64,000 nt of DNA from assembly GCA_018004935.1 (NCBI GenBank), contig JAGNBF010000030.1, positions 1-64,000 on the forward strand. Reading direction: 5' to 3'. The position numbers and the translations under genes are program-made. Below are positions 1-64,000 of this stretch, in pieces (the first letter of the stretch is position 1; each line of letters opens with the position of its first letter). The notes beneath the pieces are model-generated. The model ran no database searches. It was not told the DNA's origin and was given only the letters and a program-made list of their open reading frames with translations. The DNA is from Chloroflexota bacterium. Lineage in GTDB: Bacteria; Chloroflexota; Anaerolineae; Promineifilales; Promineifilaceae.

Positions 1-476
1 AAAGAGATTATCTATTTTGTTCCCATAAATTACATATTTTGTAACGATGTATCTTAGACTACTTTAATTATCTCCGCAACCCAACAAGCAACATTTCAGA
101 GGTTTTCCCAACCGCCCCATATCTTCTCAAAATCTCGGGAATAACGAGGCCTGCGCTTGTCGAAGGCCGTTAGTTTCGACAAGCGCAAACCACAGTTACC
201 CTACATTATTGAGAAGACACTCACCCCCTTACAAACATGGCCCTACCGGAGCAAACGAGATAGGATTATCCTTACCTCTACCTAAGCGATTCGTTACCGG
301 AACCCTGATAATTCCCTGCCAATTATTTACAATTGTTTCACGTGAAACAGTCATCACAAAACTGTTTGACATAATGCTTGCACTTTACGTAAAGCATGCT
401 ACCATATTGTGAAGCCACCGTGAAAAATGGGGGTTGTGTTTCGTTTATGGGTTGTAGATGCAACCGGAGGTAGCCC
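1..476. other. Intergenic region with parS and a dispersed palindromic repeat
   Basis: No convincing gene. It contains a GCGCTTGTCGAA / TTCGACAAGCGC inverted repeat at about 150-192 (a copy of a family seen throughout the window), the parS palindrome at 334-349, and the leader of the next gene with a GGAGG ribosome binding site near 464-468. Confidence 0.7.
334..349. promoter_or_regulatory. parS: parS centromere site (ParB-binding palindrome)
   Basis: The 16 bases TGTTTCACGTGAAACA are a perfect palindrome and match the canonical bacterial chromosomal parS consensus exactly. ParB nucleates here and spreads, and SMC/ParA act on the complex for origin segregation. parS sites normally cluster near oriC, which fits the DnaA-box-like sites 2.6 kb downstream. 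No parA/parB genes are in the window. Only one copy was noticed. Confidence 0.85.
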
Positions 477-1121
477 ATGCGGAAATTAATTTGGGAAGGA
501 ACACCATGGCAAGCATTCAAAAACTTTGCTATTCTCTTTTCCTTCATCGTCAATCTAATTACCATCATTATCCTGCTCATTGCCGCTCCCCTCATTATTC
601 CGATTGTTAATGATATTGTGGAACCTATTGTGGGAGGGCTAAATAACAGTTTCGTGGATATGGGAGAAGCCCATATCGTCCAAGAAATCCAGGTTAGTGA
701 TACGATTCCCGTTGTTTTCACATTGCCATTATCTACAACGACACAAGTCCGACTGATTGCTCCGGTGCCGGTGCAGGCCCAGACGAGTTTTTCCCTTCCT
801 GATGGGGGCGGTACCATCAATGGAATCGTCAATCTTACATTAGCGGAAGGAATGATTCTGCCGGTGGCTCTCAACCTGGTTGTGCCAGTGAGCCAGACTA
901 TTCCGGTAAATTTAGCCGTAGGTGTAGATATCCCTTTAGCCCAAACAGAATTAGGACGACCATTTAATGATCTACAAATGATTTTCCATCCGCTCTATGG
1001 ATTGCTACAAGGGTTACCTTCTACAAATGGCGAATTTTATGAACGAATTCAAAGTAGTGTCATAACGCCTGAGGTTGATGATACAGGTGTAGCAACAAGC
1101 GAAGCACCAGACGAACCCTAG
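477..1121 (+). CDS. Membrane-anchored protein of unknown function
   Basis: Unrecognised 214-residue protein. Residues about 15-45 form one strong hydrophobic segment (rich in Ile/Leu) followed by a beta-rich, Val/Pro/Thr-rich soluble part and an acidic C-terminal tail. This suggests a single-pass protein with most of its mass outside or along the membrane. The ATG at 477 is preceded by a GGAGG at suitable spacing, and the neighbour starts 11 bases after its stop, so the two are probably co-transcribed. The repeated IPV/IPVN pattern in residues about 130-155 suggests a small beta domain. No catalytic motif was seen. Confidence 0.7.
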   Translation: MRKLIWEGTPWQAFKNFAILFSFIVNLITIIILLIAAPLIIPIVNDIVEPIVGGLNNSFVDMGEAHIVQEIQVSDTIPVVFTLPLSTTTQVRLIAPVPVQAQTSFSLPDGGGTINGIVNLTLAEGMILPVALNLVVPVSQTIPVNLAVGVDIPLAQTELGRPFNDLQMIFHPLYGLLQGLPSTNGEFYERIQSSVITPEVDDTGVATSEAPDEP

Positions 1122-1131
1122 TTTATCTTCA

Positions 1132-2037
1132 ATGCAAGCCGACACACCACCAGTTTGTGATTACGAAGGGTCAGATTATCGTACCCGTTTTTGGGAAGGC
1201 CAGGGGCGGAGTTATGAAGACCAGGTTGAGCGCATCGCCTTACGTCGGCTGATGCCCGCGACGGGTTCCACGTTACTAGAAATTGGAGCCGGTTATGGCC
1301 GGTTAGCGGATGAATACCGTGGGTATGAACGAGTGGTTTTATTTGACTACTCACGGTCGCTGTTACGTGAGGCTCAAGGTCATTTAAAAAATGATCCGCG
1401 TTTCCTTTTTGTCGCCGGGAATTGGTACAAAATGCCCTTTGTTGCCGGGCTATTTGAGACGCTAGTCCAGATTCGTACAATTCATCATGCCGCCGATGTA
1501 CCGGCATTAATGGCACAACTGGCACGAATTGCGCGGCCGCATGGTCAGTACATCCTCGAGTTTGCCAACAAAAAAAACCTGAAGGCGATCTTCCGCTATT
1601 TACTTAGGCGGCAAAACTGGTCCCCCTTTACCCCTGAGCCTATTGAATTCGCCACCCTTAACTTTGATTTTCAAACCAATTGGATACGTCAACAATTGAG
1701 CCAGGCTGGCTTTAAGCCTGGACAAATGTTGACTACTTCCCATTACCGCATTCCCCTGCTTAAGAAAATTATCCCGATGTCACTGTTAGTGCAACTGGAT
1801 AGTCTGGCGCAGTGGACGGGAAACTGGTGGCAGTTGTCGCCCAGTGTATTTGTCTATAATCAGCATCCGCAAACGAGTGCGGCCGCGGTTCCCCATCAAT
1901 TTTTTGCTTGCCCCGAATGCCAGACATCTCTAGCGGAATCCTCAACAGACCGGTTACTGTGTACCGGTTGCGGCCGCGCCTGGGCGATCCGTGATGGATT
2001 GTATGACTTTAAAGAGCCAGTAAATCCCTCTGATTGA
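1132..2037 (+). CDS. SAM-dependent methyltransferase with C-terminal zinc ribbon
   Basis: 301 residues. The class I methyltransferase motif I is seen as LLEIGAGYGR (about residues 47-56), followed by an acidic strand end in VLFDYS and a post-I region typical of the Methyltransf_11/UbiE group. A Trm112-like zinc ribbon, CPEC...CTGC, lies near residues 261-285. Such Trm112-type tails occur in a range of small-molecule and tRNA methyltransferases, and the substrate cannot be read from sequence. It starts 11 bases after the preceding membrane protein gene. Two GCGGCCGC octamers (1879, 1970) lie in its 3' part. Confidence 0.85.
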   Translation: MQADTPPVCDYEGSDYRTRFWEGQGRSYEDQVERIALRRLMPATGSTLLEIGAGYGRLADEYRGYERVVLFDYSRSLLREAQGHLKNDPRFLFVAGNWYKMPFVAGLFETLVQIRTIHHAADVPALMAQLARIARPHGQYILEFANKKNLKAIFRYLLRRQNWSPFTPEPIEFATLNFDFQTNWIRQQLSQAGFKPGQMLTTSHYRIPLLKKIIPMSLLVQLDSLAQWTGNWWQLSPSVFVYNQHPQTSAAAVPHQFFACPECQTSLAESSTDRLLCTGCGRAWAIRDGLYDFKEPVNPSD

Positions 2038-2495
2038 ACAAGTCAACACAAACTTACGACCTGTCCGTAACCCTGGCAGACAGACCATCCGCACAAACCC
2101 ACCCCACGCTTTCATAAACTGTTCGCGTTTGTAACTCCTAAGGCTCTTGAGGGCAGAACTTGTCGAAGCCTCGTGTTGCCTTCGATAAACTCAGGCAACG
2201 GCTTAGCAGTTACTCGTGGTCAGTTATTGCGCTTTTACGCTGTGGCTGGGTCAGAAGACTGGTCACAGCAAACTCAGAAGTTATTTGCGAGCGAACCATA
2301 ACCGGGACAAGCCAGAAGCAAAAAGAAGAAAACAGCGGGCACAACCTGGAAAGGCTGTGCTACATCCATAAACAGCGACAATTTTTTGTTGATGTTGGTG
2401 TGTAAGTACCTAATAGGTTACACGCAATGGAGCTTATTCAGGGGATAATCATAGAGGCACGATCAGTCGGGGCACAGCATTCAACCGGGGAAATT

Positions 2496-2529
2496 AAAAG
2501 GGCCTCACCCCGAAAGGCAAGGCCCTTTT
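2496..2529. terminator. Rho-independent terminator-like hairpin
   Basis: Perfect 10-bp stem AAAAGGGCCT / AGGCCCTTTT with a 14-base loop, followed by TTTTGTTTTGG. The A-run on the other side makes it potentially bidirectional. It lies 460 bases after the methyltransferase gene and may end transcription coming from that side. Confidence 0.7.
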
Positions 2530-2534
2530 GTTTT

Positions 2535-2585
2535 GGCACCGTAGCACTAATTCGTCAACTGAAACGGAGATAGTGCTACGGTGCC
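2535..2585. terminator. Second strong hairpin, 15-bp perfect stem
   Basis: GGCACCGTAGCACTA (2535-2549) pairs perfectly with TAGTGCTACGGTGCC (2571-2585) around a 21-base loop, followed by ATTTTTAC. It sits immediately after the preceding terminator. It could be a second terminator or a structured RNA end. The origin-like region follows. Confidence 0.55.
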
Positions 2586-2878
2586 ATTTTTACTACTAGC
2601 CATGAGCACCACCTCCTTACCCTAAAGATAGCTGTGCAGATACCTGCGATAAATAGCATAATGAACAAAAAGATTATGACATAGGGTTATAGGGTTGTCA
2701 ATGTGAATAATCGGCGAGTCATTCAACAGACAAGTTTTGTCAGATATAGTGCCAACAGGCACTCTTTACCGGGCTGGAAGGGAATCTGAAAAGTTATTTC
2801 CTTTTTATCCTTGTTTATAGTATGTGTAGTTAGAGGCATTAGTAGGGGCTGTGAGTATGTGTATAACAGCATATACGG

Positions 2879-2919
2879 CCCATATCTGGAAAAAATGGGG
2901 ACAACACCCCAGATATGGG
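2879..2919. repeat. Inverted repeat CCCATATCTGG / CCAGATATGGG
   Basis: Perfect 11-bp arms at 2879-2889 and 2909-2919 with a 19-base spacer, just before the first DnaA box. A related CCCCCATATGTGGGG sequence occurs at about 3050. It could be an operator or part of the origin architecture. Confidence 0.5.
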
Positions 2920-2949
2920 TGGTCGGTGGGAAAAAAGCATTGTGCGGCT

Positions 2950-3149
2950 TGTGGATAAATGAGGGAGAAGAGGAATGGGACAGTAACGCGGCCGCGTCAG
3001 GCCCAAAACAGACATCTTACAAATCTGGGCGACCCTGACACCCATACCCCCATATGTGGGGGGGACTGACACGAGATGATGGTTCAAGCTTTTGTCAAGT
3101 TATCCACTGTCTGAGGTCTTTCTCCACAGTTTTCCCCGACTTATCCACA
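2950..3149. other. oriC: Candidate replication-origin segment with three DnaA-box-like sites
   Basis: TGTGGATAA at 2950-2958 and TTATCCACA at 3141-3149 are perfect DnaA boxes in opposite orientation, and TTATCCACT at 3100-3108 is one mismatch off. A further weak match is TCTCCACAG near 3121. AT-richer DNA lies just upstream (2640-2830). Together with the parS at 334 this suggests oriC or its immediate neighbourhood. Against it: dnaA, dnaN and other usual origin genes are not in the window, and genes on both sides run the same way. Confidence 0.5.
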
Positions 3150-3315
3150 ATTAACGCCCTTTTAACGCCTCGGGCGTAGCTTCGCAATAAAGCATGATGA
3201 TGTTAATTGAGCCTGTCACTACTAACGTCTTGCGACAAACTCAGGCCACGGTTCCCCCAAAACATCCGTCATTCTCAATTTGACCGCCCATACGAGTAGA
3301 TAGCCCGGGCGGGAA

Positions 3316-3355
3316 AAAAACGCCCCTGGTAGTCCAAAGACACCAGAGGCGTTTT
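3316..3355. terminator. Terminator of the tRNA-Lys transcript (bidirectional)
   Basis: A-rich flank and CGCCCCTGGT (3321-3330) pair with ACCAGAGGCG plus T-run (3342-3355). Read on the minus strand the T-run follows the stem directly, 12 bases after the tRNA 3' end. Confidence 0.8.
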
Positions 3356-3366
3356 TCTAAAAATGG

Positions 3367-3442
3367 TGGTGGGCCATGGGGGACTCGAACCCTCGACCAA
3401 TTGATTAAAAGTCAACTGCTCTACCAACTGAGCTAATGGCCC
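3367..3442 (-). tRNA. tRNA-Lys, anticodon TTT
   Basis: Cloverleaf on the minus strand: acceptor GGGCCAT / ATGGCCC (3436-3442 and 3371-3377), D-arm with GCTCAGTTGGTAGAGC, anticodon stem TTGA / TCAA around CTTTTAA giving anticodon TTT, T-arm GAGGGTTCGAGTCCCCC, discriminator A and an encoded CCA (3367-3369). It reads AAA/AAG lysine codons. A good promoter lies upstream and a terminator directly downstream. Confidence 0.97.
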
Positions 3443-3454
3443 ACAGCGAAGGAG

Positions 3455-3483
3455 ATTATAACGGACAATGCAGAAAGGTTCAA
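3455..3483 (-). promoter_or_regulatory. Sigma-70-type promoter of tRNA-Lys
   Basis: On the minus strand TTGAAC (3478-3483) is followed by exactly 17 bases and TATAAT (3455-3460), ending 12 bases before the tRNA 5' end. Confidence 0.8.
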
Positions 3484-3572
3484 CCATATTTTCTAGGACG
3501 ATTGCCCACTCCCCAAAAATGAACCTATCTCCCTGGCGATTCCCTCTGAGAAGGGGGAAAATATCAATGGGG

Positions 3573-3608
3573 GCCGATTTTCGCAGGCGTGCGCCTGCGA
3601 AAATCGGC
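3573..3608. repeat. Perfect long palindrome with 2-nt loop
   Basis: A 17-bp perfect stem (GCCGATTTTCGCAGGCG and its complement) around TG. It belongs to a group of palindromes in the window with different outer stems but the same GGCG-NN-CGCC centre. Confidence 0.85.
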
Positions 3609-3774
3609 TCATAATTGGTAGGGTAAGGGTAATCTCATATAAATTTGACGACTACCAGGGAGTAAGTGAATAATTGTAATGATTACTTTTCGCCCATGAG
3701 TGTTTATTACCGCGCCATAAGAGAACACCAGCGTTGTTTGCGGGCAGTGAATAACCTGGTTCACCCCAAATTCT

Positions 3775-5475
3775 ATGCGTACAGACCCCGTGCTTGGTCG
3801 TCAATTTGCTAACTTCCGCGTTGAACGTGTGCTTCAGCGTGGAGGCATGGCGCAAGTTTATTACGGCACGGATGTAAAACTCCGCCGCCCCGTTGCCATC
3901 AAAATCATTGATACGCTGTATCGCGAAAATCCCATCTATGCGCGACGCTTTATCGAAGAGGCCCGCACAGTGGCCACCTGGTCGCACGAAAACATTATCC
4001 GCATTTATTATGCTGATGATGAAGATGATCTGTATTACTTTGTGATGGAGTATATTGATGGATCTGATCTGGGAGCTTTACTGGCGGATTACACCCGGCG
4101 CGGGGAGTTTATGCCGTATGCGGAAGTAATTCGCCTGGGTCGAGGAATCGCGGCCGCGCTGGATTACGCTCATGAACAAGGGGTCATTCATCGGGATGTT
4201 AAACCCTCGAATGTGATGGTGGCAAAGGATGGCCGGGTTATTTTAATGGATTTTGGCCTGGCTTTAAGTCTTGAGGGGGGATCTATTGGCGAAGCCTTTG
4301 GCACCCCCCAATATATCGCCCCAGAGCAGGCCAATCGCTCAGCGGATGCGGTTCCTCAGTCTGATCTCTATTCGTTGGGCGTTATTTTGTATGAATTACT
4401 GACGGGTACTATCCCCTTTGATGACCCTTCTGCCGCGACACTGGTAATTCAGCATTTACTTCACGAACCTCCCACCCCTTCAGACATAAACCCGGCTTTG
4501 CCAGAGAGTGTAGACCGGGTGTTGTTGAAGGCGTTACGCAAAAAACCTGAAGATAGGTATGGTTCAGGTGAAGCTCTGATGGCCGCCCTGAATGAAGCCC
4601 TGCCCCTGCGGACCACAGATCGGGAGATGCCAGCTTTACCGCCACTGCCCGCTGGTCTGACCCCCTCTCCACCAGCGGTGGAAGTTGCTCCTGTTCCAGC
4701 GCAGTCGTCTTTTAGATATAGCACCGGGCGAGAAAAATGGTTTAACTGGTTGTTGGGTGGGGTTTTGTTTGGGGGCATTTTGGCCTTGTTGCTTATCACC
4801 TGGACTTATCGGCGGGGTAATGAGTTAACGGGGACAGAGATCGCGGCCGCGGTAGCATCCCCCTCGGCGGTGGTGGCGACGCTTTCCCCCACGGCCCCGA
4901 CTGCCACGCGAACCCCTTTTGTGGGGCCAAGTATTTCTACCATTATGCCTACGGCTACATCGAGTGCTGTTGCCCCCATAAACTCTTTAGCCACCCCCAC
5001 CTGGACCACTACCCATCCAAATGAAGACTCACTGACTGTGATGTTCACACCAACCTCTCCGCCCATTCTGACATCTGGGCATGCCATTCAGTTATTTTAT
5101 GATGAAACTAGTTTCTATCTGCTGAATCAGGCCAGACCTTCAATTATGGTGGGGTTATTGACTTTTGAAGCAATAGATAATCGCACCGGGGTATCGGCGG
5201 CGTATCTTTTTTCGGGTCGGTTGTGGAGTGATTTTTTTGATGAGCTAGAGGAAGGCAATTGTGTGCGGATTGAGACGGTAGAAGGGCCACGTTGGATGCG
5301 GCCGCCAGAATGTGACGATTATAATGCCACCGTCACTCCCCTTAATGAAAGCTCGGAACTGGTTTTCTGGCTCAGCCGTAGCTTCGTCAGTGAGTTCCGG
5401 ATTCTCTGGTTGGGGCAAGAAGTGGGGCGTTGCCAGACCCATGTGGGCGTTTGTCAGGTTTTTCTCCCGGAATAA
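3775..5475 (+). CDS. Membrane Ser/Thr protein kinase (PknB-like)
   Basis: 566 residues. A Hanks-type kinase domain fills residues about 10-275: glycine loop QRGGMAQVYYG, VAIK lysine (K43), catalytic HRDVKPSN (D141), DFG (D159), APEQ activation-segment end. A Pro-rich linker leads to one membrane segment at about 322-344, a Thr/Pro-rich stalk (about 350-420) and a C-terminal extracellular beta domain (about 435-566) of unknown fold. It would phosphorylate cytoplasmic Ser/Thr targets in response to an outer signal. The ECF sigma gene begins 47 bases downstream, which suggests a shared signalling unit. The start lacks a strong ribosome binding site. Confidence 0.92.
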   Translation: MRTDPVLGRQFANFRVERVLQRGGMAQVYYGTDVKLRRPVAIKIIDTLYRENPIYARRFIEEARTVATWSHENIIRIYYADDEDDLYYFVMEYIDGSDLGALLADYTRRGEFMPYAEVIRLGRGIAAALDYAHEQGVIHRDVKPSNVMVAKDGRVILMDFGLALSLEGGSIGEAFGTPQYIAPEQANRSADAVPQSDLYSLGVILYELLTGTIPFDDPSAATLVIQHLLHEPPTPSDINPALPESVDRVLLKALRKKPEDRYGSGEALMAALNEALPLRTTDREMPALPPLPAGLTPSPPAVEVAPVPAQSSFRYSTGREKWFNWLLGGVLFGGILALLLITWTYRRGNELTGTEIAAAVASPSAVVATLSPTAPTATRTPFVGPSISTIMPTATSSAVAPINSLATPTWTTTHPNEDSLTVMFTPTSPPILTSGHAIQLFYDETSFYLLNQARPSIMVGLLTFEAIDNRTGVSAAYLFSGRLWSDFFDELEEGNCVRIETVEGPRWMRPPECDDYNATVTPLNESSELVFWLSRSFVSEFRILWLGQEVGRCQTHVGVCQVFLPE

Positions 5476-5522
5476 TAATCTTGCAACTTTTTACCCCGAC
5501 GGCTGTATGATTCCATAGAGCC

Positions 5523-6089
5523 ATGTTAATTATTTCTGACCATGACCTTGTTGTGCGTGTTTTACAGGGCGATCATGAGTCGTTTGCTCTGGTAGTGCGA
5601 CGATATCAGGGCGTGGTCTTTAATGTGGCTTACCGGTTAGTGGGCAATCGGGCGGATGCCGAAGATATGGCGCAGGAAGCGTTTTGGCGGGCTTTTCGCG
5701 CCCTGGCCTCGTTTGATGCGGAACGGCCTTTGGCTCCCTGGCTGAAGAAAATTACCACGAATGTTTGTTTGAACTGGTTAGAAAGTCAGCGAGCGCGGCC
5801 GCAAATAGTCGCCTCGGATCTCTTTCTGGCTGATGAAGAATATGATGCCCTGGATAAACTGCCAGACCCTGCTCCCCCTCCAGAACAACACCTGGCCGGG
5901 AGAGAACAAGAACAACGCCTGCGCTCTGCTCTTATCCAACTGCCCCCCCGTTACCGGGTAATGATAGAATTACGTCATTATCAGGATTTGAGTTATGAGG
6001 AGATGGCCGAACTGCTCCAGGTTCCTTTGAGCACAGTCAAAAGTGATCTATTTCGGGCGCGTAAGTTGTTAGAGAAACAGTTGCAATAA
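5523..6089 (+). CDS. ECF-type RNA polymerase sigma factor
   Basis: 188 residues with the two ECF regions. Region 2 is at about 10-85 (FNVAYRLVGNRADAEDMAQEAFWRAFR) and region 4 at about 130-185 (LPPRYRVMIELRHYQDLSYEEMAELL ... STVKSDLFRARK, the helix-turn-helix for -35 binding). It directs polymerase to a small regulon. The next gene, 23 bases downstream, encodes a zinc-binding anti-sigma-like membrane protein, the usual arrangement. The proteins' target promoters cannot be inferred. Confidence 0.93.
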   Translation: MLIISDHDLVVRVLQGDHESFALVVRRYQGVVFNVAYRLVGNRADAEDMAQEAFWRAFRALASFDAERPLAPWLKKITTNVCLNWLESQRARPQIVASDLFLADEEYDALDKLPDPAPPPEQHLAGREQEQRLRSALIQLPPRYRVMIELRHYQDLSYEEMAELLQVPLSTVKSDLFRARKLLEKQLQ

Positions 6090-6112
6090 GGTAAAGGGTT
6101 GGCAATGGTGTT

Positions 6113-6697
6113 ATGATGAATCACCTGGATGAACTGACGTTGTATGAGTATCTGGATGGTGAGTTGGCCGCGGCCGCAAGTCAGGCTGTTATTGCTCACC
6201 TCGACACCTGCCCTGAGTGCCAGGCTTCATTGGTGCAGGCGCAAACCCTTTACACCACCTTGTCTGAACTGCCTGAACAGTCCCTGACGCGAGATCTCGC
6301 CCCTGCTGTCCTCAATGCCATCAGACAGGGCACGCGACCCGTGGTGCCCTGGTGGTGGGTGTGGGTGTTGCTCGCTGAAGGCTTTGCGGCCGCGTTGCTC
6401 AGCCTCATTCTCCGCCCCAACCTGTTCCCCCCCCTCCCCACCTGGATACCCCCGCTGTCAACCGCCCTTTCCCTGGAGGGCTTATCTCGTTTGTTCCTGA
6501 CAGGGTGGAGCGAGCTACAACAAATCTTCACCCTCACCTGGCCCGCTTTGCCCCCAGTGATACTGGCCGTACCGCTCATGGCCTGGCCAGGAATTTTAGG
6601 CCTGGCTTTGCTGGTAGGTATTTTGGGAAATGGCCTGCTTTGGCGTATGGTATTGTCCCCAATTTCTCCTCCTTCACAACGAGGTAAGCATGTCTGA
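6113..6697 (+). CDS. Anti-sigma factor with zf-HC2 domain and membrane segments
   Basis: 194 residues. The N-terminal domain carries the ZAS signature H-x3-C-x2-C in AHLDTCPECQ (about residues 29-38), which holds the partner sigma factor. Two or three hydrophobic stretches follow (about 76-100, 145-180), so the protein is anchored in the membrane. Two adjacent ATG codons (6113 and 6116) could serve as start. Its end overlaps the next gene by 8 bases, implying translational coupling. Regulation is probably release of the sigma factor on an envelope signal. Confidence 0.85.
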   Translation: MMNHLDELTLYEYLDGELAAAASQAVIAHLDTCPECQASLVQAQTLYTTLSELPEQSLTRDLAPAVLNAIRQGTRPVVPWWWVWVLLAEGFAAALLSLILRPNLFPPLPTWIPPLSTALSLEGLSRLFLTGWSELQQIFTLTWPALPPVILAVPLMAWPGILGLALLVGILGNGLLWRMVLSPISPPSQRGKHV

Positions 6698-7211
6698 CTT
6701 GCTCCGTTTTCTGCTGATAGCGCTCTTTTCGAGTGGAACTCTGGCGGCCGCCCTGGCAATGTTAGTTTTACTTTTGCCAAATTTTTCTGTCCTTACCGCA
6801 CAAGTATTGTCATCCATGCCTGGGCGTTCCTTTTTGTTGGGATTGGTAAACGCCATATTTTTGGGGATCGTAGCAATCGTGGCCTGGCAAATTGGCCAGA
6901 GTCTGGGTGGGTTTTTCGGGGGGGTCTTTAGCCTGGGTGGGTTAAGCCTTTTTTTCTTGCTGGGCGGGTTAGGTGTGTTGGGCATGACCGGCGTGGTCTG
7001 GTTGCTCCACCAAAGAGCTTATGGCGACGCGGCCGCGGGTCTCACCACCCTACTCCGCATTAGCCTTCTCTGCCTGGTTGCCCTTTTTTCCCCTCTATTG
7101 GGATGGCTTGTCCTCACCCCCATTCTCTTCATAACCAGTTTGGGTGCCACCCTCATTGCCCTCCTGCAACTGCTCCGCCTCCGCTCCCACAACCCTACCA
7201 AAGCGGCATAA
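6690..7211 (+). CDS. Hydrophobic membrane protein of the sigma operon
   Basis: 173 residues starting at the ATG at 6690 (preceded by GAGG), overlapping the anti-sigma gene by 8 bases. An upstream in-frame ATG at 6630 lies deep inside that gene and is unlikely. Four to five predicted membrane helices (about 5-30, 45-70, 75-105, 120-165) rich in Leu/Gly/Phe, with no motif that I recognise. Operon position suggests a role with the anti-sigma factor, but that is only context. Confidence 0.75.
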   Translation: MSDLLRFLLIALFSSGTLAAALAMLVLLLPNFSVLTAQVLSSMPGRSFLLGLVNAIFLGIVAIVAWQIGQSLGGFFGGVFSLGGLSLFFLLGGLGVLGMTGVVWLLHQRAYGDAAAGLTTLLRISLLCLVALFSPLLGWLVLTPILFITSLGATLIALLQLLRLRSHNPTKAA

Positions 7212-7309
7212 CCCGTGAATTTTTCCCTAAGCCATTTAATTGGGATATACTCAGCCCATAATTTGCGGTACAATTTGTCACACTGCCGTGCTTGAAATCA
7301 TGTACCTAT

Positions 7310-7340
7310 GATGATAATCACAATAAAATTGATTATCATC
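7310..7340. promoter_or_regulatory. Inverted repeat upstream of the response-regulator gene
   Basis: GATGATAATCA and TGATTATCATC are perfect 11-bp arms around 9 AT-rich bases, ending 49 bases before the start codon. It could be an operator (for example autoregulation) or a leader hairpin. No T-run follows, so a terminator is unlikely. Confidence 0.5.
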
Positions 7341-7389
7341 TTAATTATCTGGCTCTGAAACGTAGTCATGAACCCCCCGGGATGACCCT

Positions 7390-8136
7390 ATGCTTAATTC
7401 CAATCCAGAAATACAACGCATTCTGGCTGTAGATGATAATCCTTATACTTTACGTATTGTTGAACATGCTTTAGACAAGGCTGGTTATGAAGTCCTGACG
7501 GCTAGTTCTGGGCAAGATGCCATGCATGTTATCCAGAAACATGGTCTGCCTCACCTGGCCATCGTAGACATTAACATGCCGGTGATGGATGGTTTTGAGT
7601 TTTGCCGTACTGTTCATCAATTTAGCGATCTGCCGGTCATCATGCTCACAGCGGTCAATGAAGAAGAGACGATTATTAAGAGCATTGAGGAATTTGCTGA
7701 AGATTACATTATCAAACCGTTTAGCCCGAATGAATTGATTGCTCGTGTTAAACGAGTACTGCGGCGGATTGGCGTTTTTACCTACGCCTTGGCTCCCATC
7801 ACCAAAATTGACGAACACCTTTCTATTGATTTTGCTAACCGGGAAGTTGTCGTTGCAAATGAAAAGACATCCCTTACCCCCACGGAAACAAAACTCCTCT
7901 ATGTGCTCATGCGTAACGCCGGGCAGGTTGTGACCACGGACTTTCTTTTGCGGCGTATCTGGCCTTTAGAGGAAGCGTATGAAGATCGCCTCCATGTCCA
8001 TGTGCATCGCCTGCGCCGTAAAATCGAAATTAACCCCAGCAAACCAGAATACATCATTTCTGAGCGCGGCTCGGGGTATAGTTTTCCTTCTAAACCCGTG
8101 CATAACAATATTCTGGACCGCATTAGTAACGAATAG
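7390..8136 (+). CDS. OmpR/PhoB-family response regulator
   Basis: 248 residues. The receiver domain (about 10-125) has the acidic pair VDDN, phospho-acceptor Asp in VDINMP, LTA threonine and IKPF lysine. The winged-helix DNA-binding domain is at about 145-235, with LTPTETKLLYVLMRN and RLRRKIE...YIISERGSGYSF typical of Trans_reg_C. It is a two-component transcription regulator. No partner kinase lies next to it, so it may be an orphan. A perfect inverted repeat upstream is a possible self-regulatory site, and a clean terminator follows at 8166. Confidence 0.94.
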   Translation: MLNSNPEIQRILAVDDNPYTLRIVEHALDKAGYEVLTASSGQDAMHVIQKHGLPHLAIVDINMPVMDGFEFCRTVHQFSDLPVIMLTAVNEEETIIKSIEEFAEDYIIKPFSPNELIARVKRVLRRIGVFTYALAPITKIDEHLSIDFANREVVVANEKTSLTPTETKLLYVLMRNAGQVVTTDFLLRRIWPLEEAYEDRLHVHVHRLRRKIEINPSKPEYIISERGSGYSFPSKPVHNNILDRISNE

Positions 8137-8165
8137 GTAGTACTGCACCCAAGCAAAAGAAAAAG

Positions 8166-8192
8166 AGGCCGGTATATTACCGGCCTTTTTCT
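8166..8192 (+). terminator. Rho-independent terminator
   Basis: AGGCCGGTA (8166-8174) and TACCGGCCT (8178-8186) with a TAT loop, then a T-rich run. It ends the response-regulator transcript 30 bases after the stop codon. Confidence 0.9.
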
Positions 8193-8862
8193 TTGGTTAG
8201 GGAGCATCGAGAATGATGCCGTTAGGGTCTGGTATAGCGTTACGAAAGTACGATATATATTTTTATGACAGGTGTGTGGAGCGGTTTGTCCACAATAACC
8301 CCCACCCCCAGGGGTGGGATTGGGGGAACTCCGAGTATGCAATCGCCCTATAGAAGACCGTCTTTTTTTGGCATTCCGGCATAGACAATGTAATAATAGA
8401 TGGGCATTGAATCAGGCGGTCTTTGGGGATTTAACAGGACAATTCCTCAGGATTATAAAAGGTGGATTTGAGGCCACCTTTAAAGTGATTGACATCTTTC
8501 CCTGATGCCCAGAACTCCACAATTGATTGCCTGTATACCACTTTCTCTCGTTTCCCGACACTGAAAATTTGTATCTCATCTTTAGTACCTTACGAGTTAA
8601 CTCCTTGCCTAGTTAACAAGAAAAAGGTTACACAGAGATTTATGGAGGAAGCGTAGAGGTTTACAGAGAAAAAGCCCAGACCGTTTTTATAGCTCTGGGT
8701 AACTCTGTGCCTTTCTGTAACCCTCTAGGTTCCTTCTTTTTTGGTTCTGGCTCGTCCAGGTTAGGTAAGGAGTTTTGTAGTTTAACGTTTGCTGAGATTG
8801 TGGTACAGTTTTGTGTAAGCTGTTTTGTTGTTTGTTATGTGAATACTCTGTAGGGAGGAAAA
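8193..8862. other. Gene-free stretch before the metalloprotease
   Basis: About 670 bases without a credible gene. A TTGTCCACA (one mismatch from a DnaA box) lies at 8287-8295. A hairpin AAAGGTGG/CCACCTTT lies at about 8457-8481. A GGTTACACAGAG repeat with an inverted, imperfect counterpart covers about 8625-8735. The last 30 bases carry the AGGGAGG ribosome binding site of the protease. Confidence 0.6.
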
Positions 8863-11800
8863 ATGAAAAGAACGCGTTTGCTTTTTCTTGTTATTGCGGT
8901 TTTGGGTGTGATGGCTATTCTGGCATTAACCCGTACCGCCATGGCCGAAACCGTAAATGATCCGGTAACGGTCTCTAATTCCGCGGCCGCAGTGGATACC
9001 CAAAATGGACGCCATCCCGGTGATACATCCTTTTTGACCGGTCCGCAAGCGGGCGAACCCCTGGCCATTGTCCAATCTTATCTCGCTAATCATAAAACTG
9101 AGTTGGGTTTAACCAGTGCTGACCTGGCCGATGTTATTGTGACCGATCAGTATACGGACGCCCATAATGGTGTTACACACATTTATTTACGTCAACGTTA
9201 TCAAGGTATTGAAATTTACAATGGTAATATCAGTACCCATGTAACGTCTGATGGTCGTATTATCAACCTCTATAGCAGTTTTGTTGGTAATTTAACCAGT
9301 GCCGTGAATGCCACAGCCCCCACGATGACAGCGGCTGATGCGGTTGCGGCCGCGGCGGCTGATTTGGGTCTCGCCATTACTGAACCGCTCACCGTTGTCG
9401 AAGCCGCCCGTGGCACCGATAGCGCTACCGTTCTCAGTAGCGGTGGTATTTCGGCCACCAATATTCCTGCCCGCCTGGTCTATTTACCCAAAGGCTCAAG
9501 CCTACTCCTCAGTTGGGATGTCATTATTGACACGGTGGATGCCCAACATTACTGGACTGTGCGTGTAGATGCCCAGAGTGGGGCGACACTCCACACTCAG
9601 GACCTGGTCATTCATGACCACTTTGGTGAAGAAGGTACTTCCGCTGACGCGTCCGTTACCGAATCCGCCACTGGCTCCGCCGAGGTTTCTGCTACACAAC
9701 AAAGCAACATGGCTCCTGATAGCTATGAAGTCTATGCGATGCCTAGCGAATACCCAGACGATGGACCCCGGGTTATTGTCACTAATCCGGCCGATGCAAC
9801 TGCCTCTCCTTTTGGTTGGCATGATACCAATGGAGCGGCCGGGGCTGAGTTTACGATTACCCAAGGGAATAACGTTAGCGCCTACCAGGACCAGGATGGT
9901 GACAGCACCCCTGAAGCGGGTGAACAACCTGACGGAACTGCATCTCTGGATTTCACTGGTGCACTGGTTCCCCTAGATTTAACCCAGGGACCGTTGACCT
10001 ACAAGAATGCCGCCGTCGTTAACTTGTTCTACTGGAATAACATCATTCATGATGTGTACTATCAATATGGTTTTGATGAACCTTCTGGTAATTTTCAGGT
10101 GAACAATTATGGCCGTGGTGGGGTGGGTAATGATGATGTGCGTGCCGAAGGGCAAGATGGTGGCGGCACAAACAATGCAAACTTCTTAACCCCAGCTGAT
10201 GGATCGCGGCCGCGGATGCAGATGTATCTTTGGACGTATACCACTCCCCAACGCGATGGCGATCTGGAAAACAGCATTATCGTCCACGAATATGGGCATG
10301 GTATTTCTAACCGCCTCACCGGTGGCCCCAGCAACGTCAGTTGTTTAGGGAACTCCGAACAAATGGGTGAAGGTTGGAGCGACTGGGTTGCTCTGGTTCT
10401 TACTGCGAAAAACACCGATCTGGCTAATACATCTCGCGGTATTGGTACCTATGTATTAGGTCAACCCGTCACTGGTCTAGGGATCCGTCCGGCCCCCTAT
10501 ACCTATGATATGACCGTTAATAACTATAACTATAGCAACCTGCCCGCCATGGCCGTTCCTCACGGCGTTGGTTTTATCTGGTCAACAATGCTCTGGGATA
10601 TGTATTGGAACCTGGTTAATGAATATGGTTTCAACCCCAACTTCTACGCTGACTCGACTACCGGTGGTAATAACCTGGCTATCCAACTGGTGATGGACGG
10701 GATGAAACTGCAACCCTGTAGTCCCGGCTTTGTGGATGGTCGTAACGCTATTCTCCAGGCTGATGTCAATCTGACGGGTGGTGTGAATGCCTGCCTCATT
10801 TGGGATGCGTTTGCTCGTCGTGGTTTAGGCTTCAGCGCCAGCCAGGGTAGCACCAGCAGTGCCAGTGATGGTACCGCCGCCTTTGACATGCCCGTTTCTT
10901 GCTCTTTCTTGGGAGCTACACCCCCTAGCCAACAAGTCTGTGCGGGTACAGCAGCTGATTTCGCTGTTACTGTCGGGGCCGCCTTCACTGCACCTGTGAA
11001 TATGAGTGTGAGTGGCCACCCTGCCGGGACAACGGCTGTCTTCGCCCCCAATCCGGTTGGGGTAGTGCCTGGTAGTACTACACTGACAATTGGCAATACC
11101 GCCGGAGCCACGCCGGGTAGTTACAACTTAGACATTACTGGCGCAGATGCTTCCATCAGTAGTACGCTCAGTGTTGACCTGGATGTTTTGAATGCGGCAC
11201 CTAGTGCACCTGCCCTCATAACACCAGCCAACGGTGCGACAGATGTCAGCACATCCCCACTTCTGACCTGGAATGCGATAGCTTCAGCCACCAGCTACAC
11301 CGTAGAAATGTCTACAGATCCTGCCTTTGGTACCATTGCCTTTAGTACAACTACGGCTAATACATCAGCCTCGGCTACTGGTCTGTTGACGCAGACAACG
11401 TACTACTGGCGTGTGCGGGCGACCAATGCCTGCGGTACTGGCGTCAATTCCAGTGTCTTCAGTTTCACCACGGGTCTACAAATTTGTAGTACGACAGCGT
11501 TTAGCATTCCTGACAACAATACAACGGGTGCTTCTCAGGATCTGATTGTCGCTGATACAGGTACCATTACCGACATGAATATCTCCATCGTCGGAACTCA
11601 TACCTGGGTCGGGGATGTGACTTTCAGACTGCAAAATGTAGGTACAGGCACCACTGTTACCGTTGTGGATCGTCCCGGTGTGCCCACATCAACATTCGGT
11701 TGTTCGTCCAATGACTTTGATCCCTTGCTCGATGACGAAGGGGTAGATGGACCGGTAGAGAACCAATGCCGCACAACTGGTACTGCCCTTTTCGGCAACC

Positions 11801-12195
11801 CGGTGCCCAACAACCCTCTGACCGCTTTTGATGGTCAAGCATTGAATAATACCTGGCGTCTCACTGCGGTTGACGGAGCCGGTGGTGATACTGGTTCTGT
11901 TACCGGTTGGTGTCTTATCCCCTCCATAGGTGGTGGGGGGCCAACCCCCACACCTACGGCGACGGCTACCGCTACTGCTACCGCCACAGCAACGGCTACG
12001 GCTACGGCCACAGCTACAGCTACAGCTACAGCTACAGGCCAACCTACCGCCACACCTACTGTTCCGCCCACAGATGTCCAGACAAGTAATTTCTCTGGTA
12101 ATCAGGCTGGTTCTGGTTGGTTTGTCTTCTTGGTTGGTGTGGTTTTGCTGGCTCTGAGTGGCTGGTTATATCTGCGTCGTCAACCAACTCAATAA
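8863..12195 (+). CDS. Secreted, surface-anchored M36 (fungalysin) metalloprotease
   Basis: 1110 residues with a strong GGGAGG site. Order: signal peptide (1-28, cut after AMA), FTP/PepSY-like propeptide (about 60-250), M36 catalytic domain (about 290-680) with zinc motif HEYGH (H475, E476, H479) and the downstream GEGWSD glutamate ligand, an Ig-like domain (about 690-790), a fibronectin type III domain (about 795-890), a proprotein-convertase P/HomoB domain (about 895-1030), a Thr-Ala/Pro stalk (about 1030-1075) and a C-terminal membrane helix with RR (about 1082-1107). It probably degrades extracellular protein while tethered to the cell. The stalk replaces a wall-sorting LPxTG motif, which is absent. 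Confidence 0.93.
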   Translation: MKRTRLLFLVIAVLGVMAILALTRTAMAETVNDPVTVSNSAAAVDTQNGRHPGDTSFLTGPQAGEPLAIVQSYLANHKTELGLTSADLADVIVTDQYTDAHNGVTHIYLRQRYQGIEIYNGNISTHVTSDGRIINLYSSFVGNLTSAVNATAPTMTAADAVAAAAADLGLAITEPLTVVEAARGTDSATVLSSGGISATNIPARLVYLPKGSSLLLSWDVIIDTVDAQHYWTVRVDAQSGATLHTQDLVIHDHFGEEGTSADASVTESATGSAEVSATQQSNMAPDSYEVYAMPSEYPDDGPRVIVTNPADATASPFGWHDTNGAAGAEFTITQGNNVSAYQDQDGDSTPEAGEQPDGTASLDFTGALVPLDLTQGPLTYKNAAVVNLFYWNNIIHDVYYQYGFDEPSGNFQVNNYGRGGVGNDDVRAEGQDGGGTNNANFLTPADGSRPRMQMYLWTYTTPQRDGDLENSIIVHEYGHGISNRLTGGPSNVSCLGNSEQMGEGWSDWVALVLTAKNTDLANTSRGIGTYVLGQPVTGLGIRPAPYTYDMTVNNYNYSNLPAMAVPHGVGFIWSTMLWDMYWNLVNEYGFNPNFYADSTTGGNNLAIQLVMDGMKLQPCSPGFVDGRNAILQADVNLTGGVNACLIWDAFARRGLGFSASQGSTSSASDGTAAFDMPVSCSFLGATPPSQQVCAGTAADFAVTVGAAFTAPVNMSVSGHPAGTTAVFAPNPVGVVPGSTTLTIGNTAGATPGSYNLDITGADASISSTLSVDLDVLNAAPSAPALITPANGATDVSTSPLLTWNAIASATSYTVEMSTDPAFGTIAFSTTTANTSASATGLLTQTTYYWRVRATNACGTGVNSSVFSFTTGLQICSTTAFSIPDNNTTGASQDLIVADTGTITDMNISIVGTHTWVGDVTFRLQNVGTGTTVTVVDRPGVPTSTFGCSSNDFDPLLDDEGVDGPVENQCRTTGTALFGNPVPNNPLTAFDGQALNNTWRLTAVDGAGGDTGSVTGWCLIPSIGGGGPTPTPTATATATATATATATATATATATATATGQPTATPTVPPTDVQTSNFSGNQAGSGWFVFLVGVVLLALSGWLYLRRQPTQ
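11945..12052 (+). repeat. Hexanucleotide tandem repeat encoding a Thr-Ala stalk
   Basis: Repeats of the type GCTACN/ACAGCT inside the protease gene encode alternating Thr-Ala. Such tracts can change length by slippage without breaking frame, altering stalk length. Confidence 0.85.
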
Positions 12196-12223
12196 GGTCA
12201 GGGATTAACCCTCGGGTTAACTC

Positions 12224-12307
12224 AGGACTTACGGGGTTGCGCAAGACGGTCTCCTGACCCTGTTTGTCGTGACTTGGTGAGGACACCGGCCACAGCGCGT
12301 AAGTCCT
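12224..12307. repeat. 84-bp element with 10-bp terminal inverted repeats
   Basis: AGGACTTACG at 12224-12233 is mirrored by CGTAAGTCCT at 12298-12307. The inside contains ACGGTCTCCTGACC and ACACCGGCCACAGC. Part-copies of this element are scattered through the window (see findings). Confidence 0.75.
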
Positions 12308-12315
12308 AAACTGAT

Positions 12316-12352
12316 AAAAAAGGGCCATCCTGTTACAGGGTGGCCCTTTTTT
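12316..12352. terminator. Bidirectional rho-independent terminator
   Basis: AAAAAAGGGCCA and TGGCCCTTTTTT pair, with the inner CCTG/CAGG extending the stem around TTA. It can end the protease transcript from the left and, on the minus strand, the ABC transporter operon from the right. Confidence 0.9.
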
Positions 12353-12490
12353 ATGTCCAACTCATGTATCTTCTCACGAGGTCTGAGCTTGTCGAAGGCC
12401 GTTGGTTTCGACAGGCTCAACCAACTTCACCGTGCTTTATTAAGAAGATACCAACTCATCATGTCCGCCTGGCTATCGGATCGGTTTGCC

Positions 12491-13237
12491 TTATTCAATG
12501 GCGACACGGATCGCGGCCGCAAGGGCAAAAAACTCTTTTGTACCTTGCATTTCCAGCGTGCGCGGCCGCGGTAAATCAATCGGTACATCACCCGTAATAG
12601 TGCCCGGCTGATCATTCAGTACCAACACCCGATCCGCTAACAATACCGCTTCTGGAATGCTATGTGTTACCAGACACACCGTCACCGGCAAAACCTGCCA
12701 GATACGCAAAAGTTCCTGACCCATCTTCTCCCGGGTTAAAGCATCTAAGGCTCCAAAGGGTTCATCTAACAACAACAGGGAAGGCTCATGCACCAACGCC
12801 CGTGCCAGGGCGACCCGTTGCGCCATTCCTCCAGAAAGCTGTGCCGGATAATGCTGGCTGAAACCTGCCAAACCCACTAGATCCAACAAAACCATAACTC
12901 GTTCTCGAATGGTTTTGGCCGGTTGGCCTAGAATTTCCAGCGGCAAACGCACATTGTCATATACCGTACGCCAGGGTAATAGATTATCTTTTTGAAATAC
13001 CAGACCAATTCGAGTGGATGATTGTAGGGGTGGTTGCCCCCCCAGGCGTACAGTCCCCTTATCTGGGACGAATAACCCAGCCATTAAACGCAAAAGGGTA
13101 GACTTACCAATCCCTGAACGTCCCACCAGGGCTACAAATTCACCAGCATGGATCGCTAAGGACACATCGGCGATAACCGGGTGGCTGTTACCAAAGGTAT
13201 GGGTCACGTGTTCAAGGATAACAAATGGTGTAGACAT
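12491..13237 (-). CDS. ABC importer ATPase, NitT/TauT type (probable flavin uptake)
   Basis: 248 residues from the ATG at 13237. A longer frame starting at 13288 lacks conservation-like sequence. Walker A GRSGIGKST (about 36-44), signature LSGGMAQRVALARAL, Walker B LLLLDEPFGALD and a switch His in LVTHSI are all intact. It energises uptake with the substrate-binding protein and permease encoded upstream on the same strand. About 400 bases with a mobile repeat separate it from the binding protein gene, which is unusual for such an operon. The FMN riboswitch at the operon head points to riboflavin or a precursor as cargo. Confidence 0.9.
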   Translation of the reverse strand: MSTPFVILEHVTHTFGNSHPVIADVSLAIHAGEFVALVGRSGIGKSTLLRLMAGLFVPDKGTVRLGGQPPLQSSTRIGLVFQKDNLLPWRTVYDNVRLPLEILGQPAKTIRERVMVLLDLVGLAGFSQHYPAQLSGGMAQRVALARALVHEPSLLLLDEPFGALDALTREKMGQELLRIWQVLPVTVCLVTHSIPEAVLLADRVLVLNDQPGTITGDVPIDLPRPRTLEMQGTKEFFALAAAIRVAIE

Positions 13238-13290
13238 GAAGTTTATTAACTGGCGCTGTTCCATCCCTGATGCCAGCGAAGTGCCCATGG

Positions 13291-13533
13291 TAAGCGTTCA
13301 GTTATCCCGCCCGGTGGTCAAATCACCGGGCTAAATTTACGAAGCCCTGCGGGCTAAAACCCCAGGCCAGCGGCCTTTGTACCCATAGCCCGGTCATTAT
13401 CAGTTTTTACCATCAAAACCGGTAAAAAAGGGTGTGTACCTTCCTGTGGGGTGTACTGTTTATACCGATTTTGATTTTCAAAACGCATTATGATCGGGCG
13501 GGTCTGGCGGACGAATATATGATTGAACGCTTA
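13291..13533. repeat. MITE-like element, 243 bp copy
   Basis: Ends TAAGCGTTCAGT and ATTGAACGCTTA form terminal inverted repeats. The interior has the CCGGTGGTCAAATCACCGG hairpin and CCCCAGGCCAGCGGCC. A shorter relative lies at 34703-34857. It separates two genes of the ABC operon. No transposase is present. Confidence 0.75.
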
Positions 13534-13635
13534 CGTGCCCATGTAATCGTTCAATTGTGTAAATTCATCAGTTAGGACTTACGTGCTGTGGCCGGTCTCC
13601 TGACCACGCCACCCACCTTATTTCCGAACGATTAC

Positions 13636-14643
13636 TTAGGGATTCGACTCGATAAACTGATTTGTGTAAGCTGATTCCAGGTCATCAATGGGTGCGTCTA
13701 GTAAACCCATATTCAGAAGAATATCTTGCGTTTGCACCCAAGACGTTGGATCGGTGAAGCCCAGGGTTTCTGCCTGCCACATCACCAGTGAAGCCTCTAA
13801 CACCGGTTTACGACTATCATCAGTCAGACCTTCTACATATTTTTGGCTAATGACGTATGCCTCATCGGGATTATCCAGGGTATCGGCCAGACCGTGAAGC
13901 AGGGCAGTCACAAACCCCTGTACTAACTCTGGCTGGGAGGTAAGCGTGTCGTCATTGGTGATGATACCATTGGCTACCAGGTCAATGTAGTCAGCGACAT
14001 AGAGAATATTGATGGCTTCACCCCGGCTGGTAAGTTGTATTGGTTCGTTATTGGCATAACCCACTACCGCATCTACCTGACCTTGCAAAAGTGTGTCCAC
14101 CTGAGTAAAGCCAATGTCGCTGGCATTCACCTCTTCTTGGGTCAGGTTATTGGCTGTGAGAAGACCGACATAACCCACATAACTGGCTCCAAATAAACCT
14201 GGTAGGCCAACATCGCGGCCGCGTAAATCTTCCGGTGTGGTAATGCCTGCATCCACTTTGCTGATTATGGCAATCGGGAAACGTTGGAACCACTCCATCA
14301 CATAAACCACCGGCAGACCCTGTGCCCGCGCTAACAGTACTTGCTCACCACTTACTACGGCAAAGGGCAATTCTCCGGCTCCTACCAGAGCAACCCCATC
14401 CGTCTCGAAAGAGTAATCAAACTCTATCGCAATACCGGCCTCGGCAAAGTAACCTTTTTCCGCCGCGACATAGAAAGGGGCATACTGAGGATCGGCAATA
14501 TAACCCATGGGTAAGCGGATCGTTTGTACCTCGGCTGGAAAAGTGGTTCCCTCGGCATTGTTCGCCGGTTCATTGCCTGTACCCCCACAGGCCACAAGCA
14601 CAACCATTCCTAATATCCCCAATAACAGCAGATTTTTACGCAT
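13636..14643 (-). CDS. ribY: Lipoprotein substrate-binding protein, NMT1/THI5-like
   Basis: 335 residues from the ATG at 14643, which follows an AAGGAGA ribosome binding site. A lipobox VLVAC at about residues 16-20 marks a lipid-anchored extracytoplasmic protein. The rest is an NMT1-like periplasmic-binding fold (YIADPQYAPFYVAAEKGYF, typical of ThiY/SsuA relatives). NMT1-like binding proteins usually bind thiamine pyrimidines or sulfonates. Here the FMN riboswitch upstream indicates the RibXY group proposed for riboflavin uptake in Chloroflexota and other bacteria. The symbol rests on this context, not on binding residues. Confidence 0.88.
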   Translation of the reverse strand: MRKNLLLLGILGMVVLVACGGTGNEPANNAEGTTFPAEVQTIRLPMGYIADPQYAPFYVAAEKGYFAEAGIAIEFDYSFETDGVALVGAGELPFAVVSGEQVLLARAQGLPVVYVMEWFQRFPIAIISKVDAGITTPEDLRGRDVGLPGLFGASYVGYVGLLTANNLTQEEVNASDIGFTQVDTLLQGQVDAVVGYANNEPIQLTSRGEAINILYVADYIDLVANGIITNDDTLTSQPELVQGFVTALLHGLADTLDNPDEAYVISQKYVEGLTDDSRKPVLEASLVMWQAETLGFTDPTSWVQTQDILLNMGLLDAPIDDLESAYTNQFIESNP

Positions 14644-14689
14644 ATTTCTTCTTTCTCCTTGACAAAAATGATGGATGATAGCGTTTTTC

Positions 14690-15478
14690 TCATAGGTCAT
14701 ACCCCCTGGCAATAGTACGCCAGCGCAAAAGATGCCACTCGAGCAAACTGACTAAAGCATAAAGGGCTAGAGCCATCATTCCTAACATGACAATAACGAC
14801 AAATACCAGATCTGTTTTGAACTGATAGCGGGCAGTGATCAATAAAAAACCCAGACCGTCACTCTTTGGTTGCACAAACTCCCCCACCAATGCCCCAATC
14901 ACTGATAGAGTGGCTCCCACCTTCAAACCAGCTAAAAGTACGGGCAAAGCGGCAGGTAGTTCCAACTGGCGAAAGATTTGCCACCGAGTAGCCCGCAATG
15001 AATGCATTAGTTCGTACATTTCCCGGGGCACGGAGCGTAAACCAGCGATGACGTTAATTAGGATAGGAAAAAACACCACAATGACAGCCACCAAAACCCG
15101 GCTCCAATAAGTAGATTGCACCCAAATGGTCAATAAAGGCGCGATGGCAATAATTGGAATAGCCTGGGAAACAATCAGATAAGGGGAGATGAAGCGGGCG
15201 GCTAAAGGCGATTTACTCAGTAAATAGCCTAAGGGTGTAGCCACGAGAATGCCAATGAGCAAACCGGGCAATACTTCACTGAAGGTAATCAAGGTATGTT
15301 TGGGTAAACGACCGTCTTGCCAGACCAGCACAAATTGGCGGGCTACGGTGAGTGGCCCTGGCAGAATAAAATGATCATATTGACCAAGGGTAACTACCAG
15401 TTGCCACAATAAAATGAGCAATAGGAAAGAAAACAGGAAGGTTAGCCAGGTTGGGAAGGTACGCAGGCGAGTTAGCAC
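14690..15478 (-). CDS. ribX: ABC importer permease (RibX-like)
   Basis: 262 residues, about six membrane helices. The BPD_transp_1 coupling loop (EAA motif) is seen around residues 165-185 (LRATRWQIFRQLELPAALPVLLAGLK). It is the first gene after the FMN riboswitch and terminator and lies 46 bases ahead of the binding-protein gene. Family members import taurine, nitrate, thiamine precursors or, when riboswitch-controlled as here, probably riboflavin. The start ATG at 15478 has no obvious strong ribosome binding site, so translation might also be controlled by the leader. Confidence 0.9.
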   Translation of the reverse strand: MLTRLRTFPTWLTFLFSFLLLILLWQLVVTLGQYDHFILPGPLTVARQFVLVWQDGRLPKHTLITFSEVLPGLLIGILVATPLGYLLSKSPLAARFISPYLIVSQAIPIIAIAPLLTIWVQSTYWSRVLVAVIVVFFPILINVIAGLRSVPREMYELMHSLRATRWQIFRQLELPAALPVLLAGLKVGATLSVIGALVGEFVQPKSDGLGFLLITARYQFKTDLVFVVIVMLGMMALALYALVSLLEWHLLRWRTIARGYDL

Positions 15479-15546
15479 CGCTATTCACCCCTTTGTGATG
15501 TTGTGAGCCTACGGGCAGGGCAAGGAAAATCAGACCTAATAATTTC

Positions 15547-15576
15547 ACATCGGGTGATGTGAACGCGGCCGCGTTC
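15547..15576 (-). other. Leader segment with two small palindromes before ribX
   Basis: A CACATC/GATGTG hairpin (15547-15560) and a 16-base palindrome with GCGGCCGC at its centre (15561-15576) lie between the riboswitch terminator and the permease start. They could fold in the read-through transcript. Confidence 0.4.
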
Positions 15577-15587
15577 CTCTTTGACAC

Positions 15588-15613
15588 AAAAAAACCCACC
15601 GTTTCAAGGTGGG
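15588..15613 (-). terminator. Intrinsic terminator of the FMN riboswitch
   Basis: Read on the minus strand, CCCACC and GGTGGG enclose TTGAAAC and are followed by seven Ts. It lies 86 bases after the aptamer and 110 bases before the permease start, the expected expression platform for transcription attenuation by FMN. Confidence 0.88.
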
Positions 15614-15698
15614 GCCTGGTCAAAAGAGAATGGCAATTCTGTCTCTGGTTCACTTAAGCCAACCCAAACAAAATCAGATCATGCACCTGACCAGATGA

Positions 15699-15845
15699 CA
15701 AACCTTCTTCCATCCAGACTGTCACTGTCGGCTCTGGTTTTGCACCAGATCTGCCGGATGAAACGTAAACGCTCAACAGGCTCGCGGGCTTTGGTGAGAT
15801 CACCTTACCGCCGATCGGGAATTTCGCCCTGCCCCGAAGGTTCGT
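15699..15845 (-). ncRNA. FMN riboswitch (RFN element)
   Basis: The minus strand has the conserved RFN core in order: P1 arm ACGAACCTTC, CGGGGCAGGGCGAAATTCCC, CGGCGGTA, AGCCCGCGAGC, a variable P3/P4 region, CAGATCTGGTG, AAACCAGAGCCGACAGT, AGTCTGGATGGAAGAAG, and the closing P1 arm GAAGGTTTGT, which pairs with the first over ten bases. The aptamer binds FMN and shuts off riboflavin synthesis or transport genes. Here it controls the downstream ABC importer through the terminator at 15588. Confidence 0.96.
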
Positions 15846-16180
15846 TCTTCGCCGCTAATGAGCGATAGAACGGTATGTGATTGTATTTGTGATAATTATA
15901 ACAAGGGCTACGTCAAAACGAAACCAGCCGGGAATGCCTTATCATACGAAGTAATCGTGGGGAAGTAAGATGGGTGGCGCGGCAGGAGACCGGTCACGAC
16001 AGTTCCGTAATATTTGCAACTATACAGCCCCTCACCCTAACCCTCTCCCCCGGGAGAGGGAACCAACTCCCCTCTTCCCCGGGGGCGGGGAACTTTTCCT
16101 GGGAAGGGGCTAGTTTGATGCCTGCCACCCCATGCCCCTGATTGCACCCCACCTCTTGCTCCTTTATAATCCTTTTTGTC
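15846..16180. other. Divergent control region between the flavin importer and lepB
   Basis: Contains a minus-strand TATAAT at 15895-15900, a plausible -10 about 50 bases ahead of the riboswitch, with no good -35. A copy of the GGAGACCGGTCAC repeat family lies near 15975-16010, and C-rich palindromic sequence (CCCCGGGGGCGGGG type) at about 16020-16110. No gene is seen. Confidence 0.45.
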
Positions 16181-16200
16181 TGGAGGTTTACCAATAACTT

Positions 16201-16962
16201 ATGTCTGATCAGCCACAACAGGATCAGCCCTTACGACCGGATGGGGCTAACCTGAATCAACCTGTAACCCCTGTCTATTTGCGGCCGCAACGCCCCTTAT
16301 TCCCCCCTACAAATCAAACATCTCCCGAACCGGTCGTTGCTCATGCCCCCGCGTGGGGACAACCCACTTCTGAAGTGGTGCGCGAAATCATCGAGACTTT
16401 GCTCCTGACCCTTCTCATTTTTTGGCTGGTCAATGCCGTCATCGGGCGCAATCGTATCGAAGGTCCCAGTATGCAACCTAATTTCTGGACGGGTGAGTAT
16501 CTCATCAGTAGCAAATTGAGTTACTACCTGGATGAGCCACAGCGGGGTGATGTAATTGTCTTTCGCCATCCCAACAATTCAGGGACCAATCTAATCAAAC
16601 GAGTGATTGGCTTGCCCGGTGATACCGTGATTATTCGGGATCAAATGGTTTTTGTGAATGGTGACCCCTTAGATGAACCTTATATTAATGCCCCCCCCGC
16701 CTATAGTGGTGAATGGCATGTGCCAGATGCTAACTATTTTGTGCTGGGTGACAATCGTAATAACTCTAGCGACTCCCATAATTGGAACTTTGTGCCTGAG
16801 CAGAACATCATTGGCAAGGCTCTGGCTGTGCTCTGGCCTCCGGACAAGTGGGGTTATGTACTTCATTACCGGCAGAATGCTCTGGTAAGTGATGAAGTGC
16901 CAATCCCTATAAGTTTGCCCCAGGTAAACGAGATGCTTAACCATGAGTCAATCACCCGCTGA
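16201..16962 (+). CDS. lepB: Signal peptidase I
   Basis: 253 residues. A Pro/Gln-rich cytoplasmic N-terminus (1-60) precedes one membrane helix (about 66-84). The catalytic Ser is in EGPSMQP (S90) and the general base Lys in LIKRVIGLPGD (K133), followed by box E GDNRNNSSDS. It cleaves signal peptides from exported proteins such as the protease and lipidless secreted proteins. GGAGG lies 14 bases upstream of the ATG, slightly far. Its end overlaps the RpiB-like gene by 20 bases, tying a house-keeping secretion gene to the start of the microcompartment locus, probably by chance of gene order. Confidence 0.94.
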   Translation: MSDQPQQDQPLRPDGANLNQPVTPVYLRPQRPLFPPTNQTSPEPVVAHAPAWGQPTSEVVREIIETLLLTLLIFWLVNAVIGRNRIEGPSMQPNFWTGEYLISSKLSYYLDEPQRGDVIVFRHPNNSGTNLIKRVIGLPGDTVIIRDQMVFVNGDPLDEPYINAPPAYSGEWHVPDANYFVLGDNRNNSSDSHNWNFVPEQNIIGKALAVLWPPDKWGYVLHYRQNALVSDEVPIPISLPQVNEMLNHESITR

Positions 16963-17644
16963 TGTAGCCGCGTTGGTGCGCGAGGTTGTTAGCCGTACTT
17001 TGGGGCAAAACCTGCCCGCGGCCGCAACGCGACCTATTGTTGATGCTGACCTCGTGCAAACCTGGCCTGCCGGTTCGGAGCAGGTGATTGCCCCTGGTAC
17101 GCTCATTACCCCCCTGGCGCGACAGGTAGCGCTAGAACGGCGTATCCACTTGCGGGAGGGCCAGGAGCCGGTCGCGGCCGCAAACCCCATACTAAAACTG
17201 GTTGCCCTCGCCGCTGATCACGGAGGGTATGCGCTAAAAGAACAATTAAAGGTGTTTATCCAAAAAGAGGGGTATACCGTACTCGATTGCGGCACCCATA
17301 ACACCGATGCTGTAGATTACCCGGATTTGGCGTACGCGGCCGCGCAACACGTCTCCAATGGTAAAGCATGGCGTGCCATTATCATTGATGGCGCGGGCAT
17401 TGGGAGTTGTATGGTGGCCAATAAAGTGCCAGGGGTACGGGCGGCTATGTGTTATGATCAGGCGACCGCCAGTAATAGTCGTGAACACAACAACGCCAAT
17501 ATCCTCACTCTAGGAGCCGGATTGATCGGTCCTAACCTGGCCCAACAAATTGTCAAAACTTTCCTCACGACCGAATTTGCCGGAGGGCGTCATACCCGTC
17601 GGGTAGACAAAATAGACGCTATCGCTCGCCGCTTCCAAAAATGA
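16943..17644 (+). CDS. RpiB/LacAB-family sugar-phosphate isomerase with microcompartment-type N-terminal extension
   Basis: 233 residues. The isomerase core begins near residue 84 (LVALAADHGGYALKEQL) and is of normal RpiB length; motifs VDYPDLA, GAGIGSCMVANKVPGVRAA and SREHNNANIL are clear. The first 75-80 residues are extra: a short amphipathic helix (PADVAALVREVVSRTLGQ) plus linker, the form of a BMC encapsulation peptide. The Cys of the E. coli RpiB CGTGIG motif is replaced by Asp-Gly, so the exact substrate may differ. In sugar-phosphate BMC loci such enzymes accompany DeoC. It overlaps lepB by 20 bases. Three GCGGCCGC octamers fall in this gene. Confidence 0.85.
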   Translation: MSQSPADVAALVREVVSRTLGQNLPAAATRPIVDADLVQTWPAGSEQVIAPGTLITPLARQVALERRIHLREGQEPVAAANPILKLVALAADHGGYALKEQLKVFIQKEGYTVLDCGTHNTDAVDYPDLAYAAAQHVSNGKAWRAIIIDGAGIGSCMVANKVPGVRAAMCYDQATASNSREHNNANILTLGAGLIGPNLAQQIVKTFLTTEFAGGRHTRRVDKIDAIARRFQK

Positions 17645-18033
17645 CGGCCGAAAGCTCAGGTCTCGTGTTTCCCCCCATATTGAGAAGATATACGAACCCT
17701 AAGGGCCTGTAAAAGATTAAGTTCCGTCCGAGGGTGAGGCTGGTTATAAAAACGTCAGTCTGACTTTCGTCATGAGGATCTCGTTTCCAGTCTCCTGTAA
17801 GTTATTTAACCCTCACTCCTAGGGTAATTGGTTTTCTGTCTACTCTGCACAAGATGTGTATAATTGCTTTTAAGAGATACTGAAGTATAAGCAGTGACCA
17901 TATATCAGTTTCTTAATCTCAACTAATTACTAAGCCCCCCGAGGGTTGAGTTTGTCAAAGCCTATTTTGCCTGAGACAAGCTCAGGCAACAGGCTTAGTC
18001 GTTACAATCTCACAACAAAGACAATTTTCATCC
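17645..18033. other. 389-base gap before deoC
   Basis: No gene. TATAAT at 17859-17864 is a possible -10 for the deoC-shell genes but lacks a good -35 at 16-18 bases. A copy of the TTGTCAAAG...GACAAGCTCAGG palindromic repeat covers about 17940-18000. Confidence 0.4.
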
Positions 18034-18912
18034 ATGTCACACCCTTCTTATGATCGCACCACAGTTGAGCGCGTTATCGAAGAAGTTACCCGCGAGGTGC
18101 TTCTGCGGCTCAATCAATCTGCCAAGACAGCCGAACCCGGGGGTTGTAATTGCACCGATGGTTCTTGTGTACAGAATTGCGCCGGACGGGTAGATCGCGT
18201 GGTGCAGGCGGGAGCGGTCAGAGTAACAGCAACCTTGGGCGTGCGGCCGCAAAACCAAAACGTCGCCAGCCTCATTGATCACACCCTACTCAAACCCGAA
18301 GCTACTCAAGATCAGATTGCTCAACTCTGTTACGAAGCCCGTACGCATCGTTTTGCTTCTGTGTGCATCAATCCTACCCATGTCAAGTTATCCGCCCAAC
18401 TGCTAAAAGATTCTGGCGTACCTGTCTGCACCGTTGTCGGTTTTCCTCTGGGGGCAACCCCAGCTACCGTCAAGGCATTTGAAACTCAACAGGCCATTCG
18501 TGATGGGGCCAGTGAAATAGATATGGTGATTAACATTGGTGCCCTCAAATCAAAAGATTATCATACCGTCTACGAAGACATCGCCACTGTTGCCCGCACC
18601 GCTCACGCCGGTAATGCTCTGCTTAAAGTCATCATCGAAACAGCTTTGCTCACCGATGAAGAAAAAGTAGTGGCTTGCCAACTTTCTAAAACAGCGGGAG
18701 CGGATTTTGTCAAAACATCTACAGGGTTTGGCCCAGGCGGAGCCACCGTTGAAGATGTGACCCTGATGCGTCGTATCGTAGGGCCAGAATTGGGGGTGAA
18801 GGCTTCGGGTGGCGTGCGTAATTATGCCGATGCCCAGGCTATGATTGCCGCTGGCGCAAATCGCCTGGGGGCCAGTGCCGGGGTGAGAATTGTTAAAGAG
18901 GCGCACAAATGA
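18034..18912 (+). CDS. deoC: Deoxyribose-phosphate aldolase with encapsulation-type N-terminus
   Basis: 292 residues against about 220 for plain DeoC. The extra ~70 N-terminal residues start with a predicted amphipathic helix ([21 protein letters not shown]), then a Cys-rich linker ([14 protein letters not shown]). The TIM-barrel core runs from about 78 with [28 protein letters not shown], the Schiff-base Lys in FVKTSTG (K227) and GVKASGGV. It splits 2-deoxyribose-5-phosphate into acetaldehyde and glyceraldehyde-3-phosphate. DeoC is the signature enzyme of sugar-phosphate-utilising BMCs. The four-cysteine linker is odd and could bind metal or form disulfides. It ends in a 4-base overlap with the next gene. 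Confidence 0.95.
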
Positions 18913-19166
18913 ATGTTTGTCCGAATTGTTCCGTTGGCCGTTTACATGAAGCCCGGGTTTCTTACCTGGCTGAACTCGATGGCTATCAGGTGATGATTCC
19001 TTATGTACCATCAGTAGTGTGTGATGTTTGCGGCCGCATTGAATACGACCTCGAATATATGCACCTGCTCGAAAACCTGACCCGCCAACCAGCTATCACG
19101 GCCACAAAACAGCCCCCGGTGGTGCGCCCTTACCCACGCCCCGCTGTCAATCCGCAACAACCATAG
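18909..19166 (+). CDS. Small YgiT/MqsA-type zinc-finger protein
   Basis: 85 residues. The N-terminal half has two CxxC pairs (CPNC at about 4-7 and CDVCG at about 38-41) in the arrangement of the YgiT-type (MqsA N-terminal) zinc finger, followed by a short helix and a Pro-rich tail. It lacks the helix-turn-helix of full MqsA. The ATGA overlap with deoC indicates translational coupling, so it belongs to the microcompartment operon. Its role is unknown: a zinc-binding regulator or structural accessory is possible. Confidence 0.8.
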
Positions 19167-19169
19167 GGT

Positions 19170-19283
19170 TTGGGATCTTTGGCAATTCAGGGGGTTGATA
19201 ACAGATATACGGGCTGGCCTTGTGCCTGCTCAGTGTGGGGCAACCATAAGAGGTGACTGTACTCCACGAAACCCTGAAGACCC
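19170..19283. repeat. Dispersed ~110-bp palindromic repeat (family A), degenerate copy
   Basis: Shows TTTGGCAATTCAGGGGGTTGA, then the TACGGGCTGGCCTTGTGCC hairpin half and CCACGAAACCCTGAAGACCC. It splits the BMC locus between the zinc-finger gene and the first shell gene. Confidence 0.75.
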
Positions 19284-19529
19284 AGGGTTTGCTCAAGATT
19301 AAGTCGGGTAGCACGTGTCTTCTCAATAATGTAGGGTAGCCGTAGGTTGAGCTTGTTGAAACCAATGGCCTTGGACAAACTCAGGCTTCGTTATCCCCGA
19401 AATATTGAGAAATTACGGTGGCCCGGTCAGGAGACCGGCACAAGCAACCCCGTAAACCCTAAACTATCAGTAATCAGTTACCAGCCTTTTACTACTGTGC
19501 CCTGTTTACTGCCCACTATTTACTGACTT
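19284..19529. other. Remaining gap before the first shell gene
   Basis: Holds a copy of the TTGAGCTTGTTGAAA...GGACAAACTCAGG palindrome (about 19341-19385) and of the GGTCAGGAGACCGGCAC element (about 19416-19450). No promoter or gene can be supported. Confidence 0.5.
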
Positions 19530-20168
19530 ATGAGCGTTGAACTCCGTAGCTACGTTTTTCTTGATAGTTTACAGCCGCAACATGCCGCCTTCCTGGGTAC
19601 TGTGGCGCGAGGTTTTTTACCCTTACCTGGTGATGCTTCTCTCTGGATTGAGATTTCACCCGGTATTGAGATTAACCGCATCACGGATGTGGCCCTTAAA
19701 GCAACGGATGTTAAACCCGGGATGCAAATTGTTGAACGGCTTTATGGTCTCCTAGAAGTTCACTCATCTAGCCAGGCCGAAGCCCGTGCCGCTGGCGCGG
19801 CTATCCTGGAAGCATTGGAATTACGGGAAGAAGATCGGCTTAAACCCCGCGTCATCTCCAGCCAGATCATCCGTAACATTGATCCACACCAGACACAGTT
19901 GATCAACCGGATGCGTCATGGACACATGATCTTGGCCGGACAGACATTGTATGTGATGGAAGTACAGCCCGCCGCCTATGCCGCTCTGGCCGCCAACGAA
20001 GCTGAGAAAGCGGCCGCACTCAATATTCTTGAAGTGCAAGCCTATGGTAGTTTTGGGCGTGTTTATCTGGGTGGCGAAGAGCGCGATATTATGGCCGGAT
20101 ATCAGGCGGCCATTGACGCTATTGAAAGTATCGGTGGCCGCGTACCCGAAAGCGGCCGCAATGAGTGA
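19530..20168 (+). CDS. BMC-T shell protein, tandem (CsoS1D-like, permuted) type
   Basis: 212 residues, the length of two BMC domains. Each half has the permuted topology of the CsoS1D/double-stacking BMC-T group: [30 protein letters not shown] in the first half and [26 protein letters not shown] at the end of the second. Such pseudohexameric trimers can stack in pairs and have gated large pores thought to pass bulky cofactors. It is the first of five shell genes. Two GCGGCCGC octamers lie near its end (about 20009 and 20152). Confidence 0.85.
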
Positions 20169-20281
20169 AAAGCATTTCAGCACCTCAGCCAGTCAGCCCC
20201 TTAGCTTTCTGGCTGATAAACTGAATGGCTGATAAGCTGATTAGCTAATGCGCTGACCAGCTACTTCTTCAGGAGGAAATT

Positions 20282-20572
20282 ATGACAGATGCCCTAGGTA
20301 TGATTGAAACCCGTGGCTTTGCCGCCATGGTTGAAGCGTCTGACGCCATGGTAAAAGCGGCTAAAGTCGAACTGGTTGGTTATGAAAAAATCGGCGGCGG
20401 ATATGTCACAGCCATTGTGCGTGGTGATGTCGCGGCGGTAAAAGCGGCCCTGGAAGCCGGAGCACGCGGCGCGGAAAAAGTGGGTGAAGTCGTTTCTATC
20501 CATGTCATCCCGCGGCCGCATACCAACATTGACCAGGTTTTGCCTCTTGGCCGTCAAAATGGGAGTGAATAG
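20282..20572 (+). CDS. BMC-H hexameric shell protein (PduA/EutM-like)
   Basis: 96 residues, one BMC domain of normal length: [28 protein letters not shown], then [19 protein letters not shown] and a HVIPRPH end. Hexamers tile the facets of the shell and their central pores pass small polar substrates. An AGGAGG ribosome binding site sits at optimal spacing and is the best of the locus, in line with the major shell component needing the most copies. It lies between the BMC-T and BMC-P genes. Confidence 0.95.
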
Positions 20573-20646
20573 TAAACAGGCAACCGTTACACCCATGGTA
20601 AGTAACGGCCCTGGTTTACTGTCCCCAGTTCACGGATTACTACCTT

Positions 20647-20937
20647 ATGTTTCTCGGTAAAGTTATCGGCACACTCGTTGCCACCCAAAAAGAAGAAAGC
20701 CTGAACGGGCTGAAATTCCTGGTGGTTCGCCGTTTGACGGTAGATAGCCAGGATACCAGTGGCTATGTCGTGGCTGTGGATGCTGTTGGTGCCGGTGTAG
20801 GTGAAGTGGTTATGGTAGCCAGTGGTAGCTCCGCCCGCCAAACTCGCATCACTGACAAACGCCCCTGTGACGCCGTCATCATGGCTATTGTAGATACGTG
20901 GGAAGTGGACGGGGTGGAAAAATACCGGAAGGATTGA
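20647..20937 (+). CDS. BMC-P pentameric vertex protein (EutN/CcmL family)
   Basis: 96 residues. The family start MFLGKVIGTLVATQKEESLNG is clear, as are LKFLVVRRL, the AVDAVGAGVGEVV loop and the DAVIMAIVD end. Pentamers cap the twelve vertices of the shell. It lies 74 bases after the BMC-H gene. A second BMC-P is encoded at 24984. Several BMC loci carry two or three non-identical pentamers. Confidence 0.95.
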   Translation: MFLGKVIGTLVATQKEESLNGLKFLVVRRLTVDSQDTSGYVVAVDAVGAGVGEVVMVASGSSARQTRITDKRPCDAVIMAIVDTWEVDGVEKYRKD

Positions 20938-20938
20938 C

Positions 20939-20988
20939 GATTTTAGAATTACGATTGATGATTTTGTGCCAATCGTAAATCTAAAATC
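20939..20988 (+). other. Stable hairpin between BMC-P and aldehyde dehydrogenase genes
   Basis: GATTTTAG-AA-TTACGATTG (20939-20957) pairs with C-AATCGTAA-AT-CTAAAATC (20970-20988), a 19-bp stem with one mismatch. There is no T-run, so it is more likely an mRNA stability or processing element than a terminator. The dehydrogenase ATG follows 18 bases later. Confidence 0.55.
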
Positions 20989-21006
20989 ATCAAACGTAAA
21001 TCCAGC

Positions 21007-22461
21007 ATGGATGAACAACAGATCCAATCCATCATAGACCGAGTGATGCGGGAAATAGGCCAGGGAACGGCTCCCACTGTCGCGGCCGCGCCCTTGTCCC
21101 CGCGATCTACTCCTTTGCCTGCTCCACCCACCGGCCAACTGGGGTTATTTGATACGCTCGATGAAGCAGTCGCGGCCGCGAGCCACGCCTTCCGACGCCT
21201 GCACCAACTTCCTCTCACCCTACGGAAAGAGATGGTTGCCCAAATGCGTCAGGCTGGGCGCGAAAATGCCGCCGTCCTGGCTGAATTAGCCCACAGCGAA
21301 ACGGGAATGGGACGTGTCGAAGACAAAATCGTCAAAAACATCCTCAACGCCACCAAAACCCAGGGACCAGAAAGCCTCAATACACAAGCCTGGAGTGGCG
21401 ATGACGGCCTGACAATTGTAGAATACGCCCCTTATGGCGTGATTGGGGCACTGACCCCCAGCACCAACCCCACCAGCACCGTTATCTGCAACGCTATTGC
21501 CATGGTCTCCGCGGGTAACGCCGTGGTCTTTAACGCCCACCCCAGCTCCCAAAATAGCTCCAACCGCACGGTGCAACTACTCAACCAGGCCATCCAACGG
21601 GCTGGGGGCCCACCTGATTTACTGACCGCCGTTCGCCAGCCCACGTTAGAATCAGCTACCGCACTCATGCAACACAAAGGCATCCGCCTGTTGGCCGTGA
21701 CCGGGGGCACGCCGGTTGTGCGTGCCGCCATGCAAAGTGGCAAACGGGCCATCTGCGCCGGGCCAGGTAACCCCCCCGTCGTCGTAGATGAGACCGCCGA
21801 TATCGCTCAGGCAGGCCGTGACATTGTGATTGGTGGCTCGTTTGATAACAATATTGTGTGCACCACCGAAAAAGAAACCTTTGCCGTAGATCGTATTACT
21901 GACGAACTGATTCAAGTGATGACGCGCAATGGGGCGGTTAAACTGAACTCCTGGCAATTTGAACGGCTCTGGAAAGCCGTTACGGCAAAAGATCGTGGCC
22001 CTGGTAAACCAGCCGATATGAACAAAGCTTTTATCGGTAAAAATGCCGCCGTTTTGCTTAAAGAGATTGGCATGTCAGTGGGGGCAGAAGTACGCCAGAT
22101 CGTGGCAGAGGTAGATCGGCAACACCCCGCTGTCTGGTCAGAACAAATGATGCCCATCATGCCCGTGGTGCGGGTAGCCAGTGCCGATGAAGGTATTGAT
22201 CTGGCGGTGGCGGCTGAGCACGGCTTTCGCCACACAGCCGTCATGCACTCAAAAAACCTGGATCACCTGAGCCGGATGGCACGCGAGATGGATTGCAGTA
22301 TCTTTGTGAAAAATGGACCAAACCTGGCCGGTGTCGGTTATGGGGGTGAGGGGCATTGCTCTTTCACCATTGCCAGCCCTACCGGCGAAGGATTAACCGG
22401 GCCTATTAGTTTTAGCCGCTTACGCCGCTGTACTCTGGTAGATTCATTCCGTATCGTTTAA
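21007..22461 (+). CDS. CoA-acylating aldehyde dehydrogenase (EutE/PduP-like)
   Basis: 484 residues, typical of PduP/EutE. Residues 1-18 (DEQQIQSIIDRVMREIG) form the short amphipathic helix known to target such enzymes into BMC shells, followed by a Pro/Ala linker (20-45). The ALDH fold then shows ALTPSTNPTSTVICN, AVTGGTPVV, CAGPGN and the catalytic Cys in NNIVCTTEK (C285). It oxidises acetaldehyde from DeoC to acetyl-CoA with NAD+ and CoA inside the shell. Two GCGGCCGC octamers lie within the linker region (21081, 21173). Confidence 0.95.
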   Translation: MDEQQIQSIIDRVMREIGQGTAPTVAAAPLSPRSTPLPAPPTGQLGLFDTLDEAVAAASHAFRRLHQLPLTLRKEMVAQMRQAGRENAAVLAELAHSETGMGRVEDKIVKNILNATKTQGPESLNTQAWSGDDGLTIVEYAPYGVIGALTPSTNPTSTVICNAIAMVSAGNAVVFNAHPSSQNSSNRTVQLLNQAIQRAGGPPDLLTAVRQPTLESATALMQHKGIRLLAVTGGTPVVRAAMQSGKRAICAGPGNPPVVVDETADIAQAGRDIVIGGSFDNNIVCTTEKETFAVDRITDELIQVMTRNGAVKLNSWQFERLWKAVTAKDRGPGKPADMNKAFIGKNAAVLLKEIGMSVGAEVRQIVAEVDRQHPAVWSEQMMPIMPVVRVASADEGIDLAVAAEHGFRHTAVMHSKNLDHLSRMAREMDCSIFVKNGPNLAGVGYGGEGHCSFTIASPTGEGLTGPISFSRLRRCTLVDSFRIV

Positions 22462-22521
22462 CAGCGTTTGTAGTCCCGCCCTGAAAGGCGACGACCCACA
22501 ACGTATACCATAGTAAAAGTT

Positions 22522-23055
22522 ATGACCCTGGGCCAACTTGGACGTTCACTGGTTAATATGGATATTTTCACCGATGCCTACCGGGTAACGGGACGGGCGG
22601 CTGTGGGGACGAGCGGTATCCACGGCGAACTTAGTAATCCTAATTCTAACTTTTTGGATTTACACGATGCCTATATTTCCCGTATTCATGAGCCGGGAAC
22701 GATAATTGCCAGTTACAACCTGGCGGCTTTTCGCAAAGATAATATCAATTTTATTGTTCTGACGGATAGACGGGATGGGGTTCCTGTAGGAACCCAACAT
22801 GGTCGCTCAATTTTCACCCGCGGCCGCCCCGTACCCGCTTATCTCACTGTGCCTTCATTTGAGATCAAGGGAGAACTTATTTACGAGGGTAAAGCATCAC
22901 CGAATGCGATTTTAACCCAGGCATTAGGTCGGTTTCTGCTTATTTTTAGCGCAACCGCCTCTGCTTCCTTGCACCCAGAAATTAATTACAGTGGTGATTT
23001 AATTTTGGTGCATAAGGAACGCATTGGTATTTTGTGCCTGGAAAAACCGCGCTAA
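22522..23055 (+). CDS. Protein of unknown function inside the BMC locus
   Basis: 177 residues, not recognised. It appears to be a soluble alpha/beta protein with no membrane segment, coiled coil or Cys pairs. Recurrent stretches are ELSNPNSNFLDLHDAYISRIHEPGT, NFIVLTDRRDGVP and LTVPSFEIKGELIYEG. The ATG at 22522 has no clear ribosome binding site; a second ATG lies at 22558. Its place between the dehydrogenase and the receiver-ATPase genes, on the same strand and 60 bases from the former, suggests a microcompartment-linked job, for example as partner of the ATPase. Confidence 0.7.
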   Translation: MTLGQLGRSLVNMDIFTDAYRVTGRAAVGTSGIHGELSNPNSNFLDLHDAYISRIHEPGTIIASYNLAAFRKDNINFIVLTDRRDGVPVGTQHGRSIFTRGRPVPAYLTVPSFEIKGELIYEGKASPNAILTQALGRFLLIFSATASASLHPEINYSGDLILVHKERIGILCLEKPR

Positions 23056-23157
23056 GTTCTTGCTCTACCTCTAGCTCTCGCTCTTATATTGTTAGATGTC
23101 ACACAATGGTTTGGCCTGGCAGTATCATAGGCAACTGGCAATTTGGGGAGGCTAACA

Positions 23158-24282
23158 TTGGCGAACATCTTTGTGATAGATGATGATGCTCAACTTTTAC
23201 AGATGGTGGGTTTGATGTTGAAGCGGGGTGGTCATACCGCTACCCTGATCAATAACCCCTTTGAAGGATTGGAGAAGCTCAAAGAGGCAAAGCCAGATTT
23301 GCTTATTCTGGATGTAATGATGCCTGGAATAAGTGGGCATGATTTGACGCGCCAAATACGGGATACGGAGGAATTGGCTTATTTGCCGGTTTTGATTTTG
23401 ACGGCACGTGCCCAAGAGGTTGACCGGGTTACCGCATTAAAAAGTGGTGCGGATGATTACATGAGCAAACCGGTAACGTCTCATGAACTTATGGAGCGGA
23501 TTGACGGTTTGCTTTCTAGTAAGCAAGCCGTGGCTAAGCCAGGCCGAGAAGGCATTATTTTGAGCTTTTTCTCTATGCGGGGTGGCGTTGGCCGAACGAC
23601 GTTGGCGGTGAATCTGGCGACGGCTTTGCGCCGCCTGACGCGTGAGGAAGTATGTGTGGTAGATTTTTCCCCTTCTGGGGGACAGGCGGCCATGCATTTG
23701 CGGGTGCAACCTAAGGTGAGTTGGGATGAACTCGCGGCCGCAGAACGACTTGATCCCACACTCCTCAAAGATTCCTTGCTCTTGCACCAATCCGGTTTGC
23801 GGCTGTTGGCCGCGCCCATGTTGCCCCAATTACCTACCCGCCCGTCTAGTGATTTTGTGAATCAGGTTCTAAAAATGTTGCGCGAGCGGGTGGCTTTTAC
23901 TGTAATTGATTTGCCCCCGATAATCAGCCCGGCGGTACGGGCCAGCCTATCGGCTTCTGATATTGTTTTCCATGTAGTGGCCCCGGAAGTTGTTTCGGTG
24001 CAGGTAGAAGTTCAGGCAAACCGTGCCCTGATCAAGTTTGGTCTGAATTTACAGCAAAAAATTCATGTGTTAAACCAGACAACACCAGAGGCCCAATTAC
24101 CTGCCTCTGCCGTGGAAAAAGGGTTAGGCACACGCCTGCCTTTCCAATTTGGTTTTGACGAGCATCAGTCACGGGCATTGGCGCAGGGGGTTCCCCTGGC
24201 GATTACTACAACTCAGTCCCCCATCCCCACCGTCTCGCTTAACATGGCCGAGGCGATCTGGCAAAAGATTGTGAAAGGCTAA
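23158..24282 (+). CDS. Receiver-ParA/CpaE-like ATPase embedded in the BMC locus
   Basis: 374 residues. The start is the TTG at 23158, six bases after GGGGAGG. The receiver domain (3-120) is complete: acidic cluster D8-D10, phospho-acceptor D52 (LILDVMMPG), T82 and K104 (SKP). A MinD/ParA-type domain follows (133-374): P-loop MRGGVGRTT in which both the signature Lys and the P-loop Lys are Arg (R141, R146), VVDFSPSGG for switch I and VIDLPP for Walker B. CpaE/TadZ proteins with such layouts localise pili or cell-pole machines. ParA-like McdA positions carboxysomes. Its TAA abuts the ATG of the next shell gene, so a BMC positioning or assembly role is inferred. Confidence 0.88.
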   Translation: MANIFVIDDDAQLLQMVGLMLKRGGHTATLINNPFEGLEKLKEAKPDLLILDVMMPGISGHDLTRQIRDTEELAYLPVLILTARAQEVDRVTALKSGADDYMSKPVTSHELMERIDGLLSSKQAVAKPGREGIILSFFSMRGGVGRTTLAVNLATALRRLTREEVCVVDFSPSGGQAAMHLRVQPKVSWDELAAAERLDPTLLKDSLLLHQSGLRLLAAPMLPQLPTRPSSDFVNQVLKMLRERVAFTVIDLPPIISPAVRASLSASDIVFHVVAPEVVSVQVEVQANRALIKFGLNLQQKIHVLNQTTPEAQLPASAVEKGLGTRLPFQFGFDEHQSRALAQGVPLAITTTQSPIPTVSLNMAEAIWQKIVKG

Positions 24283-24867
24283 ATGGAACCTGCTCTCGCC
24301 TTACTCGAATTTGATAGTTTGGCCCTGGGGATTCAAGCGGGTGATGCTATGGTGAAACGTGCCCCCGTAAGCCAGATTCAAGCCGGGACAATACACCCGG
24401 GGCGCTATCTGGTTTTGGTGGCAGGAGATGTGGCCTCGGTAGAAGAGGCGGTGGAGGCGGGGAAGGAACTGGCCCAGAAGGAGTTGCGTGACCTGGTTTT
24501 TCTACCCCATGTGCACCCAGATGTGGTAATGGCCTTGCGCGGCGGCCGCAACCAGATCATCGGTGAGGCATTAGGGGTGGTAGAAACGAGCACGGTCGCG
24601 GCCGCGATTCAGGCGGCAGATGCCGGTGTTAAGGGGGCCGAGGTCGGGTTGTGGCAGTTGCGTCTGGCGGATGGGTTAGGTGGCAAAGGGTTGGTGCTTT
24701 TTACTGGCCTGGTAGCTGATGTAGAAGCGGCAGTAGAAATTGGTTGCGGCCGCGTGGCCAGTCAACTCATTCGCTCCGTCATCATCCCCCAATTGCATGA
24801 AGAAATGCAAACCAACCTGGGCGGAACTGGTCGTTTTGGTCAACCCTTTGCCTGGCCCGTCTACTAA
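24283..24867 (+). CDS. BMC-T shell protein with two tandem BMC domains (PduT/PduB-like)
   Basis: 194 residues in two BMC repeats: ALLEFDSLALGIQAGDAMVKRAPV with GDVASVEEAVEAG, then ALGVVETSTVAAAIQAADAGVKGAEV with GLVADVEAAVEIG. The order matches PduT-like trimers, but no cysteine sits in the pore loop (IHPGRY), so the iron-sulfur cluster of PduT is not expected. It starts on the base after the stop of the receiver-ATPase, implying coupled translation. Three GCGGCCGC octamers occur in 585 bases. Confidence 0.9.
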   Translation: MEPALALLEFDSLALGIQAGDAMVKRAPVSQIQAGTIHPGRYLVLVAGDVASVEEAVEAGKELAQKELRDLVFLPHVHPDVVMALRGGRNQIIGEALGVVETSTVAAAIQAADAGVKGAEVGLWQLRLADGLGGKGLVLFTGLVADVEAAVEIGCGRVASQLIRSVIIPQLHEEMQTNLGGTGRFGQPFAWPVY

Positions 24868-24983
24868 ACCCCTTAACCGCTTTGGATCAACGATTAAGTA
24901 ACTTGAATATTTGCTGTGGCCGGTCTCCTGACTGCGCCACCCAAGTTATTTTTAGACGCTCACTAAGCGTAAATTGTGTACTT

Positions 24984-25265
24984 ATGCAATTAGCAAAAGT
25001 AATTGGCACTGTCGTCGCAACCCAAAAATATGAAGGGCTGACCGGGATTAAATTTCTGATTGTTCAGCCACTCAGCAAACGGCAGGAACCAGATGGGGAG
25101 CCTGTTGTGGCGGCTGATGCAACTGCTCAGGCTGGCCCGGGAGAATTAGTTTTTATCGTTGGCAGTCGGGAAGCGGCTCAGGCGATGCCTGTTAAGTTTG
25201 TCCCAGTGGATCACGCAATTGTAGGGATTGTTGACGAGGTTGCCTTAAAGGAAGCGGTGCAGTAA
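24984..25265 (+). CDS. Second BMC-P pentameric vertex protein
   Basis: 93 residues from the ATG at 24984; a longer in-frame start at 24882 would add 34 residues unlike the family. Family start MQLAKVIGTVVATQKYEGLTG, then IKFLIVQPL, VVAADATAQAGPGELVFIVGS and DHAIVGIVDEV. The gap in front holds a copy of the CCGGTCTCCTGAC repeat. It is the last shell gene of the locus. The two pentamers share the same layout but differ in many positions, so they are not a recent duplication. Confidence 0.93.
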   Translation: MQLAKVIGTVVATQKYEGLTGIKFLIVQPLSKRQEPDGEPVVAADATAQAGPGELVFIVGSREAAQAMPVKFVPVDHAIVGIVDEVALKEAVQ

Positions 25266-25318
25266 GCCCTTACTGCTTATCCTTATCCCAATTACAGCGA
25301 TTACCGGGTAATTTTTTG

Positions 25319-25435
25319 GCTCTTTGGAAATGCAGGGGGTTGACACCAGATGTACGGGCAGGCACGAGGCCTGCCCGGTATGGGGCAACCACAAGGGTTG
25401 CCCGTACTCTACGAAATCCCGAAAACCCAAATTTT
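25319..25435. repeat. Dispersed palindromic repeat (family A)
   Basis: Starts TCTTTGGAAATGCAGGGGG and ends CCACGAAATCCCGAAAACCC-like sequence, with GTACGGGC...GCCCGTAC inside. It follows the last shell gene. Confidence 0.8.
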
Positions 25436-25471
25436 TCTGTCTCAGAGTTCCCCACCCATTGAAATAATAAT

Positions 25472-25507
25472 AAGACCCTAAAGGTTCCTAAAAACCTTTA
25501 GGGTCTT
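25472..25507. terminator. Hairpin ending the BMC locus
   Basis: Perfect 15-bp stem AAGACCCTAAAGGTT / AACCTTTAGGGTCTT with a 6-base loop. The trailing sequence TAATTAG is only moderately T-rich. It separates the converging shell operon and the acidic-protein gene. Confidence 0.7.
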
Positions 25508-25548
25508 AATTAGATCGCTATTTTTAGACGGTTACTGGAGCTTCGTCC

Positions 25549-25598
25549 TAAGCGTTCAGTTACCCGCCCGGCGGATGAACTGCACCACTGAACGGTTA
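25549..25598. repeat. Minimal copy of the TAAGCGTTCAGT element
   Basis: TAAGCGTTCAGT and ACTGAACGGTTA are inverted ends only 50 bases apart. The last three bases of the right end supply the TAA stop codon of the acidic-protein gene on the minus strand. Confidence 0.75.
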
Positions 25599-25895
25599 TG
25601 CTTCGTCTTCGTCTTCATCATCAAAATATTCTGATTCGTCAAATTCATCATCAACCGATAAATTGCGAATGGAAATGGTGATGTCGGGCATCGCCTCCAT
25701 ATCCTCTTCTTCGCCCCAGATCGCTTCGATTTCGTCCAACACAGATTCGTAGGCAATCGCATACATATCAATCGCGCCTAAAGTATCGGCGTCGGCCGCA
25801 TCAATGCTGATGAGAGCGCTGGCTCCCCCTTCGCGTGTTTCGCCAGAAGCGTAGCGAATGCCAAAGCTATATTCAAATTCAATTGCGTATCCCAT
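25596..25895 (-). CDS. Small acidic protein of unknown function
   Basis: 99 residues with a good AAGGAG ribosome binding site. The N-terminal 60 residues look like a small alpha/beta domain (YAIEFEYSFGIRYASG...), and the last 20 residues are nearly all Asp/Glu. No family is recognised. The stop codon lies in the end of a mobile repeat, so the acidic tail could have been different before insertion. It points toward the BMC locus and is separately transcribed. Confidence 0.75.
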   Translation of the reverse strand: MGYAIEFEYSFGIRYASGETREGGASALISIDAADADTLGAIDMYAIAYESVLDEIEAIWGEEEDMEAMPDITISIRNLSVDDEFDESEYFDDEDEDEA

Positions 25896-26159
25896 GATAG
25901 TGTCTCCTTAAAAGGGTGTAAATTGGCTGGCCACACAGCCGTTTCAGCCAGAAGCACAGTCGGTTGGCAGAACTATCGGTACCCGATTGCCCTTTTGTCT
26001 TTTCTGTGCCTGACGTAAAGTCTGTTTTTCAGCGAGGGGGATTATAGTGACAAGCAGGCAAGAAACAAAAATTTCTGATGTGACTCTGACAGGTACAGGT
26101 TTTGTCGGTTGTGTTGGAGCAAATGGGGCGGGGGAAATCCAGGGAACAATCGCTCAGGG
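25896..26159. other. Divergent intergenic region
   Basis: Separates the acidic-protein gene from the SPFH gene. No gene or repeat was recognised apart from promoters at the right edge. Confidence 0.5.
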
Positions 26160-26187
26160 TTGACTTTAGGGGTGAATGGCGTATAAT
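26160..26187 (+). promoter_or_regulatory. Sigma-70 promoter of the SPFH gene
   Basis: TTGACT (26160-26165), 16-base spacer, TATAAT (26182-26187). It is directly followed by a dyad operator. Confidence 0.75.
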
Positions 26188-26188
26188 G

Positions 26189-26211
26189 ATTAGTGTATTT
26201 AATACACTAAT
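26189..26211 (+). promoter_or_regulatory. Operator-like dyad overlapping the transcription start
   Basis: ATTAGTGTATT and AATACACTAAT are perfect 11-bp arms around one T. The shape (TTAGTGTATT-n-AATACACTAA) resembles operators of small GntR/YtrA or TetR-like repressors. Lying just after the -10, it would block initiation. No such repressor gene is adjacent. Confidence 0.65.
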
Positions 26212-26241
26212 GATGATTTAGGATTTTTCAGGAGACAAGGC

Positions 26242-27255
26242 ATGTTTGGCATTCAGTACCTCAAAAGTGGTCCGACACAATATGTGATTCATTATCAACG
26301 CGGCCGCGTTCAGCATAAGGGCGCAGGTCAGGCGTTTTTCTATTACAAACCAACTTCGTCTATAGCGGTTGTCCCCATCAGTAGTACCGATGCGCCTTTT
26401 ATCTTTAACGAAGGCACGAGCGATTTCCAGGCGGTAACGGTTCAAGGGCAACTGACTTACCGGATCACCAACCCAGAACTGGTGGCCTCGTTGCTGGATT
26501 ACACCATTACTGATTCACCTGATAAACATAACAGCGATGATCCAGAGAAGCTCTCACAGCGGTTGGTTAATTTGGCGCAGGTGTTGACAAGAGCGGAAAT
26601 TCAGACGCGGCCGCTACGCGATGCCTTGCGTGCCTCTGATGAGATTGCCCGGACAGTGTTAGAACAGCTTAGCCAGAGTGAAGCGATGAAAGCGCTCGGT
26701 GTTGAAATGTTGACCTTTGCCGTACTGGCCATTAAACCTTCGCCAGAGATGTCTCGCGCTTTGGAAGCGGAAGCCCGGGAACTGTTGCTCCAACAGGCGG
26801 ATAATGCCATTTATGACCGGCGTAACTCAGCTGTAGAGCAGGAACGACGTATCAAAGAAAATGAATTGAACACAGAAATTGCGGTAGAAACAAAGAAGCG
26901 GCAAATTCGGGAAACGAAGGTGGCGGCTGACCTGGCGGTAGAAGCGAAGGAACAGGAAATCCGCGAGGCGCGGCTTAATGGGCAAATTCGCCTGGAAGCG
27001 GAACGGCAAAAGCTGGTAGAAGCGGAGACGGCCAATGCCCGTGCCCAGGCCGATGTGCAGGCCTATGCGGTAGAAGCCACATTGCGGCCGCTGGCCCAAC
27101 TTGATGCACAAACCTTGCAACTCCTGGCGATGCAAACGGCCGATCCCCGCCTGATGGTGACGCAGGCCCTCAAGCAAATGGCCGAAAATGCCGGTAAGAT
27201 CGGTCAGTTGAACATTTCGCCCGACTTGTTAGAGATGTTATTGCAGAAGAAATAG
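26242..27255 (+). CDS. SPFH/Band 7 domain protein, cytoplasmic type
   Basis: 337 residues. The SPFH domain is at about 20-200 (VQGQLTYRITNPELVASLL...TVLEQL...GVEMLTFAVLAIKPSPEM), followed by a long charged coiled coil (about 195-285, Arg/Glu/Lys/Ala rich) and a short C-terminal helix domain. There is no N-terminal membrane helix, unlike flotillins. Such proteins form oligomeric scaffolds. It has its own promoter, dyad operator and AGGAG site. The NAD-kinase-like gene follows after 259 bases on the same strand. The function of this soluble subfamily is unknown. Confidence 0.88.
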   Translation: MFGIQYLKSGPTQYVIHYQRGRVQHKGAGQAFFYYKPTSSIAVVPISSTDAPFIFNEGTSDFQAVTVQGQLTYRITNPELVASLLDYTITDSPDKHNSDDPEKLSQRLVNLAQVLTRAEIQTRPLRDALRASDEIARTVLEQLSQSEAMKALGVEMLTFAVLAIKPSPEMSRALEAEARELLLQQADNAIYDRRNSAVEQERRIKENELNTEIAVETKKRQIRETKVAADLAVEAKEQEIREARLNGQIRLEAERQKLVEAETANARAQADVQAYAVEATLRPLAQLDAQTLQLLAMQTADPRLMVTQALKQMAENAGKIGQLNISPDLLEMLLQKK

Positions 27256-27321
27256 AAGTCAGTGGGCGAGTGAACGCATAAGTCAGAGAGCCATTCATTC
27301 ACTCGCCACGCACCATTTATG

Positions 27322-27488
27322 GTAAGCGTTCGGTTGGGTTACATCAGCGGATTAAGCATTGGAGTTTAGAGTTTAGAGCTAGAGCTAGAGGGTTTTCCAG
27401 AGTAATTCCCTCTAGCTCTAAACTCCAGTTTCTAAATTCGTTGAAGTCATCCAAAATGGCCTAAAATCGTCTCTGAACTGAACGGATA
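27322..27488. repeat. TAAGCGTTC element carrying a GAGCTAGAG hairpin
   Basis: Ends TAAGCGTTCGGT and ACTGAACGGATA. The middle (27361-27424) holds a long hairpin GAGTTTAGAGCTAGAG...CTCTAGCTCTAAACTC. It lies between the SPFH and NAD-kinase-like genes. Confidence 0.65.
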
Positions 27489-27514
27489 CCCCTTTACGTA
27501 AACACCCCACGCCT

Positions 27515-28441
27515 ATGTACGAAAAAATTGTGTTGGTTACCCGGAAAACACGGTTGGAAGAGTTGGTGGAGCGGTTTAACACGCGGCCGCAGGCCCGTTT
27601 CTACATTGAACACAGTGGCGGCGACTTTACCCTGTATGAGCGTGAACATGAAACCTATCATCAGGCCCTCACCACTTTGCGTGGTCATTTGCAGGGTCTG
27701 CTCAAAATGCAGGTCATCGAACGCAGTTTTTTACCGAACTTTCTCTTTGCCGCAACTGATCTGGTGGTGACGATTGGCATTGATGGCCTGGTTGTCAACA
27801 CGGCAAAATATCTGGATGGGCAACCTCTGGTAGCGGTGAATCCTGACCCCAAACATATTGATGGTGTTTTGTTACCTTTTAAGGTGGCTCAGGTGCAGGC
27901 AACGGTGCGGAAGGTGTTGCACAACCAGGCCAAAATCCGGGCTATCACCATGGCTGAGGCCAGCCTTAATGATGGTCAGCGGTTACTGGCCTTCAATGAT
28001 CTATTTATTGGGCGGCAGGATCATGTGTCGGCACGGTATCAGATCACTTTTGCCGGACAACAGGAGAAGCATTCATCAAGTGGCATTATTGTCTCAACCG
28101 GGGCCGGGGCTACGGGCTGGTTGAGTAGCTTGTTTAATATGGCGAATGGGCTGTGGCGGGGTTTTGCCGGGGAACAGGGAACCTTAGCGCGGCCGCAACT
28201 TACCTGGGAGTCAAACGAGCTGTATTTTGTGGTGCGGGAACCGTTTGTGAGCAAAACATCAGGGGCGGGGGTGGTTTGCGGCCGCGTAACCCCCGACTCC
28301 CTTCTCCAGCTAGAATCTAACATGCCCGAAGGTGGCGTCATTTTCAGCGATGGCGTAGCGGCCGATTATCTGGCTTTCAACGCGGGCACCCAGGCCACCA
28401 TTGGCCTGGCCCGCCAGAAGACGCAGTTGGTCGTGGCTTAA
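27515..28441 (+). CDS. NAD-kinase-like protein with altered GGDG motif
   Basis: 308 residues resembling the ATP-NAD kinase/diacylglycerol kinase-like fold: a nucleotide-binding N-terminal half with LVVTIGIDGLVVNTAKYL in place of the usual GGDGTxL, and a beta-rich C-terminal half with the conserved GIIVSTGAGATGW (NAD kinase: T-x-T-G-S-T-A-Y). The first Gly-Asp of GGDG reads Ile-Asp, so catalysis is uncertain. Known relatives are annotated as sugar kinase/ATP-NAD kinase-like and are often next to SPFH genes. Three GCGGCCGC octamers lie in it. Confidence 0.78.
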   Translation: MYEKIVLVTRKTRLEELVERFNTRPQARFYIEHSGGDFTLYEREHETYHQALTTLRGHLQGLLKMQVIERSFLPNFLFAATDLVVTIGIDGLVVNTAKYLDGQPLVAVNPDPKHIDGVLLPFKVAQVQATVRKVLHNQAKIRAITMAEASLNDGQRLLAFNDLFIGRQDHVSARYQITFAGQQEKHSSSGIIVSTGAGATGWLSSLFNMANGLWRGFAGEQGTLARPQLTWESNELYFVVREPFVSKTSGAGVVCGRVTPDSLLQLESNMPEGGVIFSDGVAADYLAFNAGTQATIGLARQKTQLVVA

Positions 28442-28515
28442 AATTCTAGCCCGACCTGTGCGTCTCTGGCATGGGTTTTCAGGAAAAACTGGGACGAGGC
28501 TTGTGGGTTAATGTA

Positions 28516-28635
28516 CTATAGACCTCAAGATAATGATTTTGGGTACGGGCTGGCCTTGTGCCTGCCCTACCACGAGAGGGCAATCACACACAAGGGTTGC
28601 CCGTACAGGCAAAATCTTTTTCTTGAAAACTATAG
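28516..28635. repeat. Dispersed repeat with CTATAG ends (family B)
   Basis: Imperfect terminal inverted repeats begin CTATAGACCTCAAGATAATGATTTTG and, on the other strand, CTATAGTTTTCAAGAAAAAGATTTTG in shortened form. The GTACGGGCTGGCC hairpin lies inside. The last CTATAG overlaps the globin gene and provides its TAG stop. A second copy is at 43144-43245. Confidence 0.75.
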
Positions 28636-29046
28636 AACCGCTTCGCTGGCGGCTTCCTGCATTAACCCACTCAACAAACCGAAGGCACTCCCCCAGGCGG
28701 CGGCTACTTCTGGAGTGTAAGCCGTACCCAGCCCCCTTTCCAGGGTCCAAAGCAGGGCTTCGCCAACGGTGGTGTAATGTTCCGGCTGAACCCCGTAGTT
28801 CGCGTGGCGCTGGCCCAAATTACGCACAGCCGGGATGATTTTTTCCGGGTTATTGAGGCCAGAGACGACTAGTTTGAGACTGGACATAAGCTTTTCGCCC
28901 TGAGATTTCAGGTCACTTTTGAAAAGCGGCCGCAAGGCAGGATCTAATTCAAATAATCGCGCATAAAACAGCCCCGCCGCCGTTTCCGCAATCGGTTCAA
29001 CCAGACTAAAAGATTGTTGTAGGGTGTGGATTTCTTGACTGTTCAT
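28630..29046 (-). CDS. Single-domain bacterial globin (Vitreoscilla/flavohemoglobin type)
   Basis: 138 residues, the normal length of a 3-over-3 globin. Seen: LVEPIAETAAGLFYARLFELDP with the B10 Tyr (Y28), the CD-region LRPLFKSDLKSQGEKLM, and the proximal heme His in GQRHANYGV (H81), with EHYTTVGEALLWTLE afterwards. There is no FAD/NAD reductase domain, so it binds oxygen or nitric oxide without being a full flavohemoglobin. It stands alone. The stop codon lies inside an inserted repeat, so the C-terminus may be slightly altered. Confidence 0.93.
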   Translation of the reverse strand: MNSQEIHTLQQSFSLVEPIAETAAGLFYARLFELDPALRPLFKSDLKSQGEKLMSSLKLVVSGLNNPEKIIPAVRNLGQRHANYGVQPEHYTTVGEALLWTLERGLGTAYTPEVAAAWGSAFGLLSGLMQEAASEAVL

Positions 29047-29315
29047 TCTATGCTCCTTGTGCTGAATTTCTCTTCCACTTTAGCCCTCTACCGTTACAAG
29101 AACGTTTCAAGCTTTGTTAGGGCGGTTGGTAAGTGTTCAGTTGGGTTACATCAACGGATTAAGAAACAAACGGATTTTCCAGAGGTCGCCTTTAATCCGT
29201 TCTTTTCTATACTTACCACGGTCATAAAGTGACATTTTGTTAGCGGCAACAGATTGGTAGGTTTGGACTGGAGACTCATCCCCCTTCGATCCCAGAGGGA
29301 AGGGGGGAAACCCAA

Positions 29316-29355
29316 CGGCGCGGTTTGGCGAGCGTCCGCTCGCCAAACCGCGCCG
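29316..29355. repeat. 19-bp perfect palindrome with TC loop
   Basis: CGGCGCGGTTTGGCGAGCG pairs with its complement around TC. The central GCG-TC-CGC matches the other palindromes of this group while the outer stem differs. Confidence 0.85.
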
Positions 29356-29394
29356 AAAAAAGTTCCCCGCCCCTGGGGGCGGGGAACTTTTTCT

Positions 29395-29436
29395 CATATC
29401 ATTTTTCGTGGGCGTCCGCCCACGAAAAATGATATG
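29395..29436. repeat. 20-bp perfect palindrome with TC loop
   Basis: CATATCATTTTTCGTGGGCG pairs with its complement around TC. It lies 40 bases after the preceding palindrome, the two flanking a GTTCCCCGCCCC hairpin. Confidence 0.85.
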
Positions 29437-29515
29437 AATGGGGTTTTCCCTGCCCGTTCTCGCTGAGAGCGCAGGGGGATGGATCTTTCGCTATGCCTGT
29501 ATTATTTTGGAAAAA

Positions 29516-29632
29516 GGGTTTTGGGGATTTCGTGGGGTACGGGCAACCCTTGTGGTTGCCCCACACTGGGCAGGCACAAGGCCAGCCCCTACAGTTGGTG
29601 TCAACCCCCTGAATTCCCAAAAAGCCTGGAAA
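29516..29632. repeat. Dispersed palindromic repeat (family A), reverse orientation
   Basis: Reads GGGATTTCGTGGGGTACGGG, CAACCCTTGTGGTTGCCCC, AGGCACAAGGCCAGCC and GTGTCAACCCCCTGAATTCCC. Confidence 0.8.
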
Positions 29633-29895
29633 AATTCAAAAAACCGTTGCCCGCCAAGAGCACGCTCGAAAAATGGCCCAACCCGTAGAACAGCCTTTCA
29701 GGCTGTTCGCCCTACACATCCTCGAGGGCTGAGCTTTGCCGAAGCCCGGCTCCGCCTATAGAGCGCACAGCCTGGAAAGGCTGTGCTACGCCCAGTTGAC
29801 GGCCGGGCGACCTCGGCATTTTTAGACGTTCAGGCCAAATTGAGAATTGCTGGATTGGTTGAAAGGATGTTGACAACGGGATACAGTTTGTCACC

Positions 29896-30741
29896 ATGCC
29901 ATCAAACAATCACAATAACTTTCTCATTGGAATGAACGCCCGGCTATTCCCACAAAACTGGCGGCCGGTGCGTGATGAAATCGCTTTTGCGCACCAATAT
30001 GGTTTCCAGGCCATCCAACTGCCCGGCCCAGAGCAGGGGCTGGATAGGGAACGGCTGGGGGCTTCGCTGGCTGATGTGGCTCAGTGGTTACAAGAGACAG
30101 GGATACAGGCGGTGATGGAAATGGCGGTGACGGTGGATGTCCGCGGCCGCACGGCCAACAACCAGTCCCCTCTCGATGTTCTTTATGCTAACCTGCCCGC
30201 CATCACCACCCTCAACATCAACCCTGTTCACTGGCACCTTGTCCTTCCTCGCGCCACTCCCCCGGCGGATGTCACTCTTTTTGAGGCTAACATCCTGACA
30301 ACGCTGGCTGAAGCCGTCACCGTCGCCCAACAACACGGCTTCCAATTTGGTTTGGAGCACAACGGCGCAGATATTCCCCCGTTTCACCGTTCGGAAAGCT
30401 GTCGCCAAGCCATCACCGCCGTGGCGGGCTTGGGCTTTGTCTGGGATTTCAACCATTTTGTCGCCGCTGAGTTGACGGCCTATCGTCCCTTGATTCCGCG
30501 TATGCAAATGCTCCACATCTCTGATGCCCCGGCCGATGAGACAAATCACCATTTGCCGTTAGGCCAGGGCGCGATAGATGTGGTAACTTATTGCCAGGCC
30601 TTGCGTGAGGGCGGTTTCTGTGGCCCCGCCATTTTGGAAATAGGCGGCACGAAGAAATCTGGTGGCTTTGGTAAAGATACGGACGAAGCGTTGCTGGATT
30701 CGGCGCGGCGATTGCGCCAGGCTTGGGAAGCGGTAGCCTGA
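29896..30741 (+). CDS. Sugar-phosphate isomerase/epimerase-like TIM barrel (AP_endonuc_2)
   Basis: 281 residues of the xylose isomerase-like TIM-barrel superfamily. Visible are an N-terminal strand with Asn-Ala-Arg-Leu-Phe, EMAVTVDVRG, FGLEHNGAD (metal-ligand Glu), FVWDFNHFVAAE (Asp/His ligands), MLHISDAPAD and a terminal PAILEIGG (Glu). The set of Glu/Asp/His ligands suggests one or two divalent metals. The substrate (a sugar, inositol or sugar phosphate) cannot be told. The FAD-linked oxidase gene follows after 23 bases, so both may act in one catabolic route. Confidence 0.85.
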   Translation: MPSNNHNNFLIGMNARLFPQNWRPVRDEIAFAHQYGFQAIQLPGPEQGLDRERLGASLADVAQWLQETGIQAVMEMAVTVDVRGRTANNQSPLDVLYANLPAITTLNINPVHWHLVLPRATPPADVTLFEANILTTLAEAVTVAQQHGFQFGLEHNGADIPPFHRSESCRQAITAVAGLGFVWDFNHFVAAELTAYRPLIPRMQMLHISDAPADETNHHLPLGQGAIDVVTYCQALREGGFCGPAILEIGGTKKSGGFGKDTDEALLDSARRLRQAWEAVA

Positions 30742-30764
30742 TTCAGCGTGAGGTATAAGCAACT

Positions 30765-32150
30765 ATGATGACCTTTAACCCTGTAACACCGGAAATACTG
30801 ACCCAATTAACCGCTATTGTGGGGGCAAATGGTCTGACCACTGCCTCCGTAGAGCGGCAGTTGCGTGCCAAAGATCAATCTTACCAACCACCTCATCTGG
30901 CCGAGGTGGTAATCTGGCCGGAAACGTCTGCTCAGGTGGCGGCTATTCTGCGTCTGGCACATGAGGCGCTGATTCCTGTAACGCCCTGGGGTGTAGGCAC
31001 GTCCCTGGAAGGGAACCCTATCCCGCTTTGTGGGGGTATTTGCCTCTCGACAGAACGGATGAACCGAATTGTGGCCTTACATGTGGATGATTTTCAGGTG
31101 ACGGTTCAGCCAGGTGTGCCTTATAAAGATCTGAACAAGTATCTGGCTCCGCATGGATTGTTTTTTCCGCCGGATCCGGGGGCAAATGCGACGATTGGGG
31201 GGATGTTAGCCAATAATGCCGCCGGGATTCGGACGGTGCGGTATGGGGCCAGCAAAGATAATGTCTTGCAGATGCAGGTGGCTATGGCGGATGGTCGCCT
31301 TATTCAGGTGGGATCCCGCTCGATCAAACAGGCTTCTGGTTATGATTTGTTGCACTTGTTTGTCGGCAGTGAGGGAACGCTGGGGGTTATTACCGAGGCT
31401 ACTCTTAAATTGACCCCTGTACCCAATCTGATGAGCGCGGTGGTGGCTGGTTTTTCCCATGTGAATGCGGCTGTGCAGACAGTGGTGGCGGTGCGGGGGA
31501 GTGGCGTTGGGGTAGCCGCGCTAGAATTTATAGATGCGAATAACGCCCGGATGTTGAGTCAGGAGCCGGGTGTAAAGCTGGGGGAACAGCCAACCCTGTT
31601 TATGGAATTACACGCCACCCATCATGAAACGTTAGAGGCAGAATTGGCGATGGTGCGAGAAATTTGTGTAGAGATGGGAGCGGTTTCGTTTCGGGCTACG
31701 ACGGATAATGCCGAACGGATGCATCTCTGGCACGCCCGGCATGCGGCCTTTGAGATTGCTGTGCGCAATCATCCTGGCAAAGAATGGGTGGTGATGGATG
31801 TGGCTGTGCCTATTTCGGTTTATCCGGCGATGGTGGGTTATGTAGAAGAGGCACTGGCGGAACATGGGGTAATTGGTTATCTGATTGGCCATGCCGGGGA
31901 TGGTAACTTGCATTTGTTGTTACCGTTTGGGGACGCGGCCGCGTACACTCAGGCTATGTGTGCCAATGAAGCGATTGTCCATAAGGCCATTGCCCTGGGT
32001 GGAACTGCTACCGGTGAACATGGGGTGGGGGTAGGTAAAGCCAAATTTATGCCTTATGAACATGGTGCGGCCTTAGAGGTGATGTGGGTGATTAAGCAGG
32101 CGCTTGATCCCCAAGGTATTCTGAATCCGGGCAAAATATTTCCTGCCTGA
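30765..32150 (+). CDS. FAD-linked oxidase of the GlcD/D-lactate dehydrogenase family
   Basis: 461 residues. The PP-loop/VAO-type FAD domain has VTPWGVGTSLEGN, FFPPDPGANATIGGMLANNAAGIRTVRYG and GSEGTLGVITEATLKLTP. The C-terminal FAD-oxidase domain ends in GHAGDGNLHLL, GTATGEHGVGVGK and ALDPQGILNPGKIF. Family members oxidise 2-hydroxyacids such as glycolate or D-lactate and pass electrons to quinone or cytochrome c. No separate Fe-S subunit (GlcF) lies alongside. It starts 23 bases after the isomerase gene and is probably co-transcribed with it. Confidence 0.93.
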   Translation: MMTFNPVTPEILTQLTAIVGANGLTTASVERQLRAKDQSYQPPHLAEVVIWPETSAQVAAILRLAHEALIPVTPWGVGTSLEGNPIPLCGGICLSTERMNRIVALHVDDFQVTVQPGVPYKDLNKYLAPHGLFFPPDPGANATIGGMLANNAAGIRTVRYGASKDNVLQMQVAMADGRLIQVGSRSIKQASGYDLLHLFVGSEGTLGVITEATLKLTPVPNLMSAVVAGFSHVNAAVQTVVAVRGSGVGVAALEFIDANNARMLSQEPGVKLGEQPTLFMELHATHHETLEAELAMVREICVEMGAVSFRATTDNAERMHLWHARHAAFEIAVRNHPGKEWVVMDVAVPISVYPAMVGYVEEALAEHGVIGYLIGHAGDGNLHLLLPFGDAAAYTQAMCANEAIVHKAIALGGTATGEHGVGVGKAKFMPYEHGAALEVMWVIKQALDPQGILNPGKIFPA

Positions 32151-32592
32151 TCTTTTTCCCTGGAGTTTAGTAGTAGAGCCAGAGCAATTTCGGCTTAGGA
32201 TTCGCTCAAAATTAAATTGGGTGGCGCAGTCAGGAGACTGTCCACAGCAAATCGCTAAGTTAATTACGAACGATTACTTACTAGTAGTGCGACAGACAAG
32301 ATTTGTCGGTTGGAAGGTGGTGGCACGGTCAGGAGACCGGCCACAGCTATTCGACGGAATAAGTTTGTTGAACTACTAGGCCATAAAGTGACATTTTGTT
32401 TGCGGCCACTGCTGGGGTAAGCCTGGGCTGAAGACCCATTCCCCTACGATTCCCAAGAGGAGCTAGGGGTGAGGGTTAGTTGCCAGAGAAAAGTTGAATT
32501 TCTTGACTGAACGGTTATGAGGAAAATAAAAATTCGTGTAATTCATGGGAAAACCTTCTTAGTTCTGGCTTGTCCAGGTTAGGATACTCTTT
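32151..32592. other. Intergenic repeats before rimI
   Basis: No gene. Two copies of the GGTCAGGAGACCGGCCACAGC family (about 32220-32260 and 32322-32352), a CATAAAGTGACATTTTGTTTGCGGC copy (32383-32408), and an ACTGAACGGTTA element end at 32506-32517. Confidence 0.65.
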
Positions 32593-33129
32593 ATGCTCAA
32601 GGCTCCTCTACCCTGGCAACTCCGCCCTATGCAACTGGCCGATATTGAACCGGTTTTGGTGATCGAGCGGGCATCTTTTCCGACGGCCTGGTCGGCTTCT
32701 GGGTACGAATATGAACTGACCGGTAACGCTGTCGCCCATTATGTGGTGCTGACGGATGAACAGGGAGCAATTGTGGGATATGCCGGTTATTGGCTTCTGG
32801 CGGATGAGTTGCATGTGAGTATTATTGCTGTAGATCCACCTTCTCGCGGCCGCGGCCTGGGTGAATTGCTTCTCCTACAGTTACTCTTTGCGGCCTATGA
32901 TCATGCGGCTGTGTTGGCAACCCTGGAAGTACGGCGCAGTAATGAGGCCGCACAGGCGCTATACCGCAAATATGGTTTTGACCTGGTTGGTTTGCGGCCG
33001 CGGTATTATCACGATACCAATGAAGATGCCTGTATCATGACTGTTTCCCCGCTAGATGAAGCCTATCGTCACCAATTGCTGGATCAATGGCAAACTCACC
33101 AGGAACGTTTACGCTTGAAAACAGCCTGA
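32593..33129 (+). CDS. rimI: Ribosomal-protein-alanine N-acetyltransferase-like GNAT enzyme
   Basis: 178 residues. The GNAT fold shows RPMQLADIEPVLVIERASFPTAWS typical of RimI, the acetyl-CoA pyrophosphate loop SRGRGLGELLL and the C-terminal LEVRRSNEAAQALYRKYGFDLVGLRPRYY. RimI acetylates the N-terminus of ribosomal protein S18, and relatives acetylate other proteins. The tail after residue 155 (charged, about 20 residues) is extra. Two GCGGCCGC octamers sit in the two most conserved motifs. It stands alone between repeat-rich gaps. Confidence 0.9.
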   Translation: MLKAPLPWQLRPMQLADIEPVLVIERASFPTAWSASGYEYELTGNAVAHYVVLTDEQGAIVGYAGYWLLADELHVSIIAVDPPSRGRGLGELLLLQLLFAAYDHAAVLATLEVRRSNEAAQALYRKYGFDLVGLRPRYYHDTNEDACIMTVSPLDEAYRHQLLDQWQTHQERLRLKTA

Positions 33130-33663
33130 CCCGGCCCACCCAAACTCGGGTAATCATTTAGGCATAACAACGGGGGTGTCTCGATCAGGGGGCTGGCCCA
33201 GTAAGGTTTGATTGCCGAAAAATATTGAGTTTTGCCCAAATAAACTGACAAAGGGCATAATCGGACATTTTCTCAGGGAGTGGCGGTTTAGGTCATTCAA
33301 CCATCGCCACACGCCTGATCATCAGGGTGGGAATGGGGCCATGTTTTTGGGACAAAATGTCACTTTATGACCGTGGTGAGTATAAATAATGTGGGTATAG
33401 GTAACTAACTACTGAGACCCTCGGGGGCTGAGCTTGTCGAAGTCCCGTGTTGCCTTCGACAAGCTCAGGTAACGACGGGTGTCAACCCCCTGAATTCGCA
33501 AAGAACCAATATTGTTAAGAAAGCAGTAAACAGCGGCTGATGTTTCGACAACGAAGCAGTGTATAACCATAATAGAGAACCTTTTGGGGGTTGCGCCGCT
33601 AGATGTCGGTAACATACGACGCATTGCCCCAAACATCCAAACCCTATTTCTGAGGAAAGCAAG
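33130..33663. other. 534-base gap with repeats
   Basis: No gene. AAAATGTCACTTTATGACCGTGG repeat at about 33352-33375, the GAGCTTGTCGAAG...CTTCGACAAGCTC palindrome at about 33428-33472, and a half copy of family A (GTGTCAACCCCCTGAATTCGC) at about 33479-33502. Confidence 0.6.
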
Positions 33664-34686
33664 ATGAAAATTTTTATTACGGGCGGTGCAGGTTTTATCG
33701 GTTCCAACAGTGCCGCCCATTTTTTAAGTCAGGGGCACGAAGTTACCCTGTTTGATAACCTCACCCGTGTCGGCGGCCGCGCTAACCTGGATTGGTTGTG
33801 TGGTTTGCCCGGTCAGGAAAAATTGACCTTTACCCGGGGCGATATCCGTGATTATGACACGCTGGCCGTGGCGATCCGGGGGAGTGATGTTGTTCTACAT
33901 CTGGCCAGCCAGGTGGCCGTTACCCTTTCCGTGCAAGACCCACGGGAGGACTTTACTATCAACGCCCTGGGAACTTTCAATGTGTTAGAAGCTGTGCGTC
34001 AGGAATGCCCCCAGGCAACGATGATCTATGCTTCTACCAATAAGGTATATGGCGGATTAGAGCACCTGCATATCCACGAGGCCAATAATCGTTATGTCTA
34101 CTCAGATCGTCCTGAAGGCGTGAACGAAGATAGCCCCCTGGATTTTCACTCTCCCTATGGCTGTTCCAAAGGAGCGGGCGACCAATACACCATTGATTAT
34201 GCCCGCATTTATGGTTTGCGGACGCTGGTGTTCCGGCAATCGTGTATTTACGGCCCACGCCAATTTGGGGTGGAAGATCAGGGTTGGGTGGCCCATTTTG
34301 TTATCGCGGCCGCGAAAAATCACCCCATCTCCATTTATGGTGACGGCAAACAGGTCCGTGATCTGCTCCACGTGCAAGATCTCATCCAGGTTTATGAAGC
34401 AGGCATCCACCAGATTGACCAGGTGGCCGGGCAGGCCTTTAATGTAGGCGGCGGCCCTGAAAATACCCTGGCTGTCTGGAGCGAATTCGGTCCCCTATTA
34501 GCCGAACTGAAAGGACAACCTCTGCCTGTACAATTCAAAGCCTGGCGACCCGGGGATCAGCGTGTTTTTGTCTCCGATAATGGCAAAGCCCAGCGGCTTT
34601 TGGGCTGGCAACCGCGCATTTCGCCTGCTGAAGGCATCCGTCAACTTTATACCTGGGTAACAGCCAACCCGCATCTTTTTCCGTAA
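33664..34686 (+). CDS. NDP-sugar epimerase/dehydratase, CDP-paratose 2-epimerase-like
   Basis: 340 residues, extended SDR fold. NAD-binding GGAGFIGS is at 8-15. Further motifs are the aspartate after strand 2 in LFDNL, the LASQVAVTLSV and STNKVYGG motifs, the catalytic Tyr-x3-Lys in YGCSKGAGD and RQSCIYGPRQFG. The STNKVYG and RQSCIYGPRQFGVEDQGWVAHF stretches are those of CDP-paratose/tyvelose 2-epimerases, but UDP- or GDP-sugar relatives are possible. It supplies an unusual sugar for surface glycans. No glycosyltransferase neighbours are seen. Confidence 0.85.
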   Translation: MKIFITGGAGFIGSNSAAHFLSQGHEVTLFDNLTRVGGRANLDWLCGLPGQEKLTFTRGDIRDYDTLAVAIRGSDVVLHLASQVAVTLSVQDPREDFTINALGTFNVLEAVRQECPQATMIYASTNKVYGGLEHLHIHEANNRYVYSDRPEGVNEDSPLDFHSPYGCSKGAGDQYTIDYARIYGLRTLVFRQSCIYGPRQFGVEDQGWVAHFVIAAAKNHPISIYGDGKQVRDLLHVQDLIQVYEAGIHQIDQVAGQAFNVGGGPENTLAVWSEFGPLLAELKGQPLPVQFKAWRPGDQRVFVSDNGKAQRLLGWQPRISPAEGIRQLYTWVTANPHLFP

Positions 34687-34702
34687 ACAGGTTTCTTCAT
34701 AG

Positions 34703-34857
34703 TACGCGTTCAGTTATCCCGTCCGGTGGTCAAACCACCGGGCTAAATGTACCAAACCCTACGGGCTAAAACCCCAGGCCAACGGCCTTTGTAATGATAG
34801 CCCGGTCGTTTTACGCCGGACGGGTCTGGCGGATGAATTTATATGACTGAACGGTTA
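34703..34857. repeat. MITE-like element, 155 bp copy
   Basis: Ends TACGCGTTCAGT and ACTGAACGGTTA. The interior matches the copy at 13291 (CCGGTGGTCAAACCACCGGGC, CCCCAGGCCAACGGCC, GGACGGGTCTGGCGGA) with internal deletion of about 90 bases. Confidence 0.8.
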
Positions 34858-35182
34858 CTCCTTCATAACCCAGTTTAGTCTGGTTCAAGCGGCGGAGTTG
34901 AACCAGACTGAAAATGTATTTGACTCTGGCGAATTTGTACGCGACCTCTGGATGTAGTACAGCCGGGAAAGGCTGTGTGTTTTCTGGTGAAAACGAAAAA
35001 CATCAATGCCAATTAATATATTAAGACATATGCGCCATGACCGGTGTTCCCACCGAAGCCCAACAAGCATGGTCAAGAGACCGGCTTGAACAATGGCGTA
35101 AGATCTATGTAAGTGAAATTCGGGCAAATAGTTCTTCTTTCTCTTATCGTCTGCGTTACAATTGCCTCAACAAAATGGCCCC
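34858..35182. other. Gap before the sensor kinase
   Basis: No gene. A degenerate copy of the CCGGTGTTCCCACCGAAGCCC...CAAGAGACCGGC element is at about 35039-35090. Confidence 0.5.
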
Positions 35183-36988
35183 ATGAGTGAAATAGGGCCA
35201 CCATCTAAACCTGTGACACCTATGAGTACTCTGGAAGATCAGCTAAGGGCTTTTGGCCTGAATACCGAATCCCCCCCCAACGCGGCCGCGTGGCAGGCGT
35301 TTATTGAGCATGTTCGGCAAGCGGAAGAGGCAAACTATCACCGCTCTGAACTGTTTAGTACCCTTTCCGACCCTGATTTTGAGAATATCATTATTTATAA
35401 TGAACGCGGCCGCATTCTAGACACCAACCGTAACGCCAGCCAATCGAATGGGTATAACCCAACCGAACTCATTGGTCAGGAAATATTCGTACTCTTTGCC
35501 CCCTCATCCTATGACACCATCCGCCAAATCATTACCTCACCGCAAACCTCAACGCGGGAAGTAGAACTGCAACGCAACAATGGTGCCCGATTTACCGGTG
35601 AGGTGCGGGGTAAAACAGTCCATTTTGCCGGACAAACCATTCGCGGACTGCTCACCCGCAACATCAGCGACCGCAAATACATTGAGCGCGAACTGGAAAA
35701 CCAGTTACGGGAAACATTACTCCTAAATCGTGTCATTGGGGCCGTTACTTCCACGTTGGAGCTACAGGCTGTATTACAAAGCCTGTGCCAGGAAGTTGCC
35801 AAAGCTTTTGATCTACCCTCGGTGGCTTTTGCTTTGTTGGATGATGAAGAAAAAAACCTGCGTATTGTGGCCGAGTTTTTAGATGAAAGTCAGCCCCCGG
35901 CCTATGGCACCATCATTTCTATCGCCACGAATCCTACCACCCAATATGCCCTCACCCATAAAACCCCGGTATTAATCCTCAACACACAAACAGATCCCCG
36001 CTATGCGCCCCTGCGTCAGGTGGCCCAGCACCGGGGGACGGTTACCGTGCTGATTGTGCCTATGCTCTGGCGGGGTAAAGTGATTGGCACGTTAGGATTA
36101 AATACGACAGTGGAAAGGCATTTTACAGATGCCGAGATACAACTGGCGCAACAAGTCGCCGCGGCCGCGAGCCAGGCCCTGGAAAACGCCCAACTCTACG
36201 AAGCCCTACAACAGGAATTGGCCGAACGCAAGCGCACCGAAATAGAGCTGGCAAAAGCCCGCGACGAAGCCCTTGAAGCCAATCGCCTGCAATCCGAACT
36301 GGTAGCAAAAGTAAGCCACGAACTACGCACCCCCCTCAACGCCATTCTGGGTTATGCCGAAATGCTCAACCTGGGCGTCTATGGCCCCGTCTCCCTCCGC
36401 CAGCAAGATGTTACCCACAACATCATGAACCGCACCGAAGAACTCATCTCCTTCGTGAATGACCTGCTTGATCAGGCCCAACTCGAAGCGGGTGGTTTTA
36501 TCCTCATGCCCCGACCCTTTGCCCCACATCAACTGTCTGAGCACATGCTAGAGGTAATGGGTCTCATGGCGCAAAACAAAAACCTCCGCCTTACCGCCGC
36601 TGTCGCCCCGGATCTGCCCCCTGCCCTCATAGGCGATCTGGATCGCCTTCACCAGATCATCGCCAATCTGGTCAGCAACGCTATCAAATTTACCGAAATA
36701 GGTCATATCCACTTACACATCTTCCGCTACGACGAAACCCGCTGGGCCTTTTCTGTGGCCGATACGGGACGGGGCATTCCCCTGGAGGCCCAAAGCTACA
36801 TCTTTGATGCCTTCCGCCAAACCAGCTACTCCATGACTCGCCAATATTCCGGCGTTGGCCTCGGATTGTCTATTGTCAAACAGTTAGCCACCCTGATGAA
36901 TGGTACAATTCACCTGGAAAGTGTAGAGAATCAGGGTAGTACCTTTACCATCATATTTCCCCTCATCACTACCCTGAAGGCATCTTGA
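35183..36988 (+). CDS. Sensor histidine kinase with PAS and GAF domains
   Basis: 601 residues from the ATG at 35183 (TTG at 35162 and ATG at 35222 are alternatives; none has a clear ribosome binding site). Order: PAS at about 55-170 (IIIYNERGRILDTNRNAS...PTELIGQEIF), GAF at about 190-335, a coiled coil, HisKA with the phospho-His in KVSHELRTPLNAILGY (about 373-388), and HATPase_c with NLVSNAIKFT, DTGRGIP and GVGLGLSIVK. No membrane segment, so it senses a cytoplasmic signal. The receiver gene 120 bases downstream is its likely partner. Confidence 0.93.
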   Translation: MSEIGPPSKPVTPMSTLEDQLRAFGLNTESPPNAAAWQAFIEHVRQAEEANYHRSELFSTLSDPDFENIIIYNERGRILDTNRNASQSNGYNPTELIGQEIFVLFAPSSYDTIRQIITSPQTSTREVELQRNNGARFTGEVRGKTVHFAGQTIRGLLTRNISDRKYIERELENQLRETLLLNRVIGAVTSTLELQAVLQSLCQEVAKAFDLPSVAFALLDDEEKNLRIVAEFLDESQPPAYGTIISIATNPTTQYALTHKTPVLILNTQTDPRYAPLRQVAQHRGTVTVLIVPMLWRGKVIGTLGLNTTVERHFTDAEIQLAQQVAAAASQALENAQLYEALQQELAERKRTEIELAKARDEALEANRLQSELVAKVSHELRTPLNAILGYAEMLNLGVYGPVSLRQQDVTHNIMNRTEELISFVNDLLDQAQLEAGGFILMPRPFAPHQLSEHMLEVMGLMAQNKNLRLTAAVAPDLPPALIGDLDRLHQIIANLVSNAIKFTEIGHIHLHIFRYDETRWAFSVADTGRGIPLEAQSYIFDAFRQTSYSMTRQYSGVGLGLSIVKQLATLMNGTIHLESVENQGSTFTIIFPLITTLKAS

Positions 36989-37038
36989 GTGAGTTCCCCA
37001 TGGGCCTGCGGCCGCACCAAAAGGGATGAAAATCTGTA

Positions 37039-37083
37039 GGACAATTTGGTAAATTGTCCACCGGGCGATTTTTTAAATCGCCC
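37039..37083. repeat. Twin perfect hairpins in the kinase-regulator gap
   Basis: GGACAATTT-GGT-AAATTGTCC (37039-37059) and GGGCGATTT-TTT-AAATCGCCC (37063-37083) lie side by side, 25 bases before the response-regulator start. They may modulate translation or mRNA decay. Similar pairs of hairpins are known as dispersed repeats in other genomes. Confidence 0.75.
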
Positions 37084-37107
37084 TACATTTTCGTAGGAGA
37101 AACTGTT

Positions 37108-37488
37108 GTGAACAAACCCCTGGCTCTCATCATCGAAGATGAAAAAGATTTATCCGACATCTTTGCCGAAGCCTTACAACATGCCGAATTTGTTACTGAA
37201 ATAGTGCGTGATGGACAATTGGCCGTGAACCGATTAGGCGAAATCGTGCCGGATGTAGTTTTATTGGACTTACACCTGCCTAACGTAGCGGGTACCGACA
37301 TCCTCAAACAAATCCGCCGCGATCAACGATTGGTCAACACACAGGTCATCGTCGTCACTGCCGACGCCCGCTCGGCTGAATTTTTGCGCTCCGATGCCGA
37401 GTTAGTCCTGGTTAAACCTGTGCGCTTCAGCCAGTTACGTGATCTGGCCTCCCGCATACGGCCTAAGAATCCTGGGCATCTGGTCTAA
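37108..37488 (+). CDS. Single-domain response regulator
   Basis: 126 residues starting at GTG (37108), seven bases after TAGGAGA. A longer frame from a TTG at 37054 would run through the hairpins and is unlikely. The receiver has the acidic pair IIEDE, phospho-acceptor Asp in VVLLDLHLP, VVTADA and LVKPVRF. There is no output domain, so it relays phosphate or acts by protein contact, as in CheY/Spo0F types. The sensor kinase lies directly upstream on the same strand. Confidence 0.92.
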   Translation: MNKPLALIIEDEKDLSDIFAEALQHAEFVTEIVRDGQLAVNRLGEIVPDVVLLDLHLPNVAGTDILKQIRRDQRLVNTQVIVVTADARSAEFLRSDAELVLVKPVRFSQLRDLASRIRPKNPGHLV

Positions 37489-37649
37489 GGAATGAGAACT
37501 AAATAGCTTGTTCACTGGGAGTGGCACGGTCAGGAAACCGGCCACAGCGCGTAAGTCCTAATCTGACATTTTCCGCCGTGTCGCCTTATCGCCGTGTTGG
37601 GAATATCCGGGGCCACCCCCACCCCTAACCCCGCCCCCAGGAATGGGGA

Positions 37650-37679
37650 ATTTTTCGCAGGCGACCGCCTGCGAAAAAT
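37650..37679. repeat. Palindrome ATTTTTCGCAGGCG-AC-CGCCTGCGAAAAAT
   Basis: 14-bp perfect stem with an AC loop. It shares the CGCAGGCG stem with the palindromes at 3573 and 42596. Confidence 0.8.
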
Positions 37680-37794
37680 GACATAAATGGGGTTTCCCCT
37701 TGCCCCTTCCCAGTTGTTGATTAAATGATTAATCGGGTAATGAGTTGATTCGTCCATCCCCCTGCGCTTTCTGGCAGGAAGGGAAACACCAGGC

Positions 37795-37834
37795 GTGCGG
37801 GTTATCGAGCGCGGCCGCGTTCGATAACCCGCAC
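37795..37834. repeat. 40-base palindrome centred on GCGGCCGC
   Basis: GTGCGGGTTATCGA and TCGATAACCCGCAC are perfect arms; the centre is CGCGGCCGCG. It is an intergenic octamer that is also a structural palindrome. Confidence 0.85.
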
Positions 37835-38212
37835 ATAAGAAAGTTCCCTGCCCCAGGGGACGGGATCAGGGGTGGGGGAAACTATATTCCCTGACTATTT
37901 TTTAAACACCAACTGGGCAGGCGAGGGGGACGGGTCTTCTACCCCAACCTACCCAGGCTGTGGCCGCCAACAAAATGTCACTTTCTGACCGTGGTAAAGT
38001 AAGCGTTCAGACCCTGAGTAACTGTCCAAGAATAACTTTCCGATTTGCTATGGCCGGTCTCCTGACCGTGCCACCCAACTTAATTGGCTCTTTCGGAATT
38101 CGTGGGGTGCGGCTAGATGGCCCCGCCGAGGGCAAGCACAAGGCCAGCCCCTACAGATGGTGTCAACCCCCTGAAATCCCAAAGACCCACTTAATTTTGG
38201 GCGAACCCCAAG

Positions 38213-38884
38213 TTAAATTTGTTGTATGGGTACAACATACCAAAGAATAAACAGAAAGTGGCACAGACTACCCCCTAAAACAAACAAGTGCCATACTTCA
38301 TGGTGACCAAACACCCCAGGCCAGGGATCAGGACGTTGAAAATAATAGGTGATAAAACCCAACGAATAGATCAGTCCCCCTAATAAAAGCCACGCCCATC
38401 CCCCTAAAGGAATGAGGGCTGTAATGTCAAAAAACAGTAAGAGGGGAATGGCACTACCCCAACTTAAGACCACATAAATGAGAGCATTATAGAAGCCATG
38501 AATACGAGGACTTAACAATTTATAAGCCATGCCCCCTAGTGTAACAATCCATACGCCCCCTAATAACCAGACCCGTACTGGTCCAGATGAGAGGGCATAA
38601 ACAATGGGGGTGTAGGTTCCGGCAATAAGCAGAAAAATAGCCATGTGATCTAACCGGTTCAACCACATGCGGGTGCTGTCTGATACTTTGGCCCCATGAA
38701 ATACAGTGCTGGCACCATAGAGCACCATCATACTGACCCCATAAACAGTTACTGACAACAGTTTCCCCGGCTGATTCCAGGTGAAGTAAAGCAGGATAAC
38801 CAGTCCAACCAGAGAAGCAAATACCCCAGCCAGATGGGTGAGGGTGCTCATGGGTTCATATAAGAATCGTTCTAAACGTTTCAC
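38213..38884 (-). CDS. trhA: Hemolysin III / TrhA (PAQR-family) membrane protein
   Basis: 223 residues from the GTG at 38884, which follows AAGGAA; the frame extends to an ATG at 38983 but without support. Seven hydrophobic helices, with the family signatures NRLDHMAIFLLIAGTYTP, the early EPMSTLTHLAG and the C-terminal HHEVWHLFVLGGSLCHF carrying the zinc-type His residues of PAQR/HlyIII proteins. The family is linked to membrane energetics or fluidity homeostasis rather than haemolysis in most bacteria. It stands alone. Confidence 0.92.
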   Translation of the reverse strand: MKRLERFLYEPMSTLTHLAGVFASLVGLVILLYFTWNQPGKLLSVTVYGVSMMVLYGASTVFHGAKVSDSTRMWLNRLDHMAIFLLIAGTYTPIVYALSSGPVRVWLLGGVWIVTLGGMAYKLLSPRIHGFYNALIYVVLSWGSAIPLLLFFDITALIPLGGWAWLLLGGLIYSLGFITYYFQRPDPWPGVFGHHEVWHLFVLGGSLCHFLFILWYVVPIQQI

Positions 38885-39065
38885 AAAAAAGTTCCTTATA
38901 GATGTTACCGTTGCTCCACGAAATTCTGAAGGCCTAAACGGATGTCCACTCAGCAGTTTCTCACAAAATGGGAGCATTCTCAAGCGTCAAGGGGTGTTTT
39001 GGGGGTGTCGTGTTAGAATTTCAGGCGGTAACTTAACGGGGCAAAAAAATAGACGAGGGGGAAAT

Positions 39066-40373
39066 ATGAGATTTGGGTGTGAGGGTGGGCGACGAACGGG
39101 TTGGTGGTGGGGTTGGGGGGTGGTTATGTTGTTGATCGGGTGTCAGGTGTCACCAACGAATGCGCCTATACCGACTCTACTCGCGGCCGCGAGCCTGCCC
39201 GCCGATGTTACCCCTATATTACCCCCTCCCACTAGTCAAACATTGTCTGGGGTCCCTGCTACCTTTACCCCCTTACCGCCTTCATCCCCCGATTCTGCTA
39301 CCAGCGGGCAGGCAATCCCTCTCGCTCCTACCAACATCCCTACCCCTACTCCCCTATTACCTAGCCGCACCCCTTCGCCTACACCCACGGCCACAACGGC
39401 CGTCCTTACCCCTACTTTAGAGGCTACACCTTATGTCGCCTTTATGCCCACTCTGCCTCCCACTGATGAACTCGGCCCTAGCAAATTGAGCATTCATGTC
39501 ATTCGTAACAACGATCCGGCCATTATGGAATTTGTACGCCGTGCGCATCCTGCCGTTATCAAGGCTGTGGATGATATTGGCTTCTTAGAGGAAGTTAAAG
39601 AGGTTTCTCCCTGGACAGTCACAGTTGCTCGCCTCAACGGCCCTGAACATTATGGTGGTGATCCGGAACAAGCGGCCCGAGATTATGTGGCTCGTTTCCT
39701 CAACCAATATCTGGCGAATCCTTATGTGGATTATTGGGAAGGCTGGAATGAACCTGACCCTAATCTGGAAAATATGTATTGGTACTCCCAGTTTGAACAG
39801 GAACGGACACGGGAGATGGCTCGTTATGGGCTTAAAGTAGCCATTGGCGGATTTTCCACAGGAGTGCCGGAAATTGACGAGTTTACCTATTTTATCGGGG
39901 CGATTGAGGTGGCAATGGCCCATGGGGGTATTCTGACCCTGCACGAGTATGGTGCGCCAGATATGACGTTCTTGTTTGGGAGCCAATTGCCGGGGGGATA
40001 CCCGCGCCGTGAAGATGCCGGGGCGTTGACCTTTCGGTATCGCTACTTTTACCGGGACATTTTGGAGCCGCTGGGGTTAGCCATTCCTCTGGTCATTTCT
40101 GAAGCTGGGGTAGATGGGATTATCGGCAATCGGCCTGGCCCGGATGGGTTGGGTTGGGCAGATTTTCAGGATTTTTGGGTGAATCAGGGTTGGGGGATAG
40201 ATGGCCCTTCGGCTTTTATTAATCAGTTGGCCTGGTATGATGCTGGCGTGCGCCAGGATGGGTATGTTATTGGTTTTACAATTTTTACGGCTGGAGCTAT
40301 TGGGCACTGGGAAAATTATAATATCAACCCCATTTTGCCCCAGTTGGCTGATTATGTGATTAGCCAGCAGTGA
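39066..40373 (+). CDS. Lipoprotein glycoside hydrolase-like protein (clan GH-A)
   Basis: 435 residues from the ATG at 39066 with a GAGGGGG site. Lipobox LLIGC (residues about 22-26) marks a lipid-anchored protein. A Thr/Pro-rich linker (about 30-125) precedes a TIM-barrel-like domain with YWEGWNEPDPN (acid/base Glu of the Asn-Glu-Pro motif) and LVISEAGVDG (likely nucleophile Glu), plus LHEYGAP. These fit clan GH-A glycosidases such as families 5, 39 or 53, and the exact substrate is unknown. It would act outside the membrane on polysaccharide. Standing alone, it converges on pgl. Confidence 0.82.
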   Translation: MRFGCEGGRRTGWWWGWGVVMLLIGCQVSPTNAPIPTLLAAASLPADVTPILPPPTSQTLSGVPATFTPLPPSSPDSATSGQAIPLAPTNIPTPTPLLPSRTPSPTPTATTAVLTPTLEATPYVAFMPTLPPTDELGPSKLSIHVIRNNDPAIMEFVRRAHPAVIKAVDDIGFLEEVKEVSPWTVTVARLNGPEHYGGDPEQAARDYVARFLNQYLANPYVDYWEGWNEPDPNLENMYWYSQFEQERTREMARYGLKVAIGGFSTGVPEIDEFTYFIGAIEVAMAHGGILTLHEYGAPDMTFLFGSQLPGGYPRREDAGALTFRYRYFYRDILEPLGLAIPLVISEAGVDGIIGNRPGPDGLGWADFQDFWVNQGWGIDGPSAFINQLAWYDAGVRQDGYVIGFTIFTAGAIGHWENYNINPILPQLADYVISQQ

Positions 40374-40377
40374 ACGG

Positions 40378-41142
40378 TCAGGCAGGTAGCTGGCCCGCGG
40401 CCGCGTTATCTAACCACCACCCTATCTCCCCTTCTTCTGGTTGGATCCGTTGGATGGGGTACTTTTCTGGCTGGTGAGGCCCATAAAGCGCGGCCGCGAC
40501 TGTCCCCGCCTTTTGCTCACCGGTTGCCATCACCACAATATGTCTGGCCTTGTTAAACACCCATGGGGTAAGGGTGACACGCCGGGCCGGTCGCCCCCCA
40601 TACACAGCATTAACGGAGATGACTGTCTGGGTTTCTTCTGCCGGGGTGAGCGGGCCAGGAAATAGCGCCGCCGTATGCCCATCTGCGCCCATACCCAGCC
40701 ATACCAGATCAAAAAGAGGAAACGGCCAGCGCGGCGCAGGCATGATAGTGGCGGCATAAGTTTGCAACTGCTGGGCATAATCCTGTGCGGCCGCGGCCGG
40801 TTCCATCTCCCCGCGCACCCGATACAGATTGATAGGGGGAATAGGGACATGGCGCAACCAAGCCGACCAGGCCTGATGAAAATTACTGCCCGTTTCTGTG
40901 GGGGGGACACACCGTTCATCGCCCCAAAAAATATGCACCTGTGTCCAGTCAATCTGGTCGCGGTAGGGGGGCTGACCCAGCCATTCGAAGAGGCGTTGTG
41001 GCGTACCGCCTCCATTAAGGGCGATCACAAAGGGTTGCCCCGTTATTTGTTTGGCCTGAGCCAGGGTGAGGAAATGGGTTGCGGCCGCGAGGCTAAGTTG
41101 CTCAAGATCGGGGAAAACTGTAACAAGAGGGGAAGCCATCAT
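40378..41142 (-). CDS. pgl: 6-phosphogluconolactonase
   Basis: 254 residues of the Pgl/DevB/glucosamine-6-phosphate isomerase fold: FVIALNGGGTPQRLFEWL, VHIFWGDERCVPPTETGSNF, LVWLGMGADGHTAALFPG. These hold the active-site residues of 6-phosphogluconolactonases, which open 6-phosphogluconolactone in the oxidative pentose phosphate pathway. zwf and gnd are not adjacent. It is the last gene of a minus-strand group after the DUF427 gene, one base apart. Four GCGGCCGC octamers occur within it. Confidence 0.93.
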   Translation of the reverse strand: MMASPLVTVFPDLEQLSLAAATHFLTLAQAKQITGQPFVIALNGGGTPQRLFEWLGQPPYRDQIDWTQVHIFWGDERCVPPTETGSNFHQAWSAWLRHVPIPPINLYRVRGEMEPAAAAQDYAQQLQTYAATIMPAPRWPFPLFDLVWLGMGADGHTAALFPGPLTPAEETQTVISVNAVYGGRPARRVTLTPWVFNKARHIVVMATGEQKAGTVAAALYGPHQPEKYPIQRIQPEEGEIGWWLDNAAAGQLPA

Positions 41143-41143
41143 C

Positions 41144-41428
41144 TTAGTTTTCTATCCGTACCCCCCGCCAGAAAGCAATAAGGCCCTTGATATTAGCGGC
41201 CGCGGCAGTAGGTTCCGCATAATACCAGGCCGCATCCCGATTGGTTTGTCCGTTCACTTTGAGGGTGTAATAACTGGCCTGCCCTTTCCACGGGCAAAGA
41301 GTGTGTGTCTCACTGGGGGTGAAAAAATCCCACTGAATGGCTTCTGGCGGAAAATAATGATTCCCTTCTATGACAACCGTTGTTTCACTTTGGGCCAAAA
41401 CGACATTTTGCCAAACTGCTTTAATCAC
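41144..41428 (-). CDS. DUF427 domain protein
   Basis: 94 residues, whole DUF427 domain: VWQNVVLAQSETTVVIEGNHYFPPEA, TLCPWKGQASYYTLKVNG and AWYYAEP, then IKGLIAFW. The fold is a small beta structure of unknown activity found in bacteria and fungi. It overlaps the anti-sigma-like gene by 8 bases and is followed directly by pgl, so it is part of the sigma-factor operon. Confidence 0.9.
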   Translation of the reverse strand: MIKAVWQNVVLAQSETTVVIEGNHYFPPEAIQWDFFTPSETHTLCPWKGQASYYTLKVNGQTNRDAAWYYAEPTAAAANIKGLIAFWRGVRIEN

Positions 41429-41675
41429 GCGAGGCTCCTTCCGCTGTTTCTACCATATTCAATAAGGATTCATAAAATTCCCGACACCCCGGGCAAAGTT
41501 CCAAATGTTGATGAACCACAGGCATTAATAGGGCAACTTGCTGTTGACAACAAACCAGGTCAGCATATTCATCCAGCAAAAAAAATGCTTCTTCGCAGGA
41601 CATCGTTCCCGCTTCAATAGCCACCAGATGGTGCATCAACCGTTGGATCACTTCTTCACCGATAGGCTCAGACAT
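41421..41675 (-). CDS. Small zf-HC2-type (anti-sigma-like) protein
   Basis: 84 residues from the ATG at 41675 (AAGGG nine bases upstream); a longer start at 41735 or 41726 is possible. An H-x3-C-x2-C motif (HLELCPGC) near residue 60 and an upstream Cys pair (VCCQQQ) resemble zinc-bound anti-sigma domains, but there is no membrane segment. It follows the ECF sigma gene, so it is probably its soluble anti-sigma factor, perhaps redox- or metal-sensing. Confidence 0.78.
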   Translation of the reverse strand: MSEPIGEEVIQRLMHHLVAIEAGTMSCEEAFFLLDEYADLVCCQQQVALLMPVVHQHLELCPGCREFYESLLNMVETAEGASRD

Positions 41676-41746
41676 TCTACCCTTTCCCTTCTGCTCAGAA
41701 CAACTTCTGGTTTTTTGATGAGCCATTCCTACCACTTCTTACGTTT

Positions 41747-42382
41747 CTATTGCTCAAAAGCCTCTAGAACCATTTCCGGTGATAGCCCTTCCTCGGCTAA
41801 CAGATTGCGCAAACGCAGGCGGCCATCATGCAATAACTTATAGACGGCATTGGTTTTCATCTGCATTTGGGCCGCAATTTGTTCCGGAGAGGCCTCCTGG
41901 ATGACCAGGGCAATGAGGGCGGTGCGTTGCTTTTCCGTTAGCCCCTGCAATAACAATTTTTGTACCCGCCCCATCAGATCATCTCGTTCGGTCTGTTCGG
42001 CAGGGTTGGGCGTCGCGGCCGCGAGGATGAGAGGGGTGTACTCACCATCTTCCGTTTCCACCAGACCATCCAACGATTGATCTTGCCACCGTTTACGCCG
42101 CAGTTCCGTCAGGGCCACATGCAAGGCAATCTTGTGTGCCCAGGTAGTGAACAAGCTACGTCCGGCAAAAGTATCTAATTGATCCAGGATTTTGATGATG
42201 GCCTCTTGAGCGAAATCTTCCGCCAGGGCCGCAAATTCGGGGGAGTTGGTGTTGACTTGGTGAATGAGACCCTGTTGTAACCCCCGCACCAGAATATGAT
42301 GTAAATCAGCGAGAGCCGTCTCTGCGGCCAGGCTAGGGGCGTTAAGATCTTTGAGCCATTGTTCGTTGCTTCGTTTCACCAC
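41747..42382 (-). CDS. ECF-type RNA polymerase sigma factor
   Basis: 211 residues from the GTG at 42382, downstream of GAGGAAA; an ATG at 42400 overlaps a TATAAT-like -10, so it is not preferred. Region 2 is seen in AEDFAQEAIIKILDQLDTFAGRSLFTTWAHKIALHVALTELRR and region 4 in GLTEKQRTALIALVIQEASPEQIAAQMQMKTNAVYKLLHDGRLRL. It heads the group anti-sigma, DUF427, pgl. The signal and regulon are unknown. Confidence 0.9.
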   Translation of the reverse strand: MVKRSNEQWLKDLNAPSLAAETALADLHHILVRGLQQGLIHQVNTNSPEFAALAEDFAQEAIIKILDQLDTFAGRSLFTTWAHKIALHVALTELRRKRWQDQSLDGLVETEDGEYTPLILAAATPNPAEQTERDDLMGRVQKLLLQGLTEKQRTALIALVIQEASPEQIAAQMQMKTNAVYKLLHDGRLRLRNLLAEEGLSPEMVLEAFEQ

Positions 42383-42595
42383 GTTTTTTCCTCGGCGCAC
42401 ATTATATCTTAGCCGGAAACAGGGGGAAAATAGAAGGCAAACAAAGGGGCATAGAGTGTAGGGCGATTGTATACTCGGAGTATCCCTACCCCCACCCCCA
42501 ACCCCGCTCCCAGGGGCGGGGTTGGGCGAATCAACTTATTACCCGATTAATCATTTAATTAACAACTGGGAAGGGGCAAGGGGAAACCCCATTTA

Positions 42596-42633
42596 TGTCA
42601 TTTTTCGCAGGCGTCCGCCTGCGAAAAATGACA
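42596..42633. repeat. 18-bp perfect palindrome with TC loop
   Basis: TGTCATTTTTCGCAGGCG and its complement around TC, again with the GCG-TC-CGC centre. Confidence 0.85.
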
Positions 42634-43029
42634 GGAGAAAAAGTTCCCCGCCCTTGGGCGGGGTTAGGAGTGGGGGAAGCTCGATACCGATATTAATTTA
42701 TTAAATCTCAACCGTCCCCGATTTTGCCCGCCGAGTGGGTTCCCCTTCCCGATTTCGGGAATCGTCTGGAGAATGGGTTCATTCTGGTGAGTATGCAATC
42801 GCCCTGGTATAGAGTGGCAGTTTCTTGATGGATGGGGAAAATTAAGGTTGGGAGTTGGAAAAGTGTTGTACACTATAAAACCTGGACAAAATCAGGTAGG
42901 GATAGTTACGTTGTACTCCGTCTTTTGCCTGGGTATTCATAATTACCAGCCCCGTTGCCTGAGTTTATCGAAGGCAATGGGTGGGCTTCATCGAATTCAG
43001 CTCCCGACAGCATAGTATAGAGGTTCTTT

Positions 43030-43143
43030 CGGAATTCGCGGGGTGTGGCTACATGTAGGGGCTGGCCTTGTGCCTGCCCCGCCAAGGGCAACCACAAGGG
43101 TTGCCCCTACAGATAGTGTCAACCCCCTGAAATCCCGAAGACC
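43030..43143. repeat. Dispersed palindromic repeat (family A)
   Basis: TTCGGAATTCGCGGGGTG, GGGGCTGGCCTTGTGCC, GGCAACCACAAGGGTTGCCC and GTGTCAACCCCCTGAAATCCC. It directly abuts a family B repeat. Confidence 0.8.
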
Positions 43144-43245
43144 CAGTATAGACCTTAAGATAATGATTTTGAGTAGGGGCTGGCCTACACTGGGGCAACC
43201 ACAAGGGTTGCCCGTACAGTCAAAATTTTTTCTTAAAAGCTATAG
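43144..43245. repeat. Dispersed repeat with TATAG ends (family B)
   Basis: Second copy of the 28516 element, shorter in the middle. Its right end TATAG lies 30 bases before the start of the MFS gene and could affect its promoter. Confidence 0.75.
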
Positions 43246-43274
43246 TAACGGGTATTCAGAAAACGAGGCTAATT

Positions 43275-44591
43275 TTGAGTCATTTAATAGAAAGAATGGC
43301 CTTACCCCCCATAGGAAAAGCCAGACTGACGGCGGTTCTGTTTGGCAATGCATTGCTTCGCGTGGCGAATTTGGGTGGTAGTGCGTTGGTAAGTTTTTAT
43401 CTGGCCCTGTTGCTCCAGCAAGATGATCGATATGGTGAAGGGTTGCTGGCTACCTTGACGGTGATTTCCAGTGGGGCGGAGTTATTGGGAGCTATCCCTT
43501 TTGGGATGTTGGCGGATCGCTTCTCGCCACGGGCCTTATTGGTGTGGAGTGCGCTGTTGGGCGCGGCCGCGACGCAGTTATTCGGCATCAGTGGCGTTAT
43601 CTCCATTTTCTTCATCTCCCGCATGTTTGAAGGCCTGTCCGCGGCCGCGGTGACTCCATCCATCCTGGCCCACCTTTCTGATGTTACCACCGGCCAAAAA
43701 GCCATTCGCGGCCGCGTGATGGGCTTCTTTGAACTATCCATCTTTGCCGGAGTTGCTCTGAGTAGTCTTGTGGGAAGTCAGTTGTGGTCACGGTATTCCA
43801 CGCTCGCTTTTAGCCTGCTATCTATCGTCTATTTGTTAGTTGCCATCTTGTTTTATTGGGGAACCAGCGAAACCCCCCGCACAAATCCTGTCATCTTTGA
43901 AAACCCCTTACTGGGTTTAAAACAGGTTTGGTCTGACTCGCGCCTGCGTCGGCTGGCCCCTGCCTGGTTAGCCGCCAACACAATTGTGGCTCTGTGGATT
44001 ACCTTTGCCCAACTACTCCTGGTACGCCCCCCTGTGGCCGGACAATATCTGGTAGGCCGTTTCACACCAGTTGAAGTCGGCAAGATTGCCTTCTTCTACG
44101 CCCTTATAGTCGGGGGTGGAATTGTCATTTGGGGAGAAATCCTCAAAAAAATGCCGCGCATCCGGGCCATGTTTTTTGGTCTGGCGGGTATGTTTGGCTC
44201 CAATGCCTGTTTCTACTTGCTTAACCTATCAGAAGGCTGGCAACCGGGAAGCCGTGCTCTGGTGATTATCGGTTATGCTGTTTTGCTTATGGTTCAGGCA
44301 GGTTTTGCGCCAGCGGCCCTGGCTTATCTGGTTGATGTGGCGGGACAAACAGAAGGTCGGGGTGTGGCAATGGGTATTTATACCGTTTTGCTGGCATTGG
44401 GTTATATTCTGGCCTCAGCTCTGGGGGCAAACCTCATACAAAAATACTATTTTAATGGACTGCTCTTAGGCACTATCCTGTTAGGTTGTATCTGTTTTGT
44501 CGCCCTGATTTTCCTTTCTCGGCAAGAACAAGGCGCCCATGAGGTCTCACACCAAGAGCCAGAGATGACGTTAACCATAGATAGCCAATAG
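43275..44591 (+). CDS. MFS transporter
   Basis: 438 residues with twelve hydrophobic helices. The loop after helix 2 reads GMLADRFSPR, the MFS motif A (G-x3-D-R-x-[GS]-x-R/K type). The likely start is the TTG at 43275, seven bases after GAGG; ATG at 43296 would omit seven residues. It could export a drug or import a small solute, but the substrate is not evident. Three GCGGCCGC octamers lie within 155 bases (43563, 43641, 43708), the densest cluster in the window. Confidence 0.88.
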   Translation: MSHLIERMALPPIGKARLTAVLFGNALLRVANLGGSALVSFYLALLLQQDDRYGEGLLATLTVISSGAELLGAIPFGMLADRFSPRALLVWSALLGAAATQLFGISGVISIFFISRMFEGLSAAAVTPSILAHLSDVTTGQKAIRGRVMGFFELSIFAGVALSSLVGSQLWSRYSTLAFSLLSIVYLLVAILFYWGTSETPRTNPVIFENPLLGLKQVWSDSRLRRLAPAWLAANTIVALWITFAQLLLVRPPVAGQYLVGRFTPVEVGKIAFFYALIVGGGIVIWGEILKKMPRIRAMFFGLAGMFGSNACFYLLNLSEGWQPGSRALVIIGYAVLLMVQAGFAPAALAYLVDVAGQTEGRGVAMGIYTVLLALGYILASALGANLIQKYYFNGLLLGTILLGCICFVALIFLSRQEQGAHEVSHQEPEMTLTIDSQ

Positions 44592-44594
44592 TTT

Positions 44595-44678
44595 AGGACT
44601 TTGGCGCTGTAGCTGGTGTCCTCACCGAGGCCCACCGAGCACGGGCAGGAGACCGGCTCGAGCAACCTCGTAAGTCTT
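44595..44678. repeat. Second 84-bp AGGACTT element
   Basis: AGGACTTTGG...CGTAAGTCTT ends, with ACCGAGGCCCACCGAGC and CAGGAGACCGGCTC inside. It is a relative of the copy at 12224 and has the same length. Confidence 0.7.
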
Positions 44679-44715
44679 AAGTTATCATTCTCTATTTTCC
44701 ACTGGATGAAACATC

Positions 44716-45438
44716 ATGAATGCGTATCCTATTCCCACACTTAGCGCAGAACAACTGGCAGAACTCCTGCCTTATTTGACAACAGAATATGGTATTTTAC
44801 CCTGGCAACTGGTGGAAACGGCTGGTTGGCAACTGGCGCAAATGAGTAAAACCTGGTTACGTGAGCCGGTACGCGGCCGCAGAATCATCGTGCTGGCAGG
44901 TGGCGGGTTAAACGGAGCCGTAGGTATGGCCGCCGCACGTCACCTCAACAATTGGGGAGCGAATGTCGGGGTTACCCTCACCACTTCGGCCAGCCCCCTG
45001 GCGGAGACTGTGGATTATCAATGGGAAATATTGCAGGCACTTGGCCTGACTCAGGCTGATCCCCCGCACCTGGCTGAGGCTGACCTGATTTTGGAAACGA
45101 TGTGTGGGGCGGGCCTGTCTGGGGAGCCAAACGGTCTGATGGCACAATGGATTGAGCAGGTGAATGGTTGCGGCCGCGATGTCATCTCCCTCCTGCTTCC
45201 CTGTGGCCTGCACCCGGTTACCGGTCAGCCAAGCACCGCCTGTGTGCAAGCACAGGCTACCCTCTCTCTCGGATTACCTTTAAATAGTCTCCTCAGCGCG
45301 GCCGCGCGGCCTTACCGGGGCATCAGCTACCTGGCCGATATCGGCATTCCTTCCCGTGCCTACACCCATTGGCATCTGCGCCCCCCAGAGCTTTTTACAA
45401 CGGATACGCTGATCCCTCTGCCTATGCCCATTCATTAG
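44716..45438 (+). CDS. YjeF N-terminal domain (NAD(P)HX epimerase-like), probably inactive
   Basis: 240 residues, the length of a stand-alone NAD(P)H-hydrate epimerase. The start TLSAEQLAELLPYLTTEYGI and VETAGWQLAQ fit YjeF_N. The substrate loop normally GxGNNGGDG reads GGGLNGAVG, and the later catalytic Asp region reads LILETMCGAGLSG with Glu at the Asp position. Loss of these residues suggests a non-catalytic or changed role. The epimerase repairs damaged NADH hydrates. It ends ten bases before the TPR-kinase gene. Confidence 0.8.
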   Translation: MNAYPIPTLSAEQLAELLPYLTTEYGILPWQLVETAGWQLAQMSKTWLREPVRGRRIIVLAGGGLNGAVGMAAARHLNNWGANVGVTLTTSASPLAETVDYQWEILQALGLTQADPPHLAEADLILETMCGAGLSGEPNGLMAQWIEQVNGCGRDVISLLLPCGLHPVTGQPSTACVQAQATLSLGLPLNSLLSAAARPYRGISYLADIGIPSRAYTHWHLRPPELFTTDTLIPLPMPIH

Positions 45439-45448
45439 ATACCTTCTC

Positions 45449-47323
45449 ATGAGTAGTTCGCCTCTCTTGTTCACCTCAGTGCCCTTCACCACGGATCAAG
45501 AACGTGTCCGGCAACTGTGTGTGCAGGTAGAAGCCCTCTTTGCTTCCCAACTAGATGCCGCCTTTCGTGATGCTCAGGAAGCCCATGCCCTGGCACAAGC
45601 GTTAGCCTGGCCCGAAGGTCTGGCCACTACGCATGGCTGGCTGGGCCGTATTTATGCCCAAAAAGGGATGCACCATCTGGTTCTTGAGCATTCCCAAATG
45701 GCGCTTGAGTTTTATCGGCAATTTGACAATAGTGCTGGTATGGCCCAGTCCCATCGCAATTTGGGGACAGCCCATTACCATCAGGGGCGATTACAGGTGG
45801 CCCTCACCCATTACCTGGAAGCGCTGGCGCTGGCTGAACGCGCCCAGGATACTCAGGGTATTGCTTCTGCCTATAACAATATTGGCCTCATTTATGGGGC
45901 GCAGGGTGATCACGAAAAAGAGCGTGGCTACTATCACCAATATCTGCATATTAAAGAAAAAGAAGGCGATCAACGGAGCATAGCTATTGCTTACATCAAT
46001 ATCGCCTCATCTTATTTTTTCCAGGCCGATTATCAATCGGCCCATTATTATTCCCTGCTTTCCTTAGAATCGGCCGAAAAAATCCCTTCAGATTATTACG
46101 TCTGTCTTAATTACGCTAACCTGTGTCGCACATCTACCCAGCTAGGAGAACATAAATACGCCATAGATTATGCCGAACGGGGGTTGGTCTTAGCCACGCA
46201 ATTAGGGGCAGAACGGCTAAAGGCGTACCTGGATGTTTATGGGGGAAAGGCCCTTTTGTGCCAGGGACGTTATGATGAAGCGCTCAGTCATTTGCAAGAA
46301 GGATTGGCCGGGGCAAACAAAATCGGGGAAAGTCAGGCGCAATTGGATGCCCTGGAAAACCTGGTGGAGTGGCATAGCAACCGCTGTTACCATGCTGAGG
46401 CGTTGTTGTATTATCGCGATTATGTCAAATTAAAAGAGACTATCTTTAATGATGACAAAAGTCGGCATATTGCGGAGATGCAGGCCCGGTTTGAAGGGGA
46501 ACAGAAAGAGCGGGAAGCAGAAATCTATCGGCTGAAAAATGTGGAGTTGGTAGCCAAGAATGAACTGATCGAAAAAGCTAATGCTGAATTAGCGGCCGCG
46601 GTTGCTCACCTGGAACGACTACACCAGGAAAAAGATGAATTACTTAATATCCTGGCCCATGATTTACGGAACCCACTTACGCGCATCCAGTTAGATGTGG
46701 ATTTGTTGTTGCTACAACAAACATCACAAAACCCGAAAAACCAGGTTCAGCGTTTACAAGTCATGAAAGAGACGGCGCGGCAGGTTGTTTTGATCATGAA
46801 TCGCATTCTCCAGACAAGCCAGGTTGAAGCGGGGACTATGTCCCTGGACGTGCATCCCTTTCCTTTGGTTCCTTTGGTTAAAGCCATTGTCACCTATCAC
46901 CAGGCCCAGGCAGATCAAAAACAGCAAACCATCTCTTTTACTTCGGCACTTACCGAAGCTTTTATTGTGGCCGATAGCCAAAGTTGTGAACAAGTATTGG
47001 ATAATCTGCTCTCCAATGCGGTGAAATTTTCTCCACCGGGCCGCCGCATTGAGGTGAGGATCACTGCCGATGCGGCTTTTGTGTTCCTGACCGTGCAAGA
47101 TGAAGGCCCCGGGTTGACAGAGGCGGAACAGCAAGCGGCTTTTCACAAATTTGCCCGTTTGAGCACCCAGCCCACCGGGGGAGAATCTTCGGTGGGGTTT
47201 GGTCTGTTTATTGTAAAAAAGTTAGTGGAACGGATGCGCGGCCGCGTATGGGTCGAGAGTCGCGGCCGCAATCAAGGCACCACATTTGGCATCGCACTTC
47301 CCCGTCACCCCGGCACAGCCTGA
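45449..47323 (+). CDS. Histidine kinase with TPR sensory domain
   Basis: 624 residues. Six to seven tetratricopeptide repeats at about 15-340 (e.g. GMAQSHRNLGTAHYHQGRLQVAL, IASAYNNIGLIYGAQGDHEKE), a coiled coil to about 400, HisKA with the phospho-His in NILAHDLRNPLTRIQLD (H at about 407), and HATPase_c with NLLSNAVKFSPPG, DEGPGL and VGFGLFIVKKL. No membrane helix. The TPR part probably binds a regulatory protein or peptide. No response regulator lies beside it, so it is an orphan kinase. Confidence 0.92.
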   Translation: MSSSPLLFTSVPFTTDQERVRQLCVQVEALFASQLDAAFRDAQEAHALAQALAWPEGLATTHGWLGRIYAQKGMHHLVLEHSQMALEFYRQFDNSAGMAQSHRNLGTAHYHQGRLQVALTHYLEALALAERAQDTQGIASAYNNIGLIYGAQGDHEKERGYYHQYLHIKEKEGDQRSIAIAYINIASSYFFQADYQSAHYYSLLSLESAEKIPSDYYVCLNYANLCRTSTQLGEHKYAIDYAERGLVLATQLGAERLKAYLDVYGGKALLCQGRYDEALSHLQEGLAGANKIGESQAQLDALENLVEWHSNRCYHAEALLYYRDYVKLKETIFNDDKSRHIAEMQARFEGEQKEREAEIYRLKNVELVAKNELIEKANAELAAAVAHLERLHQEKDELLNILAHDLRNPLTRIQLDVDLLLLQQTSQNPKNQVQRLQVMKETARQVVLIMNRILQTSQVEAGTMSLDVHPFPLVPLVKAIVTYHQAQADQKQQTISFTSALTEAFIVADSQSCEQVLDNLLSNAVKFSPPGRRIEVRITADAAFVFLTVQDEGPGLTEAEQQAAFHKFARLSTQPTGGESSVGFGLFIVKKLVERMRGRVWVESRGRNQGTTFGIALPRHPGTA

Positions 47324-47628
47324 TAATGAAGCGTGGATAAGTTGTCGTTCCCGCAATTCTCATTTTGAACGTTACGATTTCCGCCGCAAACCTTTTGGGT
47401 CTTGACGGAACTTATTCTTTACAGACCCTAAGTAATCGTCCAAGAATAAGTTCCGCGCAGACCTGACAGGTTTCCGAAAACCTGTCAGGTCTAAACCGGG
47501 AAGTTATTTTTAGATGTTCACTAAGTTGAGGGGCACAGTCAGGAGACCGGCCACAGCAAACTCAAAAGTCATTTGCGAGCGAATACTTCCCATACAAAAT
47601 GAGAATTGCTGGCGTCGTTCTTCTTGAA
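47324..47628. other. Gap with hairpins
   Basis: No gene. A perfect 15-bp hairpin AGACCTGACAGGTTT / AAACCTGTCAGGTCT is at 47459-47492, and GTCAGGAGACCGGCCACAGC is at about 47540. Confidence 0.6.
47459..47492. repeat. Perfect 15-bp hairpin
   Basis: AGACCTGACAGGTTT (47459-47473) and AAACCTGTCAGGTCT (47478-47492) with a CCGA loop. No T-run follows. Confidence 0.75.
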
Positions 47629-47656
47629 TTGACACCCTAATAAACCGGGATATACT
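47629..47656 (+). promoter_or_regulatory. Strong sigma-70 promoter
   Basis: Consensus TTGACA (47629-47634), 16-base spacer, TATACT (47651-47656). Transcription would start near 47663, ahead of a terminator-like hairpin and the SWIM gene. Confidence 0.75.
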
Positions 47657-47713
47657 AAGCATATGAGCGTTTTAACAGTAAGCGTCTCAACTCTAAACTT
47701 AGTCTAACGGCAA

Positions 47714-47746
47714 AAACGCACGCAACCCCTGCGTGCGTTTTTTTTT
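47714..47746 (+). terminator. Terminator or attenuator upstream of the SWIM gene
   Basis: AAACGCACGC and GCGTGCGTTT pair around AACCCCT and are followed by six more Ts (nine in all). About 85 bases after the promoter above and 50 before the SWIM start codon, it could end a small RNA or attenuate the gene. Confidence 0.8.
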
Positions 47747-47796
47747 ATCCCAGGGAGACCCGTCCCGCACTTTCTAGCAAGAGAGGAGTTAAAGTT

Positions 47797-48027
47797 ATGG
47801 ACTACGGCATGATTGGCAAGATCGAAAAGGCAAAGATGTATGCGCAAGAACGTAACCGATTTAAGTTTGATTCCTTCACTGTACGCCTGGCTGGCGATAA
47901 TGACACAGTCCACCGGGTAAGTTATGACCATGGTGATTGGGATTGTGACTGCAACTTCTTTGCCAGCCGCGGCCGCTGTAGCCACACCATGGCGGTTGAG
48001 CATGTTCTGGAAGATATGTTTGATTAA
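47797..48027 (+). CDS. Single-domain SWIM zinc-finger protein
   Basis: 76 residues with an AGAGGAG site. The whole protein is one SWIM finger: the metal motif C-x-C-x(n)-C-x-H is seen as CDCNFFASRGRCSHTMA (about residues 50-66), preceded by a beta strand pair (RVSYDHGDWD). SWIM domains mediate protein or DNA contacts and normally form part of larger proteins such as helicases or transposases. A free SWIM protein is unusual. It has its own promoter, leader hairpin and terminator. Confidence 0.82.
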   Translation: MDYGMIGKIEKAKMYAQERNRFKFDSFTVRLAGDNDTVHRVSYDHGDWDCDCNFFASRGRCSHTMAVEHVLEDMFD

Positions 48028-48096
48028 GCCCTCTGGTACGGTCACATCATCCTGATGGTAACGGAAGCTCCTTCCTGTTACCATCATCCCCATCTT

Positions 48097-48129
48097 AAAA
48101 AATGTCCGGCCAAACACCGGACATTTTTT
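48097..48129. terminator. Rho-independent terminator after the SWIM gene
   Basis: AAAAAATGTCCGG and CCGGACATTTTTT with a 7-base loop, bidirectional. A second hairpin GATGGTAAC / GTTACCATC lies just upstream (about 48053-48085). Confidence 0.9.
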
Positions 48130-48185
48130 ATTGGCCACGACATGAGGTCTATAAAAAGAAGGGGTAAGTTGTTAGCGGGAGAGGG

Positions 48186-48296
48186 TTTTTGAGATTTTGT
48201 GGGGTACGGGCAACCCTTGTGGTTGCCCTGCACGGGGCAGACACAAGGCCAGCCCGTACATATGGTGTCAACCCCCTGAATTCCCCAAGAGTCGCG
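48186..48296. repeat. Dispersed palindromic repeat (family A), reverse orientation
   Basis: GATTTTGTGGGGTACGGGC, CTTGTGGTTGCCC, GGCACAAGGCCAGCCCGTAC-like sequence and GTGTCAACCCCCTGAATTCCC. It ends at the 3' end of the TPR gene. Confidence 0.8.
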
Positions 48297-48300
48297 GGAG

Positions 48301-48714
48301 TTACTCAGCTAACAGACTTTTCAGCAACAATATGCTCCGCTGGGCGGCCAGGTAATAATCATCTTCGCTGGGGGAGGCAAGGGTCAGAAAATTTTCCAAA
48401 TCACGCACGGCATCAGGGTAGCGGCCGCAATCCTGATAAGCCATTGCCCGGTTAAACAAGGCCTGGGTGTAAGTGGGATCATCTCTGAGCAAGGCATCAA
48501 AATCGGCCAGAGCCTCTTTCATTTTGCCCAATTCACGCCAGTACAATACCCCTCGATCTAACCGGGCTTTGCGGTAACTTTTATCTATCCGGTAAGCCAA
48601 AGAAAAAAAACGCACCGCTCGCCGGTGCGCTTCTCGATAGTTAAAACGATTACCAATAAAGCGGTGCATACCGCCGTAGTAGTAGATGAGATAAGCGAAG
48701 AAGAAACGGAGCAT
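48301..48714 (-). CDS. TPR repeat protein
   Basis: 137 residues with two to three tetratricopeptide-like helices pairs: FFSLAYRIDKSYRKARLDRGVLYWRELGKMKEALADFDALLRDDPT is one repeat unit in pattern and YTQALFNRAMAYQDCGRYPDAVRDLENFL the next. It lacks a signal peptide (the first residues are somewhat hydrophobic, LRFFFAYLIYYYGG). A scaffolding role is likely. The gene ends near a family A repeat. Transcribed toward the SWIM gene. Confidence 0.8.
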   Translation of the reverse strand: MLRFFFAYLIYYYGGMHRFIGNRFNYREAHRRAVRFFSLAYRIDKSYRKARLDRGVLYWRELGKMKEALADFDALLRDDPTYTQALFNRAMAYQDCGRYPDAVRDLENFLTLASPSEDDYYLAAQRSILLLKSLLAE

Positions 48715-48783
48715 ATTGTCGTGATTCCGTTTACTCTAATACCTGGCACACCGTCAGGCCTTGTTCTGGTACTGGGTCAATTT

Positions 48784-49707
48784 TTACTCGCGATCACTAA
48801 GCCATTTTTGTGCCTGCAACGCGGCCGCACACCCTTGTCCCACCGATGTGGCTACCTGCCGGTATACTGAGTCCTGAATTTCCCCGGCGGCAAAGACACC
48901 CGGCACACTGGTTCGCATCAGCTCATCAGTGATGACATAACCATGTTCATCCATTTCTAGATGACCACGCAAGAAATCGCTGTTGGGATAATGGCCAATG
49001 AAAATGAATACACCATCAATGGGTTTTTCTTCTACGACACCCGTTTGGGTGTTACGCAGGGCGATGGCCTGGACAGTGCCATTGCCCCGTATTTCGTCAA
49101 TAACGGTATTCCAGACAAAACCAATTTTTTCGTTTGCGGCCGCGCGCTTTTGCAAGAGCGCCCCCGCCCGTAATTCCTCACGCCGGTGAATAATGTTGAC
49201 CGAAGTAGCAAACTTCGTCAAAAACAACCCTTCTTCAATGGCACTATCCCCGCCGCCAACCACCACCACATCCTTACCGCGAAAGAAAAAACCATCACAG
49301 GTGGCACAATAGCTCACCCCTCGGCCTACAAACCCATCTTCACCAGGAATACCTAATTTCTTGGGGGAGGCCCCAGCCGTTACGATAACCGCCTCGGCTT
49401 CATATGTTTCTTCATAGGTTTTGACGATAAAAGGTGAGCCTTGCGTGAAATCCACGCTGACGACTGAATCATACACATATCGGGTGCCGAATTTCTCTGC
49501 CTGCTGACGCATCATCTCCACTAGCTCCGGGCCAGTTGTGCCATCAGGAAAGCCGGGATAATTTTCTACCTCATAGGTCAACGAAACCTGGCCGCCTAGC
49601 TGTGGGCCTACAATAACCAAAGGATTCAGGTTGGCGCGGGCCGTATAGAGCGCGGCCGTCAAACCAGCCGGGCCAGAGCCAATAATAATTACTTTTTCTT
49701 TTTGCAT
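48784..49707 (-). CDS. trxB: Thioredoxin reductase
   Basis: 307 residues, low-molecular-weight type. FAD motif [16 protein letters not shown] (about 9-24), redox-active CATC in [16 protein letters not shown] motif [13 protein letters not shown], and a C-terminal [21 protein letters not shown]. It reduces thioredoxin with NADPH and so supports thiol redox balance. It has no adjacent trxA. The usual second half of the FAD site (AAGE) is intact. The TPR gene follows 70 bases further on the same strand. Confidence 0.95.
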
Positions 49708-49954
49708 GAGAGTCCCTTTAACGAATTTTCAGGTGAGGAGGGTCTATACAAACGCAGGCCAACCGGAAACGTGTTGACATTGTCTGTCATTGCCTGCTCC
49801 ATCCTTGCCGTTATAGTCAACGGCCCCTGTGTTTTTGTTACTAAACTATTGTACTGACCCCAAAATACCCAAATTTCTTACACAACCCACGTAAGAGTTG
49901 CGTAAGTATTGTCTGATGGGGGTTGGGGGGTAGGAGGGGTTGGTAGGGTACGTT

Positions 49955-51160
49955 TTATGGGGTGGGTAAAAGCAGGGGGAACCAACAAGAAAAGGTTGTC
50001 CCTACCCCATGGTTACTTTCCACGGTGATGCGGCCGCCATGTGCTTCCACAATGCGCTGGGCAATAGATAGCCCCAGGCCACTGCCTTCTGATTTAGATT
50101 CGCTACCCGGCACACGGTAAAACCGCTGGAACAGGTGCTCCAAATGCTCGTGGGCAATGCCTTCCCCGGTATCGCTGACAGACAGGCACAATTCGTCGTC
50201 CAGACAATCGAGGTGTATGGTGATGGTTCCCCCTTCGCGATTGTACTTGATGGCATTGCTAACGAGGTTAAGCAAAACCTGTTTAAGGCGGTCGGCATCT
50301 CCCAAGATAAAGGGAGTGGTGGTTGAGCCTTCATACCAGATAGTGATCATGCGGTTGTTAGCCTGCGGCCGCTGAATGTAAATGACTTCTTGCACAATAC
50401 TAGCCAGGTTTACCGGTTCATGTTCCAGATTTAAGCGCCCAGACTCAATGCGAGCCAGGTCCAGATAATCCTGCGTCATCCGTGAAAGCCGGTTTACCTC
50501 CTGCCGAATGATCTTCACCAGTTCCGTTTTCTGCTCCTGCTTTACCTGTTCATACATAAGCAATTCCGTGCTGGCGGTAATAGCCATCATCGGTGTTTTG
50601 AGTTCATGCATAATTTCAGCGATCAGGTCTGATTGTTGGAAGAGGCGAGCATTTTCGATGGCGATGGCCGCCTGGGATGCCAAAGCCTGGAGCAAAATAA
50701 TATCTTGTTCCGTATAAGGGGCATCGTCTATTTTGTTGATCACTTCCAAGGCCCCAATAACTTTTTCTCGGGTGAGCAAGGGGACACCCAGCAAGGAGCG
50801 CGTTACAGACTGAGTGGCCATATCAATGCCGGGAAAATGACGACTATCGGTCTGGACATCAACCAGGTTGAGGGGTTTGCCATGTTGTACGATCCATCCG
50901 GCAATGCTACCTTCCATGGGTACAACAAAATTCTCCCCCAGCGCTATTTGCCCGGTAGCGGCCACGAAATGTAGCTCCCCCGTCTGGTTATCAACCAGCA
51001 AAATCGAAGCCCCTTCCGTGTCCGTCAGTTCCGTAGCCACATCTAAAACCTGTCTCAGGAGAGGTTTTAGCTCCAGGGTTGAACTGAGGACCCGGTTAAT
51101 GGCTAATAACCGCTGTAAGTGGCTGGGTTTTAATGTTTCAATATGAATGGTGTCTTGCAT
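49955..51160 (-). CDS. GAF-domain sensor histidine kinase
   Basis: 401 residues. A GAF domain at about 25-165 (LELKPLLRQVLDVATELTDTEGASILLVDNQTGELHFVAA...), HisKA with phospho-His in AEIMHELKTPMMAITAS (about H185), HATPase_c with NLVSNAIKYNREGG, DTGEGIAHE and GSGLGLSIAQRIVE. Soluble, so it senses a small intracellular ligand. No receiver gene is directly next to it, but the receiver-ATPase 0.9 kb upstream on the same strand is a possible partner. Confidence 0.93.
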   Translation of the reverse strand: MQDTIHIETLKPSHLQRLLAINRVLSSTLELKPLLRQVLDVATELTDTEGASILLVDNQTGELHFVAATGQIALGENFVVPMEGSIAGWIVQHGKPLNLVDVQTDSRHFPGIDMATQSVTRSLLGVPLLTREKVIGALEVINKIDDAPYTEQDIILLQALASQAAIAIENARLFQQSDLIAEIMHELKTPMMAITASTELLMYEQVKQEQKTELVKIIRQEVNRLSRMTQDYLDLARIESGRLNLEHEPVNLASIVQEVIYIQRPQANNRMITIWYEGSTTTPFILGDADRLKQVLLNLVSNAIKYNREGGTITIHLDCLDDELCLSVSDTGEGIAHEHLEHLFQRFYRVPGSESKSEGSGLGLSIAQRIVEAHGGRITVESNHGVGTTFSCWFPLLLPTP

Positions 51161-51226
51161 CTAAACCTGCTTCAGCAAGAAGTTCACCAAACCGCCAGGA
51201 GATTTTCCCGCCCGAGGCGGTTGCAG

Positions 51227-51982
51227 TTACTTCGGCAAAAAGGGAGTGGCAAGTTGGGGTAATACATCAGCCAAATTGCCACGAATGATAATATCGGCCA
51301 GATGATCCAGGTGGGTTTCGCCCAGGTTGATGATAATGAATTTGGCTCGATTCCGTTTAGCCAGATAAGGTAAATCACCTACAGGGGCAACTTCCAGAGA
51401 AGAACCAGCTACAAGCAAGAGATCACAGGTCGCGGCCGCGGTCTGTGCCTGCTGAAATATTGCTCCCGGTAATGGTTCCCCAAACAGGGTGACATTTGGT
51501 TTCATCACCCCATGGCAGTGGGGACAGGTAGGAACAATATGATCCTGAATAACCCGCGCCAACAGTGCCTGTGCATCACCGCAATAACCGCATGATAGAC
51601 AGGTGGCTTCCCGTAAATGGCCGTGCACTTCAAAAACAATTTTGGAGCCAGCCCGTGTATGAAGCATGTCAATATTTTGGGTAATGATAGCCTTCAGTGG
51701 ACCATACATTTCTAGGTGCATCAGGGCCAGATGCGCCTGATTGGGTTGAGCGTTGAGGATGGTATAAGCCAGCGGGCGCACCCATTCATAAAAGGCCAGC
51801 GGGTGATGGCGAAAGGCATAAATTGAGGCCACTTTCATGGGATCTGCATTTTTCCACACGCCCGAATCTGGACTGCGAAAATCAGGAATACCTGACGGGG
51901 TGCTGATACCGGCGCCGGTCAGGGCCACCATCTGTTGTGATTGTTGTAAGAGCGCGGCCGCGGCCGATATTCGACTCTCCAT
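51227..51982 (-). CDS. Sir2-family NAD-dependent protein deacylase
   Basis: 251 residues from the ATG at 51982, preceded by GAGGAAGAGGGG. NAD motif ALTGAGISTPSGIPDFR, TQNIDMLHTRAGS with catalytic His in VFEVHGHLREATCLSCG, four zinc Cys in two CxxC pairs (CLSCG and CPHCHG), and VAGSSLEVAPVGDLP. It removes acyl groups from lysines with NAD+. The gene lies between two signalling genes and probably reads from the upstream CpaE-like gene (61-base gap). Confidence 0.93.
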   Translation of the reverse strand: MESRISAAAALLQQSQQMVALTGAGISTPSGIPDFRSPDSGVWKNADPMKVASIYAFRHHPLAFYEWVRPLAYTILNAQPNQAHLALMHLEMYGPLKAIITQNIDMLHTRAGSKIVFEVHGHLREATCLSCGYCGDAQALLARVIQDHIVPTCPHCHGVMKPNVTLFGEPLPGAIFQQAQTAAATCDLLLVAGSSLEVAPVGDLPYLAKRNRAKFIIINLGETHLDHLADIIIRGNLADVLPQLATPFLPK

Positions 51983-52043
51983 GCCCCTCTTCCTCAAAAC
52001 CAACAGGTTTGGTTGCGTTTATATGACCTGTCACCACACTTGC

Positions 52044-53240
52044 CTATCCATAACTAAACTGATGGGCTAACTGTTTAAACGCAATAGTAGCCTGTCCTCC
52101 ACTACTAATACGCGTAATAGCCGTGGCCTCATTAACTGCCTGGTTAATTTCCTTGGCCGAAATCGTCACCATTCCCACCAGAGAATGACCTAAAAATTCC
52201 TCAATGGCACTTTGCGGCAACTCTGCCCGATTACCAAACGTCAGCATCAAGGCATGAGTTTCTACTCCCTTTACCGCCAGACCTTTCCGGTCAATCTGAG
52301 CCATCAAATGTTTGGCCGCCAAAATGGCGATACGCTCAGGCTTCAGACACACTAAAATCTGAGTTGCCTCTGCCAGCACTGCTTCCGCAACCGGCGACAG
52401 CCCTGTCCCTAGATCAACCACCACATATTGCCCTGGCTGAATACATTGTTGAATCAACAACTTCACCTGTTCCGGATTCAACAACGGCCAATTCTGACCA
52501 ATATTGGGGCGACAAAGCACCAGGTGCAAATTCTTCTCATACTCCAACACCGGCACTGTAAAACGCTCCACTGACATGTTATTCAGGCTATTAATGCCCC
52601 CATCCACCCGTTTATTCAAGTACATGCTTACATGCCCTTGTAACATGTCTAGATCGATCAACGTTGTTTCCCGGCCAGTATCTGCCAGACTAAAAGCGAG
52701 ATTAATCGCCGTTGTCGTCGTGCCTGAACCACCGCGTGCTCCCAGCACCGCAATCAGCCCAAACGGCTGTTTGACCTCTTCCTGAGGCAACCAGGCATCA
52801 AAATTAAGTTGTTCGGTATGTTGAATCGTTGTTGCATCTGTCAGAGTATTCGCCATCGTTTTCAATCGATTCGCTCTGGCCAAAATCGTTTCCACCCGGC
52901 TCAAAAGCTCTTCAGAACGGGTGGGTTTTACCAGATAATCATCAGCTCCGGCATTAAACCCGGCCAATTTTTCCATAGCATCATCATTCGCCGAGAACAT
53001 GATTACCGGGACTTTCCCCAATGTAGCATGAGCACGAATCTGACGACATACTTCATAACCGTTCATATCTGGCATCGAAATGTCTAGCAAGACAATATCC
53101 GGCTTATGAGATTCAAAGAGGTTGAGGGCTTCCATGCCCGATTCCGCCGCCAAAACGACATAACCACTACCCTCTAGAGTCATGACAATCGCTTCACGGG
53201 TTTCCAAATGATCATCTACAACAAGGAGTTTTTCGGCCAT
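52044..53240 (-). CDS. Second receiver-CpaE/MinD-like ATPase
   Basis: 398 residues. Receiver at 1-125 with VVDDH, phospho-acceptor Asp in IVLLDISMPDMNG, FSAND and LVKPTRS. A MinD-type domain starts near 165: P-loop ARGGSGTTTTAINLA, in which the signature Lys is Arg and the P-loop Lys is Thr, then LIDLDMLQGHVSMYL (switch I) and VVDLGTGLS (Walker B). CpaE/TadZ members typically have such degenerate loops and act in pilus localisation. No tad/cpa genes adjoin. It resembles the BMC-linked protein at 23158 in layout but is clearly divergent. Confidence 0.9.
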   Translation of the reverse strand: MAEKLLVVDDHLETREAIVMTLEGSGYVVLAAESGMEALNLFESHKPDIVLLDISMPDMNGYEVCRQIRAHATLGKVPVIMFSANDDAMEKLAGFNAGADDYLVKPTRSEELLSRVETILARANRLKTMANTLTDATTIQHTEQLNFDAWLPQEEVKQPFGLIAVLGARGGSGTTTTAINLAFSLADTGRETTLIDLDMLQGHVSMYLNKRVDGGINSLNNMSVERFTVPVLEYEKNLHLVLCRPNIGQNWPLLNPEQVKLLIQQCIQPGQYVVVDLGTGLSPVAEAVLAEATQILVCLKPERIAILAAKHLMAQIDRKGLAVKGVETHALMLTFGNRAELPQSAIEEFLGHSLVGMVTISAKEINQAVNEATAITRISSGGQATIAFKQLAHQFSYG

Positions 53241-53303
53241 GGGATGTGAATCCTTTAAAAATGGGTATGAACTCCAGGCAAACTGGTTGGGTTTGCCTCT
53301 AAA

Positions 53304-54047
53304 CTAAACCAGGGGCCAGGGGTAATGCCGACCGGGACCAGGTTCGGGGAAATGGGCTATGTCAATCAAATGTTGCAAACGGGTTTGCAAAGCCTTTAAC
53401 TCACCTTTACTTAATAGTTCCCGCAAGGCAATCGTTAGTTCACTTTCTTTCTGGGTGAGGATTGCCTGTAATTGTTGCATATCTTGCAGGAGCTTAGAAG
53501 GGATGAGGGTTCCGGCGAAATCCCAAATGACGGTACGCAATTTATGATCTACATGAAAACAAATACCGTGGTCAATTGCCCACAACTGATTTTGCCGATC
53601 TAGAATAACATGCCCCCCCTTCCGGTCAGCATTGTTAATGAGAATATCAAACAGAACAATTTTTTGTGTCTGTTCCTCAAACTGACCTTTAAGGGTGAAA
53701 TAATGTTGATCTGGGTCGTGGTCAATAAAATACTGCAAGGAACCATAACCTTGGGGTCCCTGGCGCAAAACAGTAGGGGGGACAATATCCCACCCAATTG
53801 TCTGACTGACTAAAAAGGCGGCCCTTTCCCGGTGGCAAAGAGTCCCTGCGGGAAAATCCCAAAGGGGCCGTTCTCCGCGACGTGGTTTGTAAATGCCCTG
53901 AGCCGCAACCGTTTCACGGCATATGCTTACCAAGAAGGTATAGTTAGAACCCCAGGGGACCAAACCTTCTATGTTTATATCGGCTTTTTCCAGTAGATGC
54001 AGAATGTCTGCGAGGGCTACATTGTCAATGTATTCCATTTGTGCCAC
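53304..54047 (-). CDS. SCO1664-family (PI3/4-kinase-like fold) protein
   Basis: 247 residues. Recognised motifs of the SCO1664 family are GSNYTFLVSI, YKPRRGERPLWDFPAGTLCHRERAAFLVS, VLFDILINNADRKGGHVI and WAIDHGICFH, with the NADRK and DHG stretches corresponding to catalytic and metal loops of kinase-like folds. Known from a conserved trio with DUF3090 and a phosphomutase-like enzyme in Actinobacteria and Chloroflexota; activity unknown. The same three genes are here in order on the minus strand. The neighbour upstream starts 36 bases away. Confidence 0.9.
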   Translation of the reverse strand: MAQMEYIDNVALADILHLLEKADINIEGLVPWGSNYTFLVSICRETVAAQGIYKPRRGERPLWDFPAGTLCHRERAAFLVSQTIGWDIVPPTVLRQGPQGYGSLQYFIDHDPDQHYFTLKGQFEEQTQKIVLFDILINNADRKGGHVILDRQNQLWAIDHGICFHVDHKLRTVIWDFAGTLIPSKLLQDMQQLQAILTQKESELTIALRELLSKGELKALQTRLQHLIDIAHFPEPGPGRHYPWPLV

Positions 54048-54083
54048 CCGGTATGTTTGGCATTTGCATGGTGATGATAACCA

Positions 54084-54599
54084 TCAAAAGCGGAATCCAT
54101 TCCGTTTTGGGCAAAAATGTCCTTCCGGGTCAATGGGATCACCGCAATTGCCACAAATGGGTCGTCCCGCTTTGACAATTTCGCGTGTATGTTCAATGAG
54201 TGATTCAATTTGATAGCGGGTAGCCCAAAAGCTGACGATATTAGGCTCTTCATCCTCACTTACCATTTCATAAGCGATGACAACAATGCGGTTGATTTCA
54301 TCGTTATAGCCTAGCCCGATGTTGCCAACACGAAACAAGGCTTCTACAGGCTCACGTAAACGCAAGTCGGTTAGGACGGATTCACGGGGGCCGGTGGCTA
54401 ATTGAGGGTATTGCCGGTCTAGCTCTTCTAGTAGGGAGGCAAAACTGGTGGCCAACATGGCGGCCTGGTGTTTTTCAATAATCAGGGAGATGGTATGGTT
54501 ACCTTTGCTCCCTTGGAGATAAAAAGTGCGTTTCCCCGGTACGCCAATGGCGCTTATCGTGAGATGAGACACGGGGTTGAGTTCGATATGCCGTGCCAT
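54084..54599 (-). CDS. DUF3090 family protein
   Basis: 171 residues from the ATG at 54599; the frame extends to 54623. It matches DUF3090: ISAIGVPGKRTFYLQGSKG, TISLIIEKHQAAMLATSFASLLEEL, and a zinc-ribbon-like C-terminus ICGNCGDPIDPEGHFCPKRNGF with two Cys pairs. The middle member of the conserved trio. Function unknown, with a zinc site likely from the Cys spacing. Confidence 0.9.
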   Translation of the reverse strand: MARHIELNPVSHLTISAIGVPGKRTFYLQGSKGNHTISLIIEKHQAAMLATSFASLLEELDRQYPQLATGPRESVLTDLRLREPVEALFRVGNIGLGYNDEINRIVVIAYEMVSEDEEPNIVSFWATRYQIESLIEHTREIVKAGRPICGNCGDPIDPEGHFCPKRNGFRF

Positions 54600-54667
54600 A
54601 GGCCACCATTTCCCGTAGTGCATACCGCGTCTTGCCGGATTGAGAAAGACGGGGTACGGAATACGAG

Positions 54668-55336
54668 TTACTCTTCTTCGTCTTTTAATTCAGGTTTTAT
54701 TTTTTTGTCGTCTTTGTTTTTTGGTTCCCCAATCTGAATAGGGCCGTCATCGTTCAGGCGCAAAATGCGCACTGTGCCTATGGGGGTGAGTTCAATGGCA
54801 CTCACAGAAGCGGGCGAAATGACTACCCGCTGGAATAAATCCAGATGTATACCTAAATAATGAGCCAGAACCATTTTGATGACATCTGCATGGGAGACGA
54901 CGACAATAATCTCCTTTTGATGATTGTGGCTCAATTTTTCCAGGGCGGAAACGGCCCGGTTTTGCACTTCGCGCAGGCTTTCTCCTGCTGGGAAGCGGTG
55001 ACGACTAGGGAAGTGTTGGACGATAGCCCATTCTGGTTTTTTGGCTAGTTTTTTGATTTTTTTGCCTTCCCATTTACCATAATGGACTTCACCGATCTCT
55101 TCTAAGGATACAACGGGAAGGTCAAAGTTGGCGGCGATGGGTTGGGCGGTTTCCAGGCAACGGGTAACGGGACTGCTATATATGGCGGTGATGGGAAGGT
55201 GGCAGAGCCTCGCGGCCGCGGACAGAGCTTGTTCTTGCCCTTTTTTGTTCAGATGAACACCGGGAATCCAGCCTGCCAAACGGCCTTTCTTAACCCATTC
55301 ATTTTCGCCATGTCGCACGAGCAAAATAACCGCCAT
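54668..55336 (-). CDS. Histidine phosphatase / phosphomutase-like (MSMEG_4193 family)
   Basis: 222 residues, phosphoglycerate mutase/histidine phosphatase fold: LLVRHGENEWVKKGRLAG with the catalytic His of the RHG motif, SSPVTRCLETAQPIA, EIGEVHYGKWEGKK and VVVSHADVIKMVLAHYLG (second His). The last 25 residues are a charged acidic/lysine tail. First gene of the conserved trio (DUF3090 follows after 68 bases). Substrate unknown; MSMEG_4193 relatives are named putative phosphomutases. A GCGGCCGC octamer is at about 55211. Confidence 0.92.
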   Translation of the reverse strand: MAVILLVRHGENEWVKKGRLAGWIPGVHLNKKGQEQALSAAARLCHLPITAIYSSPVTRCLETAQPIAANFDLPVVSLEEIGEVHYGKWEGKKIKKLAKKPEWAIVQHFPSRHRFPAGESLREVQNRAVSALEKLSHNHQKEIIVVVSHADVIKMVLAHYLGIHLDLFQRVVISPASVSAIELTPIGTVRILRLNDDGPIQIGEPKNKDDKKIKPELKDEEE

Positions 55337-55430
55337 ACCCCAGATAATAACACAACTCTGGCGAAAGGGTAAACGTCAGAAGGAAAGAGATAGGGCAATT
55401 ATCCCAGGCAACCTTGTATACATCTCTGGC

Positions 55431-55543
55431 TCTTTGGGAATTCAGGGGGTTGACACCAGATGTACGGGCTGGCCTTGTGCCTGCCCGGTGTGGGGCAATC
55501 ACAAGGGTTGCCCGTACCCCACGAAATCCCGAAGACCACATCT
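55431..55543. repeat. Dispersed palindromic repeat (family A), near-complete copy
   Basis: CTCTTTGGGAATTCAGGGGG, GTACGGGCTGGCCTTGTGCC, GGCAATCACAAGGGTTGCCC and CCACGAAATCCCGAAGACC. It lies between the trio and the mrdA end, where it marks the change of operon. Confidence 0.85.
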
Positions 55544-55552
55544 CTTTAAAGC

Positions 55553-57916
55553 CTAGGGCAACTCTTCAGGGGGAACGGCAAAATTCCGCACCACCCCACC
55601 TGGTGCCACATCGGCCCCTTCGGGTACATTGCCCCCGGAGCCATCATCAAATTGATCTACATGGAAATAGGCGGCCATTACATCCCGTACTACCGGAGCG
55701 GAGTATTCGGAGCCTTCACCACCATTATAAATAAAGGCGATAACCACGATTTCTGGATTGTCATAGGGCGCAAAGCCTACAAACCAGGCATGTGTAGGCA
55801 ATACCTGCCCTGCAATACACCATCCCCGCCGAATGGCGATGTTGTCACAAAACTCAGCCGAGCCTGATTTTCCTCCTGTAGCAATGCCAAAATCCTCCAG
55901 CCATTGTACATAAGCGCCCCCAGTACCCCCTCGTTGATTTACTAACCACATACCTTCTTTGATTACTTCCAGGTTTTCTCGGCTGACATTTAATGGATTC
56001 AATACTTCTGGCTGGAAGATGTATTCCCCGTTTTCATCAAAACGCACGGCGGCGGAAACATCGGCCGGGTCAAGGGGGTTTTGGGCACTGTCCATGTATT
56101 CGGTTTGCCCATTTTCACCGGGGTGGGCCAGAATGTATTCACCCCGTTGCGTATCAAATACGACGATGTTGCCTGAGGCGTCTGTCATGTGATGAATGAG
56201 GGTGGGGCGGTACAAGAAACCACCGTTGACGATGACGGCGACCATTTGGGCCATTTGTAAGGGGGTAACGGTGACAAATCCCTGTCCGATGGCCATGTTA
56301 TAGTCGTCGCCTGTGGACCAGGGTTCGCCCCGATTTAGTCGCTTCCAGGAGCGGGAAGGGTTGATGCCAGGGGCTTCGAGGGGGAGTTCAATGCCCTGAA
56401 CTCGTCCCAGGCCAAACTGATCCGCATATTCGTTCAGGCGGTCAACGCCTAATCCTTCGATGAATTCGCCATCTTGATCAAAACCGCCGTTCACTTTGTA
56501 GAAGTAGACATCGCAGGACCAGGCGATGCCGGTATACATGTTGACGCCCCCATGTTGGTTGACTGCCCCTAATTGATTGTAGATCCAGCAGATGAAGGGT
56601 TGTACCCGCCCCGGATCATTGGGGGCGAAGCGGTTAGGGATTTCAATGCGGCCGGGGTCGTCGAGTTGGCGGAGAGGGGAGATAACACCTTCTTGTAACG
56701 CGGCCGCGGCCGTAATCAGTTTGTAGACAGATCCTGGGGGATATTGCCCGCCAATGGCATGATTAAACATGGGCAAATATTCATTCCGGGCCAGCCCCAG
56801 GTAATAATCCAGAGGAATCTCGGTGGCAAAACGATTGTTGTCAAAGGTGGGAATATTCACCATGGCCAGAATCTCACCGGTATCTGGCTTCATGACCACT
56901 ACCGCCCCCTGTTCCGCTTCCACGGGTTTGCCTAACCGGTCTGGCTGTTGGCGACGCTGTTCCAATATATCGGCTAAAGTGTTATATGCGGCAATTTGTA
57001 AATCTGTATCAATCGACAGGTATAGGTTATAGCCAGGGATGGGATCAATTTGCACACCAACCTGGCGAATTTCCCGGCCCGTCCAGTCAACTTCAATCGT
57101 TCGTTGCCCTTTGACCCCTTTCAATACATCTTCCATGGACGATTCCAGGCCAAACAAGCCCACCCGGTCATTGCGAGCATACCCGCGTTCCAGGTAACTT
57201 TCATCTGGTAGTGGCCCCATGAAGCCGATGAGGGTGGCGGTATATAAGCCATTGGGATAGTAGCGCAACGGTTGGGGGATGACCTGTACGCCAGGTAAAA
57301 AGACGCTTTCCTGCGCCAGGGTGTAAGCTTCAGTAATCGGTACACCTAGTTTGATCGGTTCGGGAATATAAGGGCGAAAGCTAACCGTTTCTACGATATT
57401 CATGATGCTATCGGGAAGTTGTTCTACAACGCCACTCTGATCCAGGGTTTCTAGCACCGGTGCACCATACAAACCGGCCAGCCGCGTATATTGGCTGACG
57501 AGTTCTGGGTCGGCTTCAGCAATGAGGCTTTGTTGTTCGGCGGTATTGGTAATGGGGACGCCGGTTAGGAGAGAAAGGCGTTGAAAGACGGCCATTCGTT
57601 CCGCATCATCTTCGGGTAGAAAGGCGGGGGTGATGGTAACGTTGAAACTGGGTACGTTGTCGGCCAGGGGCAGGCCATTGCGATCAAAAATAACACCGCG
57701 TGGGGAGGAGATAGGTAAGGTGGCAAAGCGGTTTTCTTCGGCTAAGGCCTGAAATTCGGCACCACCAATTTGTTGCAGATAAATGACCCGGTAGAGCAGA
57801 ATGCCTATAGCCAGTAACAGGATAATACGAAACAGGTTTAAGCGACTACGGATACCAGGATCTTCTGTAGGGACGTCAATTTCAGGTTCGTCCAGGTCCC
57901 AACCGATACGTGACAT
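55553..57916 (-). CDS. mrdA: Penicillin-binding protein 2 (elongation transpeptidase)
   Basis: 787 residues from the ATG at 57916 (AAGGAA site). One N-terminal membrane helix (about 30-50), a PBP dimer domain, then the transpeptidase domain with SxxK in PPGSVYK, SxD/SxN region WSCDVYF, and KSG in GGKSGSAEF (normally KTG). It cross-links peptidoglycan during lateral growth with RodA. The last gene of the mreB-mreC-mreD-mrdA operon. Length is slightly above average, mostly in loops. RodA is not seen in the window. Confidence 0.95.
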   Translation of the reverse strand: MSRIGWDLDEPEIDVPTEDPGIRSRLNLFRIILLLAIGILLYRVIYLQQIGGAEFQALAEENRFATLPISSPRGVIFDRNGLPLADNVPSFNVTITPAFLPEDDAERMAVFQRLSLLTGVPITNTAEQQSLIAEADPELVSQYTRLAGLYGAPVLETLDQSGVVEQLPDSIMNIVETVSFRPYIPEPIKLGVPITEAYTLAQESVFLPGVQVIPQPLRYYPNGLYTATLIGFMGPLPDESYLERGYARNDRVGLFGLESSMEDVLKGVKGQRTIEVDWTGREIRQVGVQIDPIPGYNLYLSIDTDLQIAAYNTLADILEQRRQQPDRLGKPVEAEQGAVVVMKPDTGEILAMVNIPTFDNNRFATEIPLDYYLGLARNEYLPMFNHAIGGQYPPGSVYKLITAAAALQEGVISPLRQLDDPGRIEIPNRFAPNDPGRVQPFICWIYNQLGAVNQHGGVNMYTGIAWSCDVYFYKVNGGFDQDGEFIEGLGVDRLNEYADQFGLGRVQGIELPLEAPGINPSRSWKRLNRGEPWSTGDDYNMAIGQGFVTVTPLQMAQMVAVIVNGGFLYRPTLIHHMTDASGNIVVFDTQRGEYILAHPGENGQTEYMDSAQNPLDPADVSAAVRFDENGEYIFQPEVLNPLNVSRENLEVIKEGMWLVNQRGGTGGAYVQWLEDFGIATGGKSGSAEFCDNIAIRRGWCIAGQVLPTHAWFVGFAPYDNPEIVVIAFIYNGGEGSEYSAPVVRDVMAAYFHVDQFDDGSGGNVPEGADVAPGGVVRNFAVPPEELP

Positions 57917-57935
57917 GATGTTTTTCCTTGTGGGG

Positions 57936-58436
57936 CTAAACTTCAACCAGCCGCGGCCGCAAAGCCCTTAGTAACCCATAGAAAAACCAGTAAAACGGTA
58001 ACACCAATAACCCATGCACCATGAGCAAACGAGGCAGGTTGTCAATGGCCTGCCAACTGCCTCCCAGACCCAGCAGGCGTAACAATAACAAATACACAAA
58101 CAGCCAGATTAACGTGGCAACCACAGCCAGAATAACCGGCAAAATCAAACGGTTAATCGGTAAGGTACGGTATAACAAAGCCACGACGATCACCGCTATC
58201 ATAAAGGCCAGAGCGGAACTACCCAATGGTGCCAAAGAGAACAGATCGGTAAAAAAACCGGCGATAAATCCCCACACGGCTCCCTCTTCCAACCCTTCCA
58301 ACATGCCCCAGGCGACTGCCGCCAGCAAGAGTAGTTGGGGTACAACACCCCAAATCGGCAGGCGGGGCAAAACAGCGGTCTGGATGACCAGCAAAAGAAT
58401 CATGATAGGGAAAGCGAGGTAGAGGCTGAGGCTCAT
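57936..58436 (-). CDS. mreD: Rod-shape-determining protein MreD
   Basis: 166 residues from the ATG at 58436; the frame runs back to a TTG at 58481, which would add an unlikely polar leader. Five to six membrane helices with the family pattern (PILLLVIQTAVLPRLPIWGVVPQLLLLAAVAWGMLEG, GFIAGFFTDLFSLAPLGSSALAFM). It belongs to the elongasome with MreC, RodA and PBP2. Gaps to mreC and mrdA are 45 and 19 bases. Confidence 0.9.
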   Translation of the reverse strand: MSLSLYLAFPIMILLLVIQTAVLPRLPIWGVVPQLLLLAAVAWGMLEGLEEGAVWGFIAGFFTDLFSLAPLGSSALAFMIAVIVVALLYRTLPINRLILPVILAVVATLIWLFVYLLLLRLLGLGGSWQAIDNLPRLLMVHGLLVLPFYWFFYGLLRALRPRLVEV

Positions 58437-58481
58437 AAAAATAGAGTCATGGGTAAACAGGAAGTCGTTAGGCTCATGCAA

Positions 58482-59351
58482 TTATGGGCTGGGCACTTGA
58501 TCAAATACGGCTGTGTCCACCGGTTCAAAGTTGGTGATGACAAAAACGACTTCCAGGTCTTGAAAATCAACGGCCGGTTGTACAATGGCTCGCTGAAACA
58601 GGTCTGACTCGATGCGTTCTACTTCGATCACCCGGCCAATAGGGATATCGGGCGGGAATTTACCCCCCAGACCAGAGGTGACGACCAGATCACCAATGGT
58701 TACCTGGGTTTCCAGGGTAATCCAATCCATGAGAAGCGTGCCGCCTAATCCCCCACCTTGCAGAATGCCTGTTGCCCGTGATTCCCCCAGGCGAACCGCA
58801 ATGTTGCTGATATTATCGGTGAGGAGAAGTACCTGGGAAGAGCGGGCGTTAGTGCGAAAGATGACGCCTACCAATCCCCTTGTGTTTTCGACCGGCATAC
58901 CTACCAGAAGACCATCGGCCGTGCCTTTGTCTATGATGAGGCTCTCAAAGGAAGGGCTGGCATCACGGGCAATGACCGTTGCCAGCACTCGTTCCAGGGT
59001 GGGGTTGACGCTGGCGTAATCGAAATAGTCGCGCAGAATCTGGTTTTCTGCCTGTACCTCACGCATAGCTTCTAATTCGCGGCGCAGGCTATCGTTTTCA
59101 GTCTGGAGTTGTTCAATTTGGGCCTGGGCCAGTTGGAGATCACGGGGGCCAGCCAGGATGTCGGCGTAAGCATCGGTGCGGGCGGCCATCCAGTCCATGA
59201 GGGCGGCAATGGGGTTACGAATGAAGGCGAAGGCTCCACCAACGCCACTGGTGACATCTAGAAGTAAAAGCAAAATGGCTAAACCAAAGAGGATACCAAA
59301 TAAGGTCCAACGTAGACGTTGAGAGGGATCGTTATTACCACCGAGGTTCAT
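58482..59351 (-). CDS. mreC: Rod-shape-determining protein MreC
   Basis: 289 residues from the ATG at 59351. N-terminal membrane helix (about 17-38), a coiled coil (about 60-110, LAQAQIEQLQTENDSLRREL), then the beta-barrel domain with VLATVIARDASPSFESLIIDKGTADGLLVGMPV and VVTSGLGGKFPPDIPIGRV typical of MreC. It links MreB to the PBPs in the cell wall. It lies 84 bases after mreB and 45 before mreD. Confidence 0.93.
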   Translation of the reverse strand: MNLGGNNDPSQRLRWTLFGILFGLAILLLLLDVTSGVGGAFAFIRNPIAALMDWMAARTDAYADILAGPRDLQLAQAQIEQLQTENDSLRRELEAMREVQAENQILRDYFDYASVNPTLERVLATVIARDASPSFESLIIDKGTADGLLVGMPVENTRGLVGVIFRTNARSSQVLLLTDNISNIAVRLGESRATGILQGGGLGGTLLMDWITLETQVTIGDLVVTSGLGGKFPPDIPIGRVIEVERIESDLFQRAIVQPAVDFQDLEVVFVITNFEPVDTAVFDQVPSP

Positions 59352-59434
59352 GGGGAAGTGAACAGCGAGCGATAAACAGTGAACAGCAGGCAATTCTTAC
59401 CCTGCTTACTGTGCACTGTTTACGGTTTACTGGT

Positions 59435-60496
59435 TTAGTGGTGAGTACTACCACGATCCAGACCGACGAGGACGCGGCTGTAGCCATCCAGGTTTTCCAG
59501 GACTTTGCCAGCCCCACGGGCGACGCAGGTCATAGAATCTTCGGCGATCCAGACGCGCATTTTCACGGCGTCTTCGATGCGATCGGCCAGGCCGCGAATT
59601 TGGGCACCACCGCCAGCCAGACAAATCCCTACTTCCATCAGGTCGGCGACGAGTTCTGGGGGTGTTTCATCCAGGGCATCGCGCACGGTATCTACGATGA
59701 TATTAATGGAAGGGGCCATGGCTTCGCGTAACTCGATACTGCTGATTTCGACGCTTTGGGGCAGGCCGTTGATGAGGTTGCGGCCGCGTAAGGTCATGGT
59801 TAGCTCTTCCGGTAGGGGGAAGGCCGAACCAATGCCAATTTTAGCCCGTTCTGCCATCCGTTCACCGATGAGCAGGTTGTACTTGTTACGAGCATACTGA
59901 ATGATATCCTCATCCATCTCATCTCCGGCCACGCGAATGGAGCGACTGACGACGATGCCCCCCATGGCAAAGACAGCCACTTCGGTGGTGCCACCACCGA
60001 TATCTACAATCATACTGCCCCGTGATTCGATGATAGGCAAACCTGCCCCAATGGCGGCGGCCATAGGCTCTTCAATGAGATGAGCTTCCCGGGCACCAGC
60101 GGAGATGGTAGCATCATACACGGCCCGTTTTTCGACTTCGGTGACGCCACTGGGCACACCAACGACAACCCGCGGCCGCGGAAATGGCACCAACATCTGC
60201 TCATGTGCCTTCTCAATAAAATACTTTAGCATAGACTCAGTAATCTCAAATTCCGAGATCACTCCATCCCGCAATGGACGGATAGCCACAATGTCCGACG
60301 GTGTGCGGCCCACCATTTCGCGGGCTTCTGCCCCAATTGCCAGCGCTTTGCGCGTCCTTTTGTTGATGGCTACCCAGGAAGGTTCATTGATGATGATGCC
60401 CCGGTCACGTAAACTAACCAGAGTATTCGCCGTTCCCAAGTCAATGCCAATATCCAAAGAAAATAAACCCAAAAGCCAGTCTAGCGGTTTAAACAA
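59435..60496 (-). CDS. mreB: Rod-shape-determining actin homologue MreB
   Basis: 353 residues. Start is a TTG at 60496 with GAGGGT upstream. Actin-like motifs: DIGIDLGTANTLV (phosphate 1), VVVGVPSGVTEVEKRAV, IVDIGGGTTEVAV (phosphate 2), GICLAGGGAQIRGL (adenosine). Polymerises into filaments that guide wall growth. First gene of mreBCD-mrdA. A TATAAT on the minus strand at 60584-60589 is a possible -10. Confidence 0.95.
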   Translation of the reverse strand: MFKPLDWLLGLFSLDIGIDLGTANTLVSLRDRGIIINEPSWVAINKRTRKALAIGAEAREMVGRTPSDIVAIRPLRDGVISEFEITESMLKYFIEKAHEQMLVPFPRPRVVVGVPSGVTEVEKRAVYDATISAGAREAHLIEEPMAAAIGAGLPIIESRGSMIVDIGGGTTEVAVFAMGGIVVSRSIRVAGDEMDEDIIQYARNKYNLLIGERMAERAKIGIGSAFPLPEELTMTLRGRNLINGLPQSVEISSIELREAMAPSINIIVDTVRDALDETPPELVADLMEVGICLAGGGAQIRGLADRIEDAVKMRVWIAEDSMTCVARGAGKVLENLDGYSRVLVGLDRGSTHH

Positions 60497-61053
60497 AGTT
60501 TTACCCTCTTAGAACCAGAGCGAGCAGAAAAATCCCATTTTCTCTTTCTCTATTCTTCGTTCAGGCTCTTTTGTGATCAAAGCATTATACCAATCGGCCA
60601 GACAGGTAGCACGAAAAGCCTTCTTTGCCTGGGTTTATACCCTTTTTGCCCGACCAACCTTAACCGTGGGTAAGTAGCAACTTCTCTAAAAATAACCAGA
60701 TAGAGAAAGAAGGTGGATGCATTGAGTGAAAAGGTGTGGTAATCATAACCATTCAGCCTTCTGAAGCTTTGTCTCACTGGCTAACATTTACATAGAAACC
60801 TGGGCAAGGCTCATTCAAATAAGACTGTTGTCTGAGTTCGTCGAAGGCAAAATGGGCTTCGACAAGCTCAGCCCGCGAGAGGTTTATGGTTCGTTTTAAA
60901 ATCCGTTGATGTCATTCAAAGGTAAGCGTTCAGTTCCCTGAGAAAATAAACCTTGCGCAGGTTTCTGTGTAGATGTTGTCCCGTGCTACAAACCTTCGCA
61001 AGGCTGAACGGTTACTTAAAAATAACACAAAATCGTCCCGGGACTGAACGGTT
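60497..61053. other. Gap between mreB and the EamA gene
   Basis: No gene. TCGTCGAAGGC...GCTTCGACAAGCTCAGCC palindrome at about 60836-60874 and a TAAGCGTTCAGT element at 60923-61054. Confidence 0.5.
60584..60589 (-). promoter_or_regulatory. Possible -10 of the mreBCD-mrdA operon
   Basis: Minus-strand TATAAT preceded by TTGG, an extended -10 in style, about 88 bases before the mreB start. No clear -35. Confidence 0.45.
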
Positions 61054-61054
61054 A
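60923..61054. repeat. TAAGCGTTCAGT element with two right ends
   Basis: Left end TAAGCGTTCAGT (60923-60934); right ends GCTGAACGGTTA (61003-61014) and ACTGAACGGTTA (61043-61054). The second right end contributes the upstream ATG of the EamA frame. Confidence 0.7.
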
Positions 61055-61101
61055 TGTCGTTAGAAAACAAAAAAGTGACGGGAGTAGGAAAATTCAAGCG
61101 T

Positions 61102-61971
61102 ATGAGCACAACCATCTTAAGTATCTTATTGGGCATAGGCGGTATGTTGGGGTGGGGAATTTATGATTTTCTGGGCGGCGTTTTTTCCAAACAGATTGGT
61201 TCCTTCAAATCATTATTTTGGTCACAGTTAGCGGGCCTGGTATCCATCCTTCTGCTGACGTTAGCCCTGAACACAGGAACCAACATCCCCCTTTTGGTCG
61301 TGATTTTGTCCCCCCTGGCCGCCATTGTCTATTCCGCTGGTTATCTATTTTTCTTCAAGGGATTTGAGAAAGGCAATGTATCCATCGTGGCCGCCACCAT
61401 GAATCTATGGGCTGTGTTTACGATGGGGTTTGCCTTTGTTTTTATGGGGCAAAGGCTTACTTTTGCTCAAACCATCGGCGTTTTGATGATTATCTCTGGC
61501 GCAACACTGGCTTCGATAGATTGGGGTCGTATGAAAACGCAAAAACCCCAACTCTCATTGGGCGTCAAAGAAGCCATCTTCGGGGCCTTTTTCTTTGGCA
61601 TTTTCTGGAATATCAGCGAGGTTATTTCTGAAGAAATTGGTTGGCTATTAACGACACTGCTGGTCAAAGCAGGCATTGCCATCTTCTTGTTAATCTTCTC
61701 CTTTGCGGTAAAGCAAGAGGTCAGATTAACAAGCGGTGCAACCAAAACAAAACAGGTGATCTTATTGATGGGAATAATTGAAGTTGGTGCCGTGGCCCTG
61801 GTAAATTATGGCTTAACCATTGGTGATGCCATATTGATTACACCTATCGCCTCGGCTTTGTCCATTGTGACGATTACTCTGGCTGTTTTTTTCTTGAAGG
61901 ACAAAGTATCAACAATTCAGGGGTTGGGGGTTCTCACGGCCATCGTGGGTATCATCACAACTGCCTTCTGA
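61102..61971 (+). CDS. EamA/DMT-superfamily transporter
   Basis: 289 residues from the ATG at 61102; the frame also has an ATG at 61054 that lies in a repeat end with no ribosome binding site, whereas 61102 has GGAGTAGGA upstream. Ten hydrophobic helices in two EamA repeats (about 5-140 and 155-288). Exporters of metabolites or drugs are common in the family; substrate unknown. Codon use is more AT-rich than the neighbours to the left, and no GCGGCCGC occurs, which may mean later acquisition. Confidence 0.85.
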   Translation: MSTTILSILLGIGGMLGWGIYDFLGGVFSKQIGSFKSLFWSQLAGLVSILLLTLALNTGTNIPLLVVILSPLAAIVYSAGYLFFFKGFEKGNVSIVAATMNLWAVFTMGFAFVFMGQRLTFAQTIGVLMIISGATLASIDWGRMKTQKPQLSLGVKEAIFGAFFFGIFWNISEVISEEIGWLLTTLLVKAGIAIFLLIFSFAVKQEVRLTSGATKTKQVILLMGIIEVGAVALVNYGLTIGDAILITPIASALSIVTITLAVFFLKDKVSTIQGLGVLTAIVGIITTAF

Positions 61972-62022
61972 CACATTGCGCCTGGCAACAGCACAGGTAC
62001 AGTTTTCAAGAAAAAAGGTAGG

Positions 62023-62133
62023 GTCTTTGGGAATTCAGGGGGTTGACGCTAGATGTACGGGCTGGCCTTGAGCCTGCCCCGTGTAGGGCAACCACAAGGG
62101 TTGCCCGTATCCCACGAAACCCCAAAGAACCAA
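62023..62133. repeat. Dispersed palindromic repeat (family A)
   Basis: TCTTTGGGAATTCAGGGGG, GTACGGGCTGGCCTTGAGCC, GGCAACCACAAGGGTTGCCC, CCACGAAACCCCAAAGAACC. Followed by a CGAGGGCTGAGCTTGTCGAAG palindrome (about 62153-62205). Confidence 0.85.
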
Positions 62134-62225
62134 AAGGTAACTTAACAGGGTCTCGAGGGCTGAGCTTGTCGAAGCCCGTTTGCCTTCGACAAGCTCAGGT
62201 AACAGGGTTAGTCGTTGCGCCAGAA

Positions 62226-62699
62226 TTATGCTTTGCGGACGGGTGCTTTTTGTTTTACCTTAAAAAGGCCAACAAAGAGTGCATAACCAAACAAAGCCCC
62301 GAAACCAATTTGCCGCATCACACCCAACAAGTCGGTTGTCTGCCATTCTTGTATCACTTTTCCATTTTCTATTTTTCTTATAAAGATACCGTGGATTTCC
62401 AGGTTCTTTTTATTTGCCGGAGCACCCATAAAACTGCCTGTATTCACGGCTGTAGAGACAAATCGAACTGAAACATTTTGTCCTTCGGCCACAATGTGGG
62501 GGAATTCCATGTGCAAACCAGAAAAGGCGGCTTTCATGTCTTGCATAAATCCAATGTACTCATCTTTATTGAAATGAAACCCATCTCCTGTGTATGTAAA
62601 TTTATCATCCAAAAGCGAATCCAATTCATTCCACTTACCATTTAAGATGGCGCGAGATACATTTAAGGCAATCTCTTTGTTTTGTTCAGGCGTTGACAT
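62226..62699 (-). CDS. SnoaL-like (ester cyclase, NTF2 fold) protein
   Basis: 157 residues with a perfect TAAGGAG site. N-terminal part EQNKEIALNVSRAILNGKWNELDSLLDDKFTY and EFPHIVAEGQNVSVRF, then HGIFIRKIENGKVIQEWQTTDLLGVMRQIG are those of SnoaL-like polyketide cyclase-family proteins that bind small hydrophobic molecules. An extra hydrophobic C-terminal stretch (about 128-150) is odd and may be a membrane tail. It is divergent from the HxlR regulator gene, whose promoter overlaps its own, so HxlR probably controls it. Confidence 0.85.
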   Translation of the reverse strand: MSTPEQNKEIALNVSRAILNGKWNELDSLLDDKFTYTGDGFHFNKDEYIGFMQDMKAAFSGLHMEFPHIVAEGQNVSVRFVSTAVNTGSFMGAPANKKNLEIHGIFIRKIENGKVIQEWQTTDLLGVMRQIGFGALFGYALFVGLFKVKQKAPVRKA

Positions 62700-62723
62700 A
62701 ATTTCTCCTTAAGAAATCAGGTA

Positions 62724-62775
62724 TTGACTTGCTACTTGTCATGGCATTATAGTTGTATGGTTCTTAGGAGCAAGT
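62724..62775. promoter_or_regulatory. Overlapping divergent promoters with an inverted repeat
   Basis: Plus strand: TTGACT (62724-62729), 17 bases, TTATAG (62747-62752) toward hxlR-type gene. Minus strand: TTGCTC (62768-62773), 16 bases, TATAAT (62746-62751) toward the SnoaL-like gene. Arms ACTTGCT (62727-62733) and AGCAAGT (62769-62775) flank both -10 elements, a likely operator for the HxlR-type regulator. Confidence 0.6.
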
Positions 62776-62817
62776 ATGCACTTATTTGTGCCATAGTACC
62801 TAAAAGGATACTGAGAA

Positions 62818-63144
62818 ATGACAGAACCGTATTTTTGCCCAGTAACTGCCACGCTTTCTATCATTGGTGGCAAATGGAAACCAATCATCTTGTGGCTATT
62901 GTTTCAAGAAAAACGAAGATTTAGTGAGGTAAAAAGATTTATTCCTAAAATTACGCAAAAAATGCTCACGCAACAGCTTCGAGAATTAGAACATGATGGC
63001 ATTGTTCATCGAGAAGTTTATCCGGTTGTGCCGCCTCGAGTAGAGTATTCGTTGACTCAAAAAGGTTACTCGCTTGCCCCCATTCTGCAAGCAATGGAAA
63101 AATGGGGTAATACAAATATGAAGGTAGGTGAGTTTGGAGTGTAG
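62818..63144 (+). CDS. HxlR-family transcriptional regulator
   Basis: 108 residues, one winged helix-turn-helix: [84 protein letters not shown] shows the full HxlR pattern with the N-terminal Cys (C7) that in some members senses electrophiles or formaldehyde. It probably represses or activates the divergent SnoaL-like gene. AT-rich codons and lack of the octamer suggest acquired DNA. Confidence 0.9.
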
Positions 63145-63228
63145 AGCTAGAGCGAGAGCTAGAGGAGAGAGTGAGAGCGAGAGCTAGAGGAGAGAGTGAG
63201 AGCTAGAGCTAGAGGAGAGAGCGAGAGG
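63141..63228. repeat. Purine tandem repeat GAGAGCTAGAGGAGAGAGTG
   Basis: About three imperfect copies of a ~25-base unit built from GAGCTAGAG and GAGAGAGTGAGAGC. The GAGCTAGAG/CTCTAGCTC word also recurs at 23066 and 27378. Confidence 0.75.
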
Positions 63229-63343
63229 AATTTACTCTGGAAAACCCTCTATACTGGCAACGGGCATAATTTGAGTTTTTTCGCCCTATTGCTCCCTCGC
63301 TTTGTCGCCGCGTCGAGTATAGCTCTGGCTCTGAACTCTAAAC

Positions 63344-63622
63344 TCAAGTTTTGTAGACGAGCAAATAAACTAAGGCCCCAATTGAGCCGGTTGCGAGTGT
63401 GAGTAAAACCCAGGGGATGGGGTTACGTCCTGCGGCTTTGGCATCATTCCACAGCCAAATCAGAAAGAGCGTAAGGGCAATGACCAAATCTACAAATACC
63501 TGTACACCGGCATAATTTTGGAATTGTTGGGTAAAAATGCCCAGGTAGCCATGTTGCCAGACGGCCATGATGGTAAGAATTAGAAAAGCAATTAAACTAA
63601 CGATTAGGGTGATTCTTCGCAT
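63344..63622 (-). CDS. Small membrane protein of unknown function
   Basis: 92 residues from the ATG at 63622 (TAAGGAG upstream). Three hydrophobic helices (about 5-25, 38-58, 66-88), with a polar loop WNDAKAAGRNP before the last. This pattern resembles the DUF2834 group of small membrane proteins, but the match is by eye only. Stands alone between the tandem repeat and the partial gene at the end. Confidence 0.75.
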   Translation of the reverse strand: MRRITLIVSLIAFLILTIMAVWQHGYLGIFTQQFQNYAGVQVFVDLVIALTLFLIWLWNDAKAAGRNPIPWVLLTLATGSIGALVYLLVYKT

Positions 63623-63747
63623 GGTGAACTCCTTAGCAATCGTTCGCAATTAACTTAGCAATTTTTAGATTGCGACAGTCTTGAAGACTGCCGCAATCTA
63701 GCAAACTTATTCACGAACGATTATTTGTGATCGTGTTGTAGCCCTTG

Positions 63748-64000
63748 TTAGCCAGTGGCGGGACGCCATAACGGGCCTACGCCCAGCAACAAAATCAGGA
63801 TGTTGAAAAAAGCGTTAGCCGGTGTTCCTGAGGCGATGGATCCGGCACTGTCTAATATGAACCAGGCAAGAATGCCGGTGAGCACCGCCCGGCGCACGGC
63901 TTCGGGGGCGACATCATAAACCCATTGCCGTAAACTCCAAATCATGACCCCCCAACCGAAAAGAAACCCTCCCGTCAGGGCCGAGAGAAAGCGTATGGTG
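63748..64000 (-). CDS. Membrane protein, 5' end outside the window
   Basis: The frame is open to the window edge (first whole codon at 63999). It starts TIRFLSALTGGFLFGWGVM and continues SLRQWVYDVAPEAVRRAVLTGILAWFILDSAGSIASG to the stop at 63748. Two to three membrane helices; family not recognised. An inner ATG at 63945 is not needed, because the reading frame before it is protein-like. Confidence 0.65.
   Translation of the reverse strand, partial: TIRFLSALTGGFLFGWGVMIWSLRQWVYDVAPEAVRRAVLTGILAWFILDSAGSIASGTPANAFFNILILLLGVGPLWRPATG

Follow-up and report, generated by a model that had tools for sequence, protein, structure and literature searches.

Genes of the locus

The window (the whole 64,000-nucleotide stretch that was analyzed) carries a BMC operon, all of whose genes lie on the + strand. 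The gene for signal peptidase I, lepB (16201–16962; Pfam Peptidase_S26, E 4.5e-46), overlaps rpiB (16943–17644), which encodes a ribose-5-phosphate isomerase with an N-terminal extension resembling an encapsulation peptide. These are followed by deoC (18034–18912), whose deoxyribose-phosphate aldolase product features an encapsulation-peptide-like helix and a Cys-rich linker, and by the gene for a YgiT-type zinc-finger protein (18909–19166; NCBIfam TIGR03831). Three shell genes come next: a CcmP-like BMC-T (19530–20168; NF053796, 385 bits, over the cut-off), a BMC-H (20282–20572; PF00936), and a BMC-P pentamer (20647–20937; PF03319). An acylating aldehyde dehydrogenase (AldDH) of the PduP/EutE type (21007–22461; NF011927, 640 bits), also with an N-terminal helix resembling an encapsulation peptide, precedes the two genes that are the subject of this study, namely those for a tandem DUF6812 protein (22522–23055) and a receiver-ParA protein (23158–24282). 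Two further shell genes follow. The first encodes a PduT-like BMC-T (24283–24867) with two PF00936 domains (TIGR02526, 114 bits, below the cut-off), and the second encodes another BMC-P pentamer (24984–25265; PF03319, E 1e-27).

The combination of DeoC (PF01791), RpiB (PF02502), shell genes, and AldDH identifies this as an SPU-type BMC locus as defined in PMC8217296 and PMC4207490, and the CcmP-like BMC-T, BMC-H, and BMC-P are likewise shared with the SPU-type loci surveyed earlier (Axen 2014; Sutter 2021). The initial annotation had placed the receiver-ParA gene in a sugar-phosphate BMC operon, and the genes on both sides of it bear this out.

The receiver-ParA protein

The receiver-ParA open reading frame encodes 374 amino acids and starts with TTG. 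A ribosome binding site, GGGGAGG, is found in the sequence 5′ of this codon (23145–23151, + strand), and the starts of related proteins align at the same position (M/V-A-x-I); the frame was judged to be a real gene. Its product is a fusion of two domains, as had been proposed from the sequence at the outset. Residues 4–115 (23167–23502) constitute a response-regulator receiver (PF00072, E 3.2e-26), and residues 134–352 (23557–24213) constitute a ParA/MinD-fold domain of the BcsQ/AAA_31 type (PF06564/PF13614, E 2e-10). The phosphorylation residues of the receiver, D8, D9, D52, T82, and K104, are all present in the window protein, and when 27 relatives were aligned, no variation was seen at D8, D9, D52, or K104.

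The P-loop of the ParA-like domain is degenerate. It reads SMRGGVGRTT, with R141 (codon 23578–23580) and R146 (codon 23593–23595) in place of the lysines of KGGxGKTT; the motif by which ParA/MinD ATPases are recognized, KGGxGKT with both lysines, is thus replaced by RGGVGR. Both substitutions had been noted in the initial annotation, where they were taken to mean that the nucleotide chemistry may be unusual. The substitutions are confirmed, but their peculiarity to this protein is not: the first position is arginine almost throughout the clade described below, and the second is arginine, glutamine, lysine, valine, or threonine, with or without a BMC. A special chemistry of the window protein was therefore rejected as an explanation of the arginines. 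The active-site aspartates D169 and D251 are kept across the aligned relatives while the P-loop lysine varies.

Relatives and the tad pilus

Orthologs were sought in 396 genomes of the class Anaerolineae. Close orthologs within the family shared 47–59% identity; elsewhere in the class, the figure was about 40% for several families and about 33% for additional ones. Regions of up to 19 kb surrounding 100 matches were annotated with profiles built from the window's own genes. In a 104-sequence tree (midpoint-rooted), the receiver-ParA orthologs formed one clade (SH-aLRT 99) in which families mostly cohere. Many other receiver-ParA proteins fell outside it, as did the only two tad-linked sequences included, L109 and L134.

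The architecture raises the question of whether the protein is a displaced CpaE/TadZ that serves pilus genes elsewhere in the genome. An N-terminal receiver fused to a ParA/MinD fold is common to both, and TadZ also has a deviant P-loop (Walker A) yet binds ATP for dimerization (PMC13170226). However, the phylogeny asked for by the initial annotation separated the clade from the tad-linked proteins with a support of 99, and no tad gene was matched at any clade locus; on these grounds, assignment to a tad pilus was rejected. The genome also has a tad CpaE of its own (L109, on contig C60, adjoining TadA-B-C). Moreover, the receiver is canonical here, with the full phosphorylation set, whereas that of TadZ is atypical (PMC13170226), and the DUF6812 partner is a further difference from CpaE/TadZ. 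A displaced pilus protein is accordingly considered very improbable.

The L109 CpaE ends in KRSGLSRLFGR, which resembles the basic, amphipathic membrane-targeting tail of MinD; such a C-terminal tail is missing from the window protein. A second receiver-ParA gene in the window (52044–53240, − strand; P-loop ARGGSGTTTT) belongs to a different clade and lies near genes for a GAF histidine kinase and a sirtuin-like protein. Two receiver-ParA genes in tandem (L115 and L118) likewise lie outside the clade under study.

The DUF6812 partner

The gene at 22522–23055 lies directly upstream of the receiver-ParA gene in most relatives. The two halves of its product align with each other, and the protein is regarded as two DUF6812-like units. 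The window protein itself had no Pfam match; the assignment to DUF6812 (PF20660) comes from its homologs. DUF6812 was matched by 14 of 39 aligned relatives (best E 2.6e-8) and by eight divergent homologs, four of which were over the cut-off. No relative was found in the PDB. The two AlphaFold models of this analysis, calculated from two-row alignments (window and L150, an Anaerolineae relative), had pLDDT values of 42 (for the DUF6812 partner) and 46, too poor for use.

Of the first 60 loci, 47 had a same-strand DUF6812 gene upstream, and so did all BMC-linked loci that were added later. When unlinked cases are included, 66 of the 74 genomes with a tree-verified receiver-ParA of the clade also encode the DUF6812 protein; some f11 genomes have retained both genes at separate places. 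The conserved unit is the receiver-ParA gene with the gene upstream of it, not the junction with the shell gene downstream. That junction, in which the TAA stop codon (24280–24282) directly abuts the ATG (24283) of the two-domain PF00936 shell protein, had been singled out in the initial annotation. It is present in the window, but the distance to the shell gene varies among relatives between −20 and +60, with a single case of 978.

Outside the class, weak DUF6812 homologs were found in two genomes only. Within it, distant homologs occur in families f29, f35, and f40 away from this type of receiver-ParA. In f29 (L253, L254, and L256), there is a conserved cluster of lepB, a YgiT-type gene, and a DUF6812 homolog that contains neither receiver-ParA nor BMC genes. 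In an f15 locus (L267:5834–7492), a DUF6812 homolog lies between a PduS-like gene and PduT-like/BMC-P shell genes, also in the absence of a receiver-ParA.

To our knowledge, DUF6812 has no known function. No paper mentioning it was found in the open literature searched, and the present analysis gives the domain a first genomic context.

Linkage of the pair to BMC operons

The initial annotation had called for a search for the same fusion at other BMC loci, and the fusion was found there. Neither outcome that it had named as refuting, absence of the gene beside BMC loci in all relatives or a firm grouping with TadZ proteins next to tad genes, was observed. Among 74 loci, 21 have BMC genes next to the pair, and these are distributed over eight families. 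Three of the families (f1, f17, and f23) share one gene order: lepB (on contigs that extend that far), rpiB, deoC, YgiT, BMC-T, BMC-H, BMC-P, AldDH, DUF6812, receiver-ParA, BMC-T, BMC-P. Partial or variant arrangements were observed in f8, f42, f46, f47, and f60. In several families, the pair is flanked within the operon by AldDH on one side and a shell gene on the other. The shared order in three families, along with the partial and variant orders in the others, indicates that the linkage is old. The AldDH tree largely follows the families (that of BMC-T was resolved less well), which favors inheritance over recent transfer. On these comparisons, the pair was already part of an SPU-type BMC operon in an ancestor shared by many families.

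The linkage is not obligate. The pair, or the receiver-ParA gene, was found without BMC genes at many f1 loci and at loci of f11, f12, f51, and f55, and several genomes with such loci have no BMC-P anywhere, although many of the genomes surveyed are fragmentary. The deoC genes shed light on how this came about. BMC-linked DeoC proteins feature the N-terminal encapsulation-peptide-like helix and the Cys-rich linker, both of which are missing at BMC-less loci. The BMC-less DeoC proteins of f23, f46, and two f1 loci (L060 and L061) group with the BMC DeoC of their own families, which implies that the BMC was lost there and the pair was kept; the other BMC-less DeoC sequences were placed with low support. 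The converse was also observed. In genus g2, of the same family as the window, the BMC operon is present without the pair, and its AldDH nests inside the AldDH sequences of pair-bearing loci, implying that this genus lost the pair but kept its BMC. Pair-less BMC loci of similar gene order were found both in the window's own family and in f15, f16, f17, f18, and f2. No replacement ParA was seen in the gaps that were inspected in pair-less BMC loci (g2 and a few others).

These distributions bear on the idea, put forward in the initial annotation, that the protein positions, counts, or triggers assembly of the compartment. In its full form, the idea would make the protein a McdA analog under phosphorelay control, responsible for spacing, counting, or licensing the SPU compartment, and the DUF6812 protein would be its McdB-like adaptor. 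The occurrence beside BMC genes in eight families, three of them with a conserved order, speaks for such a dedicated factor, and ParA-type and other NTPases have been reported near BMC operons (PMC8262871, section 10; PMC4207490). McdA, too, has a ParA fold, is encoded in a BMC operon, and lacks the first P-loop lysine (PMC6328274). It has been described, however, without a receiver, as an active DNA-stimulated ATPase that works with a helical McdB (PMC6328274), whereas in the clade studied here the second lysine varies as well and the gene is retained even where there is no BMC. A McdB-like partner would be small and helical, with an aromatic C-terminus. In contrast, the DUF6812 partner appears to be beta-rich, as judged from the low-confidence model (pLDDT 42), and no conserved C-terminal aromatic residue was found among its aligned relatives.

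Further tests weakened the idea. A BMC-specific subfamily of receiver-ParA proteins was rejected by the AU test (p 2.6e-47), i.e. the BMC-linked copies are not one clade. Root-to-tip distances in f1 were alike with a BMC (0.52–0.82) and without one (0.55–1.09), so the rate was not higher after loss of the BMC. Strong DUF6812 homologs and BMC-P were not associated across the 396 genomes (30 with both, 51 with DUF6812 only, 106 with BMC-P only, 209 with neither; odds ratio 1.16, p 0.60), in a 2 × 2 test that ignores phylogeny, uses the DUF6812 partner as a proxy for receiver-ParA, and is based on gene lists transcribed by hand. Of the 30 genomes with both, 21 have the two genes side by side, which speaks for a dedicated factor. 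The co-occurrence with the compartment that characterizes an McdA-type factor was therefore not observed: the pair is kept where there is no BMC and is lost where a BMC of the same order is kept. By the co-occurrence test, as measured on the DUF6812 partner, a dedicated BMC factor was rejected, and we hold such a role to be unlikely overall. Co-expression with the BMC could still reflect a BMC function that was lost or changed elsewhere, and the pair may have a part-time role in the BMC.

The presence of a ParA gene in a BMC operon, even when several families conserve it, does not have to mean that its product positions the compartment. The BMC-less and pair-less sister genera constitute natural controls for the positioning idea.

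Proposed role of the pair

The best explanation, to which we assign a probability of roughly 0.55, is that the tandem DUF6812 and receiver-ParA genes form a conserved two-gene module of the class that was anciently part of an SPU-type BMC operon, is not dedicated to the BMC, and acts as a phospho-switch. In the mechanism envisioned, a histidine kinase encoded elsewhere would phosphorylate D52 of the receiver. Phosphorylation would alter how the ParA-fold domain assembles (monomer versus dimer, or as an oligomer), and that state may set whether the DUF6812 partner, which is presumed to interact with it, is engaged along with its cargo or held at a cellular site. The ParA domain is probably a nucleotide-binding or structural switch, not a cycling ATPase like ParA or McdA; this reading derives from the conservation of D169 and D251 alongside a variable P-loop lysine. 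TadZ is reported to bind ATP for dimerization despite its deviant P-loop (PMC13170226), which makes such a switch plausible for receiver-ParA. The BMC could be a client of the pair in some lineages. A broader and quite tentative extension, which we think improbable as it stands, is that a phosphorelay-gated, probably non-hydrolyzing ParA with a DUF6812 adaptor constitutes a general placement or scaffolding system of the Anaerolineae, with clients that include the catabolic BMC but are not limited to it.

The neighborhood also admits a regulatory role, in which the pair would be a passenger that exerts phospho-responsive control over operon expression, enzyme activity, or lepB-linked envelope functions and is kept with or without a BMC. 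A same-strand lepB accompanies the pair in 14 of 20 loci with a BMC and 26 of 41 without one, and lepB adjoins a DUF6812 homolog even where receiver-ParA and BMC genes are both absent. On the other hand, the receiver-ParA protein lacks an output domain for DNA binding, and lepB, as a housekeeping gene, may have kept its neighbors by chance. In f12 and f51, moreover, lepB was absent from the flanking sequence retrieved. Regulation of this kind is thus doubtful, and the switch module described above is preferred.

ParA-type NTPases near BMC operons were already known; the receiver-ParA/DUF6812 pair is apparently new. Neither a receiver-ParA in BMC loci nor its pairing with DUF6812, inside or outside a BMC operon, was found in the open papers searched (exclusive of supplements), and the main texts of the SPU surveys (Axen 2014; Sutter 2021; supplements aside) do not mention the pair. 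For a bacterial class that is large and mostly uncultured, the analysis puts a name to a conserved module of two genes.

Other features of the BMC genes

The linker of BMC-linked DeoC (18034–18912 in the window, and in other families) connects the encapsulation-peptide helix with the aldolase core, has three or four cysteines in most families, and is absent from BMC-less DeoC; it may be a site of metal binding or redox chemistry. A third BMC-P pentamer gene was located on another contig of the same genome (L281, C7:38377–38628) among unrelated genes, as a satellite of the window's BMC locus.
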